Assembly: GCF_023487995.1 (NCBI RefSeq)
Contig: NZ_JAMFKN010000001.1
Coordinates: 62,001-126,000, forward strand
Source: Thermohalobaculum sediminis
GTDB lineage: Bacteria; Pseudomonadota; Alphaproteobacteria; Rhodobacterales; Rhodobacteraceae
Direction of reading: 5' to 3'
DNA length: 64,000 nucleotides
Each line of letters starts with the position of its first letter. Position 1 is the first letter of the stretch. The translations under genes were made by a program, and so were the position numbers. The notes under the pieces were generated by a model. It saw nothing but the letters and a program-made list of their open reading frames with translations, was not told the origin of the DNA and made no database searches. Shown piece after piece: positions 1 through 64,000 of this stretch.

Positions 1-574
1 GCGTCCCGCGATGCAGCGGCGCGAGGATCGTCTCGGATATCCCGCCCCGGCTCAGCCGCCCCCGCTCGACAAGGAAAAGCGTCCCCTCGTGCATCGAGGC
101 AAGCCCGACATAGCGCGCCCGGCTGATCTGCCCGGTCTCGGCATGGGGCGTACGCTCGATGGTGCGCGACAGGAACTGCCCGTCGCGCTCTTCGATCGAC
201 ACGAGCGCGCGGATGATCCGCTCCGGCTGCGACGGCGAGCGGTAATGCGCGTGATAGAAACCCGTCCACGCCCGCAGCGCACGGGCGTCGCCCGGAAAGG
301 CGTCGAGCAGCGCATCCCCCGCGCGCAGCCCCAGCGCGCGCCGCCCGCGCGCGACGAACAGGCGGTGCGGCAGGCGGATCTCGTCCTCGCCCACGCCGAA
401 ATGCGCGCAGATCCGGCGCAGGTTGTGCGGCGAGGGCGTGGCCGTGCCGCCCAGATACCGGGCGAATTGCTGGCGGTTGATGCCGATCCGCCGGCAGGCC
501 TGCGAGACCGACCGCTCGCCCGCGCAGAGATGCCGCAGGTTCGCGGCCAGATCGCCCGCCTCGTCGGTCACCAC
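1..574 (-). CDS. XRE-type helix-turn-helix transcriptional regulator (3' end outside window)
   Basis: This minus-strand reading frame stays open to the left edge, so the C-terminus is missing; about 190 residues are visible. The N-terminal 60 residues look like a lambda-repressor-type helix-turn-helix: a SQACRRIGINRQQFARYL stretch followed by GGTATPSPHNLRRICAHFGV. The remainder (FYHAHYRSPSQPERIIRALV, then RYVGLASMHEGTLFLVERG) resembles a small sensor domain that I do not recognise. Two adjacent in-frame GTG codons (574 and 571) are the likely start, and no ATG is available nearby. The gene diverges from the binding-protein gene at 759. The 184-bp gap holds an operator-like palindrome, so regulation of that neighbour and of itself is inferred. 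Confidence 0.75.
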   Translation of the reverse strand, partial: MVTDEAGDLAANLRHLCAGERSVSQACRRIGINRQQFARYLGGTATPSPHNLRRICAHFGVGEDEIRLPHRLFVARGRRALGLRAGDALLDAFPGDARALRAWTGFYHAHYRSPSQPERIIRALVSIEERDGQFLSRTIERTPHAETGQISRARYVGLASMHEGTLFLVERGRLSRGGISETILAPLHRGT

Positions 575-621
575 ACCCACCCCCGCGCAGGATCGCACCG
601 GCGCGCCCGGTAAGCCGAGTG

Positions 622-658
622 CGCGAAAACTCGCGAAAGATCGCACAATGTCGCGAAA
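622..658. repeat. Phased CGCGAAA direct repeats in divergent promoter region
   Basis: The heptamer CGCGAAA occurs at 622-628, 632-638 and 652-658, and a degenerate copy CGCACAA sits at 642-648. The repeats are therefore exactly 10 bp apart, one helical turn, on one DNA face. They lie between the XRE-type regulator and the binding-protein gene. Repeated operator half-sites for the regulator are the simplest reading, but this is inferred. Confidence 0.55.
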
Positions 659-662
659 TTGT
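645..662. promoter_or_regulatory. Candidate operator, 18-bp near-perfect palindrome
   Basis: ACAATGTCGCGAAATTGT is a palindrome with a single mismatched pair (G at 650 against A at 657). It combines outer ACAAT/ATTGT arms with a central self-complementary TCGCGA. It overlaps the phased CGCGAAA repeats and lies about 97 bp before the start of the binding-protein gene. Its size and symmetry fit a dimeric HTH regulator. The match to this particular regulator is inferred from adjacency only. Confidence 0.5.
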
Positions 663-758
663 CATCGCGCCTGCGAGCGCAGAGAGTGGAGAAAAACCGG
701 CCCTGCCCCGCCATCCCGGCGCGGAGGGCCACGCAACCGAAACGGGAGGTAACAAGAC

Positions 759-2351
759 ATGGCCAGCAGCAATGACGGCAGGCCGGCAGCGCCGGGCCTG
801 TGGATGCCCGACCGGCGGCGTTTCCTTGGCGGCACGGCGGCGCTCGGTCTCGCCGCGGGGCTGGGCGGCCTGGCGCTGCCGCTGCCGGGGCACGCGGCCG
901 AGCCGAAGAAGGGCGGGCGGATGCGCGTCGGCATGGCGCATGGCTCGACCACGGACAGCCTCGACCCCGCGACCTACACCGACACCTTCATGCTGTCGGT
1001 CGGCTTCGCGACGCACGGCACGCTGACCGAGATCACGCCCGAGGGCGAACTGGTCGGCGACCTCGCCGAAAGCTGGGAGGCCTCGCCGGACGCGAAGGTC
1101 TGGACCTTCCGCATGCGAAAGGGTGTCGAGTTCTCGAACGGCAAGACGCTCGACGCCGACGACGTTATCGCCTCGATCAACCACCATCGCGGCGAGGATT
1201 CGAAATCGGCCGCGAAGGCCAACGTCGATCCCATCGCCGAGCTGCGCAAGGTGGACGATCTCACCATCGCGTTCGATCTGAAGGCCGGCAATGCCGACTT
1301 CCCCTTCCTGATGGCGGACTACCACCTGCTGATGATGCCCGCCGTCGACGGCAAGGCCGACTGGCAGAGCTATATCGGCACCGGCGGCTACACGATGGCC
1401 GAGTTCGAGCCCGGCGTTCGCGTATTCCTCAAGCGCAACCCCAATTACTGGAAGCCCGGCCGCGCCCATGTCGACGAGGTCGAGATGATCGTGATGGCCG
1501 ACGCGGCCGCCCGGCAGAACGCGCTCGTCACCGGCGAGGTCGACCTGATCAACCGCTGCGACCTCAAGACCGTGCACCTGCTGGCGCGCCAGCCGGGCGT
1601 GCGCGTCGAGGAGGCAACTGGCTACCTGCACTACACCGCCCCGATGATCACGACGAACTCGCCCTACGACAACAACGAGCTGCGCCTTGCCATCAAGCAC
1701 GGCATCGACCGCGACGAGCTTCTCCAGAAGATCCTGCGCGGCCACGGCACCATCGCGAACGACCATCCGATCGCGCCCTCGGTGCCGTTCTGGGCCGATC
1801 TCGAACAGCGCAGCTACGATCCCGACAAGGCGCGATTCCACCTCAAGAAGTCTGGCTACGAGAATGTTACGCTTGACCTTTCGGCCGCAGACGCGGCCTA
1901 CGAGGGGGCCGTCGACGCCTCGGTCCTGATGCAGGAGCAGCTTGGCCGCGCCGGCATCTCGGTCAACGTGGTGCGCGAGCCGAACGACGGCTACTGGTCG
2001 AACGTCTGGATGAAGAAGAGCTGGTGCGCCTGCTACTGGGGCGGCCGCCCGACCTGCGACTGGATGTTCGCGACCGCCTACGAGCGCGGCGCCAACTGGA
2101 ACGACACGTTCTGGGACAACGAGCGGTTCAACCAGCTCCTGCTCGAGGGGCGGTCCGAGCTCGACAACGGCAAGCGCGCCGACATCTACCGCGAGATGCA
2201 GCAGATCATCCGCGACGATGGTGGCGCCGTGGTCTGGGCCTTCGCGAACTATGTCGACGCGCTGGGCGAGCGGATCCAGCACGGCGAGAAGGTCGCGGCG
2301 AACTGGGAGCTGGACGGCGGGCGGTTCATGGAGCGCTGGTGGATGGCCTGA
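759..2351 (+). CDS. ABC transporter substrate-binding protein, family 5 (peptide/nickel type), Tat-exported
   Basis: The 530-residue protein has the length and fold signature of DppA/OppA-type periplasmic binding proteins. It begins with a twin-arginine signal: MPDRRRFLGG at residues 16-25, then an Ala/Gly/Leu core and a likely cleavage after GHAA near residue 47. The mature start (EPKKGGRMRVGM), the LAESWEASPDAKVWTFRMRK block and the FLKRNPNYWKPGR block are typical of the family. The start has a strong ribosome-binding site (GGGAGGT) 8-9 bp upstream. No permease or ATPase genes for it are in the window; the next gene is a CocE-type hydrolase. Peptide-like or ester substrates are likely, but the ligand cannot be read from sequence. 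Confidence 0.85.
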   Translation: MASSNDGRPAAPGLWMPDRRRFLGGTAALGLAAGLGGLALPLPGHAAEPKKGGRMRVGMAHGSTTDSLDPATYTDTFMLSVGFATHGTLTEITPEGELVGDLAESWEASPDAKVWTFRMRKGVEFSNGKTLDADDVIASINHHRGEDSKSAAKANVDPIAELRKVDDLTIAFDLKAGNADFPFLMADYHLLMMPAVDGKADWQSYIGTGGYTMAEFEPGVRVFLKRNPNYWKPGRAHVDEVEMIVMADAAARQNALVTGEVDLINRCDLKTVHLLARQPGVRVEEATGYLHYTAPMITTNSPYDNNELRLAIKHGIDRDELLQKILRGHGTIANDHPIAPSVPFWADLEQRSYDPDKARFHLKKSGYENVTLDLSAADAAYEGAVDASVLMQEQLGRAGISVNVVREPNDGYWSNVWMKKSWCACYWGGRPTCDWMFATAYERGANWNDTFWDNERFNQLLLEGRSELDNGKRADIYREMQQIIRDDGGAVVWAFANYVDALGERIQHGEKVAANWELDGGRFMERWWMA

Positions 2352-2366
2352 CCGGGCCGGACCTCT

Positions 2367-2406
2367 CCGGCGGGGGCGGCGGCACCGCCGCTCTCGCTCC
2401 CGCCGG
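2367..2406. terminator. GC-rich hairpin after the binding-protein gene
   Basis: CCGGCGGG (2367-2374) pairs with CCCGCCGG (2399-2406), and an inner CGGCGG/CCGCCG stem lies between them. No T-run follows, so it may attenuate or protect the upstream message rather than terminate it fully. It lies between the binding-protein gene and the hydrolase gene. Confidence 0.35.
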
Positions 2407-2482
2407 GACCTGACTGAACACGGGCAAGCGAAAGGCTTGCCGGTCCGCGGCCCCACCGGGCGCGCGACCGGGGGAGGAAGAC

Positions 2483-4474
2483 ATGTCCGCAACGACGAGC
2501 ATCACCGAGATCCCGACCGCGTGGATCCCCCTGCCCGACGGCACCCGCCTCGCGGCGCGGATCTGGCTGCCCGAGGGCGCCGAGGCACGGCCCGCGCCCG
2601 CCGTGCTCGAATTCCTGCCCTACCGCCGCCGCGACGTCACTGCGCCGCGCGACGAGAGCACCTATCCCGCCCTCGCCGCCATGGGGATCGCGGGTGTCCG
2701 GGTCGACATGCGCGGCACCGGCGATTCGGACGGCATCTTCGACGACGAGTACTCGCCCCGCGAGCTTGCCGACGCCGAGGCCGCGATCGCCTGGATCGCC
2801 GCTCAGCCCTGGTGCTCGGGCAAGGTGGGCATGATGGGGATCTCGTGGGGCGGCTTCAACGCGCTGCAGGTGGCGGCGCGGCGCCCGCCGGCGCTGAAGG
2901 CGGTGATCTCGATCGCCTCGACCGTCGACCGCTTCGCCGACGACATCCACTACAAGGGTGGCTGCCACCTCTCGGCGCAGCTCTACTGGGCGACGACGAT
3001 GCTGGGCAACATCGCGCGCCCGCCCGATTCGGCGGTGGTCGGGGCGGACTGGCGCGCCATGTGGCTGGCGCGGCTCGAGCGCATCGAGCCGCTGATCTTC
3101 CCCTGGCTCTCGCGCCAACGGCGCGACGGCTACTGGCGGCACGGCTCGATCTGCGAGGATTTCGGCGCGGTCGAGGCCCCGGCGCTGGTGATCGCCGGCT
3201 GGGCCGACGGCTACCGCAACGCGCCGCACGAGGCGCTGGCGGGGCTCGGCCACCGCGCGCGGTCGGTGACGGGGCCGTGGATCCACAAGTATCCCCACTT
3301 CGCCTTTCCCCATCCCCGCCTCGACTTCCACGCCGAGGCGCGCCGCTGGTTCGGCCGCTGGCTGATGGACGAGGCCACGGGGGCCGAGGACCTCCCCCCG
3401 CACCGGCTCTACCGCCTCGAGGGGGTTCGCCCCGGCGGGCGGCGCGACCGCGACCCGGGGCGCTGGATCGCCATCGGGTCGGGCGGGCCCGAGCACGGCA
3501 CGCGGCTCCATCTTTTGGCGTCGGGGCGTCTGGACGCGCTGCCGGGCGAGCCGGGGACAGCGACGATCCGCACGCCGCTCGACTGCGGCACGGGCGGGGG
3601 CGAGTATTTCACCGGCAACCGCGGCGCCGACCTGCCGGACGACCAGCGCGCCGACGACGGGATGTCGCTGTGCTTCGAGACGGCGCCGCTCCCCGTTCCC
3701 CTCGACGTGATCGGCCGCCCGGTGCTGCGGCTGCCGGTGGCGGCGGACGCCCCCGTCGCCAACCTCGTCGCGCGGCTGGTCGACGTCCATCCCGACGGCA
3801 CGGCGCATCGTGTGTCGATCGGGCTCCTGAACCTGTGCCACCGCCACGGCAGCGCCGCGCCGCAGCCGATGACACCGGGCGTGGCCGAGACGGTCGAGAT
3901 CCGCCTCGATTCCACCGCCTACCGCTTCCTGCCGGGGCACCGGCTGCGGCTCGCGCTTTCCTCGGCGTATTTTCCGCTGATCCTGCCGCCGCCGACCGAC
4001 GCGACTCTGACCGCCACCCTCGGCGCCGAGGCGGTGATCGACCTTCCCTGCCCCGAGTGGCGAGAGATCGACCTGCCCGAGCCGGCCGATCCCGCCCCCC
4101 TGCCCGCATATCCGTCGAAGGGCGCCGGCGCCGAGACCCGGCGCGTCACCCGCAACCGCCCCGACGGGCGCACGACGGTGACCGTGGAGGCCGACACCGG
4201 CGAGTTGCGCCACCCGGCGAACGGCATGGAATGGCGCGAGCAGCGCCTGTCCGAATGGTCGCTGACCGGCGGCGAGCCGCTGAGCGTCGAGGGCCGCGAG
4301 CGCATGACGGCGCTGCGGCGGCGCGACGGGACCGAGACCATCGGCACGGCGACCGGCCGCCTGACCGCGACGGCCACCCACTGGGTGGTGGAGGCGGGCC
4401 TTGACGTGACCGAGGACGGCCGCAACGTGTTCTCGCGCCGCTGGTCGGGCCGAATCCCGCGCGACCACATGTGA
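2483..4474 (+). CDS. CocE/NonD family serine hydrolase (X-Pro dipeptidyl-peptidase S15 fold)
   Basis: This 663-residue protein has the N-terminal alpha/beta hydrolase of peptidase family S15. The nucleophile elbow is GISWGG with Ser at residue 121. The probable acid is Asp242 in GWADGY and the base is His268 in GPWIHKYPH. The LEFLPYRRRD motif near residue 43 is typical of the CocE/NonD group. The C-terminal half (from about residue 340) fits the jelly-roll domain of the same family. Known members cleave acyl-peptide or ester bonds such as cocaine or cephalosporin side chains; the natural substrate here is unknown. No signal peptide is seen, so it is probably cytoplasmic. It lies 131 bp after the binding-protein gene and probably acts on what that system imports. 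Confidence 0.85.
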   Translation: MSATTSITEIPTAWIPLPDGTRLAARIWLPEGAEARPAPAVLEFLPYRRRDVTAPRDESTYPALAAMGIAGVRVDMRGTGDSDGIFDDEYSPRELADAEAAIAWIAAQPWCSGKVGMMGISWGGFNALQVAARRPPALKAVISIASTVDRFADDIHYKGGCHLSAQLYWATTMLGNIARPPDSAVVGADWRAMWLARLERIEPLIFPWLSRQRRDGYWRHGSICEDFGAVEAPALVIAGWADGYRNAPHEALAGLGHRARSVTGPWIHKYPHFAFPHPRLDFHAEARRWFGRWLMDEATGAEDLPPHRLYRLEGVRPGGRRDRDPGRWIAIGSGGPEHGTRLHLLASGRLDALPGEPGTATIRTPLDCGTGGGEYFTGNRGADLPDDQRADDGMSLCFETAPLPVPLDVIGRPVLRLPVAADAPVANLVARLVDVHPDGTAHRVSIGLLNLCHRHGSAAPQPMTPGVAETVEIRLDSTAYRFLPGHRLRLALSSAYFPLILPPPTDATLTATLGAEAVIDLPCPEWREIDLPEPADPAPLPAYPSKGAGAETRRVTRNRPDGRTTVTVEADTGELRHPANGMEWREQRLSEWSLTGGEPLSVEGRERMTALRRRDGTETIGTATGRLTATATHWVVEAGLDVTEDGRNVFSRRWSGRIPRDHM

Positions 4475-4646
4475 GCGGCGCGCTGCGGCGCGCCCCGCGC
4501 CCGGCCACGATGCCGCGCGCGGTCACGGAGCCTGTCACGTTTTGCCATTGTTATGTCCCATTCCGGGATGATACGTTACCTTAGGTTAGGGGAGAAACCC
4601 CAAGTCTGCGCGAGATTTTTGCGTGATTGTGCATGAGGTGAATTGC

Positions 4647-4880
4647 ATGGAACTCCCTCCCAGCCGCGCCGAGGTCAAGAACGTCGACGACGCGGTTCTC
4701 AGCGCGTTCGAATGCGTCCGGGATTTCTCGGAGTCCGAGATCGGGCGAAAGCTCACCCCGAAGCAACTCCTCGCCGCCGTGACGATCGCGGCGGTGGAGC
4801 GCGCGAACCGGATGGGGCTGTCGGGGGAATCCGCCTCGGCCACGCTGCGCGACCTCGCGGACGGCGTCGAGTCGCTCTGA
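4647..4880 (+). CDS. Hypothetical protein, 77 residues
   Basis: I do not recognise this protein. It is soluble and mildly acidic, with a predicted helical centre (LTPKQLLAAVTIAAVERANR) and no signal peptide or membrane segment. The ATG at 4647 is chosen because AGGTGA stands a few bases upstream; a longer version from an upstream codon at 4623 has no such site. The 100 bp before it are distinctly richer in A+T than the surroundings, which fits its own promoter. It converges with the lipoprotein gene at 4891, with only 10 bp between the stops. Confidence 0.6.
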   Translation: MELPPSRAEVKNVDDAVLSAFECVRDFSESEIGRKLTPKQLLAAVTIAAVERANRMGLSGESASATLRDLADGVESL

Positions 4881-4890
4881 CGCGGCGCCG

Positions 4891-5757
4891 TCAGTCCGTG
4901 AAGAACGGCAGCCCCGCCAGCGGATCGGCCTCGAGATCGACCATCTGCGCGCGCGTGGCGCCCCGGCTGAGACTGACATAGGCGTCCGGGATCTGGTCGA
5001 GCCGGGTGAACACGGTCCCGTCCGGCAGGCGCCAGCGGCAGTCATGGGCGGCGAGGCGCGCATCGCCGATCAGCTGCACGAAGTTCTCGCCATAGCCCAG
5101 CGACAGGTCGCAATGGGCGATCACGATCTCCCCGCCCTTGCCCCAGATCTTCAGCAGGTGCTGGGCGTTCCCGCCGGTCATGTGGCCCACGACCACGCGG
5201 TGCTTGGCGTCGATTAGCGCGTCGGTGACGTTGCGGAGTTCAACATCGCGCAGCATCGTCAGGGGCGCGTCGCCGCCGCGCTCCAGCGCCACGCCGTCGA
5301 TGTTCCACTGCCGGTAGTTGCCACTGGGACTCTGGCCCATGTCGGCCCTCAGGCCGGCGATGTAGACCGCCGCGGCGCCCCCGATCGAGACGGCGGCGCC
5401 ATACTGGTCGTAGCGCTTCCAGCCCGTCACCGACAGGTCGCGCAGAAGACTAGCCTCCTCCGAGCCCTCCGGCGCGCCGCCGCCAACGATGTTGATGCCG
5501 TATTTCACGTCCTCGATCCGCGCGCCCGACAGCGACAGCCCGCCGGTCCGGCGAAAGCCGTAGCCGTAGCGCCGGTTCGCGGCGACAAGGCCGTCCACGC
5601 GGATCTCGGCCCGCTCGTCGATGCCGCGCTCGAAGGCGGACAGGCCCTCGCCGCCTTGCGGCGCCAGCAAGCTCCCCACCGCATCGCAACCGGCAAGTCC
5701 TGCGGCCGCCAGCACAAGGCCCAGACTCCTGCGCCTCTGCGCCCGTCGCCGTGCCAT
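4891..5757 (-). CDS. Predicted lipoprotein with right-handed beta-helix-like repeats
   Basis: The 288-residue protein starts with a positively charged, hydrophobic signal ending in the lipobox LAGC (Cys near residue 24), so it should be lipid-anchored. The body has a rhythm of short beta strands with small and polar residues (GLSLSGARIEDVKYGINIVG, LRDVELRNVTDALIDAKHRV, GEIVIAHCDLSLGYGEN), which resembles pectate-lyase-type parallel beta helices. No catalytic motif can be assigned. It diverges from the FAD oxidoreductase gene. The lipoprotein call is firm; the fold is an inference from the repeat pattern. Confidence 0.6.
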   Translation of the reverse strand: MARRRAQRRRSLGLVLAAAGLAGCDAVGSLLAPQGGEGLSAFERGIDERAEIRVDGLVAANRRYGYGFRRTGGLSLSGARIEDVKYGINIVGGGAPEGSEEASLLRDLSVTGWKRYDQYGAAVSIGGAAAVYIAGLRADMGQSPSGNYRQWNIDGVALERGGDAPLTMLRDVELRNVTDALIDAKHRVVVGHMTGGNAQHLLKIWGKGGEIVIAHCDLSLGYGENFVQLIGDARLAAHDCRWRLPDGTVFTRLDQIPDAYVSLSRGATRAQMVDLEADPLAGLPFFTD

Positions 5758-5900
5758 GTCGTCCCCTGTTCTGCCGGTTTCCGGGGGCCCACCTTACGCG
5801 CAGAGCGGGGGCGCGGTCCACGCGGCGCGGGCGGGGCTTGCATGGCCCGGCGCCAGCGGGTTGACTGTCCGGCGACGGGCAGGCGGCGCGCGGGGACGGA

Positions 5901-7025
5901 ATGGCGGGCGGATCGGACGGCAGGGCGGACGTCATCGTCATCGGCGGCGGCATGGCGGGCACGGGCGCGGCGGCGCGCATCGCGCCGCATGCCTCGGTGA
6001 TCGTCCTCGAGACCGAGAGCGCGCCGGGCTACCACGCCACCGGCCGATCCGCCGCGGCCTTCCTGCTCAACTATGGCAACGTCACCATCCAGGCCCTGAC
6101 CGCGGCCAGCGAGGCGGCGCTGGCCGTGCCCGACCCGGCGCTGGCCGACGGGCCCCTGCTCGCGCCGCGGGGCGAGCTGGTCCTCGCCCCTCCAGGCGAC
6201 GAGGCCCGACTTGCCGCGCTGATGGCCGAGGCCCCCGCGCTCGCGCCGCTCGACCCCGACGAGGCGGTGCGCATGGTCCCGATCCTGCGCCGCGAGGTCA
6301 TCGCCGCCGCGGCCTACGAGGAAACCGCGCGCGACATCGACGTGGACCGCCTGCTGCAGGGCTTCCTGCGCCTGGCGCGCGCGGCGTGCGGCCGGGTGGT
6401 CTGCGGCGCGCGGGTCGGCAGCCTCGCGCGCCGCGGCGCGGTCTGGCGGGCCGAGACCTCGGCCGGCGCCTTCGAGGCCCCGGTCGTGGTCAACGCCGCG
6501 GGCGCATGGGCCGACCACGTGGCGCGGCTCGCGGGCGTCGCGCCCCTGGGCCTTGCGCCCCTGCGCCGGTCGGCCGCGATCATTCCCGCGCCGGGCGGGC
6601 ATGACGTGACCGGCTGGCCGCTGGTCGCCGACGCCGCCGAAACCTGGTACGCCCGCACCGATGCCGGCCGCCTGATGGTCAGCCCCGCCGACGAGGACCC
6701 ATCCGAACCGATTGACACCTGGGCCGACGACATGGTGATCGCCGAGGGACTCGCGCGCTACGAGGCCGCCGTCACGGTACCCGTCACCCGCGTCGAGCGG
6801 ACATGGGCGGGCCTGCGCACCTTCGCCCCCGACCGCACGCCGGTCGCGGGCTTCGATCCCGCGGCCGAGGGCTTCTTCTGGCTGGCCGGACAGGGCGGCT
6901 ATGGCATCCAGACGGCGCCCGCCCTCTCGGCCCTCGCGGCGCATCTCGCGGTGGGCGCGCCGTGTCCCGAGGGCATCGCGGATGACGTGATCGCGGCGCT
7001 CTCGCCCGCGCGCCTCCGTGGGTGA
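5901..7025 (+). CDS. FAD-dependent oxidoreductase, DAO family
   Basis: The 374-residue protein carries the Rossmann FAD-binding motif GGGMAGTGAAARI in its first 25 residues. The D-amino-acid oxidase-family pattern GYHATGRSAAAF follows near residue 40. The C-terminal GLRTFAPDRTPVAGFD and WLAGQGGYGIQTAP blocks are typical of glycine/D-amino-acid dehydrogenases of this superfamily. The expected reaction is FAD-linked oxidation of an amine or amino acid; the exact substrate is not evident. It is followed after about 120 bp by glgC, which has its own ribosome-binding site, so co-transcription with the glycogen genes is possible but unproven. Confidence 0.8.
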   Translation: MAGGSDGRADVIVIGGGMAGTGAAARIAPHASVIVLETESAPGYHATGRSAAAFLLNYGNVTIQALTAASEAALAVPDPALADGPLLAPRGELVLAPPGDEARLAALMAEAPALAPLDPDEAVRMVPILRREVIAAAAYEETARDIDVDRLLQGFLRLARAACGRVVCGARVGSLARRGAVWRAETSAGAFEAPVVVNAAGAWADHVARLAGVAPLGLAPLRRSAAIIPAPGGHDVTGWPLVADAAETWYARTDAGRLMVSPADEDPSEPIDTWADDMVIAEGLARYEAAVTVPVTRVERTWAGLRTFAPDRTPVAGFDPAAEGFFWLAGQGGYGIQTAPALSALAAHLAVGAPCPEGIADDVIAALSPARLRG

Positions 7026-7148
7026 GGCGGCAATGAGCCCCCCGCCGCAGCCATGCCCCCGCGCGGCGGTGGACGCGGCCGCGCCGGGCCCCATCTCGCA
7101 TCTCCGGGGCCCGCACCCGCGCGCCCCGACCCGCCGGAAGGAGCCCCG

Positions 7149-8417
7149 ATGACGTCTCGCCCGGACATCCCAACCAACCTCGCCCGCGACGCCATGGCCT
7201 TCGTGCTGGCGGGCGGGCGCGGCTCGCGGCTGAAGGAGCTGACCGACAAGCGCGCCAAGCCCGCCGTCTATTTCGGCGGCAAGGCGCGGATCATCGACTT
7301 CGCGCTGTCGAACACGGTCAATTCTGGCATCCGCCGCATCGGTGTCGCTACGCAATACAAGGCGCATTCGCTGATCCGCCACCTGCAACGCGGCTGGAAC
7401 TTCTTCCGGGCGGAACGGCGCGAGATGCTCGACATCCTGCCCGCGAGCCAGCGGGTGGACGAGGGGCAATGGTATCTGGGCACCGCCGATGCCGTGACCC
7501 AGAACATCGACATCATCGAGGGCTATGCGCCCGCCTACATGGTCATCCTCGCGGGCGACCACGTCTACAAGCAGGACTACGAGCCGATGCTGCGCCAGCA
7601 TGTCGAGACCGGCGCCGACGTGACCGTGGGCTGCATTGAAGTCAGCCGGGCCGAGGCCACGGGCTTCGGCGTCATGGCGGTGGACGCCACGGGCCGGATC
7701 ACCGATTTCGTCGAGAAGCCGGCCGATCCCCCCGAGATGCCCGGCCGCCCCGGCATCTGCCTCGCCTCGATGGGCATCTACGTGTTTGACACGCGGTTCC
7801 TGGTCGACCTGCTGCGCGCCGACCAGGCCGACCCCGCCTCGAGCCACGATTTCGGCAAGGACCTGATCCCCGCGCTGGTCAAGGGTGGCAAGGCGGTCGC
7901 CCACCCGTTCTCGCAAAGCTGCATCATGACGGGGTCCGAGCGCGCGCCCTACTGGCGCGATGTCGGCACCATCGACGCCTTCTGGCAGGCTAATGTCGAC
8001 CTCACCGACTTCGAGCCGGAACTCGACCTCTACGACACCACCTGGCCGATCTGGACCTATGCCGAGCAGACGCCCCCCGCCAAGTTCATCCATGACGAGG
8101 AAGGGCGGCGCGGCTCGGCCGTCTCGTCGATGGTGTCGGGCGGCTGCATCATCTCGGGGGCGAGCGTCACGCGCAGCCTGCTGTTCACCGGCGTTCGGGC
8201 GAATTCCTGGTCGGAGCTTTCGGGCGCCGTGGTGCTGCCCTATGCCGAGATCGGCCGCCATGCCCGCCTCAGGGACGTGGTGATCGACCGCGGCGTGAAG
8301 ATCCCCGCGGGCCTCGTGGTGGGCGAGGACGAGGACGACGACGCCCGCCGCTTCCGCCGGACCGAGGGGGGTGTCTGCCTCATCACCCAGCCGATGATCG
8401 ACCGGCTGGGGGGCTGA
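7149..8417 (+). CDS. glgC: Glucose-1-phosphate adenylyltransferase
   Basis: GlgC makes ADP-glucose from glucose-1-phosphate and ATP, the committed step of bacterial glycogen synthesis. The 422-residue protein has the nucleotidyltransferase motif [16 protein letters not shown] near the N-terminus, [14 protein letters not shown], the GTADAVTQN motif, the [10 protein letters not shown] motif and the VEKP substrate loop. The C-terminal part carries left-handed beta-helix features. The ATG at 7149 was chosen because GGAAGGAG lies 6 bp upstream; the reading frame is open further upstream without such a site. It is the first gene of glgC-glgA-glgX-malQ-glgP. In purple bacteria this enzyme is allosterically controlled by glycolytic intermediates; I infer the same here. 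Confidence 0.96.
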
Positions 8418-8426
8418 AGGGACCAG

Positions 8427-9869
8427 ATGCACGTCCTCTTCGCCGCCTCGGAATGCGCGCCCTTCGTCAAGACGGGGGGCCTTGCCGACGTGGTGGGTGC
8501 CCTGCCCGCGGCGCTCGCCGCCGAAGGCGTCGCGGTGCGCGTGCTGCTGCCGGGCTACCCGGCGGTCATGGCGGCGTTGGAAGGGGCCGTGCACGTCGGT
8601 GAGATCGCGGCTCCGGGCGGCACGGCGCGGCTGGTGGCCGGGCGCGCGGCGGGGCTCGACCTGATCGCGCTCGACGCGCCCGCGCTCTACGGCCGCCCGG
8701 GCGGGCCCTACACCGATCCGGGCGGCAAGGACTGGCCCGACAACCACCTGCGCTTCGGTGCGCTGTCGCAGGCGTCGGCGGCGCTGGCGGCCGACGGCAT
8801 CGCGGGGTGGCGCCCGGACGTGCTGCATCTGCACGACTGGCAGACCGGGCTTGCGCCGGTCTATTTGCACCAGCGCGGCGGCCCGCGCCCGGCCACGGTG
8901 CTGACGATCCACAACATCGCCTTTCAGGGCCTGTTCCCGCCCGCCGTGATCGGCCCGCTGGGGCTGGCGCGGGCAGGCTTCCGGCAGGACGGCTTCGAGT
9001 TCTGGGGCAAGGTGGGCTTCCTCAAGGGCGGGCTCTCGCTTGCCGACCGCATCACCACCGTGAGCCCCACCTATGGGCGCGAGCTGATGACGCCCGAATT
9101 CGGCATGGGCCTCGACGGGTTGATGCGCCACCGCCGCGATGCGGTGACGGGGATTCTCAACGGCATCGACACTCGCGCCTGGGACCCCGCGACCGACCCC
9201 GCCCTGCCGGTGCCCTACTCGGCCCGCGCGCCGGGTGGGAAGGCCGTGGCGCGGCGCGCGCTCGAGGCCCGTCTCGGCCTGCCGCACGACGCGGGCGCGC
9301 CGATCCTCGCCGTGATCAGCCGCCTGACGGCGCAGAAGGGCCTCGACCTGCTGATCGAGGCGCTGCCGCTGCTCCTTGCCCGCGGCGGGCGGCTCTGCGT
9401 GCTGGGAACGGGCGAGGCGGCGCTGGAAGCCGCGTTCCGCGACGCGGCCGAGGCCCATCCCGGCGCGGTTGGCGTGGTGATCGGCTTCGACGAGCCGCTG
9501 TCGCGCCTGATCTATGGCGGGGCCGACGCGATCGTCATCCCCTCGCGCTTCGAGCCCTGCGGGCTCACGCAACTCTATGGCCTGCGCTATGGCTGCCTGC
9601 CGCTGGTCGCCCGCACCGGGGGGCTTGCCGACACGGTGATCGACGCGAACCCGGCGGCGCTGGCGGTGGGGGCCGCCACGGGCTTCCAGTTCGCGCCGAT
9701 CACGGCCGCGGCGCTTGGCGACGCGCTCGACCGGCTGATGGACATCTGGGCCGACCGCCCCGCCTGGCGGCGCATGATGCGTCGCGCGATGGCGCAGCCC
9801 GTGGGCTGGGAGGTCTCGGCCGCCGCCTACCGCACGCTCTACGAGGAGATCGTCAGGCCCCCCGCATGA
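8427..9869 (+). CDS. glgA: Glycogen synthase (ADP-glucose type)
   Basis: The 480-residue GT5 enzyme transfers glucose from ADP-glucose to the growing alpha-1,4-glucan. The N-terminal KTGGLADVVGALP motif, which binds ADP-glucose, is present at about residues 14-26. Also present are LHLHDWQTGLAPVYL, TIHNIAFQG and the C-terminal nucleotide-binding segment VIPSRFEPCGLTQLYGLRYG. Length is normal for the family. It starts 9 bp after the glgC stop and is clearly in the same operon. No branching enzyme gene (glgB) lies beside it, which is unusual because GlgA and GlgB normally act together. Confidence 0.96.
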   Translation: MHVLFAASECAPFVKTGGLADVVGALPAALAAEGVAVRVLLPGYPAVMAALEGAVHVGEIAAPGGTARLVAGRAAGLDLIALDAPALYGRPGGPYTDPGGKDWPDNHLRFGALSQASAALAADGIAGWRPDVLHLHDWQTGLAPVYLHQRGGPRPATVLTIHNIAFQGLFPPAVIGPLGLARAGFRQDGFEFWGKVGFLKGGLSLADRITTVSPTYGRELMTPEFGMGLDGLMRHRRDAVTGILNGIDTRAWDPATDPALPVPYSARAPGGKAVARRALEARLGLPHDAGAPILAVISRLTAQKGLDLLIEALPLLLARGGRLCVLGTGEAALEAAFRDAAEAHPGAVGVVIGFDEPLSRLIYGGADAIVIPSRFEPCGLTQLYGLRYGCLPLVARTGGLADTVIDANPAALAVGAATGFQFAPITAAALGDALDRLMDIWADRPAWRRMMRRAMAQPVGWEVSAAAYRTLYEEIVRPPA

Positions 9870-9960
9870 CCCCGTCCCCGCCATGCGGGCGCCCTTCCGC
9901 ATTGGGGAACCCGCGCCGCCCGCACTGGAATTCGCCCCGCCGCCTCGCTAACACTCCCCG

Positions 9961-12060
9961 ATGAGCCCGCTTCCGTCGCCCTCACCCCTGGCCATCCGCG
10001 CCGGCCGCTTCGACCGGCTGGGCGCGCATTGCACGGACGAGGGGGTCGATTTCGCGGTCTTCTCGTCCGAGGCCGAGCGCATCGAGGTCTGCCTGTTCGA
10101 CGCCACGGGCCGCGAGACGGCGCGCATCCCGCTGCCCGAGCGCACTGGCGACATCTGGCATGGCGAGATCATCGGCCTCGGCCCCAGCACCCTTTATGGC
10201 CTGCGCGCCCATGGCCCCCATGCGCCCGAGCAGGGACTTCGGTTCAATCCGCACAAGCTGCTGATCGACCCCTATGCACGGGAGCTGCGCGGTGCCTTCA
10301 CCGAATGCGGCGGGATCTATGGCTACGACCGCGGCGCGGCGGACGCCGACCTGAGCTTCGACACGCGCGACAGCGCCCCCTTCGTCCCGAAATGCGTCGT
10401 CGTCGCGCCCGAACCTGCGCCCGCGCCCGGCCTTCGCCGCGACTGGGACGAGACGGTGATCTGCGAGGCGCATCTCAAGGGCCTCACTCGCGAGTTCCCC
10501 GGCCTCGACCCGGCCATCGCGGGCACATGGGAGGCGCTGGCCGACCCCCGCGTGATCGACCACCTCGCGGGCCTCGGCGTCACCGCCATCGAGCTTCTGC
10601 CGATCCACGCCCGCCGGGACGAGACCCACCTCGCCCGGCGGGGGCTCACGAATTACTGGGGCTATTCGACCATCGGCTTCCTCGCCCCCGAACCGCGCTA
10701 TCTGGGCCCCCTCGGCCGCGCCGGGATGCGCGCGGCCATCGCGGCGCTGCACGCGGCGGGGATCGAGGTGATCCTCGACATCGCGCTCAATCACAGCGCC
10801 GAGGGTGATCATCTGGGCCCGACGCTCGGCTTCCGCGGCCTCGACAATCGCAGCTATTACCGCCTCCAGCCCGGGCGCGAGCGGTTTCATGTGGACGACA
10901 CCGGCTGCGGCAACACGCTGGATCTGTCGCACCCAATGATCGCGCGCCTCGCGCTCGACAGCCTGCGCCATTGGGCGGTGGACTGGGGCGTGGACGGCTT
11001 CCGCTTCGACCTTGCCACGACGCTGGCGCGCGAGGCGGGCGGCTTCGACCCGCTGGGCGGATTTCTCGACGCGCTGAGGCAGGACCCGGTGCTGGCGGGG
11101 GTGAAGCTGATCGCGGAACCTTGGGACCTCGGTCCCGGCGGCTATCGGCTGGGCGGATTCCCGCCTCCCTTTGCCGAGTGGAACGACCGCTTCCGCGACG
11201 ATGCCCGCCGCTTCTGGCGCGGCGACGAGGGTGCGGCGCCCGCGCTGGCCGCGCGGCTGATGGGCTCGGCCGAGATCTTCGACCGCGCGGGCCGCCGGGC
11301 GTGGTCTTCGGTCAACTTCATCACCAGCCATGACGGCTTCACGCTGGCGGACCTGACCGCCTACGCCCGCCGGCACAACGAGGCGAACGGCGAGGGCAAC
11401 CGCGACGGCCACGCCCAGAACTTCAGCCACAACTGCGGGGCCGAAGGGGCGACGGGCGACCCCGCCATCCTGACCCGCCGCGCCCGGCGCGCGCGCAACC
11501 TGATGGCCACGCTCTACCTCGCGCAAGGCACGCCGATGCTGCTGGCGGGCGACGAGATCGGCAATTCGCAGGGCGGCAACAACAACGCCTATTGTCAGGA
11601 CAACCCCACCGCCTGGGTGAACTGGGCGGGGGCCGACGAGGCCTTGCACGGCTTCGTCCGCCGGCTCGCCGCGCTGAGGCGCGCGCATCCCGTGTTGCGG
11701 CAGACGCGCTTCCTGCATGGCGGCATCCGGGCCGAGGACGGCGCGCCGGATGTCGACTGGCACGCCCTTTCGGGCGGCGCGCCCGACTGGCACGACCCAG
11801 GGCTGCGCGCCTTCTGCCTGCATCTGCGCGGCGCGGCCGAGGCGCCACCCGGCGCCCGGACCCTCGGCGAGGCGCTGATCGCCGTCAATGGCGCAGCCGC
11901 CGAGGCAACCCTGACCCTGCCGCCCCCGCCCCCCGGCGCGCGTTGGCTGCGCGCGCTCGACACCGCCCGGCCCGAGGGCGCACCCTGCCCCGCGACCGGC
12001 CCGCACGCGCCGCTGGCAGCCGAGTCGATTGCCCTGTTCGTGCCGGAGCCCGACGCATGA
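9961..12060 (+). CDS. glgX: Glycogen debranching enzyme, isoamylase type
   Basis: The 699-residue GH13 enzyme hydrolyses alpha-1,6 branches of glycogen limit dextrin. The N-terminal CBM48-like domain (GVDFAVFSSEAERIEVCLFD) precedes the catalytic barrel. The catalytic Asp lies in VDGFRFDLA, the Glu in LIAEPWDLGPGGY and the transition-state Asp in FITSHDGFTLADL. The ALRRAHPVLRQTRFLHG segment near the end is typical of GlgX. Its stop overlaps the malQ start (ATGA), so the two are translationally coupled. About 91 bp separate it from glgA. Confidence 0.94.
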   Translation: MSPLPSPSPLAIRAGRFDRLGAHCTDEGVDFAVFSSEAERIEVCLFDATGRETARIPLPERTGDIWHGEIIGLGPSTLYGLRAHGPHAPEQGLRFNPHKLLIDPYARELRGAFTECGGIYGYDRGAADADLSFDTRDSAPFVPKCVVVAPEPAPAPGLRRDWDETVICEAHLKGLTREFPGLDPAIAGTWEALADPRVIDHLAGLGVTAIELLPIHARRDETHLARRGLTNYWGYSTIGFLAPEPRYLGPLGRAGMRAAIAALHAAGIEVILDIALNHSAEGDHLGPTLGFRGLDNRSYYRLQPGRERFHVDDTGCGNTLDLSHPMIARLALDSLRHWAVDWGVDGFRFDLATTLAREAGGFDPLGGFLDALRQDPVLAGVKLIAEPWDLGPGGYRLGGFPPPFAEWNDRFRDDARRFWRGDEGAAPALAARLMGSAEIFDRAGRRAWSSVNFITSHDGFTLADLTAYARRHNEANGEGNRDGHAQNFSHNCGAEGATGDPAILTRRARRARNLMATLYLAQGTPMLLAGDEIGNSQGGNNNAYCQDNPTAWVNWAGADEALHGFVRRLAALRRAHPVLRQTRFLHGGIRAEDGAPDVDWHALSGGAPDWHDPGLRAFCLHLRGAAEAPPGARTLGEALIAVNGAAAEATLTLPPPPPGARWLRALDTARPEGAPCPATGPHAPLAAESIALFVPEPDA

Positions 12061-14102
12061 CCCCCGCCCACCTGCCCGACCCGATCCTCGATCTTGCGGG
12101 ACTCGCCGGGATCCTGCCCGCCTGGGTCGATCTCTCGGGCCATGTCCACACCACGACGCGCGAGACCGCCACCGCGCTCCTGCGCGCCATGGGACTGATC
12201 GGCGATCCGGCCGAGGCCGCCGATGCCGCGGCCGCCGCGCGCGCGCGACTTGCCGCCCAGGTGCTGCCCGCGGCCCATGTCGCGCTCGCCTGGCGGCCCT
12301 CGGCGCTGCCGCTCCCGCGCGGGGTCGAATGGCGGCTGACCTTCGAGAGCGGCGGCATCGCCGAGGGGCGTTCCGCCGGGATGCTCGAGCTTCCCGCCCT
12401 GCCGCCCGGCCTGCACGAACTTGCGGTGGGCGCCGAGCGCTGCCTCGTCGTCTCGGCCCCGCCCGAGGCGCCCTCGGTCGCGGGCGCGACCGGGCGCGCA
12501 AGGGTCTGGGGCTTCACCGGGGCGATCCACGCGCTGCATTCAGCGCGCAATCCGGGGCCGGGCGATTACGCCGACCTGCGCGCGGCGGCGGCGGTGCTGG
12601 CGCCGCTGGGGGCCGACTTCCTCGGTGTGAACCCGCTGCACGCGCTGGGGGCGGCCTATCCCGGCTTCAGCCCCTACTCGCCCGGCCATCGCGGCTTCCT
12701 CGACACCCGTGCCATCGCACCCGACCGCGTGCCGGAGTTCACCGACGCCCCCGACGCCCGGGCGCTCTGGGCCGCCCGCCCCTCCACGCGTTCCGATGGC
12801 CTGATCGACCATGCCGCCGCGCGCGCCCACCGCGCGCCAGTGCTCGCGGCCCTGCACGCCGCCTTCCGCGAGCGCGCGACGCCCCAGCGCCGCGCCGCCT
12901 TCGCCGCCTTCCGCGAGGCGCGCGGCCGGGCGCTTGCGGACTTCGCGTTGTTCGAGGCGCTGTCCGAGCGTCACGGCACCGACTGGCGGCGCTGGCCAGA
13001 GGGGTTCGACAGCCCCGACGCCCCCGGCGCCCGCGCCTTCGCCGTCGCGCAGGGCGACGCGCTGGGCTTCCACGCCTGGCTGCAATGGCTGGCCGACGAG
13101 CAGTTGGCGCAGGCGCAGGCCGAAGCCCGCGCGGCAGGGATGGCGCTGGGGCTCTACACCGACCTCGCGGTCGGCGTGCGGCCCAACGGCGCCGAGGTCT
13201 GGGCCCGCCCCGGCGTCTTTGCCACCGGCGTCTCGCTGGGCGCGCCGCCCGACCAGTTCGCGCCGGGCGGGCAGTCCTGGGGCCTGGCGCCCTTCTCACC
13301 GCCCGGCCTCGAGGCCGTGGGCTTCCGGCCCTTCGTCGAGACGATCCGGGCGGCGATGCGCCATGCAGGGCTGGTGCGCATCGACCATATCCTCGGCTTC
13401 GACCGCACCTTCTGGGTGCCGGGCGACGGCACGCCGGGCAGCTATGTCCGGATGCCGCGCGACGTGCTGATGGCGATCGTCCGGCTGGAAGCCGCGCGCG
13501 CCGGCGCCGTGGTGATCGGCGAGGATCTCGGCGTCGTGCCCGAGGGCCTGCGCGAGCGGATGGCGCAGTCGCACATCCACGGATCGAGCGTGATGCAGTT
13601 CGAGCGCGAGCCTTCGGGCGACTTCCGCCCGCCCGCCGCCTACCCCGCCCGTGCCGCGGCTTCGGTCGGCACGCATGACACGCCGACGCTGGCAGGCTGG
13701 TGGGCCGCGCGCGACATCGACTGGGCCGAGCGGCTGGGCCGAACCGGGCACGAGGACGCCGCCCGCTGGCGCGCCGAGCGGGCTGAGGACCGCCGCCGCC
13801 TGCTGCGCCGACTTGCCGCCGAGGGGCTTCTGCCCGACGGCCTCGACCCCGAGGCGCCGCCCGCCACGCTGGCGCCCGCCCTGAACGCGGCGATCCACGC
13901 GCTGGTCGCCCGCGCGCCGTCGGCGATCCTCGCGGTGCAGATCGACGATGCGCTGGGCACCGTCGAGCAGGCCAACATCCCCGGCACCACCGATGCGCAC
14001 CCGAACTGGCGCCGCCCCGCCGCACGCGCGGTCGAGGAGCTGGGGGAAGACGCCTGCCTCGCCGCCGTCGCCAGCGCCGTGGCGGCAGAACGCCCCCGCT
14101 GA
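12057..14102 (+). CDS. malQ: 4-alpha-glucanotransferase (amylomaltase)
   Basis: The 681-residue GH77 enzyme disproportionates maltodextrins, here probably the short chains freed by GlgX and GlgP. Visible family motifs are FLGVNPLHALGAAYPGFSPYSP, the nucleophile-bearing GLYTDLAVGVRPNGAEVW, RIDHILGFDRTFWVP, the general acid segment VVIGEDLGVVPEGLRERM and the SVGTHDTPTLAGWW block. The ATG at 12057 overlaps the glgX stop by 4 bp; the frame continues further upstream only as a shadow of glgX. Having malQ here in place of glgB distinguishes this operon from the usual order. Confidence 0.93.
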   Translation: MTPAHLPDPILDLAGLAGILPAWVDLSGHVHTTTRETATALLRAMGLIGDPAEAADAAAAARARLAAQVLPAAHVALAWRPSALPLPRGVEWRLTFESGGIAEGRSAGMLELPALPPGLHELAVGAERCLVVSAPPEAPSVAGATGRARVWGFTGAIHALHSARNPGPGDYADLRAAAAVLAPLGADFLGVNPLHALGAAYPGFSPYSPGHRGFLDTRAIAPDRVPEFTDAPDARALWAARPSTRSDGLIDHAAARAHRAPVLAALHAAFRERATPQRRAAFAAFREARGRALADFALFEALSERHGTDWRRWPEGFDSPDAPGARAFAVAQGDALGFHAWLQWLADEQLAQAQAEARAAGMALGLYTDLAVGVRPNGAEVWARPGVFATGVSLGAPPDQFAPGGQSWGLAPFSPPGLEAVGFRPFVETIRAAMRHAGLVRIDHILGFDRTFWVPGDGTPGSYVRMPRDVLMAIVRLEAARAGAVVIGEDLGVVPEGLRERMAQSHIHGSSVMQFEREPSGDFRPPAAYPARAAASVGTHDTPTLAGWWAARDIDWAERLGRTGHEDAARWRAERAEDRRRLLRRLAAEGLLPDGLDPEAPPATLAPALNAAIHALVARAPSAILAVQIDDALGTVEQANIPGTTDAHPNWRRPAARAVEELGEDACLAAVASAVAAERPR

Positions 14103-14239
14103 CCCCTTTTCCCGCGCGGACGATGCGTTAGGATCGCACCCCGAACCGGCGGCACGGCCGGGAGGGAGCAAGACGCCGGGGAAGAACCCGACAGCAGCAC
14201 CGCCCGCCCCTCATGGCGCGCGGGAAGGAGCAGGAACGG

Positions 14240-16651
14240 ATGACCTTCGACCGGACGCGCGGCCTGCGCGAGATCACGCCCGCAGAGTTGGCCGAATCCA
14301 TCCGGCACCATCTCACCTATTCGATCGGCAAGACGCCGGACGCCGCGAAGCTGACCGACTGGCGGCTCGCGCTATCGCGCGCCATCCGCGACCGGCTCGT
14401 CGATCCCTGGTTCGCGACCACCCGGCAGGTCTATGCGCGCGACCTCAAGCGGGTCTGCTACCTCTCGATGGAGTTCCTCATCGGCCGGCTGCTCGAGGAC
14501 GCGATCCGCAACCTCGGGCTCGAGGACGCGGCGCGCGAGGCGATGGCGGCCCTCGGCGTCGATTACGCGGCGGCGATGCTGGACGAGCCTGACGCGGCAC
14601 TGGGCAATGGCGGGCTGGGGCGGCTCGCGGCCTGCTTCCTCGATTCGATGTCCACCCTCGGCATCCCGGCCCATGGCTATGGCATCCGCTACGACCATGG
14701 CCTGTTCCGCCAGAGCTTCCGCGACGGCCGGCAGGTCGAGGAGGCCGAGGACTGGCTCGCCCAAGCCCATCCCTGGGAGTTCGAGCGCACCGAGGCCCTC
14801 TGGCCGATCGGCTTCGGCGGCCGGGTGACCGAGACCGGCGGCCGCGCGCGATGGGAGCCCGAGGAGACCGTGCTCGCCGCCGCCTACGACACGCCCATCC
14901 CAGGCTGGCAGGGGCGCTGGGTGAACACGCTCAGGCTGTGGTCTGCCAAGCCCACGCGCGTCTTCGACCTCGAACCCTTCAACCGCGGCGACTTCCTCGG
15001 CGCCGCCGCCCCCGCGGTGCTGGCGCAGACCATCAGCCGCGTGCTCTACCCCGACGACACCACGCCGCAGGGCAAGGAGCTGCGCCTCAAGCAGGAATAC
15101 TTCTTTACCGCGGCCAGCCTGCGCGACCTTCTGCGCCGCTTCTTCAGCGACCACGACGACCCGCGCCTGCTGCCGCAGCGCGTGGCAATCCAGCTCAACG
15201 ACACGCATCCCGCGATCGCGGGACCCGAGTTGGTGCGCCTGCTGATGGACGAGCGGGGCCTTGGCTTCGACGAGGCCTTCCAGATCGCCCGCGGCACGCT
15301 CCACTACACCAACCACACCCTGATGCCCGAGGCGCTGGAGAAATGGCCGGCGGAGCTGATGGCCCGCGTCCTGCCCCGCCACATGCAGATCATCGAGCGA
15401 ATCGACGCGGCCCATGCCGCCGAGACCGCACCCCGCCCGGCCGGTGTGGGCTGCCTGCGCGACGGCGAGGTGCGGATGGGGGATCTGTCGTTCATCGCCG
15501 CGCGGCGGGTGAACGGCGTCTCGGCGCTTCACACCGGGCTCATGCGCCGCACGGTGTTCCGCGAGCTCGACGCGCTGCATCCCGGCCGCATCGTCAACCA
15601 GACGAATGGCGTGACACCCCGGCGCTGGCTGAAAGGCTGCAACCCGGCGCTGTCGGCGCTGATCACCGAGGCGGTGGGCGAGGGCTGGGAGGCCGACCTC
15701 GACCGCCTTTCGGCGCTGGCGCCACTGGCCGGGGACGCGGCCTTCCGCGAGCGTGTGGCCGCCGCCAAGCGCGCGAACAAGCAGCGGCTCGCCGCGTGGA
15801 TCGAGGCGGAATGCGGCGTCACGGCCGATCCCGGCGCGATCTTCGACATCCAGATCAAGCGCATCCACGAATACAAGCGCCAGCTCATGAACGTGCTGGA
15901 GGCCGCGGCGCTGTGGAACGAGCTCCGCCGCAACCCCGGCGCCCCGATCCCGCCGCGCCTGCGCATCTTCGGCGGCAAGGCCGCGCCCGGCTATGCCATG
16001 GCCAAGGCGATCATCCGGCTGATCAACGACATCGCCCGCACGATCAACGCCGACCCCGCCATGCGCGGCCGCCTCGCGCTGGTTTACCCGCCCAACTACA
16101 ACGTGACGATGGCCGAGCGGCTGATCCCCGCGGCCGACCTCTCGGAACAGATTTCCACCGCCGGGATGGAGGCGTCCGGCACCGGCAACATGAAGTTCGC
16201 GATGAACGGCGCATTGACGATTGGCACGATGGACGGCGCCAATGTCGAGATCCACGAGAGCGTGGGCGACGACAACATCTTCATCTTCGGGCTCGATGCC
16301 GGGGGTGTCACACGCCTGCGCGCCGAGGGCTACGACCCCGCCGCCCATGTCGGGCGCTCCGACCGCCTGCGAGAGGTCGTCGAGCAGATCCGCGCGGGCC
16401 GCTTCTCGGACGGCGATGCCGAGCGCCACCGCGCGGTCGCGGACAACCTGACCCACCACGACTGGTTCATGGTCGCAGCCGATTTCGACGCCTACTGGGA
16501 CGCCCAGCGCCGCGTCGATGCCGCCTGGGCCGATGCCGACGGCTGGGCACGGAAAGCCGTGCTCAACATCGCCCCGATGGGGCGATTCTCGTCCGACCGC
16601 ACGATCCGCGGCTATGCCAGCGAGGTTTGGGAGGTCGCGCCGCAGTTCTGA
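14240..16651 (+). CDS. glgP: Glycogen/maltodextrin phosphorylase
   Basis: The 803-residue PLP-dependent GT35 enzyme releases glucose-1-phosphate from glucan ends. The PLP-binding lysine lies in EASGTGNMKFAMNGALTIGT near the C-terminus. The CYLSMEFLIGR and ALGNGGLGRLAACFLDSM motifs and the YKRQLMNVLE segment are diagnostic. I take ATG 14240 rather than 14213 because AAGGAG lies 9 bp before it. It is the last gene of the glycogen operon, 137 bp after malQ. It converges on the desaturase gene, and REP-like palindromes fill the gap. Confidence 0.95.
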   Translation: MTFDRTRGLREITPAELAESIRHHLTYSIGKTPDAAKLTDWRLALSRAIRDRLVDPWFATTRQVYARDLKRVCYLSMEFLIGRLLEDAIRNLGLEDAAREAMAALGVDYAAAMLDEPDAALGNGGLGRLAACFLDSMSTLGIPAHGYGIRYDHGLFRQSFRDGRQVEEAEDWLAQAHPWEFERTEALWPIGFGGRVTETGGRARWEPEETVLAAAYDTPIPGWQGRWVNTLRLWSAKPTRVFDLEPFNRGDFLGAAAPAVLAQTISRVLYPDDTTPQGKELRLKQEYFFTAASLRDLLRRFFSDHDDPRLLPQRVAIQLNDTHPAIAGPELVRLLMDERGLGFDEAFQIARGTLHYTNHTLMPEALEKWPAELMARVLPRHMQIIERIDAAHAAETAPRPAGVGCLRDGEVRMGDLSFIAARRVNGVSALHTGLMRRTVFRELDALHPGRIVNQTNGVTPRRWLKGCNPALSALITEAVGEGWEADLDRLSALAPLAGDAAFRERVAAAKRANKQRLAAWIEAECGVTADPGAIFDIQIKRIHEYKRQLMNVLEAAALWNELRRNPGAPIPPRLRIFGGKAAPGYAMAKAIIRLINDIARTINADPAMRGRLALVYPPNYNVTMAERLIPAADLSEQISTAGMEASGTGNMKFAMNGALTIGTMDGANVEIHESVGDDNIFIFGLDAGGVTRLRAEGYDPAAHVGRSDRLREVVEQIRAGRFSDGDAERHRAVADNLTHHDWFMVAADFDAYWDAQRRVDAAWADADGWARKAVLNIAPMGRFSSDRTIRGYASEVWEVAPQF

Positions 16652-16739
16652 GCGGGGCATGCTCTACGCCGGCCGCCCCCCTCGCGGCCGAGCAGCCCGC
16701 TGCCACGGCCGTAAGCCGGGGCCTCGCTGACGTGCAAAC

Positions 16740-16838
16740 CCGGGAGGTCCCGGCTCAAGGCCAATGCAGCGAACGAAGGGGCCGAGATGCGCCCGGTGTC
16801 CGGGCCGTCGCGAGGCCCCGGCTCAGGGCCGGGGCAGC
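16740..16838. repeat. REP-like GC palindromes between glgP and the desaturase gene
   Basis: Two diverged copies of the dispersed element are seen at about 16740-16770 (CGGGAGGTCCCGGCTCAAGG and on) and 16812-16838 (GAGGCCCCGGCTCAGGGCCG and on). The second forms a stem GGCCCCGGC/GCCGGGGC. They sit between convergent genes and could act as a bidirectional transcription end. The same element appears near 24.3-24.6, 30.8 and 55.9 kb. Confidence 0.55.
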
Positions 16839-16867
16839 GCCTCGTGCGCCGTCGGTGGAACCGCCCC

Positions 16868-17794
16868 TCACCCCTCGCCCGGCCCCTGCCGCAGCGGATG
16901 CGGCACCGGGTCCTTCGCGCGCAGGAAGTGGCTCGCGAACACCTCGCGGTAGGAGGCATAGCGATAGCCGCGGTTCCGCCGCAGCACCTCTTCGCGTCGC
17001 GCGCGATAGAGCGCGGGCAGCCTGTACCACGCCACCCGCGGGCTCGCATGGTGCACGGCGTGGAAATTGTTGTTGAGGAACAGAAGCGCGAGCGGCCCGC
17101 GATCCTCGATCACCACGCTGCGCCCCGCCGCCTTCTCGTGCGCACGGTGCTCGAGGAAGGTGCGGATCTTCAGGAGTGACAGGCCCAGATAGGCCGCCAG
17201 CAGATACTGCCAGACCGGCATGGTTCCCAGCATCGCCAGCCACGCCACCACCGGCACCAGCCCCGCCACATGCAGCGCATAGGCCCGCCGCACGGCCGGG
17301 TCGCCCACCCGGATGGCCCGAAGGTCGCCCGCCCAGAAAGTCGCCAGCCCGATCGCCGGCCCCAGCGCCATCCGCCCCGCCAGCGTGTTGTTCGCGCGCA
17401 AGAGCGCCCGGCGCCAGCCCGGCAGCCGCGCCCAGACCGCGGGGTCGAGATAGTTCGACTCCGGGTCGTCATAGGGGTCGGTCAGGATCTCGTCGCGGTG
17501 ATGCGCCAGATGCGTGTCGCGGAACCGCTCGTAGGGCACGAACAGCCCCAGCGCCGGAAAGACCAGCGCGTCCGACAGCCGCTGATCGCTGAACGGGTGG
17601 CCGTGCAGCACCTCGTGCTGCAGCGAGGAATGGAAAGCCAGCACGATGCCCATCAGCGGCACCGCGAGCCAGCCCCCCAGCGTGCTGGCATGAAGCGTCA
17701 GCAGCGCCCATGCCACATAGCACAGCCCAATAAGGGCCAGCGTAGGCCACTCGAACGGCACCGGTTTCCTGAGCGCGTCGACTGAGTCGGACAT
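16868..17794 (-). CDS. Fatty acid desaturase (membrane, three-histidine-box)
   Basis: The 308-residue protein has the three histidine boxes of membrane di-iron desaturases: HEVLHGH near residue 60, HLAHH near residue 95 and HAVHH near residue 225. It has hydrophobic segments around residues 20-55, 140-155 and 170-200. The precise acyl substrate and double-bond position cannot be read. The ATG at 17794 is used; a GTG at 17803 in frame is possible. No good ribosome-binding site is visible, and a short inverted repeat lies directly before the start. It follows cobQ on the same strand after 83 bp but has no evident functional link to cobalamin synthesis. Confidence 0.85.
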   Translation of the reverse strand: MSDSVDALRKPVPFEWPTLALIGLCYVAWALLTLHASTLGGWLAVPLMGIVLAFHSSLQHEVLHGHPFSDQRLSDALVFPALGLFVPYERFRDTHLAHHRDEILTDPYDDPESNYLDPAVWARLPGWRRALLRANNTLAGRMALGPAIGLATFWAGDLRAIRVGDPAVRRAYALHVAGLVPVVAWLAMLGTMPVWQYLLAAYLGLSLLKIRTFLEHRAHEKAAGRSVVIEDRGPLALLFLNNNFHAVHHASPRVAWYRLPALYRARREEVLRRNRGYRYASYREVFASHFLRAKDPVPHPLRQGPGEG

Positions 17795-17817
17795 GATCAC
17801 CACACGAAAGTGTGATC
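17795..17817 (-). promoter_or_regulatory. Inverted repeat immediately before the desaturase start
   Basis: GATCAC (17795-17800) is complementary to GTGATC (17812-17817). An alternative inner pair CACAC/GTGTG with a GAAA loop (17801-17814) also exists. In the mRNA the stem would end at the start codon and cover the ribosome entry region. It could equally be a repressor site. No function is proven. Confidence 0.35.
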
Positions 17818-17877
17818 TTTGCTACACCAAAGCGTCATCCGCGCGAAGAGGGATCTTGAGGGCCCCAATCACCCGCG

Positions 17878-19338
17878 TCAGCGCCTGCGCGCGACCGCGA
17901 GCAGGCCGTCGAGATCAAGGAAGGTCTCTAGGTGATCGGCCAGCGCATCCAGCGTCTCGTCGACTTCCGACTCGTAGCCGAGCCCGGAGGCCTCGGCGCC
18001 CAGCCGCTCGAGGAACCGCGCGCGGAAGGTGTCCGCCCCGAACAGCCCGTGCAGGTAGGCCCCGGCCACCCGCCCATCCGCGCTTGCCGCCCCTTCCTCG
18101 GCGCCGCCGACCCTGAACAACGGGCGGGCGCGGTCGGGTCCTTCCGTGCGGCCGATATGGATCTCGTAGCCGGTCACGCTCAGGCCCGTGGCGATCTCCA
18201 CCGCCTCGACGCGGGTGAGGGTCTTGTCGGGCGTCATCACCGTCTCGACGTCCAGCAGGCCCAGACCCTCGCTCGTACCGGGCGCGCCCTCGATGCCTTC
18301 CGGGTCGGCGATGGTCCGCCCCAGCATCTGATAGCCGCCGCAGATGCCCAGGATCCGCCCACCGCGGCGGCGATGCGCCGCAAGGTCGATGTCCCAGCCC
18401 TGCGCGCGGAGGAACGCCAGATCCCCCCGCGTCGACTTCGAACCCGGCAGGATCACGAGGTCCGTATCCCCCGGCAGCGCCTCGCCGGGGCGGACCATGA
18501 CGACCGAGACGCCGGGCTCGAGCTTCAGCGGATCGAGATCGTCGAAATTCGCGATCCGCGAGAACAGCGGCACGGCGATCTTTACGCGGCCCCCGGCGCT
18601 GCCCGCGCGGATGTCCGCGGCATCCTCGGCCGGCAGGCGGTGGGCGCCGGGAAACCATGGCACGACGCCGAAGCCGCGCCAGCCCGTGGCCTCGGCGATC
18701 ATCGCATAGCCGTCGTCGAACAGTGAAACATCGCCTCGGAACTTGTTAATAAGAAAACCTTTTATCCGTTCCTCATCCTCGGGTGGCAGCACCGCCTTCG
18801 TGCCCACGACCTGCGCGATCACGCCGCCCCGGTCGATGTCGCCCGCAAGGATCACCGGCACGCCTGCGGCCTCGGCAAAGCCCATGTTGGCGATGTCGCC
18901 CACGCGCAGGTTGACCTCGGCCGGGCTGCCCGCGCCCTCGACCAGCACGAGGTCGGCCTCGGCCCCGATCCGGGCAAAGCTGTCGAGCACCGCCGCCAGA
19001 AGCTGCGGCTTCAGCCGCGCATAGTCGCGCGCCATCGCGTGAGTGAGCCGCCGCCCCTGCACCACCACCTGCGCGCCCTTCTCCGACTCGGGCTTGAGCA
19101 GCACCGGGTTCATGTGGACGCTCGGCTCGACTTGGGCGGCGCGCGCCTGCAGGGCCTGCGCCCGGCCGATCTCGCCGCCATCGGCCGTGACGGCGGCGTT
19201 GTTCGACATGTTCTGGGGCTTGAACGGCCGAACCTTCAATCCACGCCGCAGGAAAGCACGGCAAAGACCCGCGACGAGGACGGATTTTCCGACATTCGAG
19301 CCGGTGCCCTGGATCATCAGCGCGGGCGGGCGCGTCAT
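17878..19338 (-). CDS. cobQ: Cobyric acid synthase (glutamine-hydrolysing)
   Basis: The 486-residue enzyme amidates side chains b, d, e and g of adenosylcobyrinic acid a,c-diamide. The N-terminal ATP-binding domain shows [20 protein letters not shown] and the [20 protein letters not shown] motif. The C-terminal glutamine amidotransferase domain shows the nucleophile elbow [12 protein letters not shown], with Cys near residue 328, and the HGLF histidine. The ATG at 19338 overlaps the cobP stop by 4 bp, so it is translationally coupled; a longer upstream frame is a shadow of cobP. It is the last cobalamin gene of the minus-strand arm. Confidence 0.95.
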
Positions 19339-19850
19339 CGCGGCGTGCCCTTCAGCGTGAGCGGCAAGCCCGCCGCCACGAATTCGACATGGCCCGCGAC
19401 GGCCGCGATGCGCTGGTTGAGCCGCCCTTGCTCGTCGCGGAAGGCGCGGCCCAGCTCGTTCATCGGCGCCAGCCCCATCCCGATCTCGTTCGACACCAGC
19501 ACGATGCGGCCCGGCGCCAGCTCCATCGCCGCGATCAGGCGCGCCGTCTCGGCCCCCGGCTCGCGGCCGTGATGCATGACGTTCGACAGCCACAGCGTGA
19601 GACAGTCGATCAGCAGCGTCGTCCCCTCGGCCGCATGGGCGCGCACGGCGTCCGCAAGGTCCAGCGGCTCCTCGACCACAAGCCAGCTCTCGCCCCGCTC
19701 GGCCCTGTGCCGGGCGATGCGGGCCTCCATCTCGAGGTCGAGCGCCTCGGCGGTGGCGACGAACACATGCGGGGGCGTCGCCGCCAGCGACAGGGCTCGG
19801 GCCGATTTGCCCGAACGCGCCCCCCCCAGAACAAGCGATATATCAGCCAT
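19335..19850 (-). CDS. cobP: Adenosylcobinamide kinase / guanylyltransferase
   Basis: The 171-residue bifunctional enzyme (CobP, called CobU in enteric bacteria) phosphorylates adenosylcobinamide and attaches GMP. The P-loop [15 protein letters not shown] is at the N-terminus. The [21 protein letters not shown] block and [11 protein letters not shown] with [11 protein letters not shown] are typical; the histidine in [11 protein letters not shown] is the probable GMP-accepting residue. ATG 19850 is chosen because the protein begins directly with the P-loop strand. It overlaps cobC upstream by 8 bp and cobQ downstream by 4 bp. Confidence 0.94.
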
Positions 19851-20376
19851 GAACGGGCGACTTCTCATGTGCGAAGGTCAGCGGCACGGCATAGGGGATC
19901 GGCTCGGCGAACACCGTCTCGAAGCCTGCGCCGGTCAGGATCATCCGCGCGGCCCGGATCGGCCCCGCATGGGTCACGAACACCGCCCCCTCGGGCGCGC
20001 GGGCCAGCACCGCCGCCACCCGGGCATGGAGCGCGGCGAAACTCTCGCCCCCCGGCGGCGCCACCCGCCAGGGGTCGGCCGCCCAGGGGTCGCTCGCGGC
20101 GCGGTCGATCGCCTCCCAGGCGCGCCCTTCCCAGGCCCCGAAGTCGAGCTCCATCAGCTCCGGCTCGGTCACCGCCGCCACGCCGTCCCGCGCGGCCAGC
20201 GCCTCGGCCAACCCCCGGCAGCGCGTGGCGGGGCTCGTCAGCACCGCCCGCGCGCGGGGTGTGGCCGCGAGCGCCGCCGCGATCTCGGCCCCGGCCCCCG
20301 GCCCCGGCCCGAGGTCGAGCCGCCCGTAACAGATGCCGGGCGCCACGTCGGGCCGGGGGTGGCGCAGGAAGATCAT
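19843..20376 (-). CDS. cobC: Histidine phosphatase, probable alpha-ribazole phosphatase
   Basis: The 177-residue protein begins with the phosphoglycerate-mutase-type catalytic motif FLRHPRP, in which the usual RHG is RHP. It has the second arginine in LTSPATRCRGLAEAL, the acid in ELDFGAWEGRAWEAI and the catalytic histidine in FVTHAGPIRAARM. The position between cobS and cobP supports removal of phosphate from alpha-ribazole phosphate or adenosylcobalamin phosphate. ATG 20376 overlaps the cobS stop by 4 bp. A general phosphatase of the same fold is the alternative; the context makes cobC more likely. Confidence 0.82.
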   Translation of the reverse strand: MIFLRHPRPDVAPGICYGRLDLGPGPGAGAEIAAALAATPRARAVLTSPATRCRGLAEALAARDGVAAVTEPELMELDFGAWEGRAWEAIDRAASDPWAADPWRVAPPGGESFAALHARVAAVLARAPEGAVFVTHAGPIRAARMILTGAGFETVFAEPIPYAVPLTFAHEKSPVHG

Positions 20377-21122
20377 GCGCCCACCCATGCCGCGCAAAGG
20401 ACCAGCATCGCCGCCGTCTCGGCCAGCGAGGCGATGGCACCATAGCCGTCGCCGGTCATGCCGCCGACCCGGCGCGCCATCAGCCGCACGACCAGCGCCA
20501 TCGCGGCCAGCGCCGCCAGCAGCGCGCCGATGCCGGCCATCCCCCCGGCAGCGGCCACGACCAGCCCGAGCCCCAGCGCCAGCGCCATGCCGGGCGCATC
20601 GGCCCCCTGCCCCAGCATCCGGCCCAACCCGTCCGGCCGCGCAGGCGTGACCAAGGCGCTTGCCGGCACCATCACGGCGCGGGCCACGGTCGCGGCGATC
20701 ACCAGCGCCACCGCCCCGTCGGCGGGCGCCACCGGTGCCAGCGCGGCCCATCGCAGGCCGACCGAAAGGCCGATAGCCAGAGCCGCATAGCTCCCGATCC
20801 TCGAGTCGCGCATGATCTCGAGCGCGCGCTCGGCGCTCGCGCCCCCGCCCAGCCCGTCGGCCACGTCGCCCAGCCCGTCCTCGTGCATCCCGCCGGTTGC
20901 CAGCAGCATGGCCGCCAGCGCCAGCCCCGCCGCCACGGCGCCCGGCAGCACGGCGCCCGAAGCCCACCAGACGCCCGCGCCTATCAGCCCCACAGCCGCC
21001 CCCGCGACGGGGAAGAACGGCAGGGCCGCGCGCAGCCGCCCCTCCTCCCAGCCCGGATCGGGCACGGGCAGGCGGGTGAGGAACTGCAGGGCACTCAGCA
21101 GGCGGGCGAGAGCGGACGGCAT
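20373..21122 (-). CDS. cobS: Adenosylcobinamide-GDP ribazoletransferase (cobalamin synthase)
   Basis: The 249-residue integral membrane enzyme joins adenosylcobinamide-GDP to alpha-ribazole (phosphate), closing the nucleotide loop. It is the CobV of the aerobic nomenclature. Family motifs are LLSALQFLTRLPVP at the N-terminus, FFPVAGAAVGLIGAG, the metal-binding GGMHEDGLGDVADGLGGG and the DSRIGSYAALAI segment. Five or six hydrophobic helices are visible. It begins 1 bp after the cobT stop and overlaps cobC by 4 bp. Confidence 0.93.
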   Translation of the reverse strand: MPSALARLLSALQFLTRLPVPDPGWEEGRLRAALPFFPVAGAAVGLIGAGVWWASGAVLPGAVAAGLALAAMLLATGGMHEDGLGDVADGLGGGASAERALEIMRDSRIGSYAALAIGLSVGLRWAALAPVAPADGAVALVIAATVARAVMVPASALVTPARPDGLGRMLGQGADAPGMALALGLGLVVAAAGGMAGIGALLAALAAMALVVRLMARRVGGMTGDGYGAIASLAETAAMLVLCAAWVGA

Positions 21123-21123
21123 C

Positions 21124-22176
21124 TCAGCCCTCGCGCCCCGAGATGCCAGCGCTCTGGAAGGTCGCCATCTCGGCCAGCATCCGCGCGGCCGCCCGCAGGA
21201 TCGGCAGCGCCAGCAACGCCCCGGTGCCCTCGCCCAGCCGCATGTCGAGGTCGAGCACGGGCTCCACCCCCAGATGCGCCAGCATCAGGCGGTGGCCGGG
21301 CTCGCGGCTGCGATGGGCAAAGATGCAGGACGCCCGCGCCTCGGGCCGCGCGGCCAGCGCGACCATCGCCGCGGCCGTCGAGATGTAGCCGTCCACCAGC
21401 ACCGCCGCGCCGCCCGAGGCCGCGCCGATCACCGCCCCCGCCATCGCCGCGATCTCGAGCCCGCCGAAGGCCGCCAGCGCCTCGACCGGCCCCAGCCGCC
21501 CGGGCCGCCGCGCCGCCGCGCGCTCGAGGATCGCGACCTTGCGCGCCACCCCTTCCGCGTCGAGCCCCGCCCCCGGCCCGGCCAGCGGCGCCAGCGGCAG
21601 GCCATCGACCGCATGGGCAAGCAGCGCGGCCGACGAGGTGTTGCCGATCCCCATCTCGCCCAGCGCGATGACCCGCACGCCGCGCTCTGCCGCCTCGCGC
21701 GCGAGTCCTGCACCGAAATCGAGCGCGGCCAGCACCTCGTCACGCGTCAGCGCGTCCTCGGTCGCGGCATTGCGCGTGCCGCGGCGGATGCCCGCGCGGA
21801 TCAGCCCCGGCGCGTCAGGCAGGTCCGAGGCCACGCCCGCGTCGATCACCCGCACCTCCGCTCCAGCCGCGCGGGCGAACACGTTCGCGGCCGCCCCGCC
21901 GGCGAGGAAATTCAGCACCATCTGCGCGGTGACTTCCGATGGCCAGGCCGAGACCCCCTCGGCCACGATGCCGTGGTCGGCCGCGAAGATCATCAGCTCC
22001 GCCGGATCGGCCTGCGGGTCCTCGCGCCGCTGCGCCACGCCCAACGCGACCGCGAGATCCTCGATCCTGCCCAGCGATCCGGGGGGCTTGGTCTTGGCGT
22101 CGATGCGCGTGGCGATGCGGGCGGCAAGCCCCTCGGGCACCGGCGAGCTGGCGAGGCGCTGCAGCATCTCAGTCAT
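21124..22176 (-). CDS. cobT: Nicotinate-nucleotide-dimethylbenzimidazole phosphoribosyltransferase
   Basis: The 350-residue enzyme makes alpha-ribazole phosphate from the lower-ligand base and nicotinate mononucleotide. Motifs include TKPPGSLGRIEDLAVALG near residue 30, MIFAADHGIVAEGVSAWPSE, NFLAGGAAANVFA, LGEMGIGNTSSAA and the C-terminal LRLGEGTGA-type block with the catalytic Glu (DMRLGEGTGALLALP). Length is normal. It overlaps the DUF1636 gene by 8 bp. It heads the nucleotide-loop part of the arm (cobT-cobS-cobC-cobP). Confidence 0.95.
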   Translation of the reverse strand: MTEMLQRLASSPVPEGLAARIATRIDAKTKPPGSLGRIEDLAVALGVAQRREDPQADPAELMIFAADHGIVAEGVSAWPSEVTAQMVLNFLAGGAAANVFARAAGAEVRVIDAGVASDLPDAPGLIRAGIRRGTRNAATEDALTRDEVLAALDFGAGLAREAAERGVRVIALGEMGIGNTSSAALLAHAVDGLPLAPLAGPGAGLDAEGVARKVAILERAAARRPGRLGPVEALAAFGGLEIAAMAGAVIGAASGGAAVLVDGYISTAAAMVALAARPEARASCIFAHRSREPGHRLMLAHLGVEPVLDLDMRLGEGTGALLALPILRAAARMLAEMATFQSAGISGREG

Positions 22177-22576
22177 CGAACCGCGGCACGGCAGGCTTCG
22201 TCGCCAGTGCCGGCAGCCGCGCGATGAAATGGCCCTTCACGCCCTGCGGCCATTGCCTGAATGGCACCTGCCCGGTCTCGCTTTCGCGGTGGAGGGCTGC
22301 GTACTCGACCACCGCCTCGGCGGCCTCGCGCCCCGGCACGAACTGGCCCAGGACATAGGTGATCTTGCCGTCGGCCATCACCGCGGTGTTGCAGTGGCGC
22401 TCGCAGCCCATCAGGCACGAGGTGCGCCGCACCTCGACCCCCTCGCGTCCGGCGGCGAGGCGCTCGACCTCGGACGCGAGGATCTCGCCCCCGGTGCGGC
22501 CACAGGGCGCGGTCTTGTCCTCGACGGAATAGCGACAGGTATCGCAGACGACGATGGTGGTCTTTGGCAGGCTCAT
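22169..22576 (-). CDS. DUF1636-type cysteine-rich metal-binding protein of cobalamin clusters
   Basis: The 135-residue protein has a conserved cysteine set: CDTCRY at residues 10-15, an APCGRTGG cysteine, and a second group CLMGCERHC near residue 60. This layout resembles thioredoxin-fold 2Fe-2S proteins and the DUF1636 family that accompanies cobalamin genes. I infer metal or iron-sulfur binding. Its role in cobalt supply or electron transfer to the corrin pathway is not established. The second of two adjacent ATG codons (22576) sits at better spacing from GGGG. It is the first gene of the minus-strand arm. Confidence 0.75.
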   Translation of the reverse strand: MSLPKTTIVVCDTCRYSVEDKTAPCGRTGGEILASEVERLAAGREGVEVRRTSCLMGCERHCNTAVMADGKITYVLGQFVPGREAAEAVVEYAALHRESETGQVPFRQWPQGVKGHFIARLPALATKPAVPRFDD

Positions 22577-22882
22577 CATTTCCCCGGCATGGCGCGCCCC
22601 GTGCGGCCGGGCGCGACCTTGGGCCAGTGGCGCGCGGCCTGTAAAGCGGTTTCGCGACACCCCATGCGCCGATGTCGCCCGCCCGCCCCGATGCGGCGCT
22701 TTTTCGTTTGAGCCCCCGCCCGGCGGCGCGTAAGCAGGGGCATGAACAGCGCACCCGGCGGACGGGGGCGGAGCGGATTCGGGACCGGCGCCGACCCAAG
22801 ACGGGGGTGTCACCCGGGGCTGTTCGGAGAAGGGTGCCATGCGCCCGCCCGTCCTGTCGGCCCACGTCAGGAGGGGACCCAC
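22577..22882. promoter_or_regulatory. 306-bp divergent control region of the cobalamin cluster
   Basis: This gap separates the starts of the two cobalamin arms and must hold both promoters. A cobalamin riboswitch would be expected here, but I could not fit a complete one on either strand. On the minus strand CGAATCCGCTCCGCCCCCG (around 22762-22780) resembles the core AATCC...GCCCCCGC segment, but the neighbouring conserved blocks and the B12 box are not convincing. On the plus strand GTCAGGAG resembles part of a B12 box but is well explained as the ribosome-binding site of the next gene. Confidence 0.4.
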
Positions 22883-23077
22883 GTGAAGAAGCTCGCCGCC
22901 ATCCTTGCCGCCCTGCCCGCCACCGCCCTGGCCCATCCCGGCCATTACGCCGAGGCCGCGGGCCACAGCCACTGGCTCGCGCTGGGCACGTTGAGCCTCG
23001 CAGGCCTGATCGCCGCCATCGGCGTCTTCCGCGCCGTCCGCCGCGCCCGCAAGGACCGCCGGGCGGAGAGCCGCTGA
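22883..23077 (+). CDS. Small exported/membrane protein with HPGH motif, 64 residues
   Basis: The protein starts at GTG 22883, which has AGGAGG 8 bp upstream. It begins with a signal-like segment (KKLAAILAALPATALA), then HPGHYAEAAGHSHW, then one membrane helix (LALGTLSLAGLIAAIGVF) and a basic tail. The HPGH just after the signal recalls the mature N-terminus of HupE/UreJ metal permeases, and the six-residue-spaced histidines look metal-binding. It overlaps cbiX by 1 bp (TGATG). A role in cobalt or nickel handling is inferred from context. The family may be the one databases call DUF6732, which I cannot confirm. Confidence 0.7.
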   Translation: MKKLAAILAALPATALAHPGHYAEAAGHSHWLALGTLSLAGLIAAIGVFRAVRRARKDRRAESR

Positions 23078-24240
23078 TGTCCCGCATCGGGGTGATGGTC
23101 TGTGGCCACGGCTCGCGCTCGCAGGCTGCGGTCGACGAGTTCGCCGTGGTGGCCGAGCGGCTGAGGCCGCTCCTGCCCGGCTGGCCGGTCGAATACGGGT
23201 ATCTCGAATTCGCGAACCCGGTGATCCGCGACGGGCTCGACCGGCTGCGCGAGCAGGGCTGCGACCACATCCTGGCCGTGCCGGGGATGCTGTTCGCGGC
23301 GATGCACGCGAAGAACGACATCCCCTCGGTGCTCAACACCTATGCCGCGCAGCACGGCATCAGGGTGCAGTATGGCCGCGAGCTTGGCGTCGATCCCAAG
23401 ATGGTGGCGGCAGCGGGCGCGCGCGTGCGCGCGGCGGTCGAGCAGGCCAACCGCGACCTTGGCGAGGTGCCGCTGTCGGACACCTGCCTCGTTGTGATCG
23501 GGCGCGGCGCGTCGGACCCGGACGCGAATTCCAACGTCTCGAAGATCACGCGCCTCCTGTGGGAGGGGATGGGCTTCGGCTGGGCCGAGACCGGCTATTC
23601 CGGCGTGACCTTCCCACTGGTCGAGCCCTGTCTGGAGCGCGCCGCGCGGCTGGGATTCCGGCGGATCGTGGTCTTCCCCTACTTCCTGTTCACCGGGATC
23701 CTGATCGACCGCATCTACGGCTTCACCGACACCGTGGCGCGGGCCTATCCCTTCATCCAGTTCGTGAAGGCAGGCTACCTCAACGACCACCCGCAGGTGA
23801 TCGCGACCTTCGCCGAGCGGGTGACCGAGATCCTGGAGGGCCAGAACGCCATGAACTGCGCGATGTGCAAGTATCGCGCGCAGGTGCTGGGCTTCGAGGC
23901 CGAGGTCGGTCTGCCGCAGGAAAGCCACCACCACCATGTCGAGGGGCAAGGGGCGTCCGCGCCCGGCTCGAACGTCGCGGACTGCCCGCTGTGCGACACC
24001 TTCTGCACCGGCGCCTGCCGGCTGGCGATGGAGGATGCGGGGCATGGTCACGGGCATGGTCACGGGCATGATCACGACCATCCGCATGACCATGACCACC
24101 CGCATGATCACGGCCACGACCATGGGCACGACCATGGGCACCACCATGTCCACGACCACCACCACCCGCCCTATCCCCACGCGAAGCACCCGCTGGGACC
24201 CGAGAGCGTGCGAAAGTACCTGAAGGGCACGCGCGAGTGA
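23077..24240 (+). CDS. cbiX: Sirohydrochlorin/precorrin cobaltochelatase, CbiX type, with Cys motifs and His-rich tail
   Basis: The 387-residue protein has two chelatase halves. The first carries VCGHGSRSQAAVDEF with the catalytic His near residue 9; the second carries VIGRGASDPDANSNVSKI. This matches long CbiX proteins. After residue 250 it has CAMCKYR and later CPLCDTFCTGAC, possible iron-sulfur or metal sites. A tail of about 45 residues is dominated by His-Gly and His-Asp pairs (24032-24175), which probably stores or buffers cobalt. It would insert cobalt into the early corrin precursor. ATG 23077 overlaps the previous stop. A 388-bp gap separates it from the next cobalamin gene. Confidence 0.88.
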   Translation: MSRIGVMVCGHGSRSQAAVDEFAVVAERLRPLLPGWPVEYGYLEFANPVIRDGLDRLREQGCDHILAVPGMLFAAMHAKNDIPSVLNTYAAQHGIRVQYGRELGVDPKMVAAAGARVRAAVEQANRDLGEVPLSDTCLVVIGRGASDPDANSNVSKITRLLWEGMGFGWAETGYSGVTFPLVEPCLERAARLGFRRIVVFPYFLFTGILIDRIYGFTDTVARAYPFIQFVKAGYLNDHPQVIATFAERVTEILEGQNAMNCAMCKYRAQVLGFEAEVGLPQESHHHHVEGQGASAPGSNVADCPLCDTFCTGACRLAMEDAGHGHGHGHGHDHDHPHDHDHPHDHGHDHGHDHGHHHVHDHHHPPYPHAKHPLGPESVRKYLKGTRE

Positions 24241-24628
24241 CGACGCGCGGCTCCATCGGGCCTCGCGCGGCGCGTCCGGCCACAGGCCATGGCGGTAAGG
24301 CTGATGCCCCGGCGCGGCAACCGGGAACTCCCGGGGTCGAGCCGGGGGATCCGACGACACCAATAAGGCCCCGGCTCGAGGCCGGGGCAGCGGCGAGGCT
24401 CGCACAGCATCTCCGCGGGCGTCCATCGGCCACGCCGGGCGCGATCGCCGAACGCCGCGACTTCGATTTCTCCACCGCTGCCCCGGGCCTGACCCGGCGC
24501 CTCGGACCAAGCGCCGCTCCTCGGGGCCCGACCCAGCGCCGCCCGCCAGCCGCCGCTGCCCCGGGCTTGACCCGGGGCCTCCCGGGCCTCGCGCCCGGCG
24601 CGCGCCGAAACGCACCCCGGCCAGCGCC
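24241..24628. repeat. 388-bp intergenic region filled with REP-like GC palindromes
   Basis: No gene is visible here. At least four copies of the dispersed element can be recognised. They are a degenerate one around 24316-24350, a stem-loop at 24367-24393 (GGCCCCGGCTCGAGGCCGGG and on), a copy at 24477-24505, and a near-consensus copy at 24555-24586 starting GCTGCCCCGGGCTTGACCCG. The copies occur in both orientations. They separate cbiX from the cobH fusion gene and could cause mRNA stabilisation or partial termination inside the cobalamin arm. Confidence 0.6.
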
Positions 24629-26212
24629 ATGACGCGGCTGTTCGACAGCGTGCTGATCGTCGACTGGTCGTCGGCGGCCACCCCCGCGCGGGGCGCGAAC
24701 AGCATCTGGCTGGCGCTGGCGCGCGACGGCGCGCTCGTCCGCCACGAGAACCCCGCCACGCGGGCCGAGGCTGTCGAACTGATCGCGGACATCCTCGCAG
24801 CCGAGGCCGATGCGGGGCGGCGCATCCTCGCAGGCTTCGACTTTCCGCTGGGCTACCCGCGCGGCACCGCCCGTGCCGTGGCAGGGGCCGATGGCTGGCG
24901 CGCGCTGTGGGACCACCTCGCCGACGGGATCGAGGACGGCCCCGGCAATGCCAACAACCGCTTCGTGCTCGCGGCCGCGCTCAACGCGCGCTTCCCGGGC
25001 GAGGGGCCGTTCTGGGGCCGCCCGCGGACCCACGACCTGGCCGCGCTGCCCGAGCGCAAGCCGGCCCGCCACCCCGCGCACCCGCCCGAGCGCCGGGCCG
25101 TCGAGCGAGTCTGCCCGCGCACGCAACCCGTTTGGAAGCTCTACACGACGGGCGCCGTGGGCGGGCAGGTGCTGACCGGCATCCCGGCGCTTGCCCGCCT
25201 GCGCGCTGACCCGCGGCTGGCCGGGCGTTGCGCGGTCTGGCCCTTCGAGGGCGGAATGGCGGTGCCCGATGCACCCGTGGTGATCGCCGAGATATACCCC
25301 TCGCTGCTCGACCGCGAGATCCGCGCGGCGCGGCGAGCGGACGAGCCGCTCGATGCCGCGCAGACCCGTGTCACGGCGCTCGCCTATGCCGGGCTCGACC
25401 GCGCGGGGGGGCTTGCGGCCCTGTTCGCGGGCGCGCCGGGGCTCGATGCCGACACCCGCGCCGCGGCCGAGACCGAGGAGGCCTGGATCCTCGGCGTCGG
25501 TCACGAGGCCGCGTTGCGCGAGGCTGCCCGCGGGCTCGCGCCCGCGCCCGCCGTCATCCCCTTCCCCCGCCGTGCGGCGCTGCGCTACGAGCGCGACCCG
25601 CACGCCATCTACCGTCAGTCCTGGGCGACCGTCCGCGCCGAGACGCGGCTGGACCATCTGCCCGCGGACCTCCACGACGTCGCCATCCGCATGGTCCATG
25701 CCTGCGGCATGACCGATGTTCCCAGCCGGCTGGCCTGGTCGGACGATGTCGCGGCCTCGGCCCGCTCCGCGCTGGCCGCGGGTGCTCCGATCCTGTGCGA
25801 CGCGGGCATGGTGGCGCAGGGCATCGTCGCCGCCCGCCTGCCGGCCAGGAACCCGGTGGTCTGCACGCTCGACGACCCCGCCGCGGCGTCGCTGGCGGCC
25901 GAGATCGGCAACACGCGCTCGGCCGCAGCCGTGCGGCTGTGGCGCGAGCGGATCGCGGGCGCGGTCGTGGCCATCGGCAACGCGCCCACGGCGCTGTTCC
26001 ACCTTCTGGAACTGCTCGACGAGGGCTGGCCGCGCCCTGCCGCGATCATCGGCCTGCCGGTGGGCTTCGTGGGCGCGGCAGAATCGAAGGCCGAGCTTGC
26101 CCGCGACCCACGCGGCGTGCCGTTCCTTACGCTGCGCGGCCGGCGCGGCGGCTCGGCCATGGCGGCGGCGGCGGTCAACGCGCTGGCCGCGGGACTGGAG
26201 GCACCCCGATGA
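24629..26212 (+). CDS. cobH: Fusion of an unassigned RNase-H-like domain with precorrin-8X methylmutase (CobH)
   Basis: Residues from about 319 to 527 are CobH, which moves the C11 methyl to C12 to give hydrogenobyrinic acid. YERDPHAIYRQSWATVRAE, LPADLHDVAIRMVHACGM with the catalytic His, DAGMVAQGI and GLPVGFVGAAESKAEL are diagnostic. CobH alone is about 210 residues, so the first 318 residues are extra. That part begins SVLIVDWSSAATPARGANSI and has AGFDFPLGYPRG near residue 68 and NANNRF near residue 107. Alternating strands with acidic residues resemble RNase-H/actin-like folds such as DUF429. I cannot assign a function. The stop overlaps cobL by 4 bp. Confidence 0.88.
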   Translation: MTRLFDSVLIVDWSSAATPARGANSIWLALARDGALVRHENPATRAEAVELIADILAAEADAGRRILAGFDFPLGYPRGTARAVAGADGWRALWDHLADGIEDGPGNANNRFVLAAALNARFPGEGPFWGRPRTHDLAALPERKPARHPAHPPERRAVERVCPRTQPVWKLYTTGAVGGQVLTGIPALARLRADPRLAGRCAVWPFEGGMAVPDAPVVIAEIYPSLLDREIRAARRADEPLDAAQTRVTALAYAGLDRAGGLAALFAGAPGLDADTRAAAETEEAWILGVGHEAALREAARGLAPAPAVIPFPRRAALRYERDPHAIYRQSWATVRAETRLDHLPADLHDVAIRMVHACGMTDVPSRLAWSDDVAASARSALAAGAPILCDAGMVAQGIVAARLPARNPVVCTLDDPAAASLAAEIGNTRSAAAVRLWRERIAGAVVAIGNAPTALFHLLELLDEGWPRPAAIIGLPVGFVGAAESKAELARDPRGVPFLTLRGRRGGSAMAAAAVNALAAGLEAPR

Positions 26213-27450
26213 CCGACCCCTGGCTCCACATCGCCGGCATCGGCGAGGACGGCATGGCGGGCCTGACCCCCGCCGCGCGCCGCGCGGTCGAGGCGGCGGA
26301 ACTCATCATCGGCGGAGAGCGGCACCACCGCCTCGCGCCCGATGTTACGGCCGAGCGCATCGCCTGGCCCTCGCCCTTCGATGCGCTCATCGACCTGATC
26401 CGCGCCCATCGCGGGCGCCGCGTGGTGGTGCTGGCCACGGGCGACCCGCTGTGGTTCTCGGTCGGCGCGCGCATCGCGGGGGCGATCCCGGCGGGCGAGA
26501 TCGTGTTCCACCCGCAGCTTTCCGCCTTCCAGTGGGCCGCCTGCCGGATGGGCTGGTCGCTCGCGGACGTCGAGACCCTGACCGCCCATGGCCGCCCGTC
26601 CGAACAGGTGATCCCCGCCTTCTGGCCAGGCGCGCGGCTGCTGATCCTCACCTCGGGCCCCGAGACGGCGGGCGAGATCGCGCGCCACCTGACCGCGCGG
26701 GGCTATGGCGAGTCGGCGATCAGCGTGCTCGGGAACCTCGGCGGGACCGAGGAGACGCGCCACGACGGCACCGCCCGCGACTGGGCCGCGATGGACCCCG
26801 CGCCGAACCTGCCCGCGCTCAACACGCTGGCGATCGAGTGCCGCGGCACCCCCGCCATGCTTCTGCCGCGTCTGCCTGGTCTGCCGGACGACGCATTCAC
26901 GCACGACGGCAAGATGACCAAGCAGGAAGTTCGCGCGGTTACGCTTTCGCGCCTGATGCCGTCGCGTGGCGCGGTTCTGTGGGACATCGGCACCGGCTGC
27001 GGCTCGGTCGCCATCGAATGGATGCGCGCGGCCCCCGACGCGGTGGCAATGGGCTTCGATCCGCACGCCGACCGCCTCGCCATGGCCCGCGCGAATGCCG
27101 AGGCGCTGGGCGTGCCGCGCCTTGCGCTGATCGAGGGAAGGGCGCCCGAGGTGCTGGCCACCCTGCCCGCGCCCGTGGGCACCAAGCCCGACCTGCGCCG
27201 GCCCGATGCCGTCTTCATCGGCGGCGGGCTCACGCGCGATACGGTGGCGGCGGCCTGGTCGGCGCTGCGCCCCTCGGGCCGGCTGGTCGCCAACGCTGTG
27301 ACGCTCGAGTCCGAGGCGCTCCTGATCGCGCTCCATGCCGAGATGGGGGGCGATCTCACCCGCCTTGCGATCTCGCGCGCCGCGCCCGTGGGCGGGCTGA
27401 CCGGCTGGCGTCCGCTGATGCCGGTGACGCAGTGGAGCCTGGTGAAATGA
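26209..27450 (+). CDS. cobL: Precorrin-6Y C5,15-methyltransferase (decarboxylating)
   Basis: The 413-residue enzyme methylates C5 and C15 and removes the C12 acetate carboxyl. The N-terminal CbiE-type half (residues 1 to about 200) shows HIAGIGEDGMAGLTPAARRA and VVVLATGDPLWFSVGARI. The C-terminal CbiT-type half starts near GKMTKQEVRAVTLSRL and has the SAM-binding loop WDIGTGCGSVAIEW. A fused CobL is typical of the aerobic pathway. ATG 26209 overlaps the cobH fusion and the stop overlaps cobI by 4 bp. Confidence 0.95.
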   Translation: MTDPWLHIAGIGEDGMAGLTPAARRAVEAAELIIGGERHHRLAPDVTAERIAWPSPFDALIDLIRAHRGRRVVVLATGDPLWFSVGARIAGAIPAGEIVFHPQLSAFQWAACRMGWSLADVETLTAHGRPSEQVIPAFWPGARLLILTSGPETAGEIARHLTARGYGESAISVLGNLGGTEETRHDGTARDWAAMDPAPNLPALNTLAIECRGTPAMLLPRLPGLPDDAFTHDGKMTKQEVRAVTLSRLMPSRGAVLWDIGTGCGSVAIEWMRAAPDAVAMGFDPHADRLAMARANAEALGVPRLALIEGRAPEVLATLPAPVGTKPDLRRPDAVFIGGGLTRDTVAAAWSALRPSGRLVANAVTLESEALLIALHAEMGGDLTRLAISRAAPVGGLTGWRPLMPVTQWSLVK

Positions 27451-28157
27451 CCGCGACTGGCACCCTGTGGGGCGTGGGCGTCGGCCCCGGCGACCCTGAG
27501 CTCATGACCCTCAAGGCCCACCGCCTGATCCGGGCGGCCCGTGTCGTCGCCTATCCCGCGCCCGACTCCGGCGTGAGCTTCGCGCGCGAGATCGCCGCCG
27601 GCGCGATCGCCGAGGGGGCCGAGGAAATCCCCATGATCGTGCCCATGCGCCCCGACCGCTTCCCGGCGCAGGAGGTCTATGCCGAGGCTGCCACCCGCAT
27701 CGCCGCGCGGCTGGGGACGGGCGAGGACGTGGTGTGCCTGTGCGAGGGCGACCCGTTCTTCTACGGCTCGTTCATGTACCTGTTCGCGCGCCTCGCGGAC
27801 CGCTTCCCGGTCGAGGTGGTGCCCGGCGTCTCGTCGCTCGGCGCCTGCGCCGCCGCGCTAAAGCGCCCGCTGACCGCGCGCAATGACGTGCTGACGGTCC
27901 TGCCCGCGCCGCTGCCGGACGATGCCCTCCGCGCGCGGATCGAGGGCGCGCAGGCGGTCGCGATCATGAAGCTGGGGCGGCATCTGGGCCGGGTGCGGCG
28001 GCTGCTGGCCGGGATGGGCCTCGCGGCGGGAGCGGGCTATGTCGAACGCGCCTCGCTGGGCGCGCAGGCCGTGCGCCCGCTGGCCGAGGCACCCGACCCC
28101 GCCCCCTATTTCTCGATGATATTGGTCCACAAGGCGGATGACCCATGGCTGACGTGA
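27447..28157 (+). CDS. cobI: Precorrin-2 C20-methyltransferase
   Basis: The 236-residue SAM-dependent tetrapyrrole methylase has the family start LWGVGVGPGDPELMTLKAHR. It also has VVCLCEGDPFFYGSFMYLF near residue 95, VEVVPGVSSLGACAAAL and the C-terminal MILVHKADDP. It adds the methyl at C20, which is later lost in ring contraction. The start overlaps cobL by 4 bp and the stop overlaps the next gene by 13 bp. Precorrin-2 (metal-free) versus cobalt-precorrin-2 specificity cannot be told by eye. Confidence 0.94.
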   Translation: MTATGTLWGVGVGPGDPELMTLKAHRLIRAARVVAYPAPDSGVSFAREIAAGAIAEGAEEIPMIVPMRPDRFPAQEVYAEAATRIAARLGTGEDVVCLCEGDPFFYGSFMYLFARLADRFPVEVVPGVSSLGACAAALKRPLTARNDVLTVLPAPLPDDALRARIEGAQAVAIMKLGRHLGRVRRLLAGMGLAAGAGYVERASLGAQAVRPLAEAPDPAPYFSMILVHKADDPWLT

Positions 28158-29950
28158 TCCCTGTCGTGGTCTGCCTCTCGCGCTCGGGCGAGGATGTGGC
28201 GCACCGTGTCGCGGCCCTTCTGGGCGCAACGGTGCATGGCCGCGAGGGGCGCGTCGCGCGGGCCGATGCCTTCTTCCCCAACGCGCTGGCGCATGTGCGC
28301 GACCTCTTTGCGGCGCGCGTGCCCGTCGTGGGTGTCTGCGCCGCCGGGATCCTCGTGCGCGCCGTGGCGCCGATGCTGGGCGACAAGCGGGCCGAGCCGC
28401 CAGTGGTCGCGGTGGCCGAGGACGGATCGAGCGTGGTGCCGCTCCTGGGCGGACATCGTGGCGCGAACCGGCTGGCGCGCCGGATCGCGGATGCGCTGGG
28501 GGGTATGGCGGCAGTCACCACCGCGGGCGACCTCGCGCTCGGCCTCGCGCTCGACGAGCCTCCCCCCGGCTGGCGGCTGGCGAATCCCGAGGATGCCAAG
28601 GCCGCGATGGCGGCCGTGCTGGCCGGCGCGCCCGTGGTGGTGGAGGGCGAAGCCGGATGGCTGTCCGAGGCGCCGCGCCCCGGCACCGGCGCGCCCCTGC
28701 GGCTGACCGCGACCGATGGCCCCACCGAAGGCGGCATGTCGCGCCTCGTCTACCACCCGCAGCGCATCGCGCTGGGCGTGGGCTGCGCGCGAAATTGCCC
28801 CGAGGACGAGCTTGCCGCGCTGGTCGATGCGGCCCTCGCCGAGGCCGGCATCGCCCCCGGCGCGGTGGCGGGAGTGTTCTCGCTCGACCTCAAGGCCGAC
28901 GAGGCGGCGGTGAACGCGCTCGCCCGGCGCCTCGGCGTGCCGCTCAGGGTGTTCGACGCCGCGACGCTCGAGGCCGAGACCCCGCGGCTTGCCACCCCCT
29001 CCGAGGTGGTGTTCGCCGAGGTCGGCTGCCACGGCGTGGCCGAGGGCGCGGCGCTCGCCGCCGTCGGCCCGATGGGCGCGCTGTTCCTGCCAAAGCGCAA
29101 ATCCGCGAACGCCACCGTCGCGATCGCCCGCGCGCCGGCGCCGATCACCTCCCTCCCCGGCCGGGCGAGGGGCCGGGTGGCGCTCGTCGGCATCGGCCCC
29201 GGGCAGGCCGAGTGGCGCACGCCCGAGGCCTCGCGCCTGATCGCCGAGGCCGACGAACTGGTGGGCTACGGCCTCTACATCGACCTGCTCGGGCCGCTCG
29301 CCGCCGGCAAGCCGCGCCGCGACTTCCCGCTGGGCGGCGAGGAAGACCGCTGCCGCTATGCGCTGGAACGGGCGGCGGAAGGCGTCAGCGTCGCCGTCAT
29401 CTGCTCGGGCGACGCCGGGATCTACGCCATGGGGGCGCTGGTGTTCGAACTGCTCGACCGCCGGGTGCATGGCGTGTCGGACGCCGCGCGCCGGGTCGAG
29501 GTACTCTCGGCCCCCGGCGTCTCGGCACTGCAAGCCGCGGCCGCCCGGGCGGGGGCGCCGCTGGGGCATGACTTCTGCGCGATCTCGCTTTCGGACCTGC
29601 TTACGCCGCGCGAGGACATCATCCGCCGCGTGAAGGCCGCGGCCGAGGGCGATTTCGTCATCGCCTTCTACAACCCCGTCTCGCAGCGCCGCCGCACCTT
29701 GCTTTCGGAGGCCCGCGAGATCCTGCTCGCCCACCGCCCGGCCGACTGCCCGGTGCTGCTGGCAAGCTCGCTGGGCCGGCCGGAGGAGGCGATCCGCTAC
29801 CGCCGGCTCTCGGAGTTGCAGGTGGACGAGGTGGACATGCTGACCGTGGTGCTGGTGGGCTCGTCGCAGTCCCGCCTCGCCCGGCTTGGCGAGGGGCCGC
29901 GGATGTTCACGCCGCGGGGCTATGCGAGGAAGATCGAGGGCGCAGCATGA
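28145..29950 (+). CDS. cobJ: CbiG-CobJ fusion (precorrin-3B C17-methyltransferase with CbiG/CobE domains)
   Basis: The 601-residue protein combines three parts. Residues 3-125 match the CbiG N-terminal domain (GVCAAGILVRAVAPMLGDKR, then VVPLLGGHRGANRLARRI). Residues 201-335 match the CbiG C-terminal/CobE domain (ALGVGCARNCPEDELAALV, FSLDLKADEAAVNALA). Residues 343-601 are the C17-methyltransferase that contracts the ring (VALVGIGPGQAEWRTPEA, CSGDAGIYAMGALVFELL, SAPGVSALQAAAARAGAPLG, FYNPVSQRR). In the anaerobic route CbiG opens the delta-lactone. A role for that domain beside aerobic-type enzymes is unclear. The stop overlaps cobM by 4 bp. Confidence 0.93.
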   Translation: MADVIPVVVCLSRSGEDVAHRVAALLGATVHGREGRVARADAFFPNALAHVRDLFAARVPVVGVCAAGILVRAVAPMLGDKRAEPPVVAVAEDGSSVVPLLGGHRGANRLARRIADALGGMAAVTTAGDLALGLALDEPPPGWRLANPEDAKAAMAAVLAGAPVVVEGEAGWLSEAPRPGTGAPLRLTATDGPTEGGMSRLVYHPQRIALGVGCARNCPEDELAALVDAALAEAGIAPGAVAGVFSLDLKADEAAVNALARRLGVPLRVFDAATLEAETPRLATPSEVVFAEVGCHGVAEGAALAAVGPMGALFLPKRKSANATVAIARAPAPITSLPGRARGRVALVGIGPGQAEWRTPEASRLIAEADELVGYGLYIDLLGPLAAGKPRRDFPLGGEEDRCRYALERAAEGVSVAVICSGDAGIYAMGALVFELLDRRVHGVSDAARRVEVLSAPGVSALQAAAARAGAPLGHDFCAISLSDLLTPREDIIRRVKAAAEGDFVIAFYNPVSQRRRTLLSEAREILLAHRPADCPVLLASSLGRPEEAIRYRRLSELQVDEVDMLTVVLVGSSQSRLARLGEGPRMFTPRGYARKIEGAA

Positions 29951-30711
29951 CCGTCCATTTTATCGGCGCGGGTCCCGGCGATCCGGACCTGATCACCGTC
30001 AAGGGGTTGCGGCTGATCCGCGCCTGCCCGGTCTGCCTCTATGCCGGCAGCCTCGTGCCCGAGGCGATCGTCGCCGAGGCACCCGAGCGCGCGAGGGTGA
30101 TTGACACGGCGGCCCTGACGCTCGACCAGATCGTGGCCGAGATCGAGGCGGCGCATGCGCGCGGGCAGGACGTGGCGCGGGTCCATTCCGGCGACCCCTC
30201 GCTCTATGGCGCGATCGCCGAGCAGATCCGGCGGCTCAAGGCGCTGGGCATCCCCTACGACATCACCCCCGGCGTTTCGGCCTATGCCGCCGCGGCCGCC
30301 GCGCTGGGGCGGGAACTCACCATCCCCGAAGTCGCGCAGACCGTGATCCTCACCCGCACGGCGATGAAGTCGTCCGCCATGCCGCCGGGCGAGGATCTGG
30401 CGACGCTGGCGCGCACAGGCGCGACGCTCGCCATCCACCTCTCGATCCGCAACCTGCTCGAGATCGAGCGGACGCTTTCCCCCATCCTTGGGCCCGACTG
30501 CCCGGTGATCGTGGCCTACCGGGTCGGCTGGCCCGACCAGTGCTTCATCGAGGGGAGGTTGTCGGACATCCGCGAGAAGGTGCGCGCGGCCAAGGTCACG
30601 CGCACCGCGCTGATCCTGATCGGCCGGGCGCTGGCGGAGCAGGAGTTCCGCGACTCGGCGCTCTACGACGGCGCGCACCCGCACATCCTGCGGCCGAAGC
30701 GCAGCGCCTGA
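29947..30711 (+). CDS. cobM: Precorrin-4 C11-methyltransferase
   Basis: The 254-residue methylase begins VHFIGAGPGDPDLITVKGLR. It carries VARVHSGDPSLYGAIAEQIR, YDITPGVSAYAAAAAALGRE and the LTRTAMKSSAMPPGEDL block characteristic of CobM/CbiF. It methylates C11 of precorrin-4. It ends the plus-strand cobalamin arm. The enzymes CobG or CobZ (precorrin-3B synthase), CobK (precorrin-6A reductase) and CobB are not in the window and must be encoded elsewhere. Confidence 0.94.
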   Translation: MTVHFIGAGPGDPDLITVKGLRLIRACPVCLYAGSLVPEAIVAEAPERARVIDTAALTLDQIVAEIEAAHARGQDVARVHSGDPSLYGAIAEQIRRLKALGIPYDITPGVSAYAAAAAALGRELTIPEVAQTVILTRTAMKSSAMPPGEDLATLARTGATLAIHLSIRNLLEIERTLSPILGPDCPVIVAYRVGWPDQCFIEGRLSDIREKVRAAKVTRTALILIGRALAEQEFRDSALYDGAHPHILRPKRSA

Positions 30712-30762
30712 GGGGGCGGGAAGCGTGAGGGACAATCCGATGCGCCGCGCGCGGTGCGGATC

Positions 30763-30829
30763 GCTGCCCCGGGCTTGACCCGGGGCCTCCCGGTCCTTCG
30801 GCGACGCCCCGGGTCAAGCCCGGGGCAGC
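30763..30829. terminator. Perfect 24-bp inverted repeat (REP-like), probable bidirectional terminator
   Basis: The arms at 30763-30786 and 30806-30829 are exact reverse complements (24 of 24) separated by 19 bp. Each arm is also a small palindrome, GCCCCGGG-CTTGA-CCCGGGGC. The element lies between the convergent cobM and der genes and is the best-preserved member of the dispersed family. A stem of this strength would form in RNA from either side. There is no T-run, so factor-dependent termination or 3'-end protection are both possible. Confidence 0.7.
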
Positions 30830-30878
30830 GCGGGGCGACAGGCGCGGTGCAGGGCGAAGGCTCGACGCGGCGGGGGGC

Positions 30879-32249
30879 TCAATCCTTCGCGTAGGGGTTC
30901 TCGCCCTTCCTCAGCGTGAAGCGGATCGGCACGCCCTCGATGCCGAAGTCGCGGCGCAGGCCGTTGACCAGATAGCGCACATAGCTCTCCGGCAGATCCT
31001 CGGCGCGCGAGCAGAAGGCGACGAAGCCGGGCGGGCGGGTGCGGACCTGCGTCATGAAGCGCAGCCGGATGCGGCGGCCCTTCGACGCCGGGGGCGGGTG
31101 GGCCTCGGTCTGCTCGATCAGCCAGCGGTTCAGGCGGTTCGTCGGCACGCGGATGTTCCACACCCGGTGCATCCGCTCCACCGCCTCGCGCAGCCGGTCG
31201 AGCCCCTTGCCGGTGAGCGCCGAGACGGTGACCAGCGGCGTGCCCTTGAGCTGCGGCAAGAGCCGCTCGGCCCGCTCGCGCAGGTCCGCAAGCGCGCGCG
31301 CCTTGTCCTCAACCAGATCCCACTTGTTGACGGCGAAGACCACCGCCCGCCCCTCGCGCTCGGCGAGGTCGGCGATGCGCAGGTCCTGCGTCTCGAAGGC
31401 ATTGTCGGGGTCCATCAGCACCACGACGACCTCGGCGAAGCGCACCGCGCGGATGGCGTCGGAGGTCGAGAGCCGCTCGACCTTCTCCTGCACCTTGGCC
31501 TTCTTCCTCAGCCCCGCGGTGTCGAAGATGCGGAAGGCGCGCCCGCCCCAGTCGGTGCTGACGGCGATCGCGTCGCGGGTGATCCCGGCCTCGGGGCCGG
31601 TCAGCAGCCGGTCCTCGCCGAGTATCGCGTTCACCAGCGTCGATTTGCCGGCATTGGGCCGGCCGACGACGGCAATCTGGAGAGGCCGCCGCTCGGCCAG
31701 CGCGTCCTCCTCGGTATCCGGGTCAAACTCGACCGCCCTCGCCGCCGCCTCGAAGCGCTCGGCATAGGGCTCGAGCGCGGCGTAGAGGTCGCCCATCCCC
31801 TCGCCATGCTCTGCCGAGATCGCGAGGGGCTCGCCCAGCCCCAGCTCGAAGGCCTCGTAGAGCCCGCCCTCGCCCGCGCGCCCCTCGGCCTTGTTTGCCA
31901 CCAGGATCACCTCGGTGCCGCGCTTGCGCAGGATCTCGGCGAAGATGCGGTCCACGGGCGTCACGCCCGCGCGCGCGTCGATGATGAAGAGGCACAGGTC
32001 CGCCTCGGCCACCGCGCGCTCGGTCAGCCGGCGCATGCGGGCGGGCAGGCTGTCGTCGGTCGCGTCCTCGAGCCCGGCGGTGTCGACCACCGTGAATCGC
32101 AGGTCGCCAAGCCGCCCCTCGCCCTCGCGCAGGTCGCGCGTCACCCCCGGCTGGTCGTCCACCAGCGCCAGCCGCTTGCCGACCAGGCGGTTGAACAGCG
32201 TCGACTTGCCGACATTGGGCCGGCCGATGATGGCGAGGGTGAAGGACAT
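30879..32249 (-). CDS. der: Ribosome-associated GTPase Der (EngA), two GTPase domains
   Basis: The 456-residue protein has two tandem GTPase domains used in 50S subunit maturation. The first shows [26 protein letters not shown] and NKAEG. The second shows [35 protein letters not shown] and NKWD. A C-terminal KH-like domain follows. In many bacteria der follows bamB and yfgM. Here both lie upstream on the same strand, but an oppositely oriented exporter gene intervenes. Confidence 0.97.
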
Positions 32250-32353
32250 GGCGGCGTTCTCTACGCGCTGGCGCCGCGGGTGGCAAGCAGCCTTGCGCAG
32301 CCTGCATCCGAAAGCCTCTGGCGCGGCGCCACGGCGCGGTTCATCAAGAGCGC

Positions 32354-33268
32354 ATGATTCAGCTTACCGACAATCTGCGCGGCGCGGCCTTCATGTCGAT
32401 CAGCATGGCGGGATTCGTCGTCAACGACACCTTCGTCAAGCTCGCCTCGCCCGAGATGGGCGTCTTCCAGCTCATGTTCCTGCGCGGCCTGATGGCGAGC
32501 ATGCTGATCGCGCTGATCGCCGCGCGGTCGGGGGCGTTCCGGGTCTCGCTGGGCGGGCGAGACCGCCGGGTGCTGGGCCTGCGCGTCATCGGCGAGATGG
32601 GGGCGGCCACGCTGTTCCTGACGGCGCTGTTCCAGATGCCCATCGCCAACGTGACCGCCATCCTGCAATCGGCGCCGCTCGCCATCACGCTCGCGGCCGC
32701 GCTGTTCCTGGGCGAGCCGGTGGGCTGGCGGCGGATCTCGGCCATCGTGGTGGGCTTCGTGGGCGTGCTGATGATCGTCCGGCCGGGGGCCGAGGGGTTT
32801 TCGGCCGCCTCGCTGGTCGCGCTCGCCTCGGTGGGCTTCGTCGTGCTGCGCGAGCTTTCCACCCGGCAGCTCTCGCCCGGCGTGCCGTCGCTTCTGGTGG
32901 TGTTCGCGACCTCGGCGGGGGTCACGATCATGGGCGGGGGCGTGATGCTGTTCGAGCCCTGGGCGCCGGTCTCGACGCCCACGCTGATGCTGCTCGCGGG
33001 CTCGGCCGTCACGGTCAACATCGGCTACTTCTTCGGTGTCCAGGCGATGCGGATGGGCGAGATCGGCTTCGTCGCCCCCTTTCGCTACGCGCTGATGGTC
33101 TGGGCGCTGATCCTCGGCTACGCGGTGTTCGGCGACATCCCGGACGTGCTGACCCTGACGGGCGCGGCGATGATCGTCGGCAGCGGGGTCTACAGCTTCC
33201 GCCGCGAGCAGCGCCTTGCCCGCAAGCTGGCGGCGCAGCGGGCCGAAGGCGCGCGCGGGGTCGTCTGA
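32354..33268 (+). CDS. EamA/DMT-superfamily transporter
   Basis: The 304-residue protein has about ten hydrophobic helices and the two EamA repeats of drug/metabolite transporters. The first repeat includes [20 protein letters not shown] and [18 protein letters not shown]. The second includes [32 protein letters not shown]. The family exports metabolites or amino acids, but the substrate here is unknown. It lies on the plus strand between the minus-strand bamB-like and der genes. It diverges from der by 104 bp and ends 15 bp from the bamB-like stop, so it interrupts a commonly conserved neighbourhood. Confidence 0.86.
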
Positions 33269-33283
33269 CCCCGCGCCGCCGGC

Positions 33284-34612
33284 TCAGCGCAGCGCCTGCA
33301 GCGTGCCCCGGTCGGTCAGCACGAAGACGGTGCGTCCCGACACCACCGGCCCGGTGACCGAGCCGCCCGCGAGGTCGGTCCGGCCCAGCTCCTCGCCGCT
33401 CACGCCGTCGAAGGAAATCAGCTCGCCCTCAGACGAGGTGATCAGCACCCGCCCCTCGACCAGCACGGGGCCCGAGTAGGAGATCGGGTCGTCGCGGTCC
33501 TCGGGGTCGCCGAAGGCCGGCAGCTCGGTCTCCCAGATCGTCGTGCCGTCGCGCGCCGAGAGGCGCATCAGCTTCGAGTCGTCGGTGGTGACGAAGATCG
33601 TGTCCCCAGCCGCCCAGATCGGCCCCTGCGCGCCGATCGAGCGGGTCCAGACGCGCTGGCCCGAGCGGGCATCGATCGCCACCATCCGGCCCGCCTGGTT
33701 GGCGGCGACGACCAAGGGTCCGACCACGACCGGATCGCCCGTGACGTCCGAGATCGCCGCGCGCGCAAGCCCGCGCCGCCCGCCGGACAGCACCGCGCTC
33801 CAGAGCCGCCGGCCCGATCGCGCATCGACGGCGACCAGTTCGCCCGATGCGAAGGGCAGGAAGGCGAAGGCCCCCGCCAGCGCCGGGCTGGCCCCCCCCA
33901 GCACGCCCGCGTCCGAGGTGACCGAGGGCACGCGCCAGATGATCTCGCCGGTCTGTGCGCTCAGGCCGAAGCCGCGGTTGTCGCGCGTCACCGCGACGAT
34001 CAGCCCGCCCGCCGCGGCCGGTGCCGCGCGCACCGGGGCGCCGAGGCTGGTGCGCCAGGCCACCTCGCCCGAGGCCGGGTCGAGTGCGACCACCTCGCCG
34101 AAGCCAGTGGCGGCGAAGAGCCGCCCGCCGTCGAAGGCGAGCCCGCCGCCGAATCCCTCGCGGCCGCTCTCGCGCTCGGGCGAGAGGCCTGTGCGCCAGC
34201 GCTCCGCCCCGCTCGAGGCGTCGAGCGCCGAGACCTCGGCGGCCGCGTCCATCGCAAAGACCACCCCACCCACCACGATCGGTGCGCCGGTGATCGCGCT
34301 GTCGGACGAATTTCCGGCCCCGATGTCGGCGCTCCAGGCGGGCGCGGGCGAGGCCGGGCCCGCGAGGTGCCCCGAATTGTGCGACGGCGCCCCGTTCGTC
34401 TGGGTCCAGTCGGCGATCTCCTGCGGCTGCGGCAGGGCGGCGCCGCCGAAGGCCCCCGGCGCGGCCGGCGCCTCGGTCCTCAGCCGGATGCGTTCGCCTT
34501 CGAGGATCTCCTCGTCGTCGAACAGGCCGCACCCGCCCAGCAGCAGGGCGGCGGCCATGAGGGCCCCAGCCGCGCGTGTCACCGAACCCACCGAACGCCG
34601 CTCACGCCTCAT
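33284..34612 (-). CDS. bamB: BamB-like outer-membrane assembly lipoprotein with PQQ/WD-type propeller repeats
   Basis: The 442-residue protein has a signal peptide ending in the lipobox LLGGC near residue 27, then a linker and a beta-propeller. Repeats of the type VVAANQAGRMVAIDARSGQRVWTR and DAAAEVSALDASSGAERWRT recur about every 40-50 residues. This matches BamB, a scaffold of the outer-membrane protein assembly complex. ATG 34612 is preceded by GGGGAGGGA. It follows the YfgM-like gene by 85 bp, the arrangement seen in many proteobacteria, which supports the call over a generic PQQ-repeat protein. Confidence 0.85.
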   Translation of the reverse strand: MRRERRSVGSVTRAAGALMAAALLLGGCGLFDDEEILEGERIRLRTEAPAAPGAFGGAALPQPQEIADWTQTNGAPSHNSGHLAGPASPAPAWSADIGAGNSSDSAITGAPIVVGGVVFAMDAAAEVSALDASSGAERWRTGLSPERESGREGFGGGLAFDGGRLFAATGFGEVVALDPASGEVAWRTSLGAPVRAAPAAAGGLIVAVTRDNRGFGLSAQTGEIIWRVPSVTSDAGVLGGASPALAGAFAFLPFASGELVAVDARSGRRLWSAVLSGGRRGLARAAISDVTGDPVVVGPLVVAANQAGRMVAIDARSGQRVWTRSIGAQGPIWAAGDTIFVTTDDSKLMRLSARDGTTIWETELPAFGDPEDRDDPISYSGPVLVEGRVLITSSEGELISFDGVSGEELGRTDLAGGSVTGPVVSGRTVFVLTDRGTLQALR

Positions 34613-34697
34613 GCACAGTCCCTCCCCTGCGCCGCGCATCGCCCGTGCGCGGGCCGCGCGGTTTTCTCGTCCGATTGCCGCGCCACGGCCGTGGATG

Positions 34698-35342
34698 TCA
34701 GCTCGCCGAGCCTGCCGGGCCCAGCGTCTGCACGGCCGCCTGCACGCGGCTGCGCATCTCGCCCGTCAGGCCCGGGTCGGCCATGATCGCGTCGAAGTCG
34801 GCGCGGGCCGCATCGGTCTCGCCCGCGTTCAGCGCCAGCGCCGCGCGCAGCTCCAGCGCCAGCAGCCGATAAGGCGCACCTTCGGCCACCAGCGGGGCGA
34901 GGTCTGCGATCATCTCGGCGGGCGGCGCGCTGACCGCGCGCAGCCGGATCGCCTCGAGCCGCGCGAGATCGGCATAGGCCGCGCCCGCCTGGGCATCCGC
35001 CGCGACTGCCTCGTAGGCCGCAATCGCAGCCTCGGTCTCGCCCTTTCCGGCATGGGCGAGCGCGAGCCGCATGCCCGCGAGCGCGGCCGCGGGGCCCTCC
35101 TGCGCGGCCATCAGGGCCTCCTGCGCGGCGGGGTCGGCGGCATCGGTGGCCAGGAAGGCCTCGCCCCGCTCGGCCCGCGCGGCAAGCTCGCGGTGCTGCA
35201 TCCACGACCAGAGCGCGGTCGCGCCCACGATCACCGCGATCGCGCCGATCACCAGTGCGCCGTACTTCTTCCACAACCGGAACATCCGGTCCTGCCGGAC
35301 TTCCTCGCTCACTTCGCGGATGAAGCTGTCGGTCTCGCTCAC
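34698..35342 (-). CDS. YfgM-like membrane-anchored TPR protein
   Basis: The 214-residue protein has a cytoplasmic N-terminus with MSETDSFIREVSEEVRQDRM, one membrane helix (ALVIGAIAVIVGATALWSW, about residues 29-47) and a periplasmic Ala-rich helical part with tetratricopeptide-like repeats. This is the YfgM architecture, an ancillary protein of the SecYEG translocon that interacts with periplasmic chaperones. The neighbouring bamB-like gene supports the assignment. The function in this organism is inferred from the family. Confidence 0.8.
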   Translation of the reverse strand: MSETDSFIREVSEEVRQDRMFRLWKKYGALVIGAIAVIVGATALWSWMQHRELAARAERGEAFLATDAADPAAQEALMAAQEGPAAALAGMRLALAHAGKGETEAAIAAYEAVAADAQAGAAYADLARLEAIRLRAVSAPPAEMIADLAPLVAEGAPYRLLALELRAALALNAGETDAARADFDAIMADPGLTGEMRSRVQAAVQTLGPAGSAS

Positions 35343-35448
35343 ACTGCCCTCGTGCCGGTTGCGCCCGCGGTTCGGGCCGCGCGCACATTATCGCCGCCGC
35401 CGCGCCAGTCAAAGGCGGAAGTGCCCGCCTCGTGTCCCGGCCCGCGCC

Positions 35449-36162
35449 TCATTTCGCCGCGCGCGGCGCGCGTTCGAAGAAACCGGGCGGATTGATCCAG
35501 TCGCAATAGGTCCCGGGCGCGGCATAGAAGCCCTCGAAATGCTCCTCGGGCCGCACCGCCTCGCGCGCCGCGTCGGTCAGGGCGATCAGCGTCGCGATGT
35601 CCTCGGTCCCCGCCGTGGCCAGCATGCCGGGAGCGTGCAGCGCGAATGGCCCGAAGAAGGCCAGCCGCCGGGCGATCGCGGGCGGCGCTGCGAGATCGGC
35701 GGGGGAAAGCCCGGTCGAGACCCCGCGCCCTTCGTCCCAGGCCGTGACGCGGGCCGCGCCCAGCCGCGCGAACGCCTCCCCCAGCGGGCGCTCGAGGATC
35801 GGGGGCACCACGTCCTCGCCGGGCGGCGCCAGCCGGTTCTCGGCCAGCGTGCGTGCGATGCGGTCGGCAAGGCGCAGGTCGGCGTCGCGCCGCTCGGCCA
35901 TCAGGATAGTGCACCACAGCGCGAGCGCGAACACCGGGAAGGGCGGCGCGCCGACGGCGCGGCGCATCTCCTCCCACCGCACCGGGCGGGCGGCCTTCAT
36001 CGCGTCGAGATCGTCGTCGCCCCGCGCGTTGAGCGCCACCGGGTGGAACGGGTGGAGCGCGACGAATACATGGGCGTACTCGTCCGCCCACCAGTCGTGC
36101 ATCGCCACCTCGAGCGGGGGATAGGCGATGGCGCGCGGCGGCTTGGCGGCCGGGGCGCTCAC
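35449..36162 (-). CDS. Protein of unknown function coupled to panB, 237 residues
   Basis: I do not recognise this family. The start is GTG 36162, overlapping the panB stop as GTGA, so it is translationally coupled. The protein has no signal peptide. Notable segments are [21 protein letters not shown] near residue 20, an Ala-rich helical middle ([16 protein letters not shown]) and a C-terminal [21 protein letters not shown]. The aromatic, His and Trp-rich ends suggest a specific ligand or metal site. Pantoate-beta-alanine ligase (panC) is often found beside panB; this protein is not PanC, lacking its HIGH-type nucleotide motif. It could serve coenzyme A metabolism by association only. Confidence 0.65.
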
Positions 36163-37019
36163 TTCTTCTTGTAGGTGTGCTCGTCGCCGGGGAAGCTGCG
36201 CGCCTGCACCTCGGCCGCGTAGGTCCCGACGGCGTGGCGCATCATCTCCTCCATCGTGCCGTAGCGCTTGACGAAGGTCGGCACCGTGGGGAACAGGCCC
36301 ACCATGTCCTCGAACACCAGGATCTGCCCGTCGCAATTGGCCGAGGCGCCGATGCCGATGGTGGGGATCGAGATCTCGCGGGTGATGCGGTCCGCCAGCG
36401 GTGCCGCCACCCCCTCGACCACCACCGAGAAGGCGCCCGCCTGCTCCACGGCCTTGGCATCGGCCACCACGGCGTCGAACTGCGCCTCGTCGCGCACCGC
36501 GCGGAAGCCGCCCGCGGTGTTCATCGCCTGCGGCATCAGCCCGATATGCGCCATCACCGGGATGCCGCGCCGGGCCAGGTACTGGATGGTCGGCGCCATG
36601 TCGCGCCCGCCCTCGAGCTTGATCGCGTGGCAGCCGGTCTCCTTCACCACGCGGCTGGCGTTGCGGAAGGCGACCTCGGGACTCTCCTCGAAGCTGCCGA
36701 AGGGCATGTCCACGACGACCAGCGCCTTCTCCGCCCCGCGCACCACCGCCTGCCCGTGCATGATCATGTGCTCGAGCGTGACGCCCAGCGTGTTCGGCAT
36801 GCCGTGGATCACCATGCCCAGGCTGTCGCCCACCAGCAGCAGGTCGCAGACCTCGTCGCAGATGCGCGCCACATGCGCGGTGTAGGAGGTCAGGCACACC
36901 AGCGGCGCGCCCCCCTTGCGCGCCATGAAGGCGGGCACCGTCATGCGCCTGCGCCCGCCCGGCTTCTGGTCGGGGTCGCTGATCGCGGACTTCTTGGAAA
37001 TCGTGCTGCGGGTGGACAT
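36159..37019 (-). CDS. panB: 3-methyl-2-oxobutanoate hydroxymethyltransferase
   Basis: The 286-residue enzyme makes ketopantoate, the first step toward pantothenate and coenzyme A. Diagnostic motifs are [62 protein letters not shown] and [25 protein letters not shown] 37019 is chosen because GGAGGAG stands 6 bp upstream. It overlaps the unknown downstream gene by 4 bp and diverges from the RND pump operon across a 215-bp gap. Confidence 0.95.
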
Positions 37020-37234
37020 CGCGCTCCTCCGTCGCGGGCGTGGCGGCGCAGACCATAGCCCGCCCTGCCATCGCGGTGAAGGGGGCGCGCCGGGCGGCGG
37101 TGATGTGCCAATTGAAACTGACGCAGGGGCACCCTTTCCCGTCGAAGGCATCGGGATTATCTTTTGCGGTGCAACGGAATTCCGGTCGGGCGGCGTTTGA
37201 CCCGCCAGGACTTCGCACCGGCGATGGGAGAAGG

Positions 37235-38338
37235 ATGCGCGTCGCGCCGCTGATCATGGCCCTCGGGCTCGCCGCCGGCCTTGCCTGGTGGTTCTCGCTG
37301 CACGACGCGGTGGACCCGCATGTCGACCTGTCGGCGCGCGCGCTCGACGGGGCCGAGGCGACCGGCAGCGCGCCGGCCGCCGCGGCCGAGCCGGTCCCGG
37401 TGATGGTCATCGAGATCGCGGCCCAGCCCACGACCGACCGGCTGACCCTGCGCGGCCGGACCGAGGCCAACCGCAACGTCGTCGTGCGCGCCGAGACCCC
37501 CGGCAGGGTGATCTCCGAGCCCCTGCGCGCCGGGGCGCGGATCGAGGAAGGCACGCTGCTCTGCCGGCTCGAGCCCGGCGCGCGCCCCGCCCAGCTTGCC
37601 GAGGCCGAGGCCGCGCGAGCCGAGGCCCGCGTCGAGGCCGAAGCCGCGACGCAACTGTCCGAGAAGGGCTTCACCTCCGAGACCACCCGCATCGCCCGGA
37701 TGGCCGCGCTGCAGCGCGCCGAGGCCGCGCTCGACCTGATCCGGCTCGACCTCGCGCGGCTCGAGATCCGCGCCCCCTTCGCCGGCATCCTCGAAAGCGA
37801 CACTGCCGAGCATGGCAGTCGCCTCGGAATCGGCGACCCCTGCGCCACGGTGATCGACCTCTCGGCGGTCAAGGTCACCGGCTATGTCTCCGAGCAGGAC
37901 GTCGAGCGGCTGTCGGCCGGGCAGGCCGTGGCTGTGCGGCTCATCTCGGGCGCGCAGCATTCGGGCGTGATCGACTTCATCGGCTCGATGGCCGACGAGA
38001 GCACCCGGACCTACCGCGTCGAGGCGCGCATCGTGAACGCCGGGGGCGAGATCCGTGACGGCATGACGGCCGAGATCGGGGTCGAGCTGCCCGCCGAGCG
38101 CGCCCACCGCATCCCGCAGACGGCGCTGACGCTGGACGACGAGGGCCGCCTCGGCGTGCGCCTCGCCGAAGGCGACGCCGCCCGCTTCGTCCCAGTGCGC
38201 CTGCTGCGCGAGGACGCCGCCGGCGTCTGGGTCGCCGGCCTGCCTGACGTCGCGCGCGTCATCGTCGTGGGCCAGGAATTCGTGCGCGACGGGCGGCCCA
38301 TCGTGCCGAGCCTCGTGGGCTGGGAAGACCTCGGATGA
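37235..38338 (+). CDS. RND efflux pump membrane fusion protein (HlyD/AcrA family)
   Basis: The 367-residue periplasmic adaptor begins with a membrane anchor or signal ([16 protein letters not shown]). The first lipoyl half has [20 protein letters not shown] and the second has [20 protein letters not shown]. An Ala/Glu-rich helical hairpin lies between them (about residues 125-185), followed by a beta-barrel domain. ATG 37235 has GGAGAAGG just before it; the frame extends further upstream without support. It overlaps the inner-membrane pump gene by 4 bp. No outer-membrane factor gene is adjacent. The substrate is unknown. Confidence 0.88.
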
Positions 38339-41300
38339 CCCGGGTGGTCGACTGGCTGGCGGCGCGGGCGCGCATGACGCTGGTGTTCATCGCGGTGTCG
38401 ATCGGCGCCGGGCTGCTCGCCTATACCGGCCTGCCGAAGGAGGGCGCGCCGGACATCGACATTCCGGTGCTCTATGTCTCGGTCCCCCTGCCCGGCGTCT
38501 CGGCCGCCGATTCCGAGCGCCTGCTGGTCAAGCCGCTGGAACAGGAGCTGCGCGGCCTCGAGGGGCTCAAGCAGATGACCGGCATCGCCAGCCAGGGCCA
38601 TGGCGGGCTGCTGCTGGAATTCGAGTTCGGCTGGGACAAGGCCGCGACGCTCGCGGACGTGCGCGACCGCGTGGACCGCGCGCAGGCCGAGTTCCCCGCC
38701 GACGCCGAGGTCGCGGTCATCAACGAGGTCAATCTCAGCCAGTTCCCGATCCTCGTGATCTCGCTGTCGGGCGAAGTGCCCGAGCGGACGCTGCTGCGCC
38801 TCGGCAAGGACCTCCAGCGCGCGGTCGAGGCGGTGCCCGCCGTGCTCGAGGCCGAGCTCACGGGCCACCGCGACGAGATGATCGAGGTGCTGATCGACCC
38901 GCTCAAGATGGAGAGCTACGGCGTCACGGCGGCCGACCTGCTCAGCGTCGTCGATCGCAACAACCGCCTCGTGGCGGCGGGCGAGATCAGCAGCGGCACC
39001 GCCGAGTTCGCCGTCACCCTGCCCGGCGCCTTCGAGCGCCCCGCCGATGTCGGCAACCTGCCGGTGAAGGTCAACGGCGACCGCGTCGTGCGCCTCTACG
39101 ACATCGGCGAGGTGCGCCGCACCTTCGAGGACGCCGAAGGGCGTGCCCGCTACAACGGCCAGCCGGCGATCTCGCTGCAGGTCTCGAAGCGCGTGGGCGA
39201 GAACATCATCGCGACCGTCGACACCGTGCGCGCCGTGATCGCCCGCGAGATGGCCGCGTGGCCGCCGGCGTTGCAATCTGCCGTGCAGGTCGATTTCTCG
39301 ATGGACGAGAGCACCCGCGTCCTCGACATGGTTGGACAGCTCGAAAGTTCGGTGCTGACGGCCGTGCTTCTGGTGATGATGGTGGTGCTCGCCACGCTCG
39401 GCTTCCGCTCGGCGCTGCTGGTCGGTATCGCCATCCCCTGCTCGTTCCTGCTCACCTTCGCGCTGATGGCGGTGCTGGGCATGAGCGTGAACAACATGAC
39501 CATGTTCGGCCTGATCCTGGCCGTGGGCATGCTGGTGGACGGCGCCATCGTGGTGGTGGAATACGCCGACAAGCGCATCTCGGACGGCGTGGGCCCGATG
39601 ACCGCCTATACCGAGGCCGCGCGCCGCATGTTCTGGCCGATCACCGCCTCGACCGCCACCACGCTCTGCGCCTTCCTGCCGATGCTGTTCTGGCCCGGGA
39701 TGCCGGGCGAGTTCATGGGGCAGTTGCCGGTCACGCTGATCTTCGTGCTCAGCGCCTCGCTGATCGTGGCGCTGTTCTACCTGCCGGTGATGGGTGGGGT
39801 GGCGGGGCGCATCTCGCGGCTTGCCGGGCGGATGGTGCCGCGTCGCGCGGCGCCCCCGCCCGCCCCGCCGCCGCCCTACCGCCGCACGTTGTTCGGGCGG
39901 CTGATGACGCCGATCGTGCTCAACCCGGTCGGGCCCTGGCTTGCGCTGGGGGCCGCCGCCGCCGCCATTGCCGGCATCTTCATGTGGTATGGCGCCGCCG
40001 GCAACGGGACCGAGTTCTTCGTGAAAACCGACCCCGAGCGCGCCATCGTCTATGTCCGCGCCCGCGGCAACCTGGGCGTCGAGACCCGCGACCGGCTGGT
40101 GCGCGCGGTCGAGGAGCGCGTGGCCGGCGTGCCGGGCGTGGCGTCGGTGTTCGCCTTCTCAGGCGCGGGCGGGCTCGCGGCGAAATCCGGCTCCGAGGGG
40201 CCGCCCGACGCCATCGGCCAGGTCCAGCTCGAGCTCGCGCCCTGGGCCGAGCGCGGCCCCGGCGAGCCGATCATCGAGGAGATCAAGCGCCGAATCGCCA
40301 ACATCCCCGGCGTGATCGCCGAGCTGAGCGAGCAGAAGGACGGCCCCCAGCAGGGCAAGCCGATCCAGCTCGAGCTGCGCTCGAACGACTGGGCGGCGCT
40401 GCACCGCGCCGCCGAGGTGGCACGCGTCAGGTTCGACGCGACACCGGGCCTGATCAACATCGACGACACCCGCCCCCTTCCGGGCATCGAGTGGGAGGTC
40501 AGCGTCGACCGCGCCACCGCCGGGCGCTTCGGCGCCGACGTGGCCACGGTGGGCCCGATCGTGCAGCTCGTGACCCGCGGCGCCACGCTCGACACCTTCC
40601 GCCCCGACGACTCGGAGGACGAACTCGACATCCGGGTCCGCTTCCCCGCGGCGGACCGCAGCCTCGGCACGCTCGACACGGTCAAGGTGCCGACTGCGCA
40701 GGGCCTCGTGCCGGTGTCGAACTTCACGACGCGCGAGGCGGTTCCACGCCTTGGCGAGATCCAGCGCCGCGACGGCGAGCGCTTCTTCATGGTCCGCGCC
40801 GGCGTCGATGCCGACACCTCCGACATCGCGCGGATCGAGGAGCTGGAGCGCTGGATCGCCGAGGAGAACCCCTTCCCCGCCGCCGTCGCCGCCCGCTTCA
40901 CCGGCGACCGCGAGGAGCAGCAGGAGAGCATGGTCTTCCTCGGCATGGCCTTCGCGGGCGCGCTGGGCCTGATGTTCGTGATCCTGCTCGCGCAGTTCAA
41001 CTCGCTCTACAACGCCGTGCTGGTGCTGTCGGCGGTGGTGATGTCGGTGGCGGGCGTGCTGGTCGGCATGATCGTGATGGGGCAGACCTTCTCGATCATC
41101 ATGACCGGCACGGGGATCGTCGCGCTCGCGGGCATCGTGGTGAACAACAACATCATCCTGATCGACACCTACCAGGAGTTCTGCCGCCGCATGCCGCCGC
41201 TCGAAGCCATCGTGCGCACCGCCGAGGCGCGCATCCGCCCGGTGCTGCTGACCACGGTCACCACCATGGCGGGGCTGGCGCCGATGATGTTCGCGGTCTC

Positions 41301-41646
41301 GCTCGACTTCGCGGGCGGGCGGATGGTGCAGGGCGCGCCGACCGCGATCTGGTGGGTGCAGCTTGCCACGGCGGTGGTGTGGGGCCTGGGCTTCGCGACG
41401 GTGCTGACGCTGGTGGTCACGCCAGCGGCGCTGGCCGCGCGGGTCTGGGTGACGCATGGCGCGGGCGTCGGGCTGCGACTCGGCTGGCACCTCGCGCTTG
41501 CCGCGATCCGGCCGTCGCACCGCGACCACCCCTATCTCGCCGACTGGCGCCTGCGCGCGGCGCTGGCCCGCAACGAGGGGGCCGAGATCATCTGGGACGA
41601 GCCGCCCACCCCGCCCAGCCGCCGCCTGATCCGCGCGGCCGAATAG
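38335..41646 (+). CDS. RND family efflux transporter, inner-membrane subunit
   Basis: The 1103-residue protein has the length and twelve-helix layout of AcrB/MdtB-type pumps, with two large periplasmic loops. The first helix region is followed by GLPKEGAPDIDIPVLYVSVP, the typical porter start. The proton-relay helix 4 region shows LVDGAIVVVEYADKR, preceded by LAVGM. Helix 10 and its neighbours show GIVVNNNIILIDTY. It forms a two-gene operon with the adaptor. It belongs to the hydrophobic/amphiphilic RND branch rather than clearly to heavy-metal pumps; the substrate cannot be assigned. Confidence 0.92.
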   Translation: MTRVVDWLAARARMTLVFIAVSIGAGLLAYTGLPKEGAPDIDIPVLYVSVPLPGVSAADSERLLVKPLEQELRGLEGLKQMTGIASQGHGGLLLEFEFGWDKAATLADVRDRVDRAQAEFPADAEVAVINEVNLSQFPILVISLSGEVPERTLLRLGKDLQRAVEAVPAVLEAELTGHRDEMIEVLIDPLKMESYGVTAADLLSVVDRNNRLVAAGEISSGTAEFAVTLPGAFERPADVGNLPVKVNGDRVVRLYDIGEVRRTFEDAEGRARYNGQPAISLQVSKRVGENIIATVDTVRAVIAREMAAWPPALQSAVQVDFSMDESTRVLDMVGQLESSVLTAVLLVMMVVLATLGFRSALLVGIAIPCSFLLTFALMAVLGMSVNNMTMFGLILAVGMLVDGAIVVVEYADKRISDGVGPMTAYTEAARRMFWPITASTATTLCAFLPMLFWPGMPGEFMGQLPVTLIFVLSASLIVALFYLPVMGGVAGRISRLAGRMVPRRAAPPPAPPPPYRRTLFGRLMTPIVLNPVGPWLALGAAAAAIAGIFMWYGAAGNGTEFFVKTDPERAIVYVRARGNLGVETRDRLVRAVEERVAGVPGVASVFAFSGAGGLAAKSGSEGPPDAIGQVQLELAPWAERGPGEPIIEEIKRRIANIPGVIAELSEQKDGPQQGKPIQLELRSNDWAALHRAAEVARVRFDATPGLINIDDTRPLPGIEWEVSVDRATAGRFGADVATVGPIVQLVTRGATLDTFRPDDSEDELDIRVRFPAADRSLGTLDTVKVPTAQGLVPVSNFTTREAVPRLGEIQRRDGERFFMVRAGVDADTSDIARIEELERWIAEENPFPAAVAARFTGDREEQQESMVFLGMAFAGALGLMFVILLAQFNSLYNAVLVLSAVVMSVAGVLVGMIVMGQTFSIIMTGTGIVALAGIVVNNNIILIDTYQEFCRRMPPLEAIVRTAEARIRPVLLTTVTTMAGLAPMMFAVSLDFAGGRMVQGAPTAIWWVQLATAVVWGLGFATVLTLVVTPAALAARVWVTHGAGVGLRLGWHLALAAIRPSHRDHPYLADWRLRAALARNEGAEIIWDEPPTPPSRRLIRAAE

Positions 41647-41656
41647 CCGGGCCAAC

Positions 41657-41770
41657 ATCCGCCGCCCCGGCCATCCTGCGCCGCCCCGGGGCGATCCGCG
41701 CTGCTCCGGGTGATCCGCGCTGCTCCGGGCAATCCGCGCTGCTCCCCGCAAATCCGCGCTGCCCCGGGGT
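41657..41770. repeat. Tandem repeat, about six units of 19-20 bp
   Basis: Units begin at 41657, 41673, 41694, 41713, 41732 and 41752. The core is ATCCGCGCTGCTCCGGG. The three central units are nearly identical (periods 19, 19 and 20 bp) and the outer ones are diverged. The array lies in the 222-bp gap between the convergent RND and ABC transporter genes. There are no spacers, so it is not CRISPR. Each unit is GC-rich and could pair weakly; the array could be a variable-number repeat. Confidence 0.75.
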
Positions 41771-41868
41771 CTCGCAAAGACATCGCTCTCCCGAGACATC
41801 GGCGCGCCAGCCCCGGCCCCAGCATCGTGAAAGGCGCACCGGAAACCGTCACGCCACCCGCGCCCCGC

Positions 41869-43680
41869 TCACACCGTCTCGGCCTCGGCCTCGGCCTCCT
41901 GGCGCGCCCACATCTCGGCATAGCGTCCGCCCATCGCCACCAGGTCCTCGTGCCGCCCGCGCTCGACCACGCGGCCGGCGTCCAGCACCACGATCTCGTC
42001 GGCATCGACCACGGTCGAGAGCCGATGGGCGATCATCAGCACCGTGCGCCCCTGCCCCAGCCGCCGCAGCTCGGCCTGGATCTCGCGCTCGGTGCCGGTG
42101 TCCAGGGCCGAGGTCGCCTCGTCGAGGATCAGGATCGGCGGGTCCTTCAGGATCGTGCGCGCGATCGCCACGCGCTGCTTCTCGCCGCCCGAGAGCTTGA
42201 GCCCCCGCTCGCCCACCATGGTGTCGTAGCCGTCCGGCAGGCCGGCGATGAAGTCGTGGATCCGCGCGGCCCGCGCCGCGCGCTCGACATCCGCCCGGCT
42301 CGCCCCCTCGGCGCCATAGGCGATGTTGTAACCGATGGTGTCGTTGAACAGCACCGTGTCCTGCGGCACCACGCCGATCGCCGCCCGGATGGAGGCCTGC
42401 TGCACCTCGCGCAGGTCCTGCCCGTCGATCTCGATCGCGCCGCCCGTGACGTCGTAGAAGCGGAACAACAGCCGCGCGATGGTGGACTTGCCAGCCCCCG
42501 AGGGCCCCACCACCGCCAGCGTCTGTCCGCCCGGCACGTCGAAGTCGATGCCCCGCAGGATGGGCCGCTCGGGCCCATAGCCGAACTCGACCGCGCGAAA
42601 GCGCACGCGGCCCTCGCCGACCCGCAGCGGCCGGGCGCCGGGGCGGTCCACCACCTCGGGGGCGGTGTCGGTCAGGGCATACATCTCGCGCATGTCGATC
42701 ATCGACTGCCGGATCTCGCGATAGACCGTGCCGAGGAAGTTCAGCGGCACCGTGATCTGGATGAGGAAGGCGTTGACCATGACGAAGCTGCCCACGGTCT
42801 GCGTGCCCGCCTGCACCTCGAGCGCCGACATCGCCATCACCGCCGCCAGCCCCGCCGCGATGATGGCCGCCTGCCCGGCGTTGAGGATGCCGAGCGAGGT
42901 GGCCGTCTTGATCGCCGCCTCCTGGTAGGACGCCATCGCCCGATCGTATCGCGCGCTCTCGCGCCCCTCGGCGTTGAAGTACTTCACCGTCTCGTAGTTC
43001 AGGAGGCTGTCCACGGCCTTCTGGTGCGCGTCTTGGTCGTCCTTGTTCATCTGCACCCGGATCTTCAGCCGCCACTCGGTGACGCGGAAGGTGAAGACCA
43101 CATAGGCCGCGATGGTCGCCAGCAGCACGGCGAAGTAGGAAAAGCCGAACTCGGCCCAGAAGATGATGCAGACGACGATCAGCTCCAGCGCCAGCGGCAC
43201 AACGTTGAACACGAGGAACCGCAGCAGGAAGTCGATCGCCTTGATGCCGCGGTCCACCACCCGGCTCAGCTCGCCCGTGCGCCGCGCGAGGTGATAGCCG
43301 AGGCTGAGGCGGTGGACATGCCGGAAGGTCCGGTTCGCCAGCCCCCGCAGCGCGTGCTGGCTGACGCGCGCGAACACCATGTCGCGCACCTGCTGCAGGA
43401 CCGTGCCCGAGAGGCGCACGACACCATAGGCCAGCACCAGCACGACGGGCGCCGCCACCGCCTGCGCCGCCGTGCCCGGCCCCAGCGCATCGACCGCGGC
43501 GCGGTAGAAGAAGGGCGTCACGATGGTCGCGCCCTTCGCCGCGACCAGCAGCAGCAACGCCACGACGACGCGCAGTCGAAGGTCGGGCCGGCCGGTAGGC
43601 CAAAGGTCCGGCAGCACGCGCGACAATGTCCGGATATCCGGTGAGCCCTCGGTCAGGCTGCGCCGTCTCGATCCACGCAT
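41869..43680 (-). CDS. ABC exporter, Atm1/HMT type (fused permease and ATPase)
   Basis: The 603-residue protein has an N-terminal six-helix membrane domain and a C-terminal ATPase. The ATPase has Walker [10 protein letters not shown], signature [15 protein letters not shown], Walker [13 protein letters not shown] and the H-loop IAHRLST. The membrane part shows the Atm1 pattern [16 protein letters not shown] and [19 protein letters not shown], close to mitochondrial Atm1 and heavy-metal-tolerance transporters that export glutathione-linked sulfur or metal species. ATG 43680 has GGAG at good spacing; an upstream start at 43734 is possible. It is monocistronic as far as can be seen. Confidence 0.88.
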
Positions 43681-43798
43681 CAGGCTCTCCGTCAGGCGGC
43701 GGGCACGCCGGCATGAGGCGCGCGCCTCTCGCATCTATTCACCCGCCCACGGATTCCAACCGGCGGCACGAGGTCGCGGAAGGTCTGGCAGCCCGCCG

Positions 43799-45202
43799 TC
43801 ACTCGGTGGCGACGAGCTCGGGAATCGCGAAGACCTGGCCGGGATAGATCAGGTCGGGGTCGCGGATCAGGCCGGAATTGGCGCCGAAGATGACCGAGTA
43901 GCGAATACCGGCGCCGTAATGCTGCTCGGCGATGCGCCAAAGGTTGTCGCCCCGCTGCACCACGATCCGCCGCTGGCGTGAGGCCACCGTCCCCGCCCCG
44001 TCGTCATAGGCGAAAGGCATCTCGAGCCGGCTCGTGACCTCGCCGCTGGCCGAGACCTCGTCGAAGCGCAGCAGCACCGCCGTCTCGGCAGTGGCGCGCG
44101 GCAGGGTCACCTGCCAGTCGCCCGAGGCCGAAACCGGGCTGTCCGCCACGAACTCGGCATTGGCATAGGCGCGCACCGCGTGGCCCGGGCGCGCGCGCCC
44201 CGCGGCCACCGCGTCGCCGCCCGGCGCATAGGTGATGCGGTCGAGCACCACGCGCGCGACCTCGGTCGCCGCGGGCTGCAGCAGCGCGACCTGCTCGGCC
44301 TCCGGCGCGACGATCAGCGGGGCCTCGGCGGTGGTCTCGGACGGCAGGATGACGACGGGCGCGCTGAGCCCGGCCTGCGCGGGTTCGGTCTCCGTCGCGG
44401 CGGCGCCTGCCTCGGCTGCCGCAGCCGCGCTCTCAGCGGTCGCGGCCGGCGCGTCGGCAGCAGCCTCGGGGGCCGCGGTGACCAGTTCGACCGCCTCCTC
44501 CGCCACCGCCGCAGCAGTGGCCTCGCCCGCGTGACGCAGCTGCAATGCCCGCGCCAGGTCGCTGCGGCCGAGGCTCGCGAGCACGACAAAGCTGCCATCG
44601 CCCCCGGCGATGGCGCTCGCGATCACCACGCCGTCGATCAGCAGTTCGACCTCGGCGCCCGGCTGCGCGGTTCCGGCGATCACGGCCTCGCCCTCGGGGT
44701 CGACGCGCACCAGATCGAAGGCCGGCGCCTCCGGCGAGGCCGCGGCATCGGCGGCCGCGGTCTCGGTCGCGGCCGCGTCGCCGGTCTGCCCGGCCACATC
44801 GCCCGCGACATCGGGCGTCGCAGTAGCATCGCCCGCGGCATCGGGCGTCGCGGTTGCATCGACCGTCGTCCCGGCGGCACCGGTGGTCGCGCCCGCAGGC
44901 GACGCGGCGGGTGGGGTCGCCACGGTCTCACCGCCCGCGGCGGGGGTCGCTGAGGCGTCCGTCGCGGCGCCGGGCGTGGCGGCCGTCTCTCCCGGCGCCT
45001 GTGGCGCGCTGGCGACGCTCGTGGCGCCATCGCCGGCAGTCGCGGGCGGCGCGGCAGGCTGCTGCGCCAGGCCCGGCGCCACCTCGGACGCGGGCTCGAA
45101 GCCCAGCTTCAAGCGCCAGTCGGGCAACGCGAACACCAGCCCGACCGCGACCAGGCCGATGCCAAGAGCCGCGACCAGCCAGCCTTTGAGAGACCCCTTC
45201 AT
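43799..45202 (-). CDS. LysM-domain protein with Ala/Pro-rich linker and Ig-like repeats
   Basis: The 467-residue protein has one N-terminal membrane helix (about residues 8-26). A long low-complexity Ala/Thr/Pro/Val stretch follows (about 45-160), including repeats of the type ATATPDAAGDATATPDVAGD. Two Ig-like segments follow (GEAVIAGTAQPGAEVELLID and GDAVAAGRARPGHAVRAYAN). A C-terminal LysM domain of about 50 residues begins VVQRGDNLWRIAEQHYG. LysM binds peptidoglycan, so the protein should be anchored in the inner membrane and reach the wall. ATG 45202 is the most plausible start. It diverges from the LOG-family gene. Confidence 0.82.
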   Translation of the reverse strand: MKGSLKGWLVAALGIGLVAVGLVFALPDWRLKLGFEPASEVAPGLAQQPAAPPATAGDGATSVASAPQAPGETAATPGAATDASATPAAGGETVATPPAASPAGATTGAAGTTVDATATPDAAGDATATPDVAGDVAGQTGDAAATETAAADAAASPEAPAFDLVRVDPEGEAVIAGTAQPGAEVELLIDGVVIASAIAGGDGSFVVLASLGRSDLARALQLRHAGEATAAAVAEEAVELVTAAPEAAADAPAATAESAAAAAEAGAAATETEPAQAGLSAPVVILPSETTAEAPLIVAPEAEQVALLQPAATEVARVVLDRITYAPGGDAVAAGRARPGHAVRAYANAEFVADSPVSASGDWQVTLPRATAETAVLLRFDEVSASGEVTSRLEMPFAYDDGAGTVASRQRRIVVQRGDNLWRIAEQHYGAGIRYSVIFGANSGLIRDPDLIYPGQVFAIPELVATE

Positions 45203-45249
45203 CCCGAATGCCTCATCCTGCGGCCCTGCCGCAACACCCCCGTCCCCAT

Positions 45250-45284
45250 GACTATTGCATGAACGCCACGCCATGTGGATAGTC
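45250..45284. promoter_or_regulatory. Dyad in the divergent LysM/LOG promoter region
   Basis: GACTAT (45250-45255) and ATAGTC (45279-45284) are perfect 6-bp inverted repeats separated by 23 bp, in a stretch less GC-rich than its flanks. They lie midway between the two divergent starts at 45202 and 45313. A shared operator is possible; the spacing and short arms make this weak. Confidence 0.25.
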
Positions 45285-45312
45285 AAGCCACGTTCACGAA
45301 CAAGAGGGCAGG

Positions 45313-45891
45313 ATGACCGGGCAGGCGGCGACGATTTGCATTTATTGTGGCTCACGCGCCGGGCGCAGGGCGGGTCATGTAAACGTTGCGCGCGCCACCG
45401 GCCGGGCGCTTGGGCGCGCGGGCTTCGCGGTGGTCTACGGCGCCGGCGACCTTGGCCTGATGGGTGAGACCGCGCGCGCCGCCCGCGCCGCCGGAGCCCG
45501 CGTGACCGGGTTCATCCCGCGCCACCTGTTCGAGCTCGAGGTCTGCAAGAGCGACATCGACGCCCTCATCGTCACCGAGACGATGCACGAGCGCAAGAAG
45601 CTGATGTTCGGCAATTCCGATGCCGTGCTCGCGCTGCCCGGCGGCCCCGGCACGCTGGACGAACTGATCGAGGTGCTGACATGGCGCCACCTGGGCCTGC
45701 ACGACAAGCCCGTGGTGCTGCTGAACCCCGAGGACTACTGGGGGCCGTTGCTCGCCCTGTTCGATCACATGATCGACGAGGGGTTCGTCGGCGCGCCCTT
45801 CCGCGACTACTTCACCGTGGTCGAGACCGTGGACGAGGCCATCGCCGCCTTGCGCGAGGCGCTGTCGCCGATCCGCAGCATGGTCGAGTAA
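45313..45891 (+). CDS. LOG-family nucleoside 5'-monophosphate phosphoribohydrolase
   Basis: The 192-residue protein carries the LOG/TIGR00730 features CIYCGSRAG at the start, VVYGAGDLGLMGETARAA, MHERKKLMFGNSDAVLALPG and the motif PGGPGTLDELIE. The family cleaves the N-glycosidic bond of nucleotide monophosphates, including cytokinin riboside phosphates and AMP. In bacteria outside plant associations it probably acts on modified or damaged purine nucleotides. A ribosome-binding sequence (AGGGCAGG) lies 3-10 bp upstream. Confidence 0.88.
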   Translation: MTGQAATICIYCGSRAGRRAGHVNVARATGRALGRAGFAVVYGAGDLGLMGETARAARAAGARVTGFIPRHLFELEVCKSDIDALIVTETMHERKKLMFGNSDAVLALPGGPGTLDELIEVLTWRHLGLHDKPVVLLNPEDYWGPLLALFDHMIDEGFVGAPFRDYFTVVETVDEAIAALREALSPIRSMVE

Positions 45892-46016
45892 CGCCGAGCC
45901 GGCCGCTCCGCGCGCGTCCGCCGGGCCGGCTGAATGGCCCGGGGCGCGCGCCTCCGCAGGCGCGCGCCCCGATGCCGATCTTTCGTCGTCCCTCCAGCGA
46001 GGGAAGCGCTGCGCCG

Positions 46017-46631
46017 TCAGCCGCCGGCCTTCGCCAGCCGCTCGGCCACGTTCTCCCAGTTCACCAGGTTGTCGAGGAAGTTCGAGAGATACGCCGGGCG
46101 CTTGTTGCGGTAGTCGATGTAGTAGCTGTGCTCCCACACGTCGCAGCCCAGCAGCGCGGCCTGCCCGAAGCAGAGCGGGTTCACGCCATTCTCGGTCTTG
46201 GTGACCTTCAGCGAGCCGTCGGCCTCGCGGACCAGCCAGCACCAGCCCGAGCCGAACTGGCCCGCGCCCGCCGCGGCGAAATCGTCCTTGAACTTCTGGA
46301 CCGAGCCGAAGGCATCCGCGATCCGCTTCTCGAGCGCGCCGGGGATGCCGGTGCGGGTCGGGCCCATCATCTCCCAGAACTGGTTGTGGTTCCAGTGCTG
46401 CGAGGCGTTGTTGAAGATGCCCGACTGCGCGACGGCACCTTTCTGATAGGTGCCCTTGACGATGTCCTCGAGCGACTTGCCTTCCCACTCGGTGCCGGCG
46501 ATCAGCTTGTTGCCGTTGTCGACATAGGCCTTGTGGTGCAGGTCGTGGTGATACTCCAGCGTCTCCTTCGACATCCCGAAGGGCGCGAGTGCGTCATGGG
46601 CATAGGGAAGGTCGGGCAGGGTGAAAGCCAT
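46017..46631 (-). CDS. sodB: Superoxide dismutase, Fe type
   Basis: The 204-residue enzyme converts superoxide to oxygen and peroxide. Metal ligands are visible: His in LEYHHDLHH (about residue 27), His in SQHWNHNQFW, and Asp and His in DVWEHSYYIDY. The Gln next to the second histidine region (NNASQHWNH) is the position typical of Fe enzymes, whereas Mn enzymes usually have Gly there. FGSGWCWLV is also Fe-like. ATG 46631 gives the standard MAFTLPDLPYAHDAL start. It is monocistronic; the 180 bp upstream should hold its promoter. Confidence 0.95.
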   Translation of the reverse strand: MAFTLPDLPYAHDALAPFGMSKETLEYHHDLHHKAYVDNGNKLIAGTEWEGKSLEDIVKGTYQKGAVAQSGIFNNASQHWNHNQFWEMMGPTRTGIPGALEKRIADAFGSVQKFKDDFAAAGAGQFGSGWCWLVREADGSLKVTKTENGVNPLCFGQAALLGCDVWEHSYYIDYRNKRPAYLSNFLDNLVNWENVAERLAKAGG

Positions 46632-46813
46632 GGGGGTCCCCTCTCTGTCGGGTCTCGGAAATCCTTGGGGGCGTTCGCGCCCCTCGCGGCGGAATATATG
46701 CCCTTGCCGCGCGGATGAAAGGGAATTCGGCGCAACCCGCATGCCCTTCCGCCGGTCTTCAATTGCGTTGAAGACGTCGGCGCATCGGGTCCACATGGAC
46801 GCCGCGCGCCCGC

Positions 46814-47182
46814 TCAGCCGATGGGAAGGAGCATCGCCGCGATCCGCCTGTCCTCGGCCAGCAAGACGTTGTAGGTGCGGCAGGCCGAGGGGGTCGACAT
46901 GACCTCGACACCGATCCCCGCCGCCTCGAAGGCCTCGCGCAGCGCGCGCGGCAGGGGCGCGATCTCGGGGCCCTGCCCCACCAGCACCATGTCGATCCCG
47001 GCGGCTGCCGCCAGAAGCGACGCGATCGCGGCCTCGGACAGCGCGCCTCCGGGCATCGGCAGCAGGCCGCCCGGCAGCAGGATCAGCGCGCCCTCATGCC
47101 AGACCCCGCCGACGCGGAAACCGCCGGGCCCGTAGGTGTCGATCGGGCGCTGCCCGGCGAAGGTGATCTCGTTCATGCGCAT
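46814..47182 (-). CDS. Mth938-like domain protein (DUF498)
   Basis: The 122-residue protein matches the Mth938/NDUFAF3-like family: ITFAGQRPIDTYGPGGFRVGG at the start, a central DMVLVGQGPEIAPLPRALR and a C-terminal STPSACRTYNVLLAEDRRIAAMLL. The family has a beta/alpha fold and is commonly found after secDF in alphaproteobacteria. Its mitochondrial relative assists complex I assembly. The biochemical role in bacteria is not settled. Two start codons (47182 and 47176) are equally possible. It follows secDF by 78 bp. Confidence 0.85.
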   Translation of the reverse strand: MRMNEITFAGQRPIDTYGPGGFRVGGVWHEGALILLPGGLLPMPGGALSEAAIASLLAAAAGIDMVLVGQGPEIAPLPRALREAFEAAGIGVEVMSTPSACRTYNVLLAEDRRIAAMLLPIG

Positions 47183-47260
47183 GGGCCGAGTGATGCGGCC
47201 TCGCACCGCCGAGGTCAAGGCCCGGGCCAGCCATCGCGGCACCGGGCCGTGGCCGGGCCC

Positions 47261-49822
47261 TCAGCCCTCGGCGCTGCCGAACTGCACGCCCGCCTTCTGC
47301 GGGTCCTCCTCGGTCCAGTCGCGCTTGACCTTGAAGAGCATCAGCAGCGCCCCCGCCACGAAGATCGACGAATAGGTGCCGACCACGATCCCCCAGATCA
47401 TCGCGAAGGTGAAGCCCTGGATCACCTGCGGCCCCAGCAGGAACATCGCGATCAGCGCGACCAGCGTGGTGAGCGAGGTCATCAATGTGCGCGAAAGCGT
47501 CTCGTTGACCGAGAGGTCGAGCAGCTCCGCGATCTCCATCTTCTTGTATTTTCGCAGGTTCTCGCGCACGCGGTCATAGACCACCACGGTGTCGTTGAGC
47601 GAATATCCGACGATGGCCAGCAAGGCCGCGATGATCGAGAGGTTGAACTCGATCCCCACGAGCGCAAAGACGCCGATCGTCAGCGCCACGTCATGGACCA
47701 GCGCGACGACTGCGCCGAGGCCGAACTGCCACTCGAAGCGCAACCAGATGTAGATCAGCACCGCCGCGACCGCGAGCCCTACCGCCGAGATACCGGCCCA
47801 CAGCAGCTCGCCCGAGACCTTCGGGCCCACCACCTCGACGCGCCGGATCTCGCCGCCCTCGAAGGCCGCTGTCAGGGTCTTGCCAACCGCGTCGGCGGCC
47901 GCCATGCGCTCGTCGCCATCGGTGCCCTGCGCCTCGACCCGGACGAGCACGTCGCGCTCCGAGCCGAAGCTCTGGACCTGCACGTCGCCGAGCCCCAGGC
48001 TCGAGACCTCGGACCGGATGGCGCCGAGGTCGGCCTCCTGCGCCGTGCGGAACTCGATCATCGTGCCGCCACGGAAGTCGATGCCGTAGTTGAGCCCCAT
48101 GACTCCCAGCAGCACGATCGAGGCCACGACGCCCGCGATCGACACGCCGAAGCACGCCTTGCGGATTTTCATGAAGGCCAGATGCGTCTCGTCCGGCACC
48201 AGCCGGAAGCGCTCGACCGTCAGGGTCTTGGGTCGCGCGCGGTCCAGCCAGATCGAAATCATCAGCCGCGTAAGCAGAACGGCGGTGAAGACCGAGGTCA
48301 CGATGCCGATGCCCAAGGTCACTGCGAAGCCCTTCACCGGCCCCGAGCCGATCGAGAACAGAATTATCGCCGCGATGAGCGTGGTGATGTTGGCGTCGAT
48401 GATGGCCGAGAACGCCTCGGAATACCCCTTCTCGATGGCCCGGCTCACGCCCTTCGAGCGGCGCAGCTCCTCGCGGATTCGCTCGAAGATCAGCACGTTC
48501 GCGTCCACCGCCATGCCGATGGTGAGCACGATGCCCGCGATGCCGGGCAGCGTCAGCGTCGCCCCGATGGCCGACAGCACGCCCATGATGAGCGCCACGT
48601 TGACCACCAGCGCGATGCAGGCAAAGACGCCGAACAGCCGGTAGACAACCAGCATGAAGCCGATCACCGAGGCGAAGGCCAGCGCAGTGGCGATCTCGCC
48701 CTTGGCGATCGAATCGGCGCCGAGATCCGGTCCGACCGTGCGCTGCTCGAGCACCTTGATCGAGGCCGGCAGCGCGCCCGCGCGCAGCAGGATCGACAGC
48801 TCGGTCGCGCTCTCGACGGTGAAATTGCCCTCGATGAAGCCCGACCCGCCCAGGATCGGCGACTGGATGCGCGGGGCGGTGATCACCTCGTCATCGAGCA
48901 CTATGGCGAAGAGCTGGCCGACATTCGCGGCCGTGTAGTTCCCGAAGATGCGCGCGCCGCCCGAATCGAAGCGGAAATTGACAACCGGCAGGCCGGTGTC
49001 GGGGTGGAAGCCAAGCTGGCTGTCGACGAGCTGGTCGCCGGTCAGGATGGCGCGGCGCTCCAGCAGGAGCGGCTCGCCGGTGTCCGCATCCTGCAGCACG
49101 ATCTCGCCCGGCCCCGGCGTCTTCTGCGCCTCGGCGCCGACACCCTTCACCTGGTGGAAGGTCAGCTTCGCGGTGCGCCCGATCAGGCCCAGAAGCTCTT
49201 CGGCCGAGCCGATGCCCGGCACCTGGATCAGGATGCGGTCCTCACCCTGGCGCTGGATGGTGGGCTCGCGCGTGCCGCTCTCGTCGATGCGGCGGCGCAC
49301 GATCTCCAGCGACTGCGCCATCGTGCGCTCGTTCATCGCCGCGATCGCGGCCTCGGTCAGCCCGATGCGCAGCGTCTGGTCGCCGGTCTCGGTCACTTCG
49401 AGGTCCGAGCCCGCCGCCATCCCCGGCAAGCCGGTGCCCAGGAAGCCCGTCACCGGCTGTGCCAGGGCCCGAAGCGCCTCGGTGGCGCGGGCCATGTCCT
49501 CGGCATTGGTGATGCGGACCGTGACATGGTCCTCGGCCGCCCTCAGCCCGGTGAAGCGGCGGACTTCCGCATCGACCAGCGCCGTGCGCACGTCGGCGCG
49601 CAGGCTCTCCATCCGCTCGGCCTCGACCTCGGCGACCTGCACCTCGACCAGCAGATGCGCGCCGCCGCGCAGGTCCAGCCCCAGGTTGACCGAATCCTTC
49701 GGCAGCCAGTCCGGCAGGGTCGCGCGCGTCTGCTCGGTCAGCAGGTTCGGCGCGGCGAACAGGATACCGAGCGCGCAAAGCCCGATGATCGCGATCTTTT
49801 TCCAGAACGGGAAGTAGAGCAT
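47261..49822 (-). CDS. secDF: Protein translocase subunit SecDF (fused)
   Basis: The 853-residue protein carries both SecD and SecF in one chain. The SecD part (about residues 1-530) shows the first helix, LGLDLRGGAHLLVEV and the membrane block GIVLTIGMAVDANVLIFERIREEL. The SecF part (from about residue 555) shows NYGIDFRGGTMIEFR and the YSLNDTVVVYDRVRENL block. SecDF uses the proton gradient to pull exported proteins across the inner membrane with SecYEG. It lies downstream of yajC on the same strand with 69 bp between. The fusion replaces separate secD and secF genes. Confidence 0.96.
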   Translation of the reverse strand: MLYFPFWKKIAIIGLCALGILFAAPNLLTEQTRATLPDWLPKDSVNLGLDLRGGAHLLVEVQVAEVEAERMESLRADVRTALVDAEVRRFTGLRAAEDHVTVRITNAEDMARATEALRALAQPVTGFLGTGLPGMAAGSDLEVTETGDQTLRIGLTEAAIAAMNERTMAQSLEIVRRRIDESGTREPTIQRQGEDRILIQVPGIGSAEELLGLIGRTAKLTFHQVKGVGAEAQKTPGPGEIVLQDADTGEPLLLERRAILTGDQLVDSQLGFHPDTGLPVVNFRFDSGGARIFGNYTAANVGQLFAIVLDDEVITAPRIQSPILGGSGFIEGNFTVESATELSILLRAGALPASIKVLEQRTVGPDLGADSIAKGEIATALAFASVIGFMLVVYRLFGVFACIALVVNVALIMGVLSAIGATLTLPGIAGIVLTIGMAVDANVLIFERIREELRRSKGVSRAIEKGYSEAFSAIIDANITTLIAAIILFSIGSGPVKGFAVTLGIGIVTSVFTAVLLTRLMISIWLDRARPKTLTVERFRLVPDETHLAFMKIRKACFGVSIAGVVASIVLLGVMGLNYGIDFRGGTMIEFRTAQEADLGAIRSEVSSLGLGDVQVQSFGSERDVLVRVEAQGTDGDERMAAADAVGKTLTAAFEGGEIRRVEVVGPKVSGELLWAGISAVGLAVAAVLIYIWLRFEWQFGLGAVVALVHDVALTIGVFALVGIEFNLSIIAALLAIVGYSLNDTVVVYDRVRENLRKYKKMEIAELLDLSVNETLSRTLMTSLTTLVALIAMFLLGPQVIQGFTFAMIWGIVVGTYSSIFVAGALLMLFKVKRDWTEEDPQKAGVQFGSAEG

Positions 49823-49891
49823 TTGGCGCGGCCTTCCGGGGGCTTCGGGCTCGGGGGGCCGGACCGCGACCGGCCCCGCCTCCCGCAGGGC

Positions 49892-50224
49892 TCAGGCGTC
49901 GTTCGCGGGCTCGGTCTTCGACAGGACCTGCGCGATGGTCGACTTGACGACGCGGATCTTGACGCCCTCGGCAATCTCGACCTCGGCCTCGTCGTCCTCG
50001 CGCACGCGGGTGACCTTGCCGAGGATCCCGCCTGCCAGCATCACCTGGTCGCCCCGGCGCAGGGCCTCGACCATCGAGCGGTGCTCCTTGGCGCGCTTCT
50101 GCTGCGGGCGGATCAGCAGGAAGTAGAAGATCACGAAGATCAGCACGAGCGGCAGCAGCGAGGTGATGAAGCTCGCTTCTCCGCCGGCTCCGGCGGCCTG
50201 GGCGTAGGCGGGGGTCGCGAACAT
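49892..50224 (-). CDS. yajC: Sec translocon accessory protein YajC
   Basis: The 110-residue protein has one membrane helix (LLPLVLIFVIFYFLLI) followed by RPQQKRAKEHRSMVEALRRGDQV and the GGILGKVTRV segment diagnostic of YajC. The ATG at 50224 gives a normal length; the frame is open upstream without support. YajC forms a complex with SecDF, its downstream neighbour. The 309-bp region before it contains an FnrL-type site, but that site faces and is nearer the plus-strand microprotein. Confidence 0.94.
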   Translation of the reverse strand: MFATPAYAQAAGAGGEASFITSLLPLVLIFVIFYFLLIRPQQKRAKEHRSMVEALRRGDQVMLAGGILGKVTRVREDDEAEVEIAEGVKIRVVKSTIAQVLSKTEPANDA

Positions 50225-50403
50225 GCGGGCTCCTTTCGTGACAACTGGTTCTGGCGTGCCACGATGGTCGCGGCCGCAGGCAGGGGCGATATATACGCCG
50301 CCCCCCCGGCTTGCAAGCAAGCCACGGCGCGCCGGGCGCGGCGGTGCTGCAGCTTCGGCTCTGCGCCAAGGGCTTTCGCAGGCGCAGCATCTTTTCGCAC
50401 TTG

Positions 50404-50430
50404 CAATATTTTTTGGCTTGAGGAATATTG
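50404..50430. repeat. A+T-rich inverted repeat CAATATT...AATATTG
   Basis: CAATATT (50404-50410) and AATATTG (50424-50430) are exact inverted repeats separated by 13 bp that include a TTTTTT run. Such sequence is unusual in this GC-rich genome. It ends 20 bp before the FnrL box, so it may be a second regulator site, a UP-like element or the end of an unseen transcript. Confidence 0.45.
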
Positions 50431-50450
50431 TTGCGCAGGGGCGGCCGAGG

Positions 50451-50464
50451 TTGACACAAATCAA
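50451..50464 (+). promoter_or_regulatory. FnrL/FNR-type binding site
   Basis: TTGACACAAATCAA matches the Rhodobacter FnrL consensus TTGAY-N4-RTCAA at every defined position. It is centred about 76 bp before the microprotein start, which allows a class II activation layout with the transcript starting near 50499. FnrL activates many genes under low oxygen in this group. The match is visible in sequence; the regulation is inferred. Confidence 0.7.
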
Positions 50465-50533
50465 TGTAAGCCGGCTCTGGCACGGTCATCGTGCTCAAGG
50501 ACAACGAAAAAACGATTGCCTGGGAGAGAACGC

Positions 50534-50614
50534 ATGCTCGATGTCATGTATTATGGCGCAGCCGCGCTGGGCATCACGCTGTATGCAGCGGTGATGGCGA
50601 TCGCCTTCGTCTGA
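50534..50614 (+). CDS. 26-residue membrane microprotein downstream of an FnrL box
   Basis: The ORF runs from ATG 50534 to TGA and has GGGAG 7 bp upstream. The peptide starts MLDVMYYGAAALG and continues as an uninterrupted hydrophobic helix with one Thr and a second Tyr, ending in Val. It has no charge except Asp3, which predicts one membrane span with an outside or inside N-terminus. The size recalls small subunits of terminal oxidases such as CydX or CcoQ/M-type proteins, but no family is recognised. The FnrL box suggests low-oxygen expression. It is too short for most gene finders. Confidence 0.65.
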   Translation: MLDVMYYGAAALGITLYAAVMAIAFV

Positions 50615-50785
50615 CGCCGGGCCAACCGGCCCCGACGGGATCCGACTGCCGGCGCGGCGCCTTCAAGCGATCCGCGCCGGGCTTGTCACCCGCCCCGCGG
50701 GTCCCGCCGGACCCCTCGCCACGTGCTGGAAAACCTCTGCCGGATCGGCTATGCCGCGCGCGTCCGATCCCGAAGGAGCAGCCCC

Positions 50786-52078
50786 ATGCACGACATCCGC
50801 GCCATTCGCGACAACCCGGCCGCCTTCGACGCCGCGCTCGCCCGCCGCGGGATGTCGCCCGTCTCGCCACAGATCCTCGCCATCGACGAGGCACGCCGCG
50901 CGAAGATCACCGCCGCCGAGGCCGCGCTGGCCGCGCGAAATACGGCCTCCCGGGACGTGGGCAAGGCCAGGGCCGGCGGCGACGAGGCGGAGTTCGAGCG
51001 CCTGCGCGCCCTGATGGCCGATAAGAAGGACGAGATCGCCCGCCTCGAGGCCGAAGCGAAGGCCGAGGACGACCGGCTGAACGGCCTGCTGATGACCCTC
51101 CCCAACCTGCCGCTCGACAGCGTGCCCGACGGCCCCGACGAGACCGCCAATGTCGAGCTGCGCCGCTGGGGCACCCCCCGCGCCTTCGACTTCGCACCGC
51201 GCGAGCATTACGAGCTGGGCGAGGCGATGGGGCTGATGGATTTCGAGCTTGCCGCCAAACTCTCGGGCGCCCGCTTCGTCACGCTCAAGGGCGCGCTGAT
51301 CCGGCTGCACCGCGCGCTCGCGCAGTTCATGCTCGACACCCATGTCGACGAGAACGGGCTGACCGAGGTCTGGACCCCCGTGCTGGTCAAGGACGAGGCG
51401 ATGATCGGCACCGGCCAGTTGCCGAAATTCGCCGAGGACAGCTACCAGACCACCAATGGCTGGTGGCTGATCCCGACCGCCGAGGTGACGCTGACCAACA
51501 TCGCGGCGGGCGAGATCCTCGACGCGGCCGCCCTGCCCCTGCGCTTTACCGCCTGGACCCAGTGCTTCCGCTCCGAGGCCGGCAGCGCCGGCAAGGACAC
51601 CCGCGGCATGCTGCGCCAGCACCAGTTCGAGAAGGTCGAGATGGTCTCGATCACCACGCCCGAGGACGCGCTCTCCGAGCACGAGCGCATGACCCGCTGC
51701 GCCGAGGGAATTCTCGAACGCCTCGGCCTGCCCTACCGCACCGTGGTGCTCTGCACCGGCGACATGGGCTTCGGCGCCCGGCGCACGCATGACATCGAGG
51801 TCTGGCTGCCGGGACAGAACACCTACCGCGAGATCAGCTCCTGCTCGGTCTGCGGCGACTTCCAGGCCCGGCGCATGAACGCCCGCTTCCGCCGCGAAGG
51901 CGAAAAGCGCCCCGACTTCGTGCACACCCTGAACGGCTCGGGCCTCGCGGTGGGGCGCACGCTGATCGCGGTCATGGAGAACGGCCAGCAGGCGGATGGC
52001 TCGATCGTGATCCCCGAGGTGTTGCGCCCCTACATGAAAGGCGCAAGCCGGATCGCGGCGGACGGCATGCTGAGCTGA
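50786..52078 (+). CDS. serS: Serine-tRNA ligase
   Basis: The 430-residue class II synthetase charges tRNA-Ser and tRNA-Sec. The N-terminal coiled-coil arm ([20 protein letters not shown] to about residue 110, with [17 protein letters not shown]) binds the tRNA long arm. The catalytic core has motif 2 [23 protein letters not shown] and motif 3 [21 protein letters not shown] 50786 has AAGGAG upstream at good spacing; an in-frame upstream codon has no such site. In related genomes serS, surE and pcm are commonly adjacent; here a GNAT gene lies between serS and surE. Confidence 0.96.
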
Positions 52079-52160
52079 AGGGGCAGGCTCCGCACCATCA
52101 CGCAGCGTCGTCGGCGGTGCGCAATTGCTGACCCGTTACATTACGCGGTGAAATGACTGC

Positions 52161-52673
52161 TCATGCGTCGAGCGGGTCACGCCTGATACGACCCATCATG
52201 GTGGCATCGCAAAATCCTCCGTCCACCACGACGAAGTCCCGCATGACACCCTCTCTGACGAAGCCGTGACGCTCATAGAGCGCCACGGCCTTCGGGTTCC
52301 CCTCCCAGCAGAAGAGGCCGACACGACGCAACCGCAGCCAATTGTCGGCAACTTCAAGCATCGCGGCCATCAAGGCGTCACCCACACCACGCCCGCGAAA
52401 TCTCTGATGAGTCGTGATCATGTTGATCTCGCCGGCATGCCGGTGGCGAGCCCAGTCGGGAAACGTCTGCAGTTCGGCATAGCCCGCGACCTCATCCTCG
52501 ATCACCGCCACGAGCTTGAGCATCGCGGGATCATATCCGATCCGCTTCGACAGCTCCTCGGACGCCTGAAACGGGAGGCGCGTGGTACCGCGCACGACAT
52601 GAGGCGACTGGAAGATCTCGCGGATGACCTCGGCATCGCGGGCCTCGACATGGCGCACCGAAACTTCACTCAT
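52161..52673 (-). CDS. GNAT N-acetyltransferase, YhhY-like
   Basis: The 170-residue protein begins SEVSVRHVEARDAEVIREIF and contains the acetyl-CoA loop HQRFRGRGVGDALMAAMLE near residue 95. It ends with NPKAVALYERHGFVREGVMRDFVVVDGGFCDATMMGRI. The order of motifs is very similar to E. coli YhhY (AaaT), which acetylates some amino acids. ATG 52673 follows GGAGGG at good spacing. Codon use is less GC-biased than in serS and surE, and it is on the opposite strand between them. Recent acquisition is inferred. Confidence 0.85.
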   Translation of the reverse strand: MSEVSVRHVEARDAEVIREIFQSPHVVRGTTRLPFQASEELSKRIGYDPAMLKLVAVIEDEVAGYAELQTFPDWARHRHAGEINMITTHQRFRGRGVGDALMAAMLEVADNWLRLRRVGLFCWEGNPKAVALYERHGFVREGVMRDFVVVDGGFCDATMMGRIRRDPLDA

Positions 52674-52915
52674 GCCTCGCCCTCCAAAAGCGACCATGCC
52701 GCCCTCGCCCAGCATGCACGACGGCTCTCCAGGTCGCGGCTCTGTTGCAGGGTCGTGCAATGACGCTCTGGCGATGGCCGCGAGGTTGTTGAGTGTCACG
52801 CAGCGCGCGCACGAGTTCAACCCGTGGTGCCCTCGCCCCCTCAAATCCGCCATGGACGCCGCCCCGCCCCGCCCCTAAAACCCCGGCAGGTGCGGCGGAA
52901 GGCGGGGAAGCGGGC

Positions 52916-53713
52916 ATGCGGATTCTCATCACCAACGACGACGGCATCAACGCGCCGGGCCTCGCGCTGGCCGAGGCCATCGCCGCCGAGGTGGCCGGCC
53001 CCTCCGGCGAGATCTGGGTCGTCGCGCCTGACAACGAGAGATCTGGGGCGAGCCACGCGATCTCCTACACCTCGCCCACGCGGATGACCCGGCTCGGGCC
53101 GCGGCGCTTTTCGGTCGATGGCTACCCGGCCGACTGCGCGCTGGTCGGCCTGCACGGCGTGATGAAGGAGGCGCCGCCCGACCTTGTGATCTCGGGCGTC
53201 AACCGCGGCCACAACGTCGCCGAGGACCTCGTCTATTCCGGCACGGTGGGCGCGGCGATGGAGGCGGCGCTGGCCGGCCGGCCCGCCATCGCCATGAGCC
53301 AGTTCTTCCGCAACTGGGAGGGCGCGCCCGATGACATCTGGGATCCTGCCCGCACCCATGGGGCCGAAGCGGTCCGCCGCGTGCTGGCCATGCCGCAGCG
53401 CCGCGGCGTGTTCTACAACGTGAACTTCCCCGCCGTGCGGCCCGAGGCGGTCAGGGGCCTCACCGTCTGCCCGCACGGGATCCGGACCGAGGCGACCTTC
53501 AACGTCGTCCCCTACACGGCACCGAACGGGCGCGAGTTCCAGTTCCTGCGCCACACCACCGCGAACGCTTCGGCGCCCGAGGGGACCGACGCGCGGCTCT
53601 GCCTCGAGGGCTGGATCACGGTGACGCCCATCCTGCCGCAGATGACCGCGCACGACCTGATCGAGGAAGCCCGCGCCACGCTGGCCGCTGACAGGCGCCC
53701 CGCTTCGGTCTAG
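52916..53713 (+). CDS. surE: 5'/3'-nucleotidase SurE
   Basis: The 265-residue phosphatase has the metal-binding start [16 protein letters not shown] with the two Asp ligands, [16 protein letters not shown], and the [26 protein letters not shown] block with the Asn ligand. SurE dephosphorylates nucleoside monophosphates and helps stationary-phase survival together with Pcm, encoded next. ATG 52916 gives the canonical start; upstream codons in frame have no ribosome-binding site. Confidence 0.96.
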
Positions 53714-53754
53714 GCTCGGGCCACGTGTCGCTTTCCCTCAACCCGGAGTTTGCG

Positions 53755-54411
53755 ATGGAGCCGGATGCCCGGGCCGAGAGCCTGATGCGCCTGATGCTGA
53801 GCCTGCGGCAGGCGGGCGTCACCGACAAGCGCGTGCTGACCGCGATGGAGTCGGTGCCGCGGGACGTGTTCGTCGACCGCGCCTTCAAGGACCGCGCGTG
53901 GGAGGACCGGCCGTTGCCGATTGCCTGCGGGCAGACCATCTCGCAGCCCTCGATCGTCGCCGTGATGACCGAGGCGCTGAACGTCACGCCGCGCTGCAAG
54001 GTGCTCGAGATCGGCGCGGGCTCGGGCTACCAGACCGCGATCCTCGCCCGCCTCGCGCGCCGGGTCTACGCGATCGAGCGCCACCGCCCGCTGGTTCGGC
54101 TGGCGCGCGAGCGGCTCGAGACGCTGGGCATCACCAATGTCACCATCCGCACCGGCGACGGCACCCGCGGCTGGCCCGAGCAGGCGCCCTTCGACCGCAT
54201 CCTGATCGCCGCCGCCGCCGATGATGCGCCGCGCATGCTGTTGGAACAATTGCGTCCCGGTGGCATAATGGTTTTGCCCGTCGGGCAGTCGGACGAGGTG
54301 CAGCAGCTGATCCGGATCGAGAAGACCGACGAAGGTCTCGACTACAAGGTCCTGACGGATGTGCTCTTCGTGCCGCTGATCGAGGGGATGCCCGAGGAGA
54401 ACGGCCCCTGA
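53755..54411 (+). CDS. pcm: Protein-L-isoaspartate O-methyltransferase
   Basis: The 218-residue enzyme repairs isoaspartyl residues in aged proteins using SAM. The SAM loop is [19 protein letters not shown]. The family blocks [40 protein letters not shown] and [21 protein letters not shown] are clear. ATG 53755 is preferred because GGAG lies 7 bp upstream; a GTG at 53725 is in frame. It follows surE by 41 bp in an apparent operon. Confidence 0.95.
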
Positions 54412-54509
54412 GCAGGCGGGCCGCTGCGGGCGAGGCAGGGACCGGCGCCGGCTTGGGCGCGCGGCCTCTCGACGACGAGAAACGTGACGAGGCAGGAGCG
54501 GAAAGCAGC

Positions 54510-55697
54510 ATGCGGTCGAAGAGTCTGAATGCGGGGCCCGGCTTCGCCCTCGCGGTGGCGATTGCACTGGCCGGTTGCGCGGGACGCCAGCCGGCGGACC
54601 GGGCGTCCGTCGAATATCGCGGCACCGGCGCGGCCGGTCAGCCCTCCGCCGCGGCGGCCGCGGTCCCCGGCGCACCGGTTGCGGGGCCGGGCGGCATCAT
54701 TGCCTATGACGGCTACGAGGCGATCCGAGCGGGCCAGGGCGACACCGTCGCGAGCCTCGCCGATCGGGTGGGGCTCTCGGCCAGCGAACTGGGCGCCTAC
54801 AACGGCCTCGCCGCCGGCCAGCCTCTGCGGCCGGGCGACGAACTGGTCCTGCCGCCGCGCCCCGGCGGCTATGGCGGCACCGCCGTCGCCGCGGCGGGCG
54901 GCAGCGTGGGCGGCGGATTCGACACCCAGCCGGCCCCGGCGCCCTCGGTGGTGACGAGCCCGATCGGCGCGGATGCCGCGGCCGGAACGGTCGCGGGCGG
55001 CACGGGCGCGACGCAGGCGGGCAGCGCCGGGGGCTGGTCGCCCGACATCGCGGCGGCCGCGATCGACCGCTCGGGCACCCCCGAGGCGCCACTCTCGCCG
55101 CCGCCATCGTCGGCCACGCCCCTGCCGCCGGAGCCCGCGCGGCCGGCCGACCTGCCGTCGCCCGACCTGGGACAGTACCAGACGCCTTCACCTACGATCC
55201 GCCCGCCGTCCGAAACGGCCGCGACCACGGCCGAGATGGAGCGCGCAGCGCGCGAGGCCGAGCGCGCGGCCGAGCAGGAACTGGCGGCGGCGCCCACCGC
55301 ATCGCGCCCGGCGGGGCTCGAGAACCTGCGGCTGACCCGCCCGGTCGAGGGCCCGGTCGCCGTTGCCTACAACACCTGGGGCGCGGGCGGGACGCGCAAC
55401 GAGGGCGTCGATTTCGCGGCCCCCGTCGGTGCCCCCGTGGTCGCCGCGGCGGATGGCACGGTCGCGCTGGTTTCGCCCTCGCTGGGCGGGCTCGGGACGA
55501 TCGTGGTCGTCCGCCATCAGGGCGAGCTCCTCACGGTCTATGGCCGCGTCGATGGCGTGTCGGTCGGCAAGGGCGCCGCGGTGCGGCGCGGACAGACCAT
55601 CGGCCGCGTCGCCGCCGCACCCGATGGTGGCGAGCCGCGCATGCATTTCGAGGTTCGCCGCGGCGCCGTCAGCGTCGACCCGATGCCGTTCTTCTGA
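54510..55697 (+). CDS. nlpD: LysM/M23 peptidase-domain lipoprotein (NlpD-like)
   Basis: The 395-residue protein starts with a signal peptide ending in the lipobox LAGC near residue 22. A LysM domain lies at about residues 66-115 (IRAGQGDTVASLADRVGLSA, ending GDELVLPP). A long Ala/Pro/Gly linker with a charged helix follows. The C-terminal peptidase-M23 fold is at about 280-395 (NEGVDFAAPVGAPVVAAADG, VVVRHQGELLTVYGRVDGV, HFEVRRGAVSVDPMPFF). The domain retains HFE, but the first metal-site HxxxD is replaced by NEGVD, so it is probably an inactive amidase activator like NlpD/EnvC. It follows pcm by 98 bp. Confidence 0.85.
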   Translation: MRSKSLNAGPGFALAVAIALAGCAGRQPADRASVEYRGTGAAGQPSAAAAAVPGAPVAGPGGIIAYDGYEAIRAGQGDTVASLADRVGLSASELGAYNGLAAGQPLRPGDELVLPPRPGGYGGTAVAAAGGSVGGGFDTQPAPAPSVVTSPIGADAAAGTVAGGTGATQAGSAGGWSPDIAAAAIDRSGTPEAPLSPPPSSATPLPPEPARPADLPSPDLGQYQTPSPTIRPPSETAATTAEMERAAREAERAAEQELAAAPTASRPAGLENLRLTRPVEGPVAVAYNTWGAGGTRNEGVDFAAPVGAPVVAAADGTVALVSPSLGGLGTIVVVRHQGELLTVYGRVDGVSVGKGAAVRRGQTIGRVAAAPDGGEPRMHFEVRRGAVSVDPMPFF

Positions 55698-55870
55698 AGA
55701 GGTCTTGCCAAGGCGGCGTCCCGCAGCGCGTGGGAGCCGCCTGCCCCAATGGCGCCGAAGGCTCCGCGCGGGATGGCGCGCTCGGCGCGGGACGCCCCGC
55801 CGGTCGGGATGAGCTCACACCACGTCTCACCGATCCGGACTCACGTGGTTCGGGGCTTGGCCCGCTCGCC

Positions 55871-55937
55871 GCGCTAGACCCGGGGCCTCCTGTGCTCGGC
55901 GATGCCGGCGAGGCCCCGGCTCGGGGGTCGGGGCAGC
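55871..55937. repeat. REP-like inverted repeat between the NlpD-like and DUF815 genes
   Basis: The left part (ACCCGGGGCCTCC, ending at 55890) and the right part (GAGGCCCCGGCTCGGGGGTC and on to 55937) are diverged arms of the same dispersed element found between cobM and der. It sits in the 280-bp gap between two convergent genes. The rest of that gap shows further GC-rich dyads but no ORF I can support. Confidence 0.5.
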
Positions 55938-55977
55938 GGGGGATCTTCTGGCGGGTTCCAGTCGGTGCAGGCAGGGA

Positions 55978-56829
55978 TCAGAGGCCGATCGCGATGCCCT
56001 CGCGCCCCGCAAGGTCCTGGATGAACTGCCACGCCACGCGGCCCGACATCGCGCCCCGCGACTGGCGCCATTCGACGGCCTCGGCGCGCAGCCGCGCATC
56101 GTCGATGGCAATGCCGAAATGGTCGCAGTAGCCGCGGATCATCGCCAGGAACTCGTCCTGCGTGCAGGGGTGGAAGCCGAGCCACAGCCCGAAGCGGTCC
56201 GACAGCGACACCTTCTCCTCGGTTGCTTCCGAGGGGTTGATCGCGGTCGATCGCTCGTTCTCGATCATGTCGCGCGGCATCAGGTGGCGCCGGTTCGAGG
56301 TCGCGTAGAACAGCACGTTCTCGGGCCGGCCCGCGATGCCGCCGTCGAGCACGGCCTTCAGCGACTTGTAATGGCTGTCGTCCTTGTCGAACGAAAGGTC
56401 GTCACAGAACACCAGGAACCGCAGCGCCTGGCCGCGCAGCAGGTCGAGCAGCCGCCCGATCGTGGGGATGTCCTCGCGGTGGATCTCGATCAGCCGCAGC
56501 GTGCCCGTCTCGGCATTTGCGCGGGCGTGCGCGGCCTTGACCAGCGACGACTTGCCCATGCCCCTTGCGCCCCACAGCAGCGCGTTGTTGGCGGGCAGGC
56601 CCCGCGCGAAGCGCCCGGTGTTCTCGATCAGCGTGTCGCGCGAGCGGTCGATGCCGACCAGAAGCTCCATCTCGACGCGGTTGACGCGCCGGACCGGGAT
56701 CAGGCGGTCGGGATCGGGTGCCCAGACGAAGGCGTCGGCGGCGCCGAGATCGGGCGCCGGCGCTGGCGGGGGCGCGATGCGCTCGAGCGCCTCGGCGATC
56801 CGCGCGAGCAGCGCGGTGTCGCCGATCAT
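55978..56829 (-). CDS. DUF815 family P-loop ATPase
   Basis: The 283-residue protein matches the DUF815 ATPases: a variable N-terminus, Walker A LLWGARGMGKSSLVKAAH near residue 88, and LVFCDDLSFDKDD as Walker B. The strongly conserved LKAVLDGGIAGRPENVLFYATSNRRHLMPRDM and SLSDRFGLWLGFHPCTQDEFL blocks follow. It is an AAA-like protein of unknown biochemical role. ATG 56829 overlaps the tatC stop by 4 bp, so it is translated with the Tat system. A function in export is suggested by this coupling but not shown. Confidence 0.9.
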   Translation of the reverse strand: MIGDTALLARIAEALERIAPPPAPAPDLGAADAFVWAPDPDRLIPVRRVNRVEMELLVGIDRSRDTLIENTGRFARGLPANNALLWGARGMGKSSLVKAAHARANAETGTLRLIEIHREDIPTIGRLLDLLRGQALRFLVFCDDLSFDKDDSHYKSLKAVLDGGIAGRPENVLFYATSNRRHLMPRDMIENERSTAINPSEATEEKVSLSDRFGLWLGFHPCTQDEFLAMIRGYCDHFGIAIDDARLRAEAVEWRQSRGAMSGRVAWQFIQDLAGREGIAIGL

Positions 56830-57677
56830 GCCCCCTTCTCCGGCGACCGCGGCGCGACCTCGGTGCCGGCGGCGGCGTCCTCGTCCTCGTCCTCCCACGG
56901 CTCGGCCGCCGCGGCGCGCTTGCGCTCGTTGAGGCGGACGAGGTGGATCGAGATCTCGTAGAGCAGGTAGACCGCCGAGCCGAGGCCGAGCTGGCTGATC
57001 ACGTCCGGCGGCGTCAGCACGGCCGCGACGGCCGCGATACCGACGATGGCGTATTTGCGCTTTCCCGCAAGACCGTCCGCCGTCACCAGCCCCGCGCGGC
57101 CCATCAGGGTCAGCAACACGGGCAGCTGGAAGCAGACGCCGAAGGCCAGGATGAAGGTCATCGAGAGCGAGAGATACTCGTTCACCTTTCCCAGGAACTC
57201 GATATGCGTGGTGCCCGTCCCGTCCCCCGGAACCTGGAAGTTCAGGAAGAAGTCGATCGCGAGCGGCATGATGAGGAAATAGACGAAGCTGCCGCCCATG
57301 ATGAACAGGATGGGCGTGGCGACCAGGAACGGCAGGAAGGCCTTCTGCTCCGAGGTGTAGAGCCCCGGCGCGACGAAGCGCCAGAGCTGGTTCGCGATCA
57401 CCGGGAAGGCGAGGCAGAAGCCGCCGAACAGCGCGAGCTTGAGATAGGTGAAGAACGCCTCGTGCAGCGCCGTGAAGATCAGGCCGCAGCGCTGGCCGCG
57501 ATCCTCGAGCGCGTTGCACAGCGGCAGCGTCAGGATCGTGTAGATGTCCTCGGCGAAGATCCAGCAGATCACGAACCCGACACCGAGCCCGGCGAGCGAC
57601 CACATCAGCCGGGTGCGGAGTTCGATCAGGTGCTCGATCAGCGGCGCCGAGCTCTCCTCGATATGCTTCTCGGTCAT
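56826..57677 (-). CDS. tatC: Sec-independent protein translocase TatC
   Basis: The 283-residue protein has six membrane helices and the TatC signature of the first cytoplasmic region, APLIEHLIELRTRLMWSLAG, including the conserved Glu. YLKLALFGGFCLAFPVIANQLWRFVAPGLY and the FGVCFQLPVLLTLM segment follow. TatC binds twin-arginine signal peptides, such as that of the binding protein encoded at 759. It follows tatB by 13 bp. Confidence 0.97.
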   Translation of the reverse strand: MTEKHIEESSAPLIEHLIELRTRLMWSLAGLGVGFVICWIFAEDIYTILTLPLCNALEDRGQRCGLIFTALHEAFFTYLKLALFGGFCLAFPVIANQLWRFVAPGLYTSEQKAFLPFLVATPILFIMGGSFVYFLIMPLAIDFFLNFQVPGDGTGTTHIEFLGKVNEYLSLSMTFILAFGVCFQLPVLLTLMGRAGLVTADGLAGKRKYAIVGIAAVAAVLTPPDVISQLGLGSAVYLLYEISIHLVRLNERKRAAAAEPWEDEDEDAAAGTEVAPRSPEKGA

Positions 57678-57690
57678 CGGGGGTCCGGTA

Positions 57691-58134
57691 TCAGGCGTCG
57701 TCGGTGCCGGTGGGGCGCGCCGTGGCGGGCTCGGGCGTCGACGGCGCGGGGACGGCGGCCGGGGCTGGCCCGGCGCTCGCAGGCGTGGCAGCCGTGGAGC
57801 CGGAGGACGCCGCAGCCGGTGCCGCGCCAGTCGGCGAGGCGCTTGCGGGCTTCGTCCCCGTCACGCTCGCGCTGCTGCGGCGCGCCTGCTCGGCAAAGTC
57901 GATCCGGGTCATCGAGTCGAGGTCGAGCTTGGCGTCGCGCAGCTCCTTGAGGGCACCGATATCGGCCTCGCGCGCCGCCTCGTCCATCGAGCGCTGGAAC
58001 TCGCGGGCGACCGAGCGCGCCTTGCCGACATACTGGCCGATCGTGCGCAACAGCCCCGGAAGCTCCTTGGGGCCGACGACGATCAGCGCCAGCATGCCGA
58101 TGACGAGAAGCTCGCTCCAGCCGATGTCGAACAT
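57691..58134 (-). CDS. tatB: Sec-independent protein translocase TatB
   Basis: The 147-residue protein begins [20 protein letters not shown] with the TatB-typical Glu8, then the [20 protein letters not shown] hinge and amphipathic helix. A C-terminal tail rich in Ala, Pro and Thr extends from about residue 85 and is probably disordered. TatB forms the receptor complex with TatC. It lies 24 bp after tatA. Confidence 0.96.
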
Positions 58135-58158
58135 GGGGCGTGCTCCCCCTCCCGCGGA

Positions 58159-58383
58159 TCAGGCGTTGTCCTTGCCCTGCTCCGCCTTGCTGGGCGTCAC
58201 GTCGATGGTCTGGTCGCGGCGCTCGGCGACCTTCGGCGCCTCGTCCGGATCCTCGGCCATGCCCTTCTTGAAGCTCTTGATCCCCTTGGCCATGTCGCCC
58301 ATGAGCTCGGAGATCTTCCCGCGCCCGAAAAGCAGGACCAGGAGCAGCACCACGATCAGGATTTGCCAGATGCTGAGGCCCAT
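58159..58383 (-). CDS. tatA: Sec-independent protein translocase TatA
   Basis: The 74-residue protein starts [20 protein letters not shown], followed by [22 protein letters not shown], the classic TatA hinge (FGRGKI) and amphipathic helix, and an acidic tail. TatA forms the pore. ATG 58383 gives the standard length; upstream in-frame codons are not supported. It is the first gene of tatA-tatB-tatC-DUF815. Confidence 0.97.
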
Positions 58384-58551
58384 GAATCTCGTCTCCCTGT
58401 CACTTCCGCGCACCGCCGCGCGGTCCTGCGCGGGTCGTCGGTCCCGGACACACATATTCGCTCGGCGGCGCGGTTGAAAGACCCGATTTCGACGGTTCCC
58501 GCAATCGGGCAAGCGGGCGGCGATGCGGACCTTCGCGCCCGCGCGCGCGGC

Positions 58552-59715
<1,164 letters not shown>

Positions 59716-59870
59716 CCTCTTCCCGAGCAATTTTGTCAGGCTCGCTGTTTCACAGGTAACAAGCCCTCCCCAGCCTGACAAGCCCCACCCTCAGGGGCGG
59801 GACAGAGGGGCGCAGGCGGGCGGTGGCTTCGCTCTTCACCTCGGCGCGGTGCCGGGATATACGGCGCGCC

Positions 59871-61478
59871 ATGCGTGACCATGGATCAAACGCCCCCGTC
59901 CTGCCGCTCGAGATCGCGCGGCGGCGCACCTTCGCGATCATCTCGCATCCCGATGCGGGCAAGACGACGCTGACCGAAAAGCTCCTGCTGTTCGGCGGCG
60001 CGATCCAGATGGCCGGGCAGGTGCGCGCCAAGGGCGAGGCGCGGCGCACGCGCTCGGACTTCATGAAGCTGGAACAGGAGCGGGGCATCTCGGTCTCGGC
60101 CTCGGCCATGTCGTTCGAATACGGCAAGAACTGGTTCAACCTGGTGGACACGCCGGGTCACGAGGATTTTTCCGAGGACACCTACCGCACGCTGACGGCG
60201 GTCGACGCGGCCATCATGGTGATCGACGGCGCCAAGGGCGTCGAGAGCCAGACGCGCAAGCTGTTCGAGGTCTGTCGCCTGCGCGACCTGCCGATCCTGA
60301 CCTTCTGCAACAAGATGGACCGCGAGAGCCGCGACACCTTCGAGATCATCGACGAGATCCAGGAGGCGCTGGCGCTCGACGTCTCGCCGGCAAGCTGGCC
60401 GATCGGAATGGGACGCGACTTCATTGGCGCCTATGACCTGATCCACGACCGGCTGGAACTGATGGACCGCGCCGACCGCAACCGGCGCGGGCAGTCCATC
60501 GCGCTCGACGGGCTCGACGACCCGCGGATCGAGGCGCATGTGCCGCCCGACCTGCTGGTGAAGCTGCGCGAGGGGGTCGAGATGGCGCGTGAACTCTTGC
60601 CCGCCTTCGACCGGCAGGCCTTCCTCGAAGGGCACATGACGCCGATCTGGTTCGGCTCGGCGATCAATTCCTTCGGCGTGAAGGAGCTGATGGACGGCAT
60701 TTCCGAGAACGCGCCCCCGCCGCAGCCCCGGCGCACCGCGACGCGGCAGGTGACCGCGGACGAGCCGAAGGTCACCGGGTTCGTCTTCAAGGTGCAGGCG
60801 AACATGGACCCCAAGCACCGCGATCGTGTCGCCTTCGTGAGGCTTTGCAGCGGCCACTTCATGCGTGGCATGAAGCTCCACCACGTCCGCGCCGGCAAGC
60901 CGATGGCGATCTCGAACCCGGTGCTGTTCCTCGCCTCCGAGCGCGAACTGGCCGAGGACGCCTGGGCCGGCGACATCATCGGCATCCCGAACCACGGCCA
61001 GCTGCGCATCGGCGACGCGCTGAGCGAGGGCGAGGATCTGCGCTTCACCGGCATCCCCGCCTTCGCACCCGAACTGTTGCAGGCGGTTCGCGCGGGCGAC
61101 CCGATGAAGGCCAAGCATCTCGACAAGGCGCTGCTGCAGTTCGCCGAGGAAGGGGCGGCGAAACTCTTCAAGCCGGCGATCGGCTCGGGCTGGATCGTGG
61201 GCGTGGTGGGCGCCCTTCAATTCGACGTGCTGGCAAGCCGGATCGAGACCGAATACGGCCTGCCCGTGCGCTTCGAGCAGACCCAGTTCACCTCGGCCCG
61301 CTGGGTGTCGGGACCGGCCGACCGGATCGACGCCTTCACCAAGGCCAACCGCGGCCACATGGCGACCGACCACGACGGCGACCCCGTCTACATGACTCGC
61401 CTGCAATGGGACATCGACCGGGTGACCCGCGACTGGCCCGAGCTGAAGCTGAGCGCGACCAAGGAGATGCACGTCTGA
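59871..61478 (+). CDS. prfC: Peptide chain release factor 3
   Basis: The 535-residue GTPase removes RF1 and RF2 from the ribosome after termination. It shows G1 IISHPDAGKTTLTEKLLLFGG, the ERGISVSASAMSFEY switch, G3 DTPGHEDFSEDTYR, G4 FCNKMDRESRDTFE, and the C-terminal YGLPVRFEQTQFTSARWV block specific for RF3 rather than EF-G. ATG 59871 is the first start that gives the usual N-terminus; an upstream frame extension is not supported. Confidence 0.96.
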   Translation: MRDHGSNAPVLPLEIARRRTFAIISHPDAGKTTLTEKLLLFGGAIQMAGQVRAKGEARRTRSDFMKLEQERGISVSASAMSFEYGKNWFNLVDTPGHEDFSEDTYRTLTAVDAAIMVIDGAKGVESQTRKLFEVCRLRDLPILTFCNKMDRESRDTFEIIDEIQEALALDVSPASWPIGMGRDFIGAYDLIHDRLELMDRADRNRRGQSIALDGLDDPRIEAHVPPDLLVKLREGVEMARELLPAFDRQAFLEGHMTPIWFGSAINSFGVKELMDGISENAPPPQPRRTATRQVTADEPKVTGFVFKVQANMDPKHRDRVAFVRLCSGHFMRGMKLHHVRAGKPMAISNPVLFLASERELAEDAWAGDIIGIPNHGQLRIGDALSEGEDLRFTGIPAFAPELLQAVRAGDPMKAKHLDKALLQFAEEGAAKLFKPAIGSGWIVGVVGALQFDVLASRIETEYGLPVRFEQTQFTSARWVSGPADRIDAFTKANRGHMATDHDGDPVYMTRLQWDIDRVTRDWPELKLSATKEMHV

Positions 61479-61602
61479 CGCCGCCAGCGGGGCCGCGGGC
61501 CGCGACGCCCGCGCCCCATCACTCCCGCCGAGGCGGCGGGGCGCGATCGCCCGTGATTATGCGTCCGGAGGTCGCGTCAGGCGCCGATTCCGGCGTGCTT
61601 CA

Positions 61603-61631
61603 TTGACTTTTCGCGCCCGATCCGCCATCTA
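61603..61631 (+). promoter_or_regulatory. Candidate promoter of the RNA helicase gene
   Basis: TTGACT (61603-61608) is a good -35 element. CATCTA (61626-61631), 17 bp later, is a poor but acceptable -10 for an alphaproteobacterium. It would give a 5' leader of about 100 nt before ATG 61737, which is common for RNA helicases under cold-shock or self control. No leader structure is assigned. Confidence 0.3.
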
Positions 61632-61736
61632 CCGCGCATCGATGCAGGGTGCCAATCCGGGCGCCCGGGGCCGCGCGAGACGATGCGGCCACCCTGAAGC
61701 CGCAAATTCGCGAACGCGCCAGCATCAAGGAGCCCT

Positions 61737-63239
61737 ATGAAATTCTCCGATCTCGACCTCGACCCCAAGGTTCTCCAGGCGGTCGTGGAGGCGGGTTATG
61801 AAACCCCCACCCCCATCCAGGCCCAGGCCATCCCCGAGGCACTGAAGGGCCGCGACGTGCTGGGCATCGCCCAGACCGGCACCGGCAAGACCGCCTCGTT
61901 CACCCTGCCGATGATCACGCTGCTGGCCAAGGGCCGGGCACGGGCGCGCATGCCGCGCTCGCTGATCCTGTGCCCGACGCGCGAACTCGCGGCCCAGGTG
62001 GCCGAGAACTTCGAGATCTACGGCAAGTATCACAAGCTTAGCATGGCGCTGCTGATCGGCGGCGTCAGCTTCAAGGACCAGGACAAGCTGATCGACCGCG
62101 GCGTCGATGTGCTGATCGCCACTCCGGGTCGCCTGCTCGACCATTTCGAGCGCGGCAAGCTGATGCTGACCGGCGTGCAGGTGATGGTGGTCGACGAGGC
62201 CGACCGGATGCTCGACATGGGCTTCATCCCCGACATCGAGCGGATCTTCAGCCTCACCCCGTTCACCCGCCAGACGCTGTTCTTCTCGGCCACCATGCCG
62301 CCCGAGATCACGCGCCTGACCGAGGCGTTCCTGCATAACCCCATCCGCGTCGAAGTGGCCAAGCAGGCGACCACGGCCGAGACGGTGACGCAGGGCGTGA
62401 CCATGTTCCGCCCCTCGCGCAAGGACAAGGCCGACACCGAGAAGCGGGCGCTCCTGCGCGCCATGATCGACGGCGAGGGCGAGAAATTCCGCAACGCCAT
62501 CATCTTCTGCAACCGCAAGCGCGACGTGGGCGTGCTCTACAAGTCGCTGCACAAGCATGGCTACAACTGCGGCGCGCTGCATGGCGATCTCGACCAGTCG
62601 GTGCGCACGGCCACGCTCAACGCCTTCCGCGACGGGACGATCAAGATCCTCGTGGCCTCGGACGTGGCGGCGCGCGGGCTCGACATCCCGAACGTCTCGC
62701 ACATCTTCAACTTCGACCTGCCGATGCATGCCGAGGACTATGTCCACCGCATCGGCCGCACGGGCCGCGCCGGGCGCGAGGGCATCGCGCTGTCGATCTG
62801 CGCGCCCTACGACCAGAAGTATCTCGACAAGATCGAGGAGCTGATCGGCAAGCCGATACCGCGCCGCGACCTTCCCGCGGGCCATGTCGCGGCCCCCGAG
62901 AGCGCCGAGCCGGCGCCGCACGAGGACGAGCGCCCGCGGCGGCGCGCCGAGCGCGGCGAGCGGCGGCGCGAGGAGCGGCCCGCCGTCCCCGCACCGAAGC
63001 CCGAAGCGAAGCCCGAAGCGCAGCCCGCCGAGACGCGGGCCGAGCGCGAGACGCCGCGCGAACCCCGGCGCGAGCGCGACCGTGGCGGTCGTCGTAGCGA
63101 GGGGCGCGGCGACAAGCCGGTGATCGGCCTCGGCGACCATGTGCCCGATTTCCTGCTGCGGCCGGTTCCGATCCGTGCCACGCGAAAGACGACCGCCGGC
63201 GACGGCGAGGGCGAGGAAAGCGGCAGCGAAGCCGCGTGA
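61737..63239 (+). CDS. DEAD-box RNA helicase, RhlE type
   Basis: The 500-residue helicase has the full motif set: Q motif (PTPIQAQAIP), I AQTGTGKT, Ia PTRELAAQV, II DEAD, III SAT, IV IIFCNRK, V ASDVAARGLDIP and VI HRIGRTGRAGREG. The C-terminal 110 residues are low in complexity, rich in Arg, Glu and Pro (RRRAERGERRREERPAVP and more), and probably bind RNA. Such a tail in alphaproteobacterial RhlE-like helicases may connect to the RNA degradation machinery. AAGGAG stands before the ATG. Confidence 0.93.
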   Translation: MKFSDLDLDPKVLQAVVEAGYETPTPIQAQAIPEALKGRDVLGIAQTGTGKTASFTLPMITLLAKGRARARMPRSLILCPTRELAAQVAENFEIYGKYHKLSMALLIGGVSFKDQDKLIDRGVDVLIATPGRLLDHFERGKLMLTGVQVMVVDEADRMLDMGFIPDIERIFSLTPFTRQTLFFSATMPPEITRLTEAFLHNPIRVEVAKQATTAETVTQGVTMFRPSRKDKADTEKRALLRAMIDGEGEKFRNAIIFCNRKRDVGVLYKSLHKHGYNCGALHGDLDQSVRTATLNAFRDGTIKILVASDVAARGLDIPNVSHIFNFDLPMHAEDYVHRIGRTGRAGREGIALSICAPYDQKYLDKIEELIGKPIPRRDLPAGHVAAPESAEPAPHEDERPRRRAERGERRREERPAVPAPKPEAKPEAQPAETRAERETPREPRRERDRGGRRSEGRGDKPVIGLGDHVPDFLLRPVPIRATRKTTAGDGEGEESGSEAA

Positions 63240-63386
63240 TCTCAGGCCGGGCGCGGGCCCCGCTGGTCGCGGCGGCTCGCCCATCGGCCCGGCGGTCGCG
63301 AGATGCGCCCCGCCCAGCCCGTTCTCGGGCGCACAATTCCGGATTGCAGACCTGCCGCCCGCACCTCCGCCGGGCGGCTTGCCGTA

Positions 63387-63557
63387 TCAGCGGCCTGCGG
63401 GTGGCGAGACCCGACCGGCGTTGAAATTGTCCGCCCAGGCCGCGGGCGACTCGGCGGCATTCAGGTTGACCGGCTCGAAGGTCAGGTTGCAGCCGGCAAG
63501 CGCGCTGGCCGCGACGAGGGTCAGGAAGCAGGCCGCAACGCGAGATCGAGTGGTCAT
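63387..63557 (-). CDS. Small predicted lipoprotein, 56 residues
   Basis: The protein starts at ATG 63557 with GGGAGG upstream. It has a short signal (TRSRVAACFLTLVAASALAGC) whose lipobox LAGC puts the lipidated Cys near residue 22, followed by a mature part of only about 35 residues that begins CNLTFEPVNLNAAES. No family is recognised. It lies between the helicase and RNase J genes, on the RNase J strand. Confidence 0.65.
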   Translation of the reverse strand: MTTRSRVAACFLTLVAASALAGCNLTFEPVNLNAAESPAAWADNFNAGRVSPPAGR

Positions 63558-63704
63558 GGCAGCCCTCCCATCCTTCGCCCCGCGGCACGGGATGCCGCAG
63601 GGCAAGGGGAGCACGGACCGCGCGCGCAGGTCAAGCCACCAGCCCTGCCCCTAGGCGGTCCGTGCCCGGCGCCGCCCCGCGAGCGGCTGGCGTGCCGGTG
63701 CCCC

Positions 63705-64000
63705 TTACTCCTCCTCGAGCCGGTGCACGATCACGCTGACCACGGGCTTCTTGCCCCAGTGGCGGTTGGTGACCTTGCGCACGGCCCGCAGCGCGATGTC
63801 CTCGATGCCGGCATCGGTCTTGCGGGCCTTGCGCGGCGCGCCCTCCAGCGCGGCATCCACCTCGTCCGCGATCATCTCGGCCAGCGGCGCGGACCAGTTC
63901 GGCCCGTCCTTGGGTGCGCCCAGGCATCGCACCTCGGGATCGGCTATCAGCTCGCCCTCCTCGTCCGTCACCACCGAGACGATGACAAGACCGAGGCGCG
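63705..64000 (-). CDS. rnj: Ribonuclease J, C-terminal fragment (gene continues beyond window)
   Basis: About 97 C-terminal residues are visible and the frame is open to the right edge. The pattern RLGLVIVSVVTDEEGELIAD, then the ALRAVRKVTNRHWGKKPVVS block and the basic, Val-rich end VIVHRLEEE fit the C-terminal domain of RNase J, an endo/5'-exonuclease of mRNA. The metal-binding beta-lactamase core lies outside the window, so the call rests on this domain alone. Confidence 0.75.
   Translation of the reverse strand, partial: RLGLVIVSVVTDEEGELIADPEVRCLGAPKDGPNWSAPLAEMIADEVDAALEGAPRKARKTDAGIEDIALRAVRKVTNRHWGKKPVVSVIVHRLEEE

Follow-up and report, generated by a model that had tools for sequence, protein, structure and literature searches.

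A microprotein of 26 residues is encoded between yajC and serS in the genome of Thermohalobaculum sediminis, at 50534–50614 of the window, by which we mean the whole stretch of 64,000 nucleotides that was analysed. To judge from the substitutions that separate it from its counterpart in a related species, this is almost surely a genuine protein-coding gene. The best reading of its distribution is that the gene belongs to the genus, and that its control by FnrL is a feature of one lineage. Taken as a whole, the explanation which we tentatively prefer is a genus-level microprotein that would be activated by FnrL at low oxygen in the window species and in Thermohalobaculum xanthum.

The gene and its product

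The open reading frame (ORF) runs on the forward strand from the ATG at 50534 to 50614, stop included, and its 26 codons give the product MLDVMYYGAAALGITLYAAVMAIAFV (26 aa), with a single hydrophobic stretch. A sequence-only reading of this DNA had described such a product behind a good ribosome-binding site, and both can be seen directly: GGGAGAGAACGC at 50522–50533 on the same strand stands immediately before the ATG and is identical in T. xanthum, and GGGAGAGA is also present in the genus member G004. The ORF is the only one in the 64-kb window, on either strand, that combines an ATG start and 20–40 codons with a match to AGGAGG of at least 4/6 and a hydropathy of at least 2.0 over 17 residues. 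Its location was also given correctly, since both neighbours score above the cut-offs of their families. The divergent neighbour is yajC (49892–50224, reverse strand; TIGR00739, 98.7 bits, cut-off 44.2), and the downstream neighbour is serS (50786–52078, forward strand; TIGR00414, 500.9 bits, cut-off 301.65). By eye, yajC has its own promoter-like TTGCAA..TATATA at 50290–50316, and the same is seen in G002 and G142.

The closest genus member is T. xanthum M0105 (G001, NZ_JAEHHL010000001.1), with a SerS identity to the window of 90%, as compared to 78% for G002 and 75% for G004. The ORFs of the two species differ at 14 bases, 13 of them at third codon positions (P = 6e-6); in terms of codons, 12 changes are synonymous and one, G8S, alters the amino acid. 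When substitutions were simulated at random, one amino-acid change or fewer was obtained in 0 of 200,000 runs. At the three codon positions the two ORFs are 96, 100 and 50% identical, to be compared with 90, 94 and 74% over the first 200 codons of serS (ungapped), and downstream of the ORF stop the two species share 35 of 106 columns. What the comparison reveals is purifying selection on the amino acids, the mark of a protein-coding gene.

The peptide very probably forms a membrane helix. The window copy has one charge, D3, and numerous small residues, and would therefore be suited to packing against another helix. There was no match in Pfam, NCBIfam or the PDB sequences at E up to 10, searches in which a query of 26 residues has little power, and none to the microprotein among plasmid sequences. 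The ORF sequence has one match in the window genome (4.31 Mb).

The FnrL box

The perfect FnrL consensus that had been noticed some 70 bp before the ORF is indeed there: TTGACACAAATCAA, at 50451–50464 on the forward strand, is the sole site in the window with no mismatch to TTGAYNNNNRTCAA, and the gap to the ATG measures 69 nt. With at most one mismatch there are four sites in the window, and 100 shuffles gave a mean of 1.04, three of them reaching four. From the base composition, 0.016 perfect boxes are expected per window and 1.1 per genome. The perfect boxes counted, as compared to a reversed control pattern, were 32 and 1 in the window genome, 20 and 0 in T. xanthum, 46 and 2 in G002, 23 and 1 in G003, and 15 and 1 in G004. 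FnrL itself is encoded in the window genome (equivalog NF045989, 367.3 bits, cut-off 300), and in both species fnrL adjoins ccoN, each gene behind a box (the T. xanthum genes were named by eye). The upstream consensus box by which a gene is counted to the FnrL regulon is thus found before the microprotein gene.

In T. xanthum the box reads TTGACACATGTCAA; 12 of its 14 bases are kept and both changes are permitted by the consensus, and of the 13 bases directly upstream of it 3 are kept. The box at 50451–50464 could also be used by other regulators of the CRP/FNR type.

Distribution in the genus and the family

NCBI taxonomy places Thermohalobaculum in the Paracoccaceae of the Rhodobacterales, and G002–G004 are members of the same genus by the label of the genome collection. 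The gene is present beside yajC in three of four genus members, namely the window genome, T. xanthum and G004, and absent there in G002; in G003, which is 85% complete, serS was not found and there was no profile match. Upstream of serS the gene was seen in 2 of 33 regions, those of the window genome and T. xanthum, where the stretch inspected was 1500 bases, or 560 in G002 because of a contig end, and where the copy of G004 lies beyond it. In other family genomes neither neighbour had it upstream: the count was 0 of 29 regions for serS, taken from the 30 that scored highest among 147 genomes carrying this gene, and 0 of 29 for yajC (1000 bases, the best-scoring of 191 genomes with a match). 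The gene had been thought to belong to a core locus, and these two counts do not support conservation at the yajC/serS locus throughout the family. No fewer than 15 of the remaining 31 serS regions have yajC divergent from serS.

A two-sequence profile run against 394 family genomes gave strong matches in the window genome and T. xanthum, and the next had E 0.009; by its genus tally this set leaves no room for G002–G004. With a three-sequence profile and 389 relatives, the window genome, T. xanthum and G004 were strong (by construction), the next match had E 0.016, and G002 and G003 were unmatched. A search with a single sequence missed G004, which means that diverged copies elsewhere could escape such searches. 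None of 20 weak loci of the two-sequence profile that were inspected has a consensus box, and loose box matches lie near five of them (L109, L111, L112, L115 and L123). By eye, most of the 20 appear to be fragments of other frames; L113 begins with M. Among 18 further profile loci, six hold one or two consensus boxes, all of them, by reading, at least 1 kb from the match. The pattern MLDVMYY occurs in 24 stretches of genome contigs, of which T. xanthum is the sole one titled as an alphaproteobacterium, two titles being without a group.

The ORF of G004, MQAIHYIAPTVAMTLYAMLMAAVLIG, lies at C9:38374-38294, has 26 codons, is divergent from yajC and stands behind TGGGAGAGA. With an offset of one residue, eight residues are identical to the window peptide: Y7, A9, T15, L16, Y17, A18, M21 and A22. 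The alignment score was reached by 13 of 100,000 shuffles with offsets of up to 2 residues, and the identity count alone by 2,706 of 100,000; pairwise BLASTP of the two peptides returned no alignment. What makes the G004 ORF a homologue is the combination of its location, its length, the ribosome-binding site before it and the alignment score. In this genome serS starts about 1.9 kb from the ORF, and the gap between yajC and serS is about 2.4 kb.

The G004 copy has no FnrL box within 450 bases, and none with up to 2 mismatches between the ATG and yajC; the best FnrL-like sites in the nearest 250 bases have 3 mismatches. The box is thus retained in one of the two homologues, that of T. xanthum, and the ORF in both. 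It follows that oxygen control is not constant for the gene and that its function need not concern oxygen. The idea of an oxygen-responsive gene accordingly stands in part, favoured by the FnrL gene of the genome and by the box kept in T. xanthum, and not by G004. The oxygen link looks newer than the gene itself.

Promoter elements and the direction of control

A sigma-70-like element, TTGCAA-N17-AATATT, is found at 50401–50429 on the forward strand, 133 nt before the ATG, and would be a promoter. Its counterparts lie 134 nt before the ATG in T. xanthum and 144 nt in G004 (TTGTCA-N17-TATCCG), and in each of the three species it is the only qualifying site within 250 bases, where shuffles gave means of 0.14–0.34. 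As the element is common to all three in place and N17 spacer, the box-less G004 included, it looks like the older promoter, and FnrL may either switch on another promoter or obstruct this one.

In class II activation the −10 hexamer is expected at a spacing of 22 nt from the box. At this distance after the box, at 50487–50492 on the forward strand, there is a weak candidate, CATCGT (TATCGT in T. xanthum), which scores 3/6 in the window genome and 4/6 in T. xanthum and falls inside a block conserved between the two, GGCTCTGG..CGGT.ATCGT. The equivalent positions at targets of known type, ccoN, fnrL and ccoG, score just 2–3/6, so this test discriminates poorly, and with a weak hexamer and other FnrL-linked genes doing no better the class II spacing is suggestive only.

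We consider activation by FnrL to be fairly probable, and repression doubtful. When oxygen falls, FnrL would bind 50451–50464 in the window species and T. xanthum, and the bound protein would turn on a class II promoter with its −10 near 50487–50492 and its start near 50499, in addition to the older promoter at 50401–50429 or replacing it. Relative to a start from that older element the box falls at about +16 to +29, which could be a repressor position, with FnrL as the repressor. It is conceivable, then, that transcription begins near 50436 from 50401–50429 and meets the box as a roadblock, so that the microprotein is made in air and turned off at low oxygen. For this unlikely alternative speaks the fact that the element with its N17 spacer has counterparts nearly equidistant from the ATG in three species, also in the one that lacks a box. 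Against it speaks the block conserved between the window genome and T. xanthum, whose −10-like hexamer has the class II spacing from the box, as does a stricter promoter scan, which listed zero sigma-70 sites in 50200–50850.

A possible partner in the membrane

The free-standing gene would give a 26-residue single-pass inner-membrane microprotein, whose helix would probably lie against a larger complex in the membrane and adjust the assembly or activity of that complex. In the two species with a box a respiratory complex would be the first candidate, a partnership that is possible though not likely. The G004 copy without a box weakens the respiratory reading and leaves room for a partner needed under all conditions. 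The small subunits of cytochrome bd of the CydX/CydH type are of similar size and likewise have a single hydrophobic stretch; in contrast to them the microprotein matches neither Pfam nor NCBIfam with E up to 10. By profile or sequence it does not match any known small oxidase subunit, in comparisons where 26 residues give little power. It can also be likened, by description, to CcoM, a 36-residue subunit of the cbb3 oxidase of Pseudomonas stutzeri which is important under oxygen limitation (PMC10433244). Both are very short and linked to oxygen limitation, but the oxygen control of the microprotein is not constant and its partnership with an oxidase would be our inference only.

A cbb3 oxidase is, more specifically, an improbable partner. 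By eye, ccoNOQP and ccoGHIS appear complete in the window genome and T. xanthum, CcoQ and CcoS included, and as the cbb3 clusters already have these two the microprotein would be an addition. The idea that it replaces a missing CcoQ was rejected, CcoQ being present in both species (by eye). CcoQ and CcoS of the window genome (named by eye) are likewise short and hydrophobic and belong to FnrL-linked cbb3 clusters, but they are of 54 and 51 aa, lie within operons and exist alongside the microprotein. Another resemblance is to the small proteins encoded before kdpA: the weak match L104 also has M-L-D-V and a similar size, but it precedes a kdpA-like gene (by eye) and no box was found.

The partner could also be a non-respiratory complex that is required in any condition, such as the SecDF-YajC export machinery, an alternative to which we give little probability. 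Whether a box is there or not, the gene is divergent from yajC in the window genome, T. xanthum and G004. But this shared position may reflect common descent alone, and 29 other family genomes, as well as G002, lack the gene near yajC.

It is quite unlikely that the FnrL promoter instead drives serS, and that the transcript made at low oxygen is that of serS, with the ORF as its leader or as a passenger. The ORF stop and serS are on the same strand, 171 bases apart, and no terminator-like site was found between them in the window, so that read-through into serS is possible. On the other hand, serS is more than 1.8 kb from the ORF in G004, the stretch between ORF and serS keeps just the 35 of 106 columns, and serS seems to have a separate promoter. 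By eye its likely promoter region, CTGGAAA..GGCTATGCC, with the leader occupies 50721–50785 on the forward strand, and the promoter-like block is visible also in G002, G008 and G142. No more credible is a peptide that acts on the membrane in the manner of type I toxins, which would agree with the size and hydrophobicity only, and which the one match in the genome argues against. Least probable of all is a regulatory RNA under FnrL with an incidental ORF, as the promoters of two sRNAs carrying FnrL sites in R. sphaeroides (PMC4263372) might suggest, given that all but one of the 14 differences fall at third positions and that the peptide of G004 is similar.

Other FnrL-box loci

A screen was made for boxes followed at 25–160 bases by a hydrophobic ORF of 18–60 codons with a ribosome-binding site. 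In the five genus genomes 136 boxes were counted, 123 of them distinct, and 5 of the 123 precede such an ORF: the microprotein pair of the window genome and T. xanthum, L191 (G003), L198 (G002) and L224 (G002). Within the 394 family genomes the box-plus-ORF pattern occurs in 2 genomes in its strict form and in 5 in a relaxed form; what the three extra genomes hold is, by eye, a YeeE-like transporter and a TraR/DksA-like protein, and in the remaining case ORFs of at most 19 codons.

At L142 (G000:C2:90900-93400, in the window genome) and L198 (G002:C8) the box is followed by a short single-helix ORF and then by a CuA-type oxidase subunit II. The ORF of L142 has 59 aa and no Pfam match, and that of L198 at least 45 aa; the subunit II of L142 scores 22.1 bits for COX2 at a cut-off of 22, and that of L198 was recognised by eye. 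The short ORF may encode a small subunit of one more heme-copper oxidase. At L140 and L169, in the window genome and T. xanthum, the box lies between genes that by eye are TldD/PmbA-like and coxB-like. In Table 3 of PMC4263372 (CrpK sites) coxI is given a minus sign. L191 (G003:C32, box at 2312) has a 21-codon hydrophobic ORF, MDKHMNELVAMGALAAAIVGM, 66 bases behind its box, and was seen in one genome only. An identical box with flanking ORFs of 182 and 62 codons occurs twice in the window genome (L160 and L168, G000:C42 and C43), and at L265 (G011) a gene that by eye is TraR/DksA-like follows a box at a distance of 63 bases.

Implications

In the portions of the literature seen, nothing was recognised as this microprotein gene, and serS, seryl and yajC are absent from the main text of PMC4634722 and PMC4263372, where targets may be given as locus tags only. 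Membrane microproteins that stand alone are readily overlooked because they are so short. In R. sphaeroides, 13 FnrL ChIP sites lie outside the upstream regions of annotated genes, and the authors proposed unannotated elements (PMC4263372). One gene, found in two species with a box and in a third without, offers a natural comparison. It may be, although we consider it rather doubtful, that a microprotein born in the genus was captured later by FnrL in one sub-lineage, which would put an accessory helix of a membrane complex under oxygen control, and that it is one of a number of hidden stand-alone microproteins linked to FnrL. If this is true, such microproteins could explain some of the 13 unassigned sites in R. 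sphaeroides (Imam et al.).
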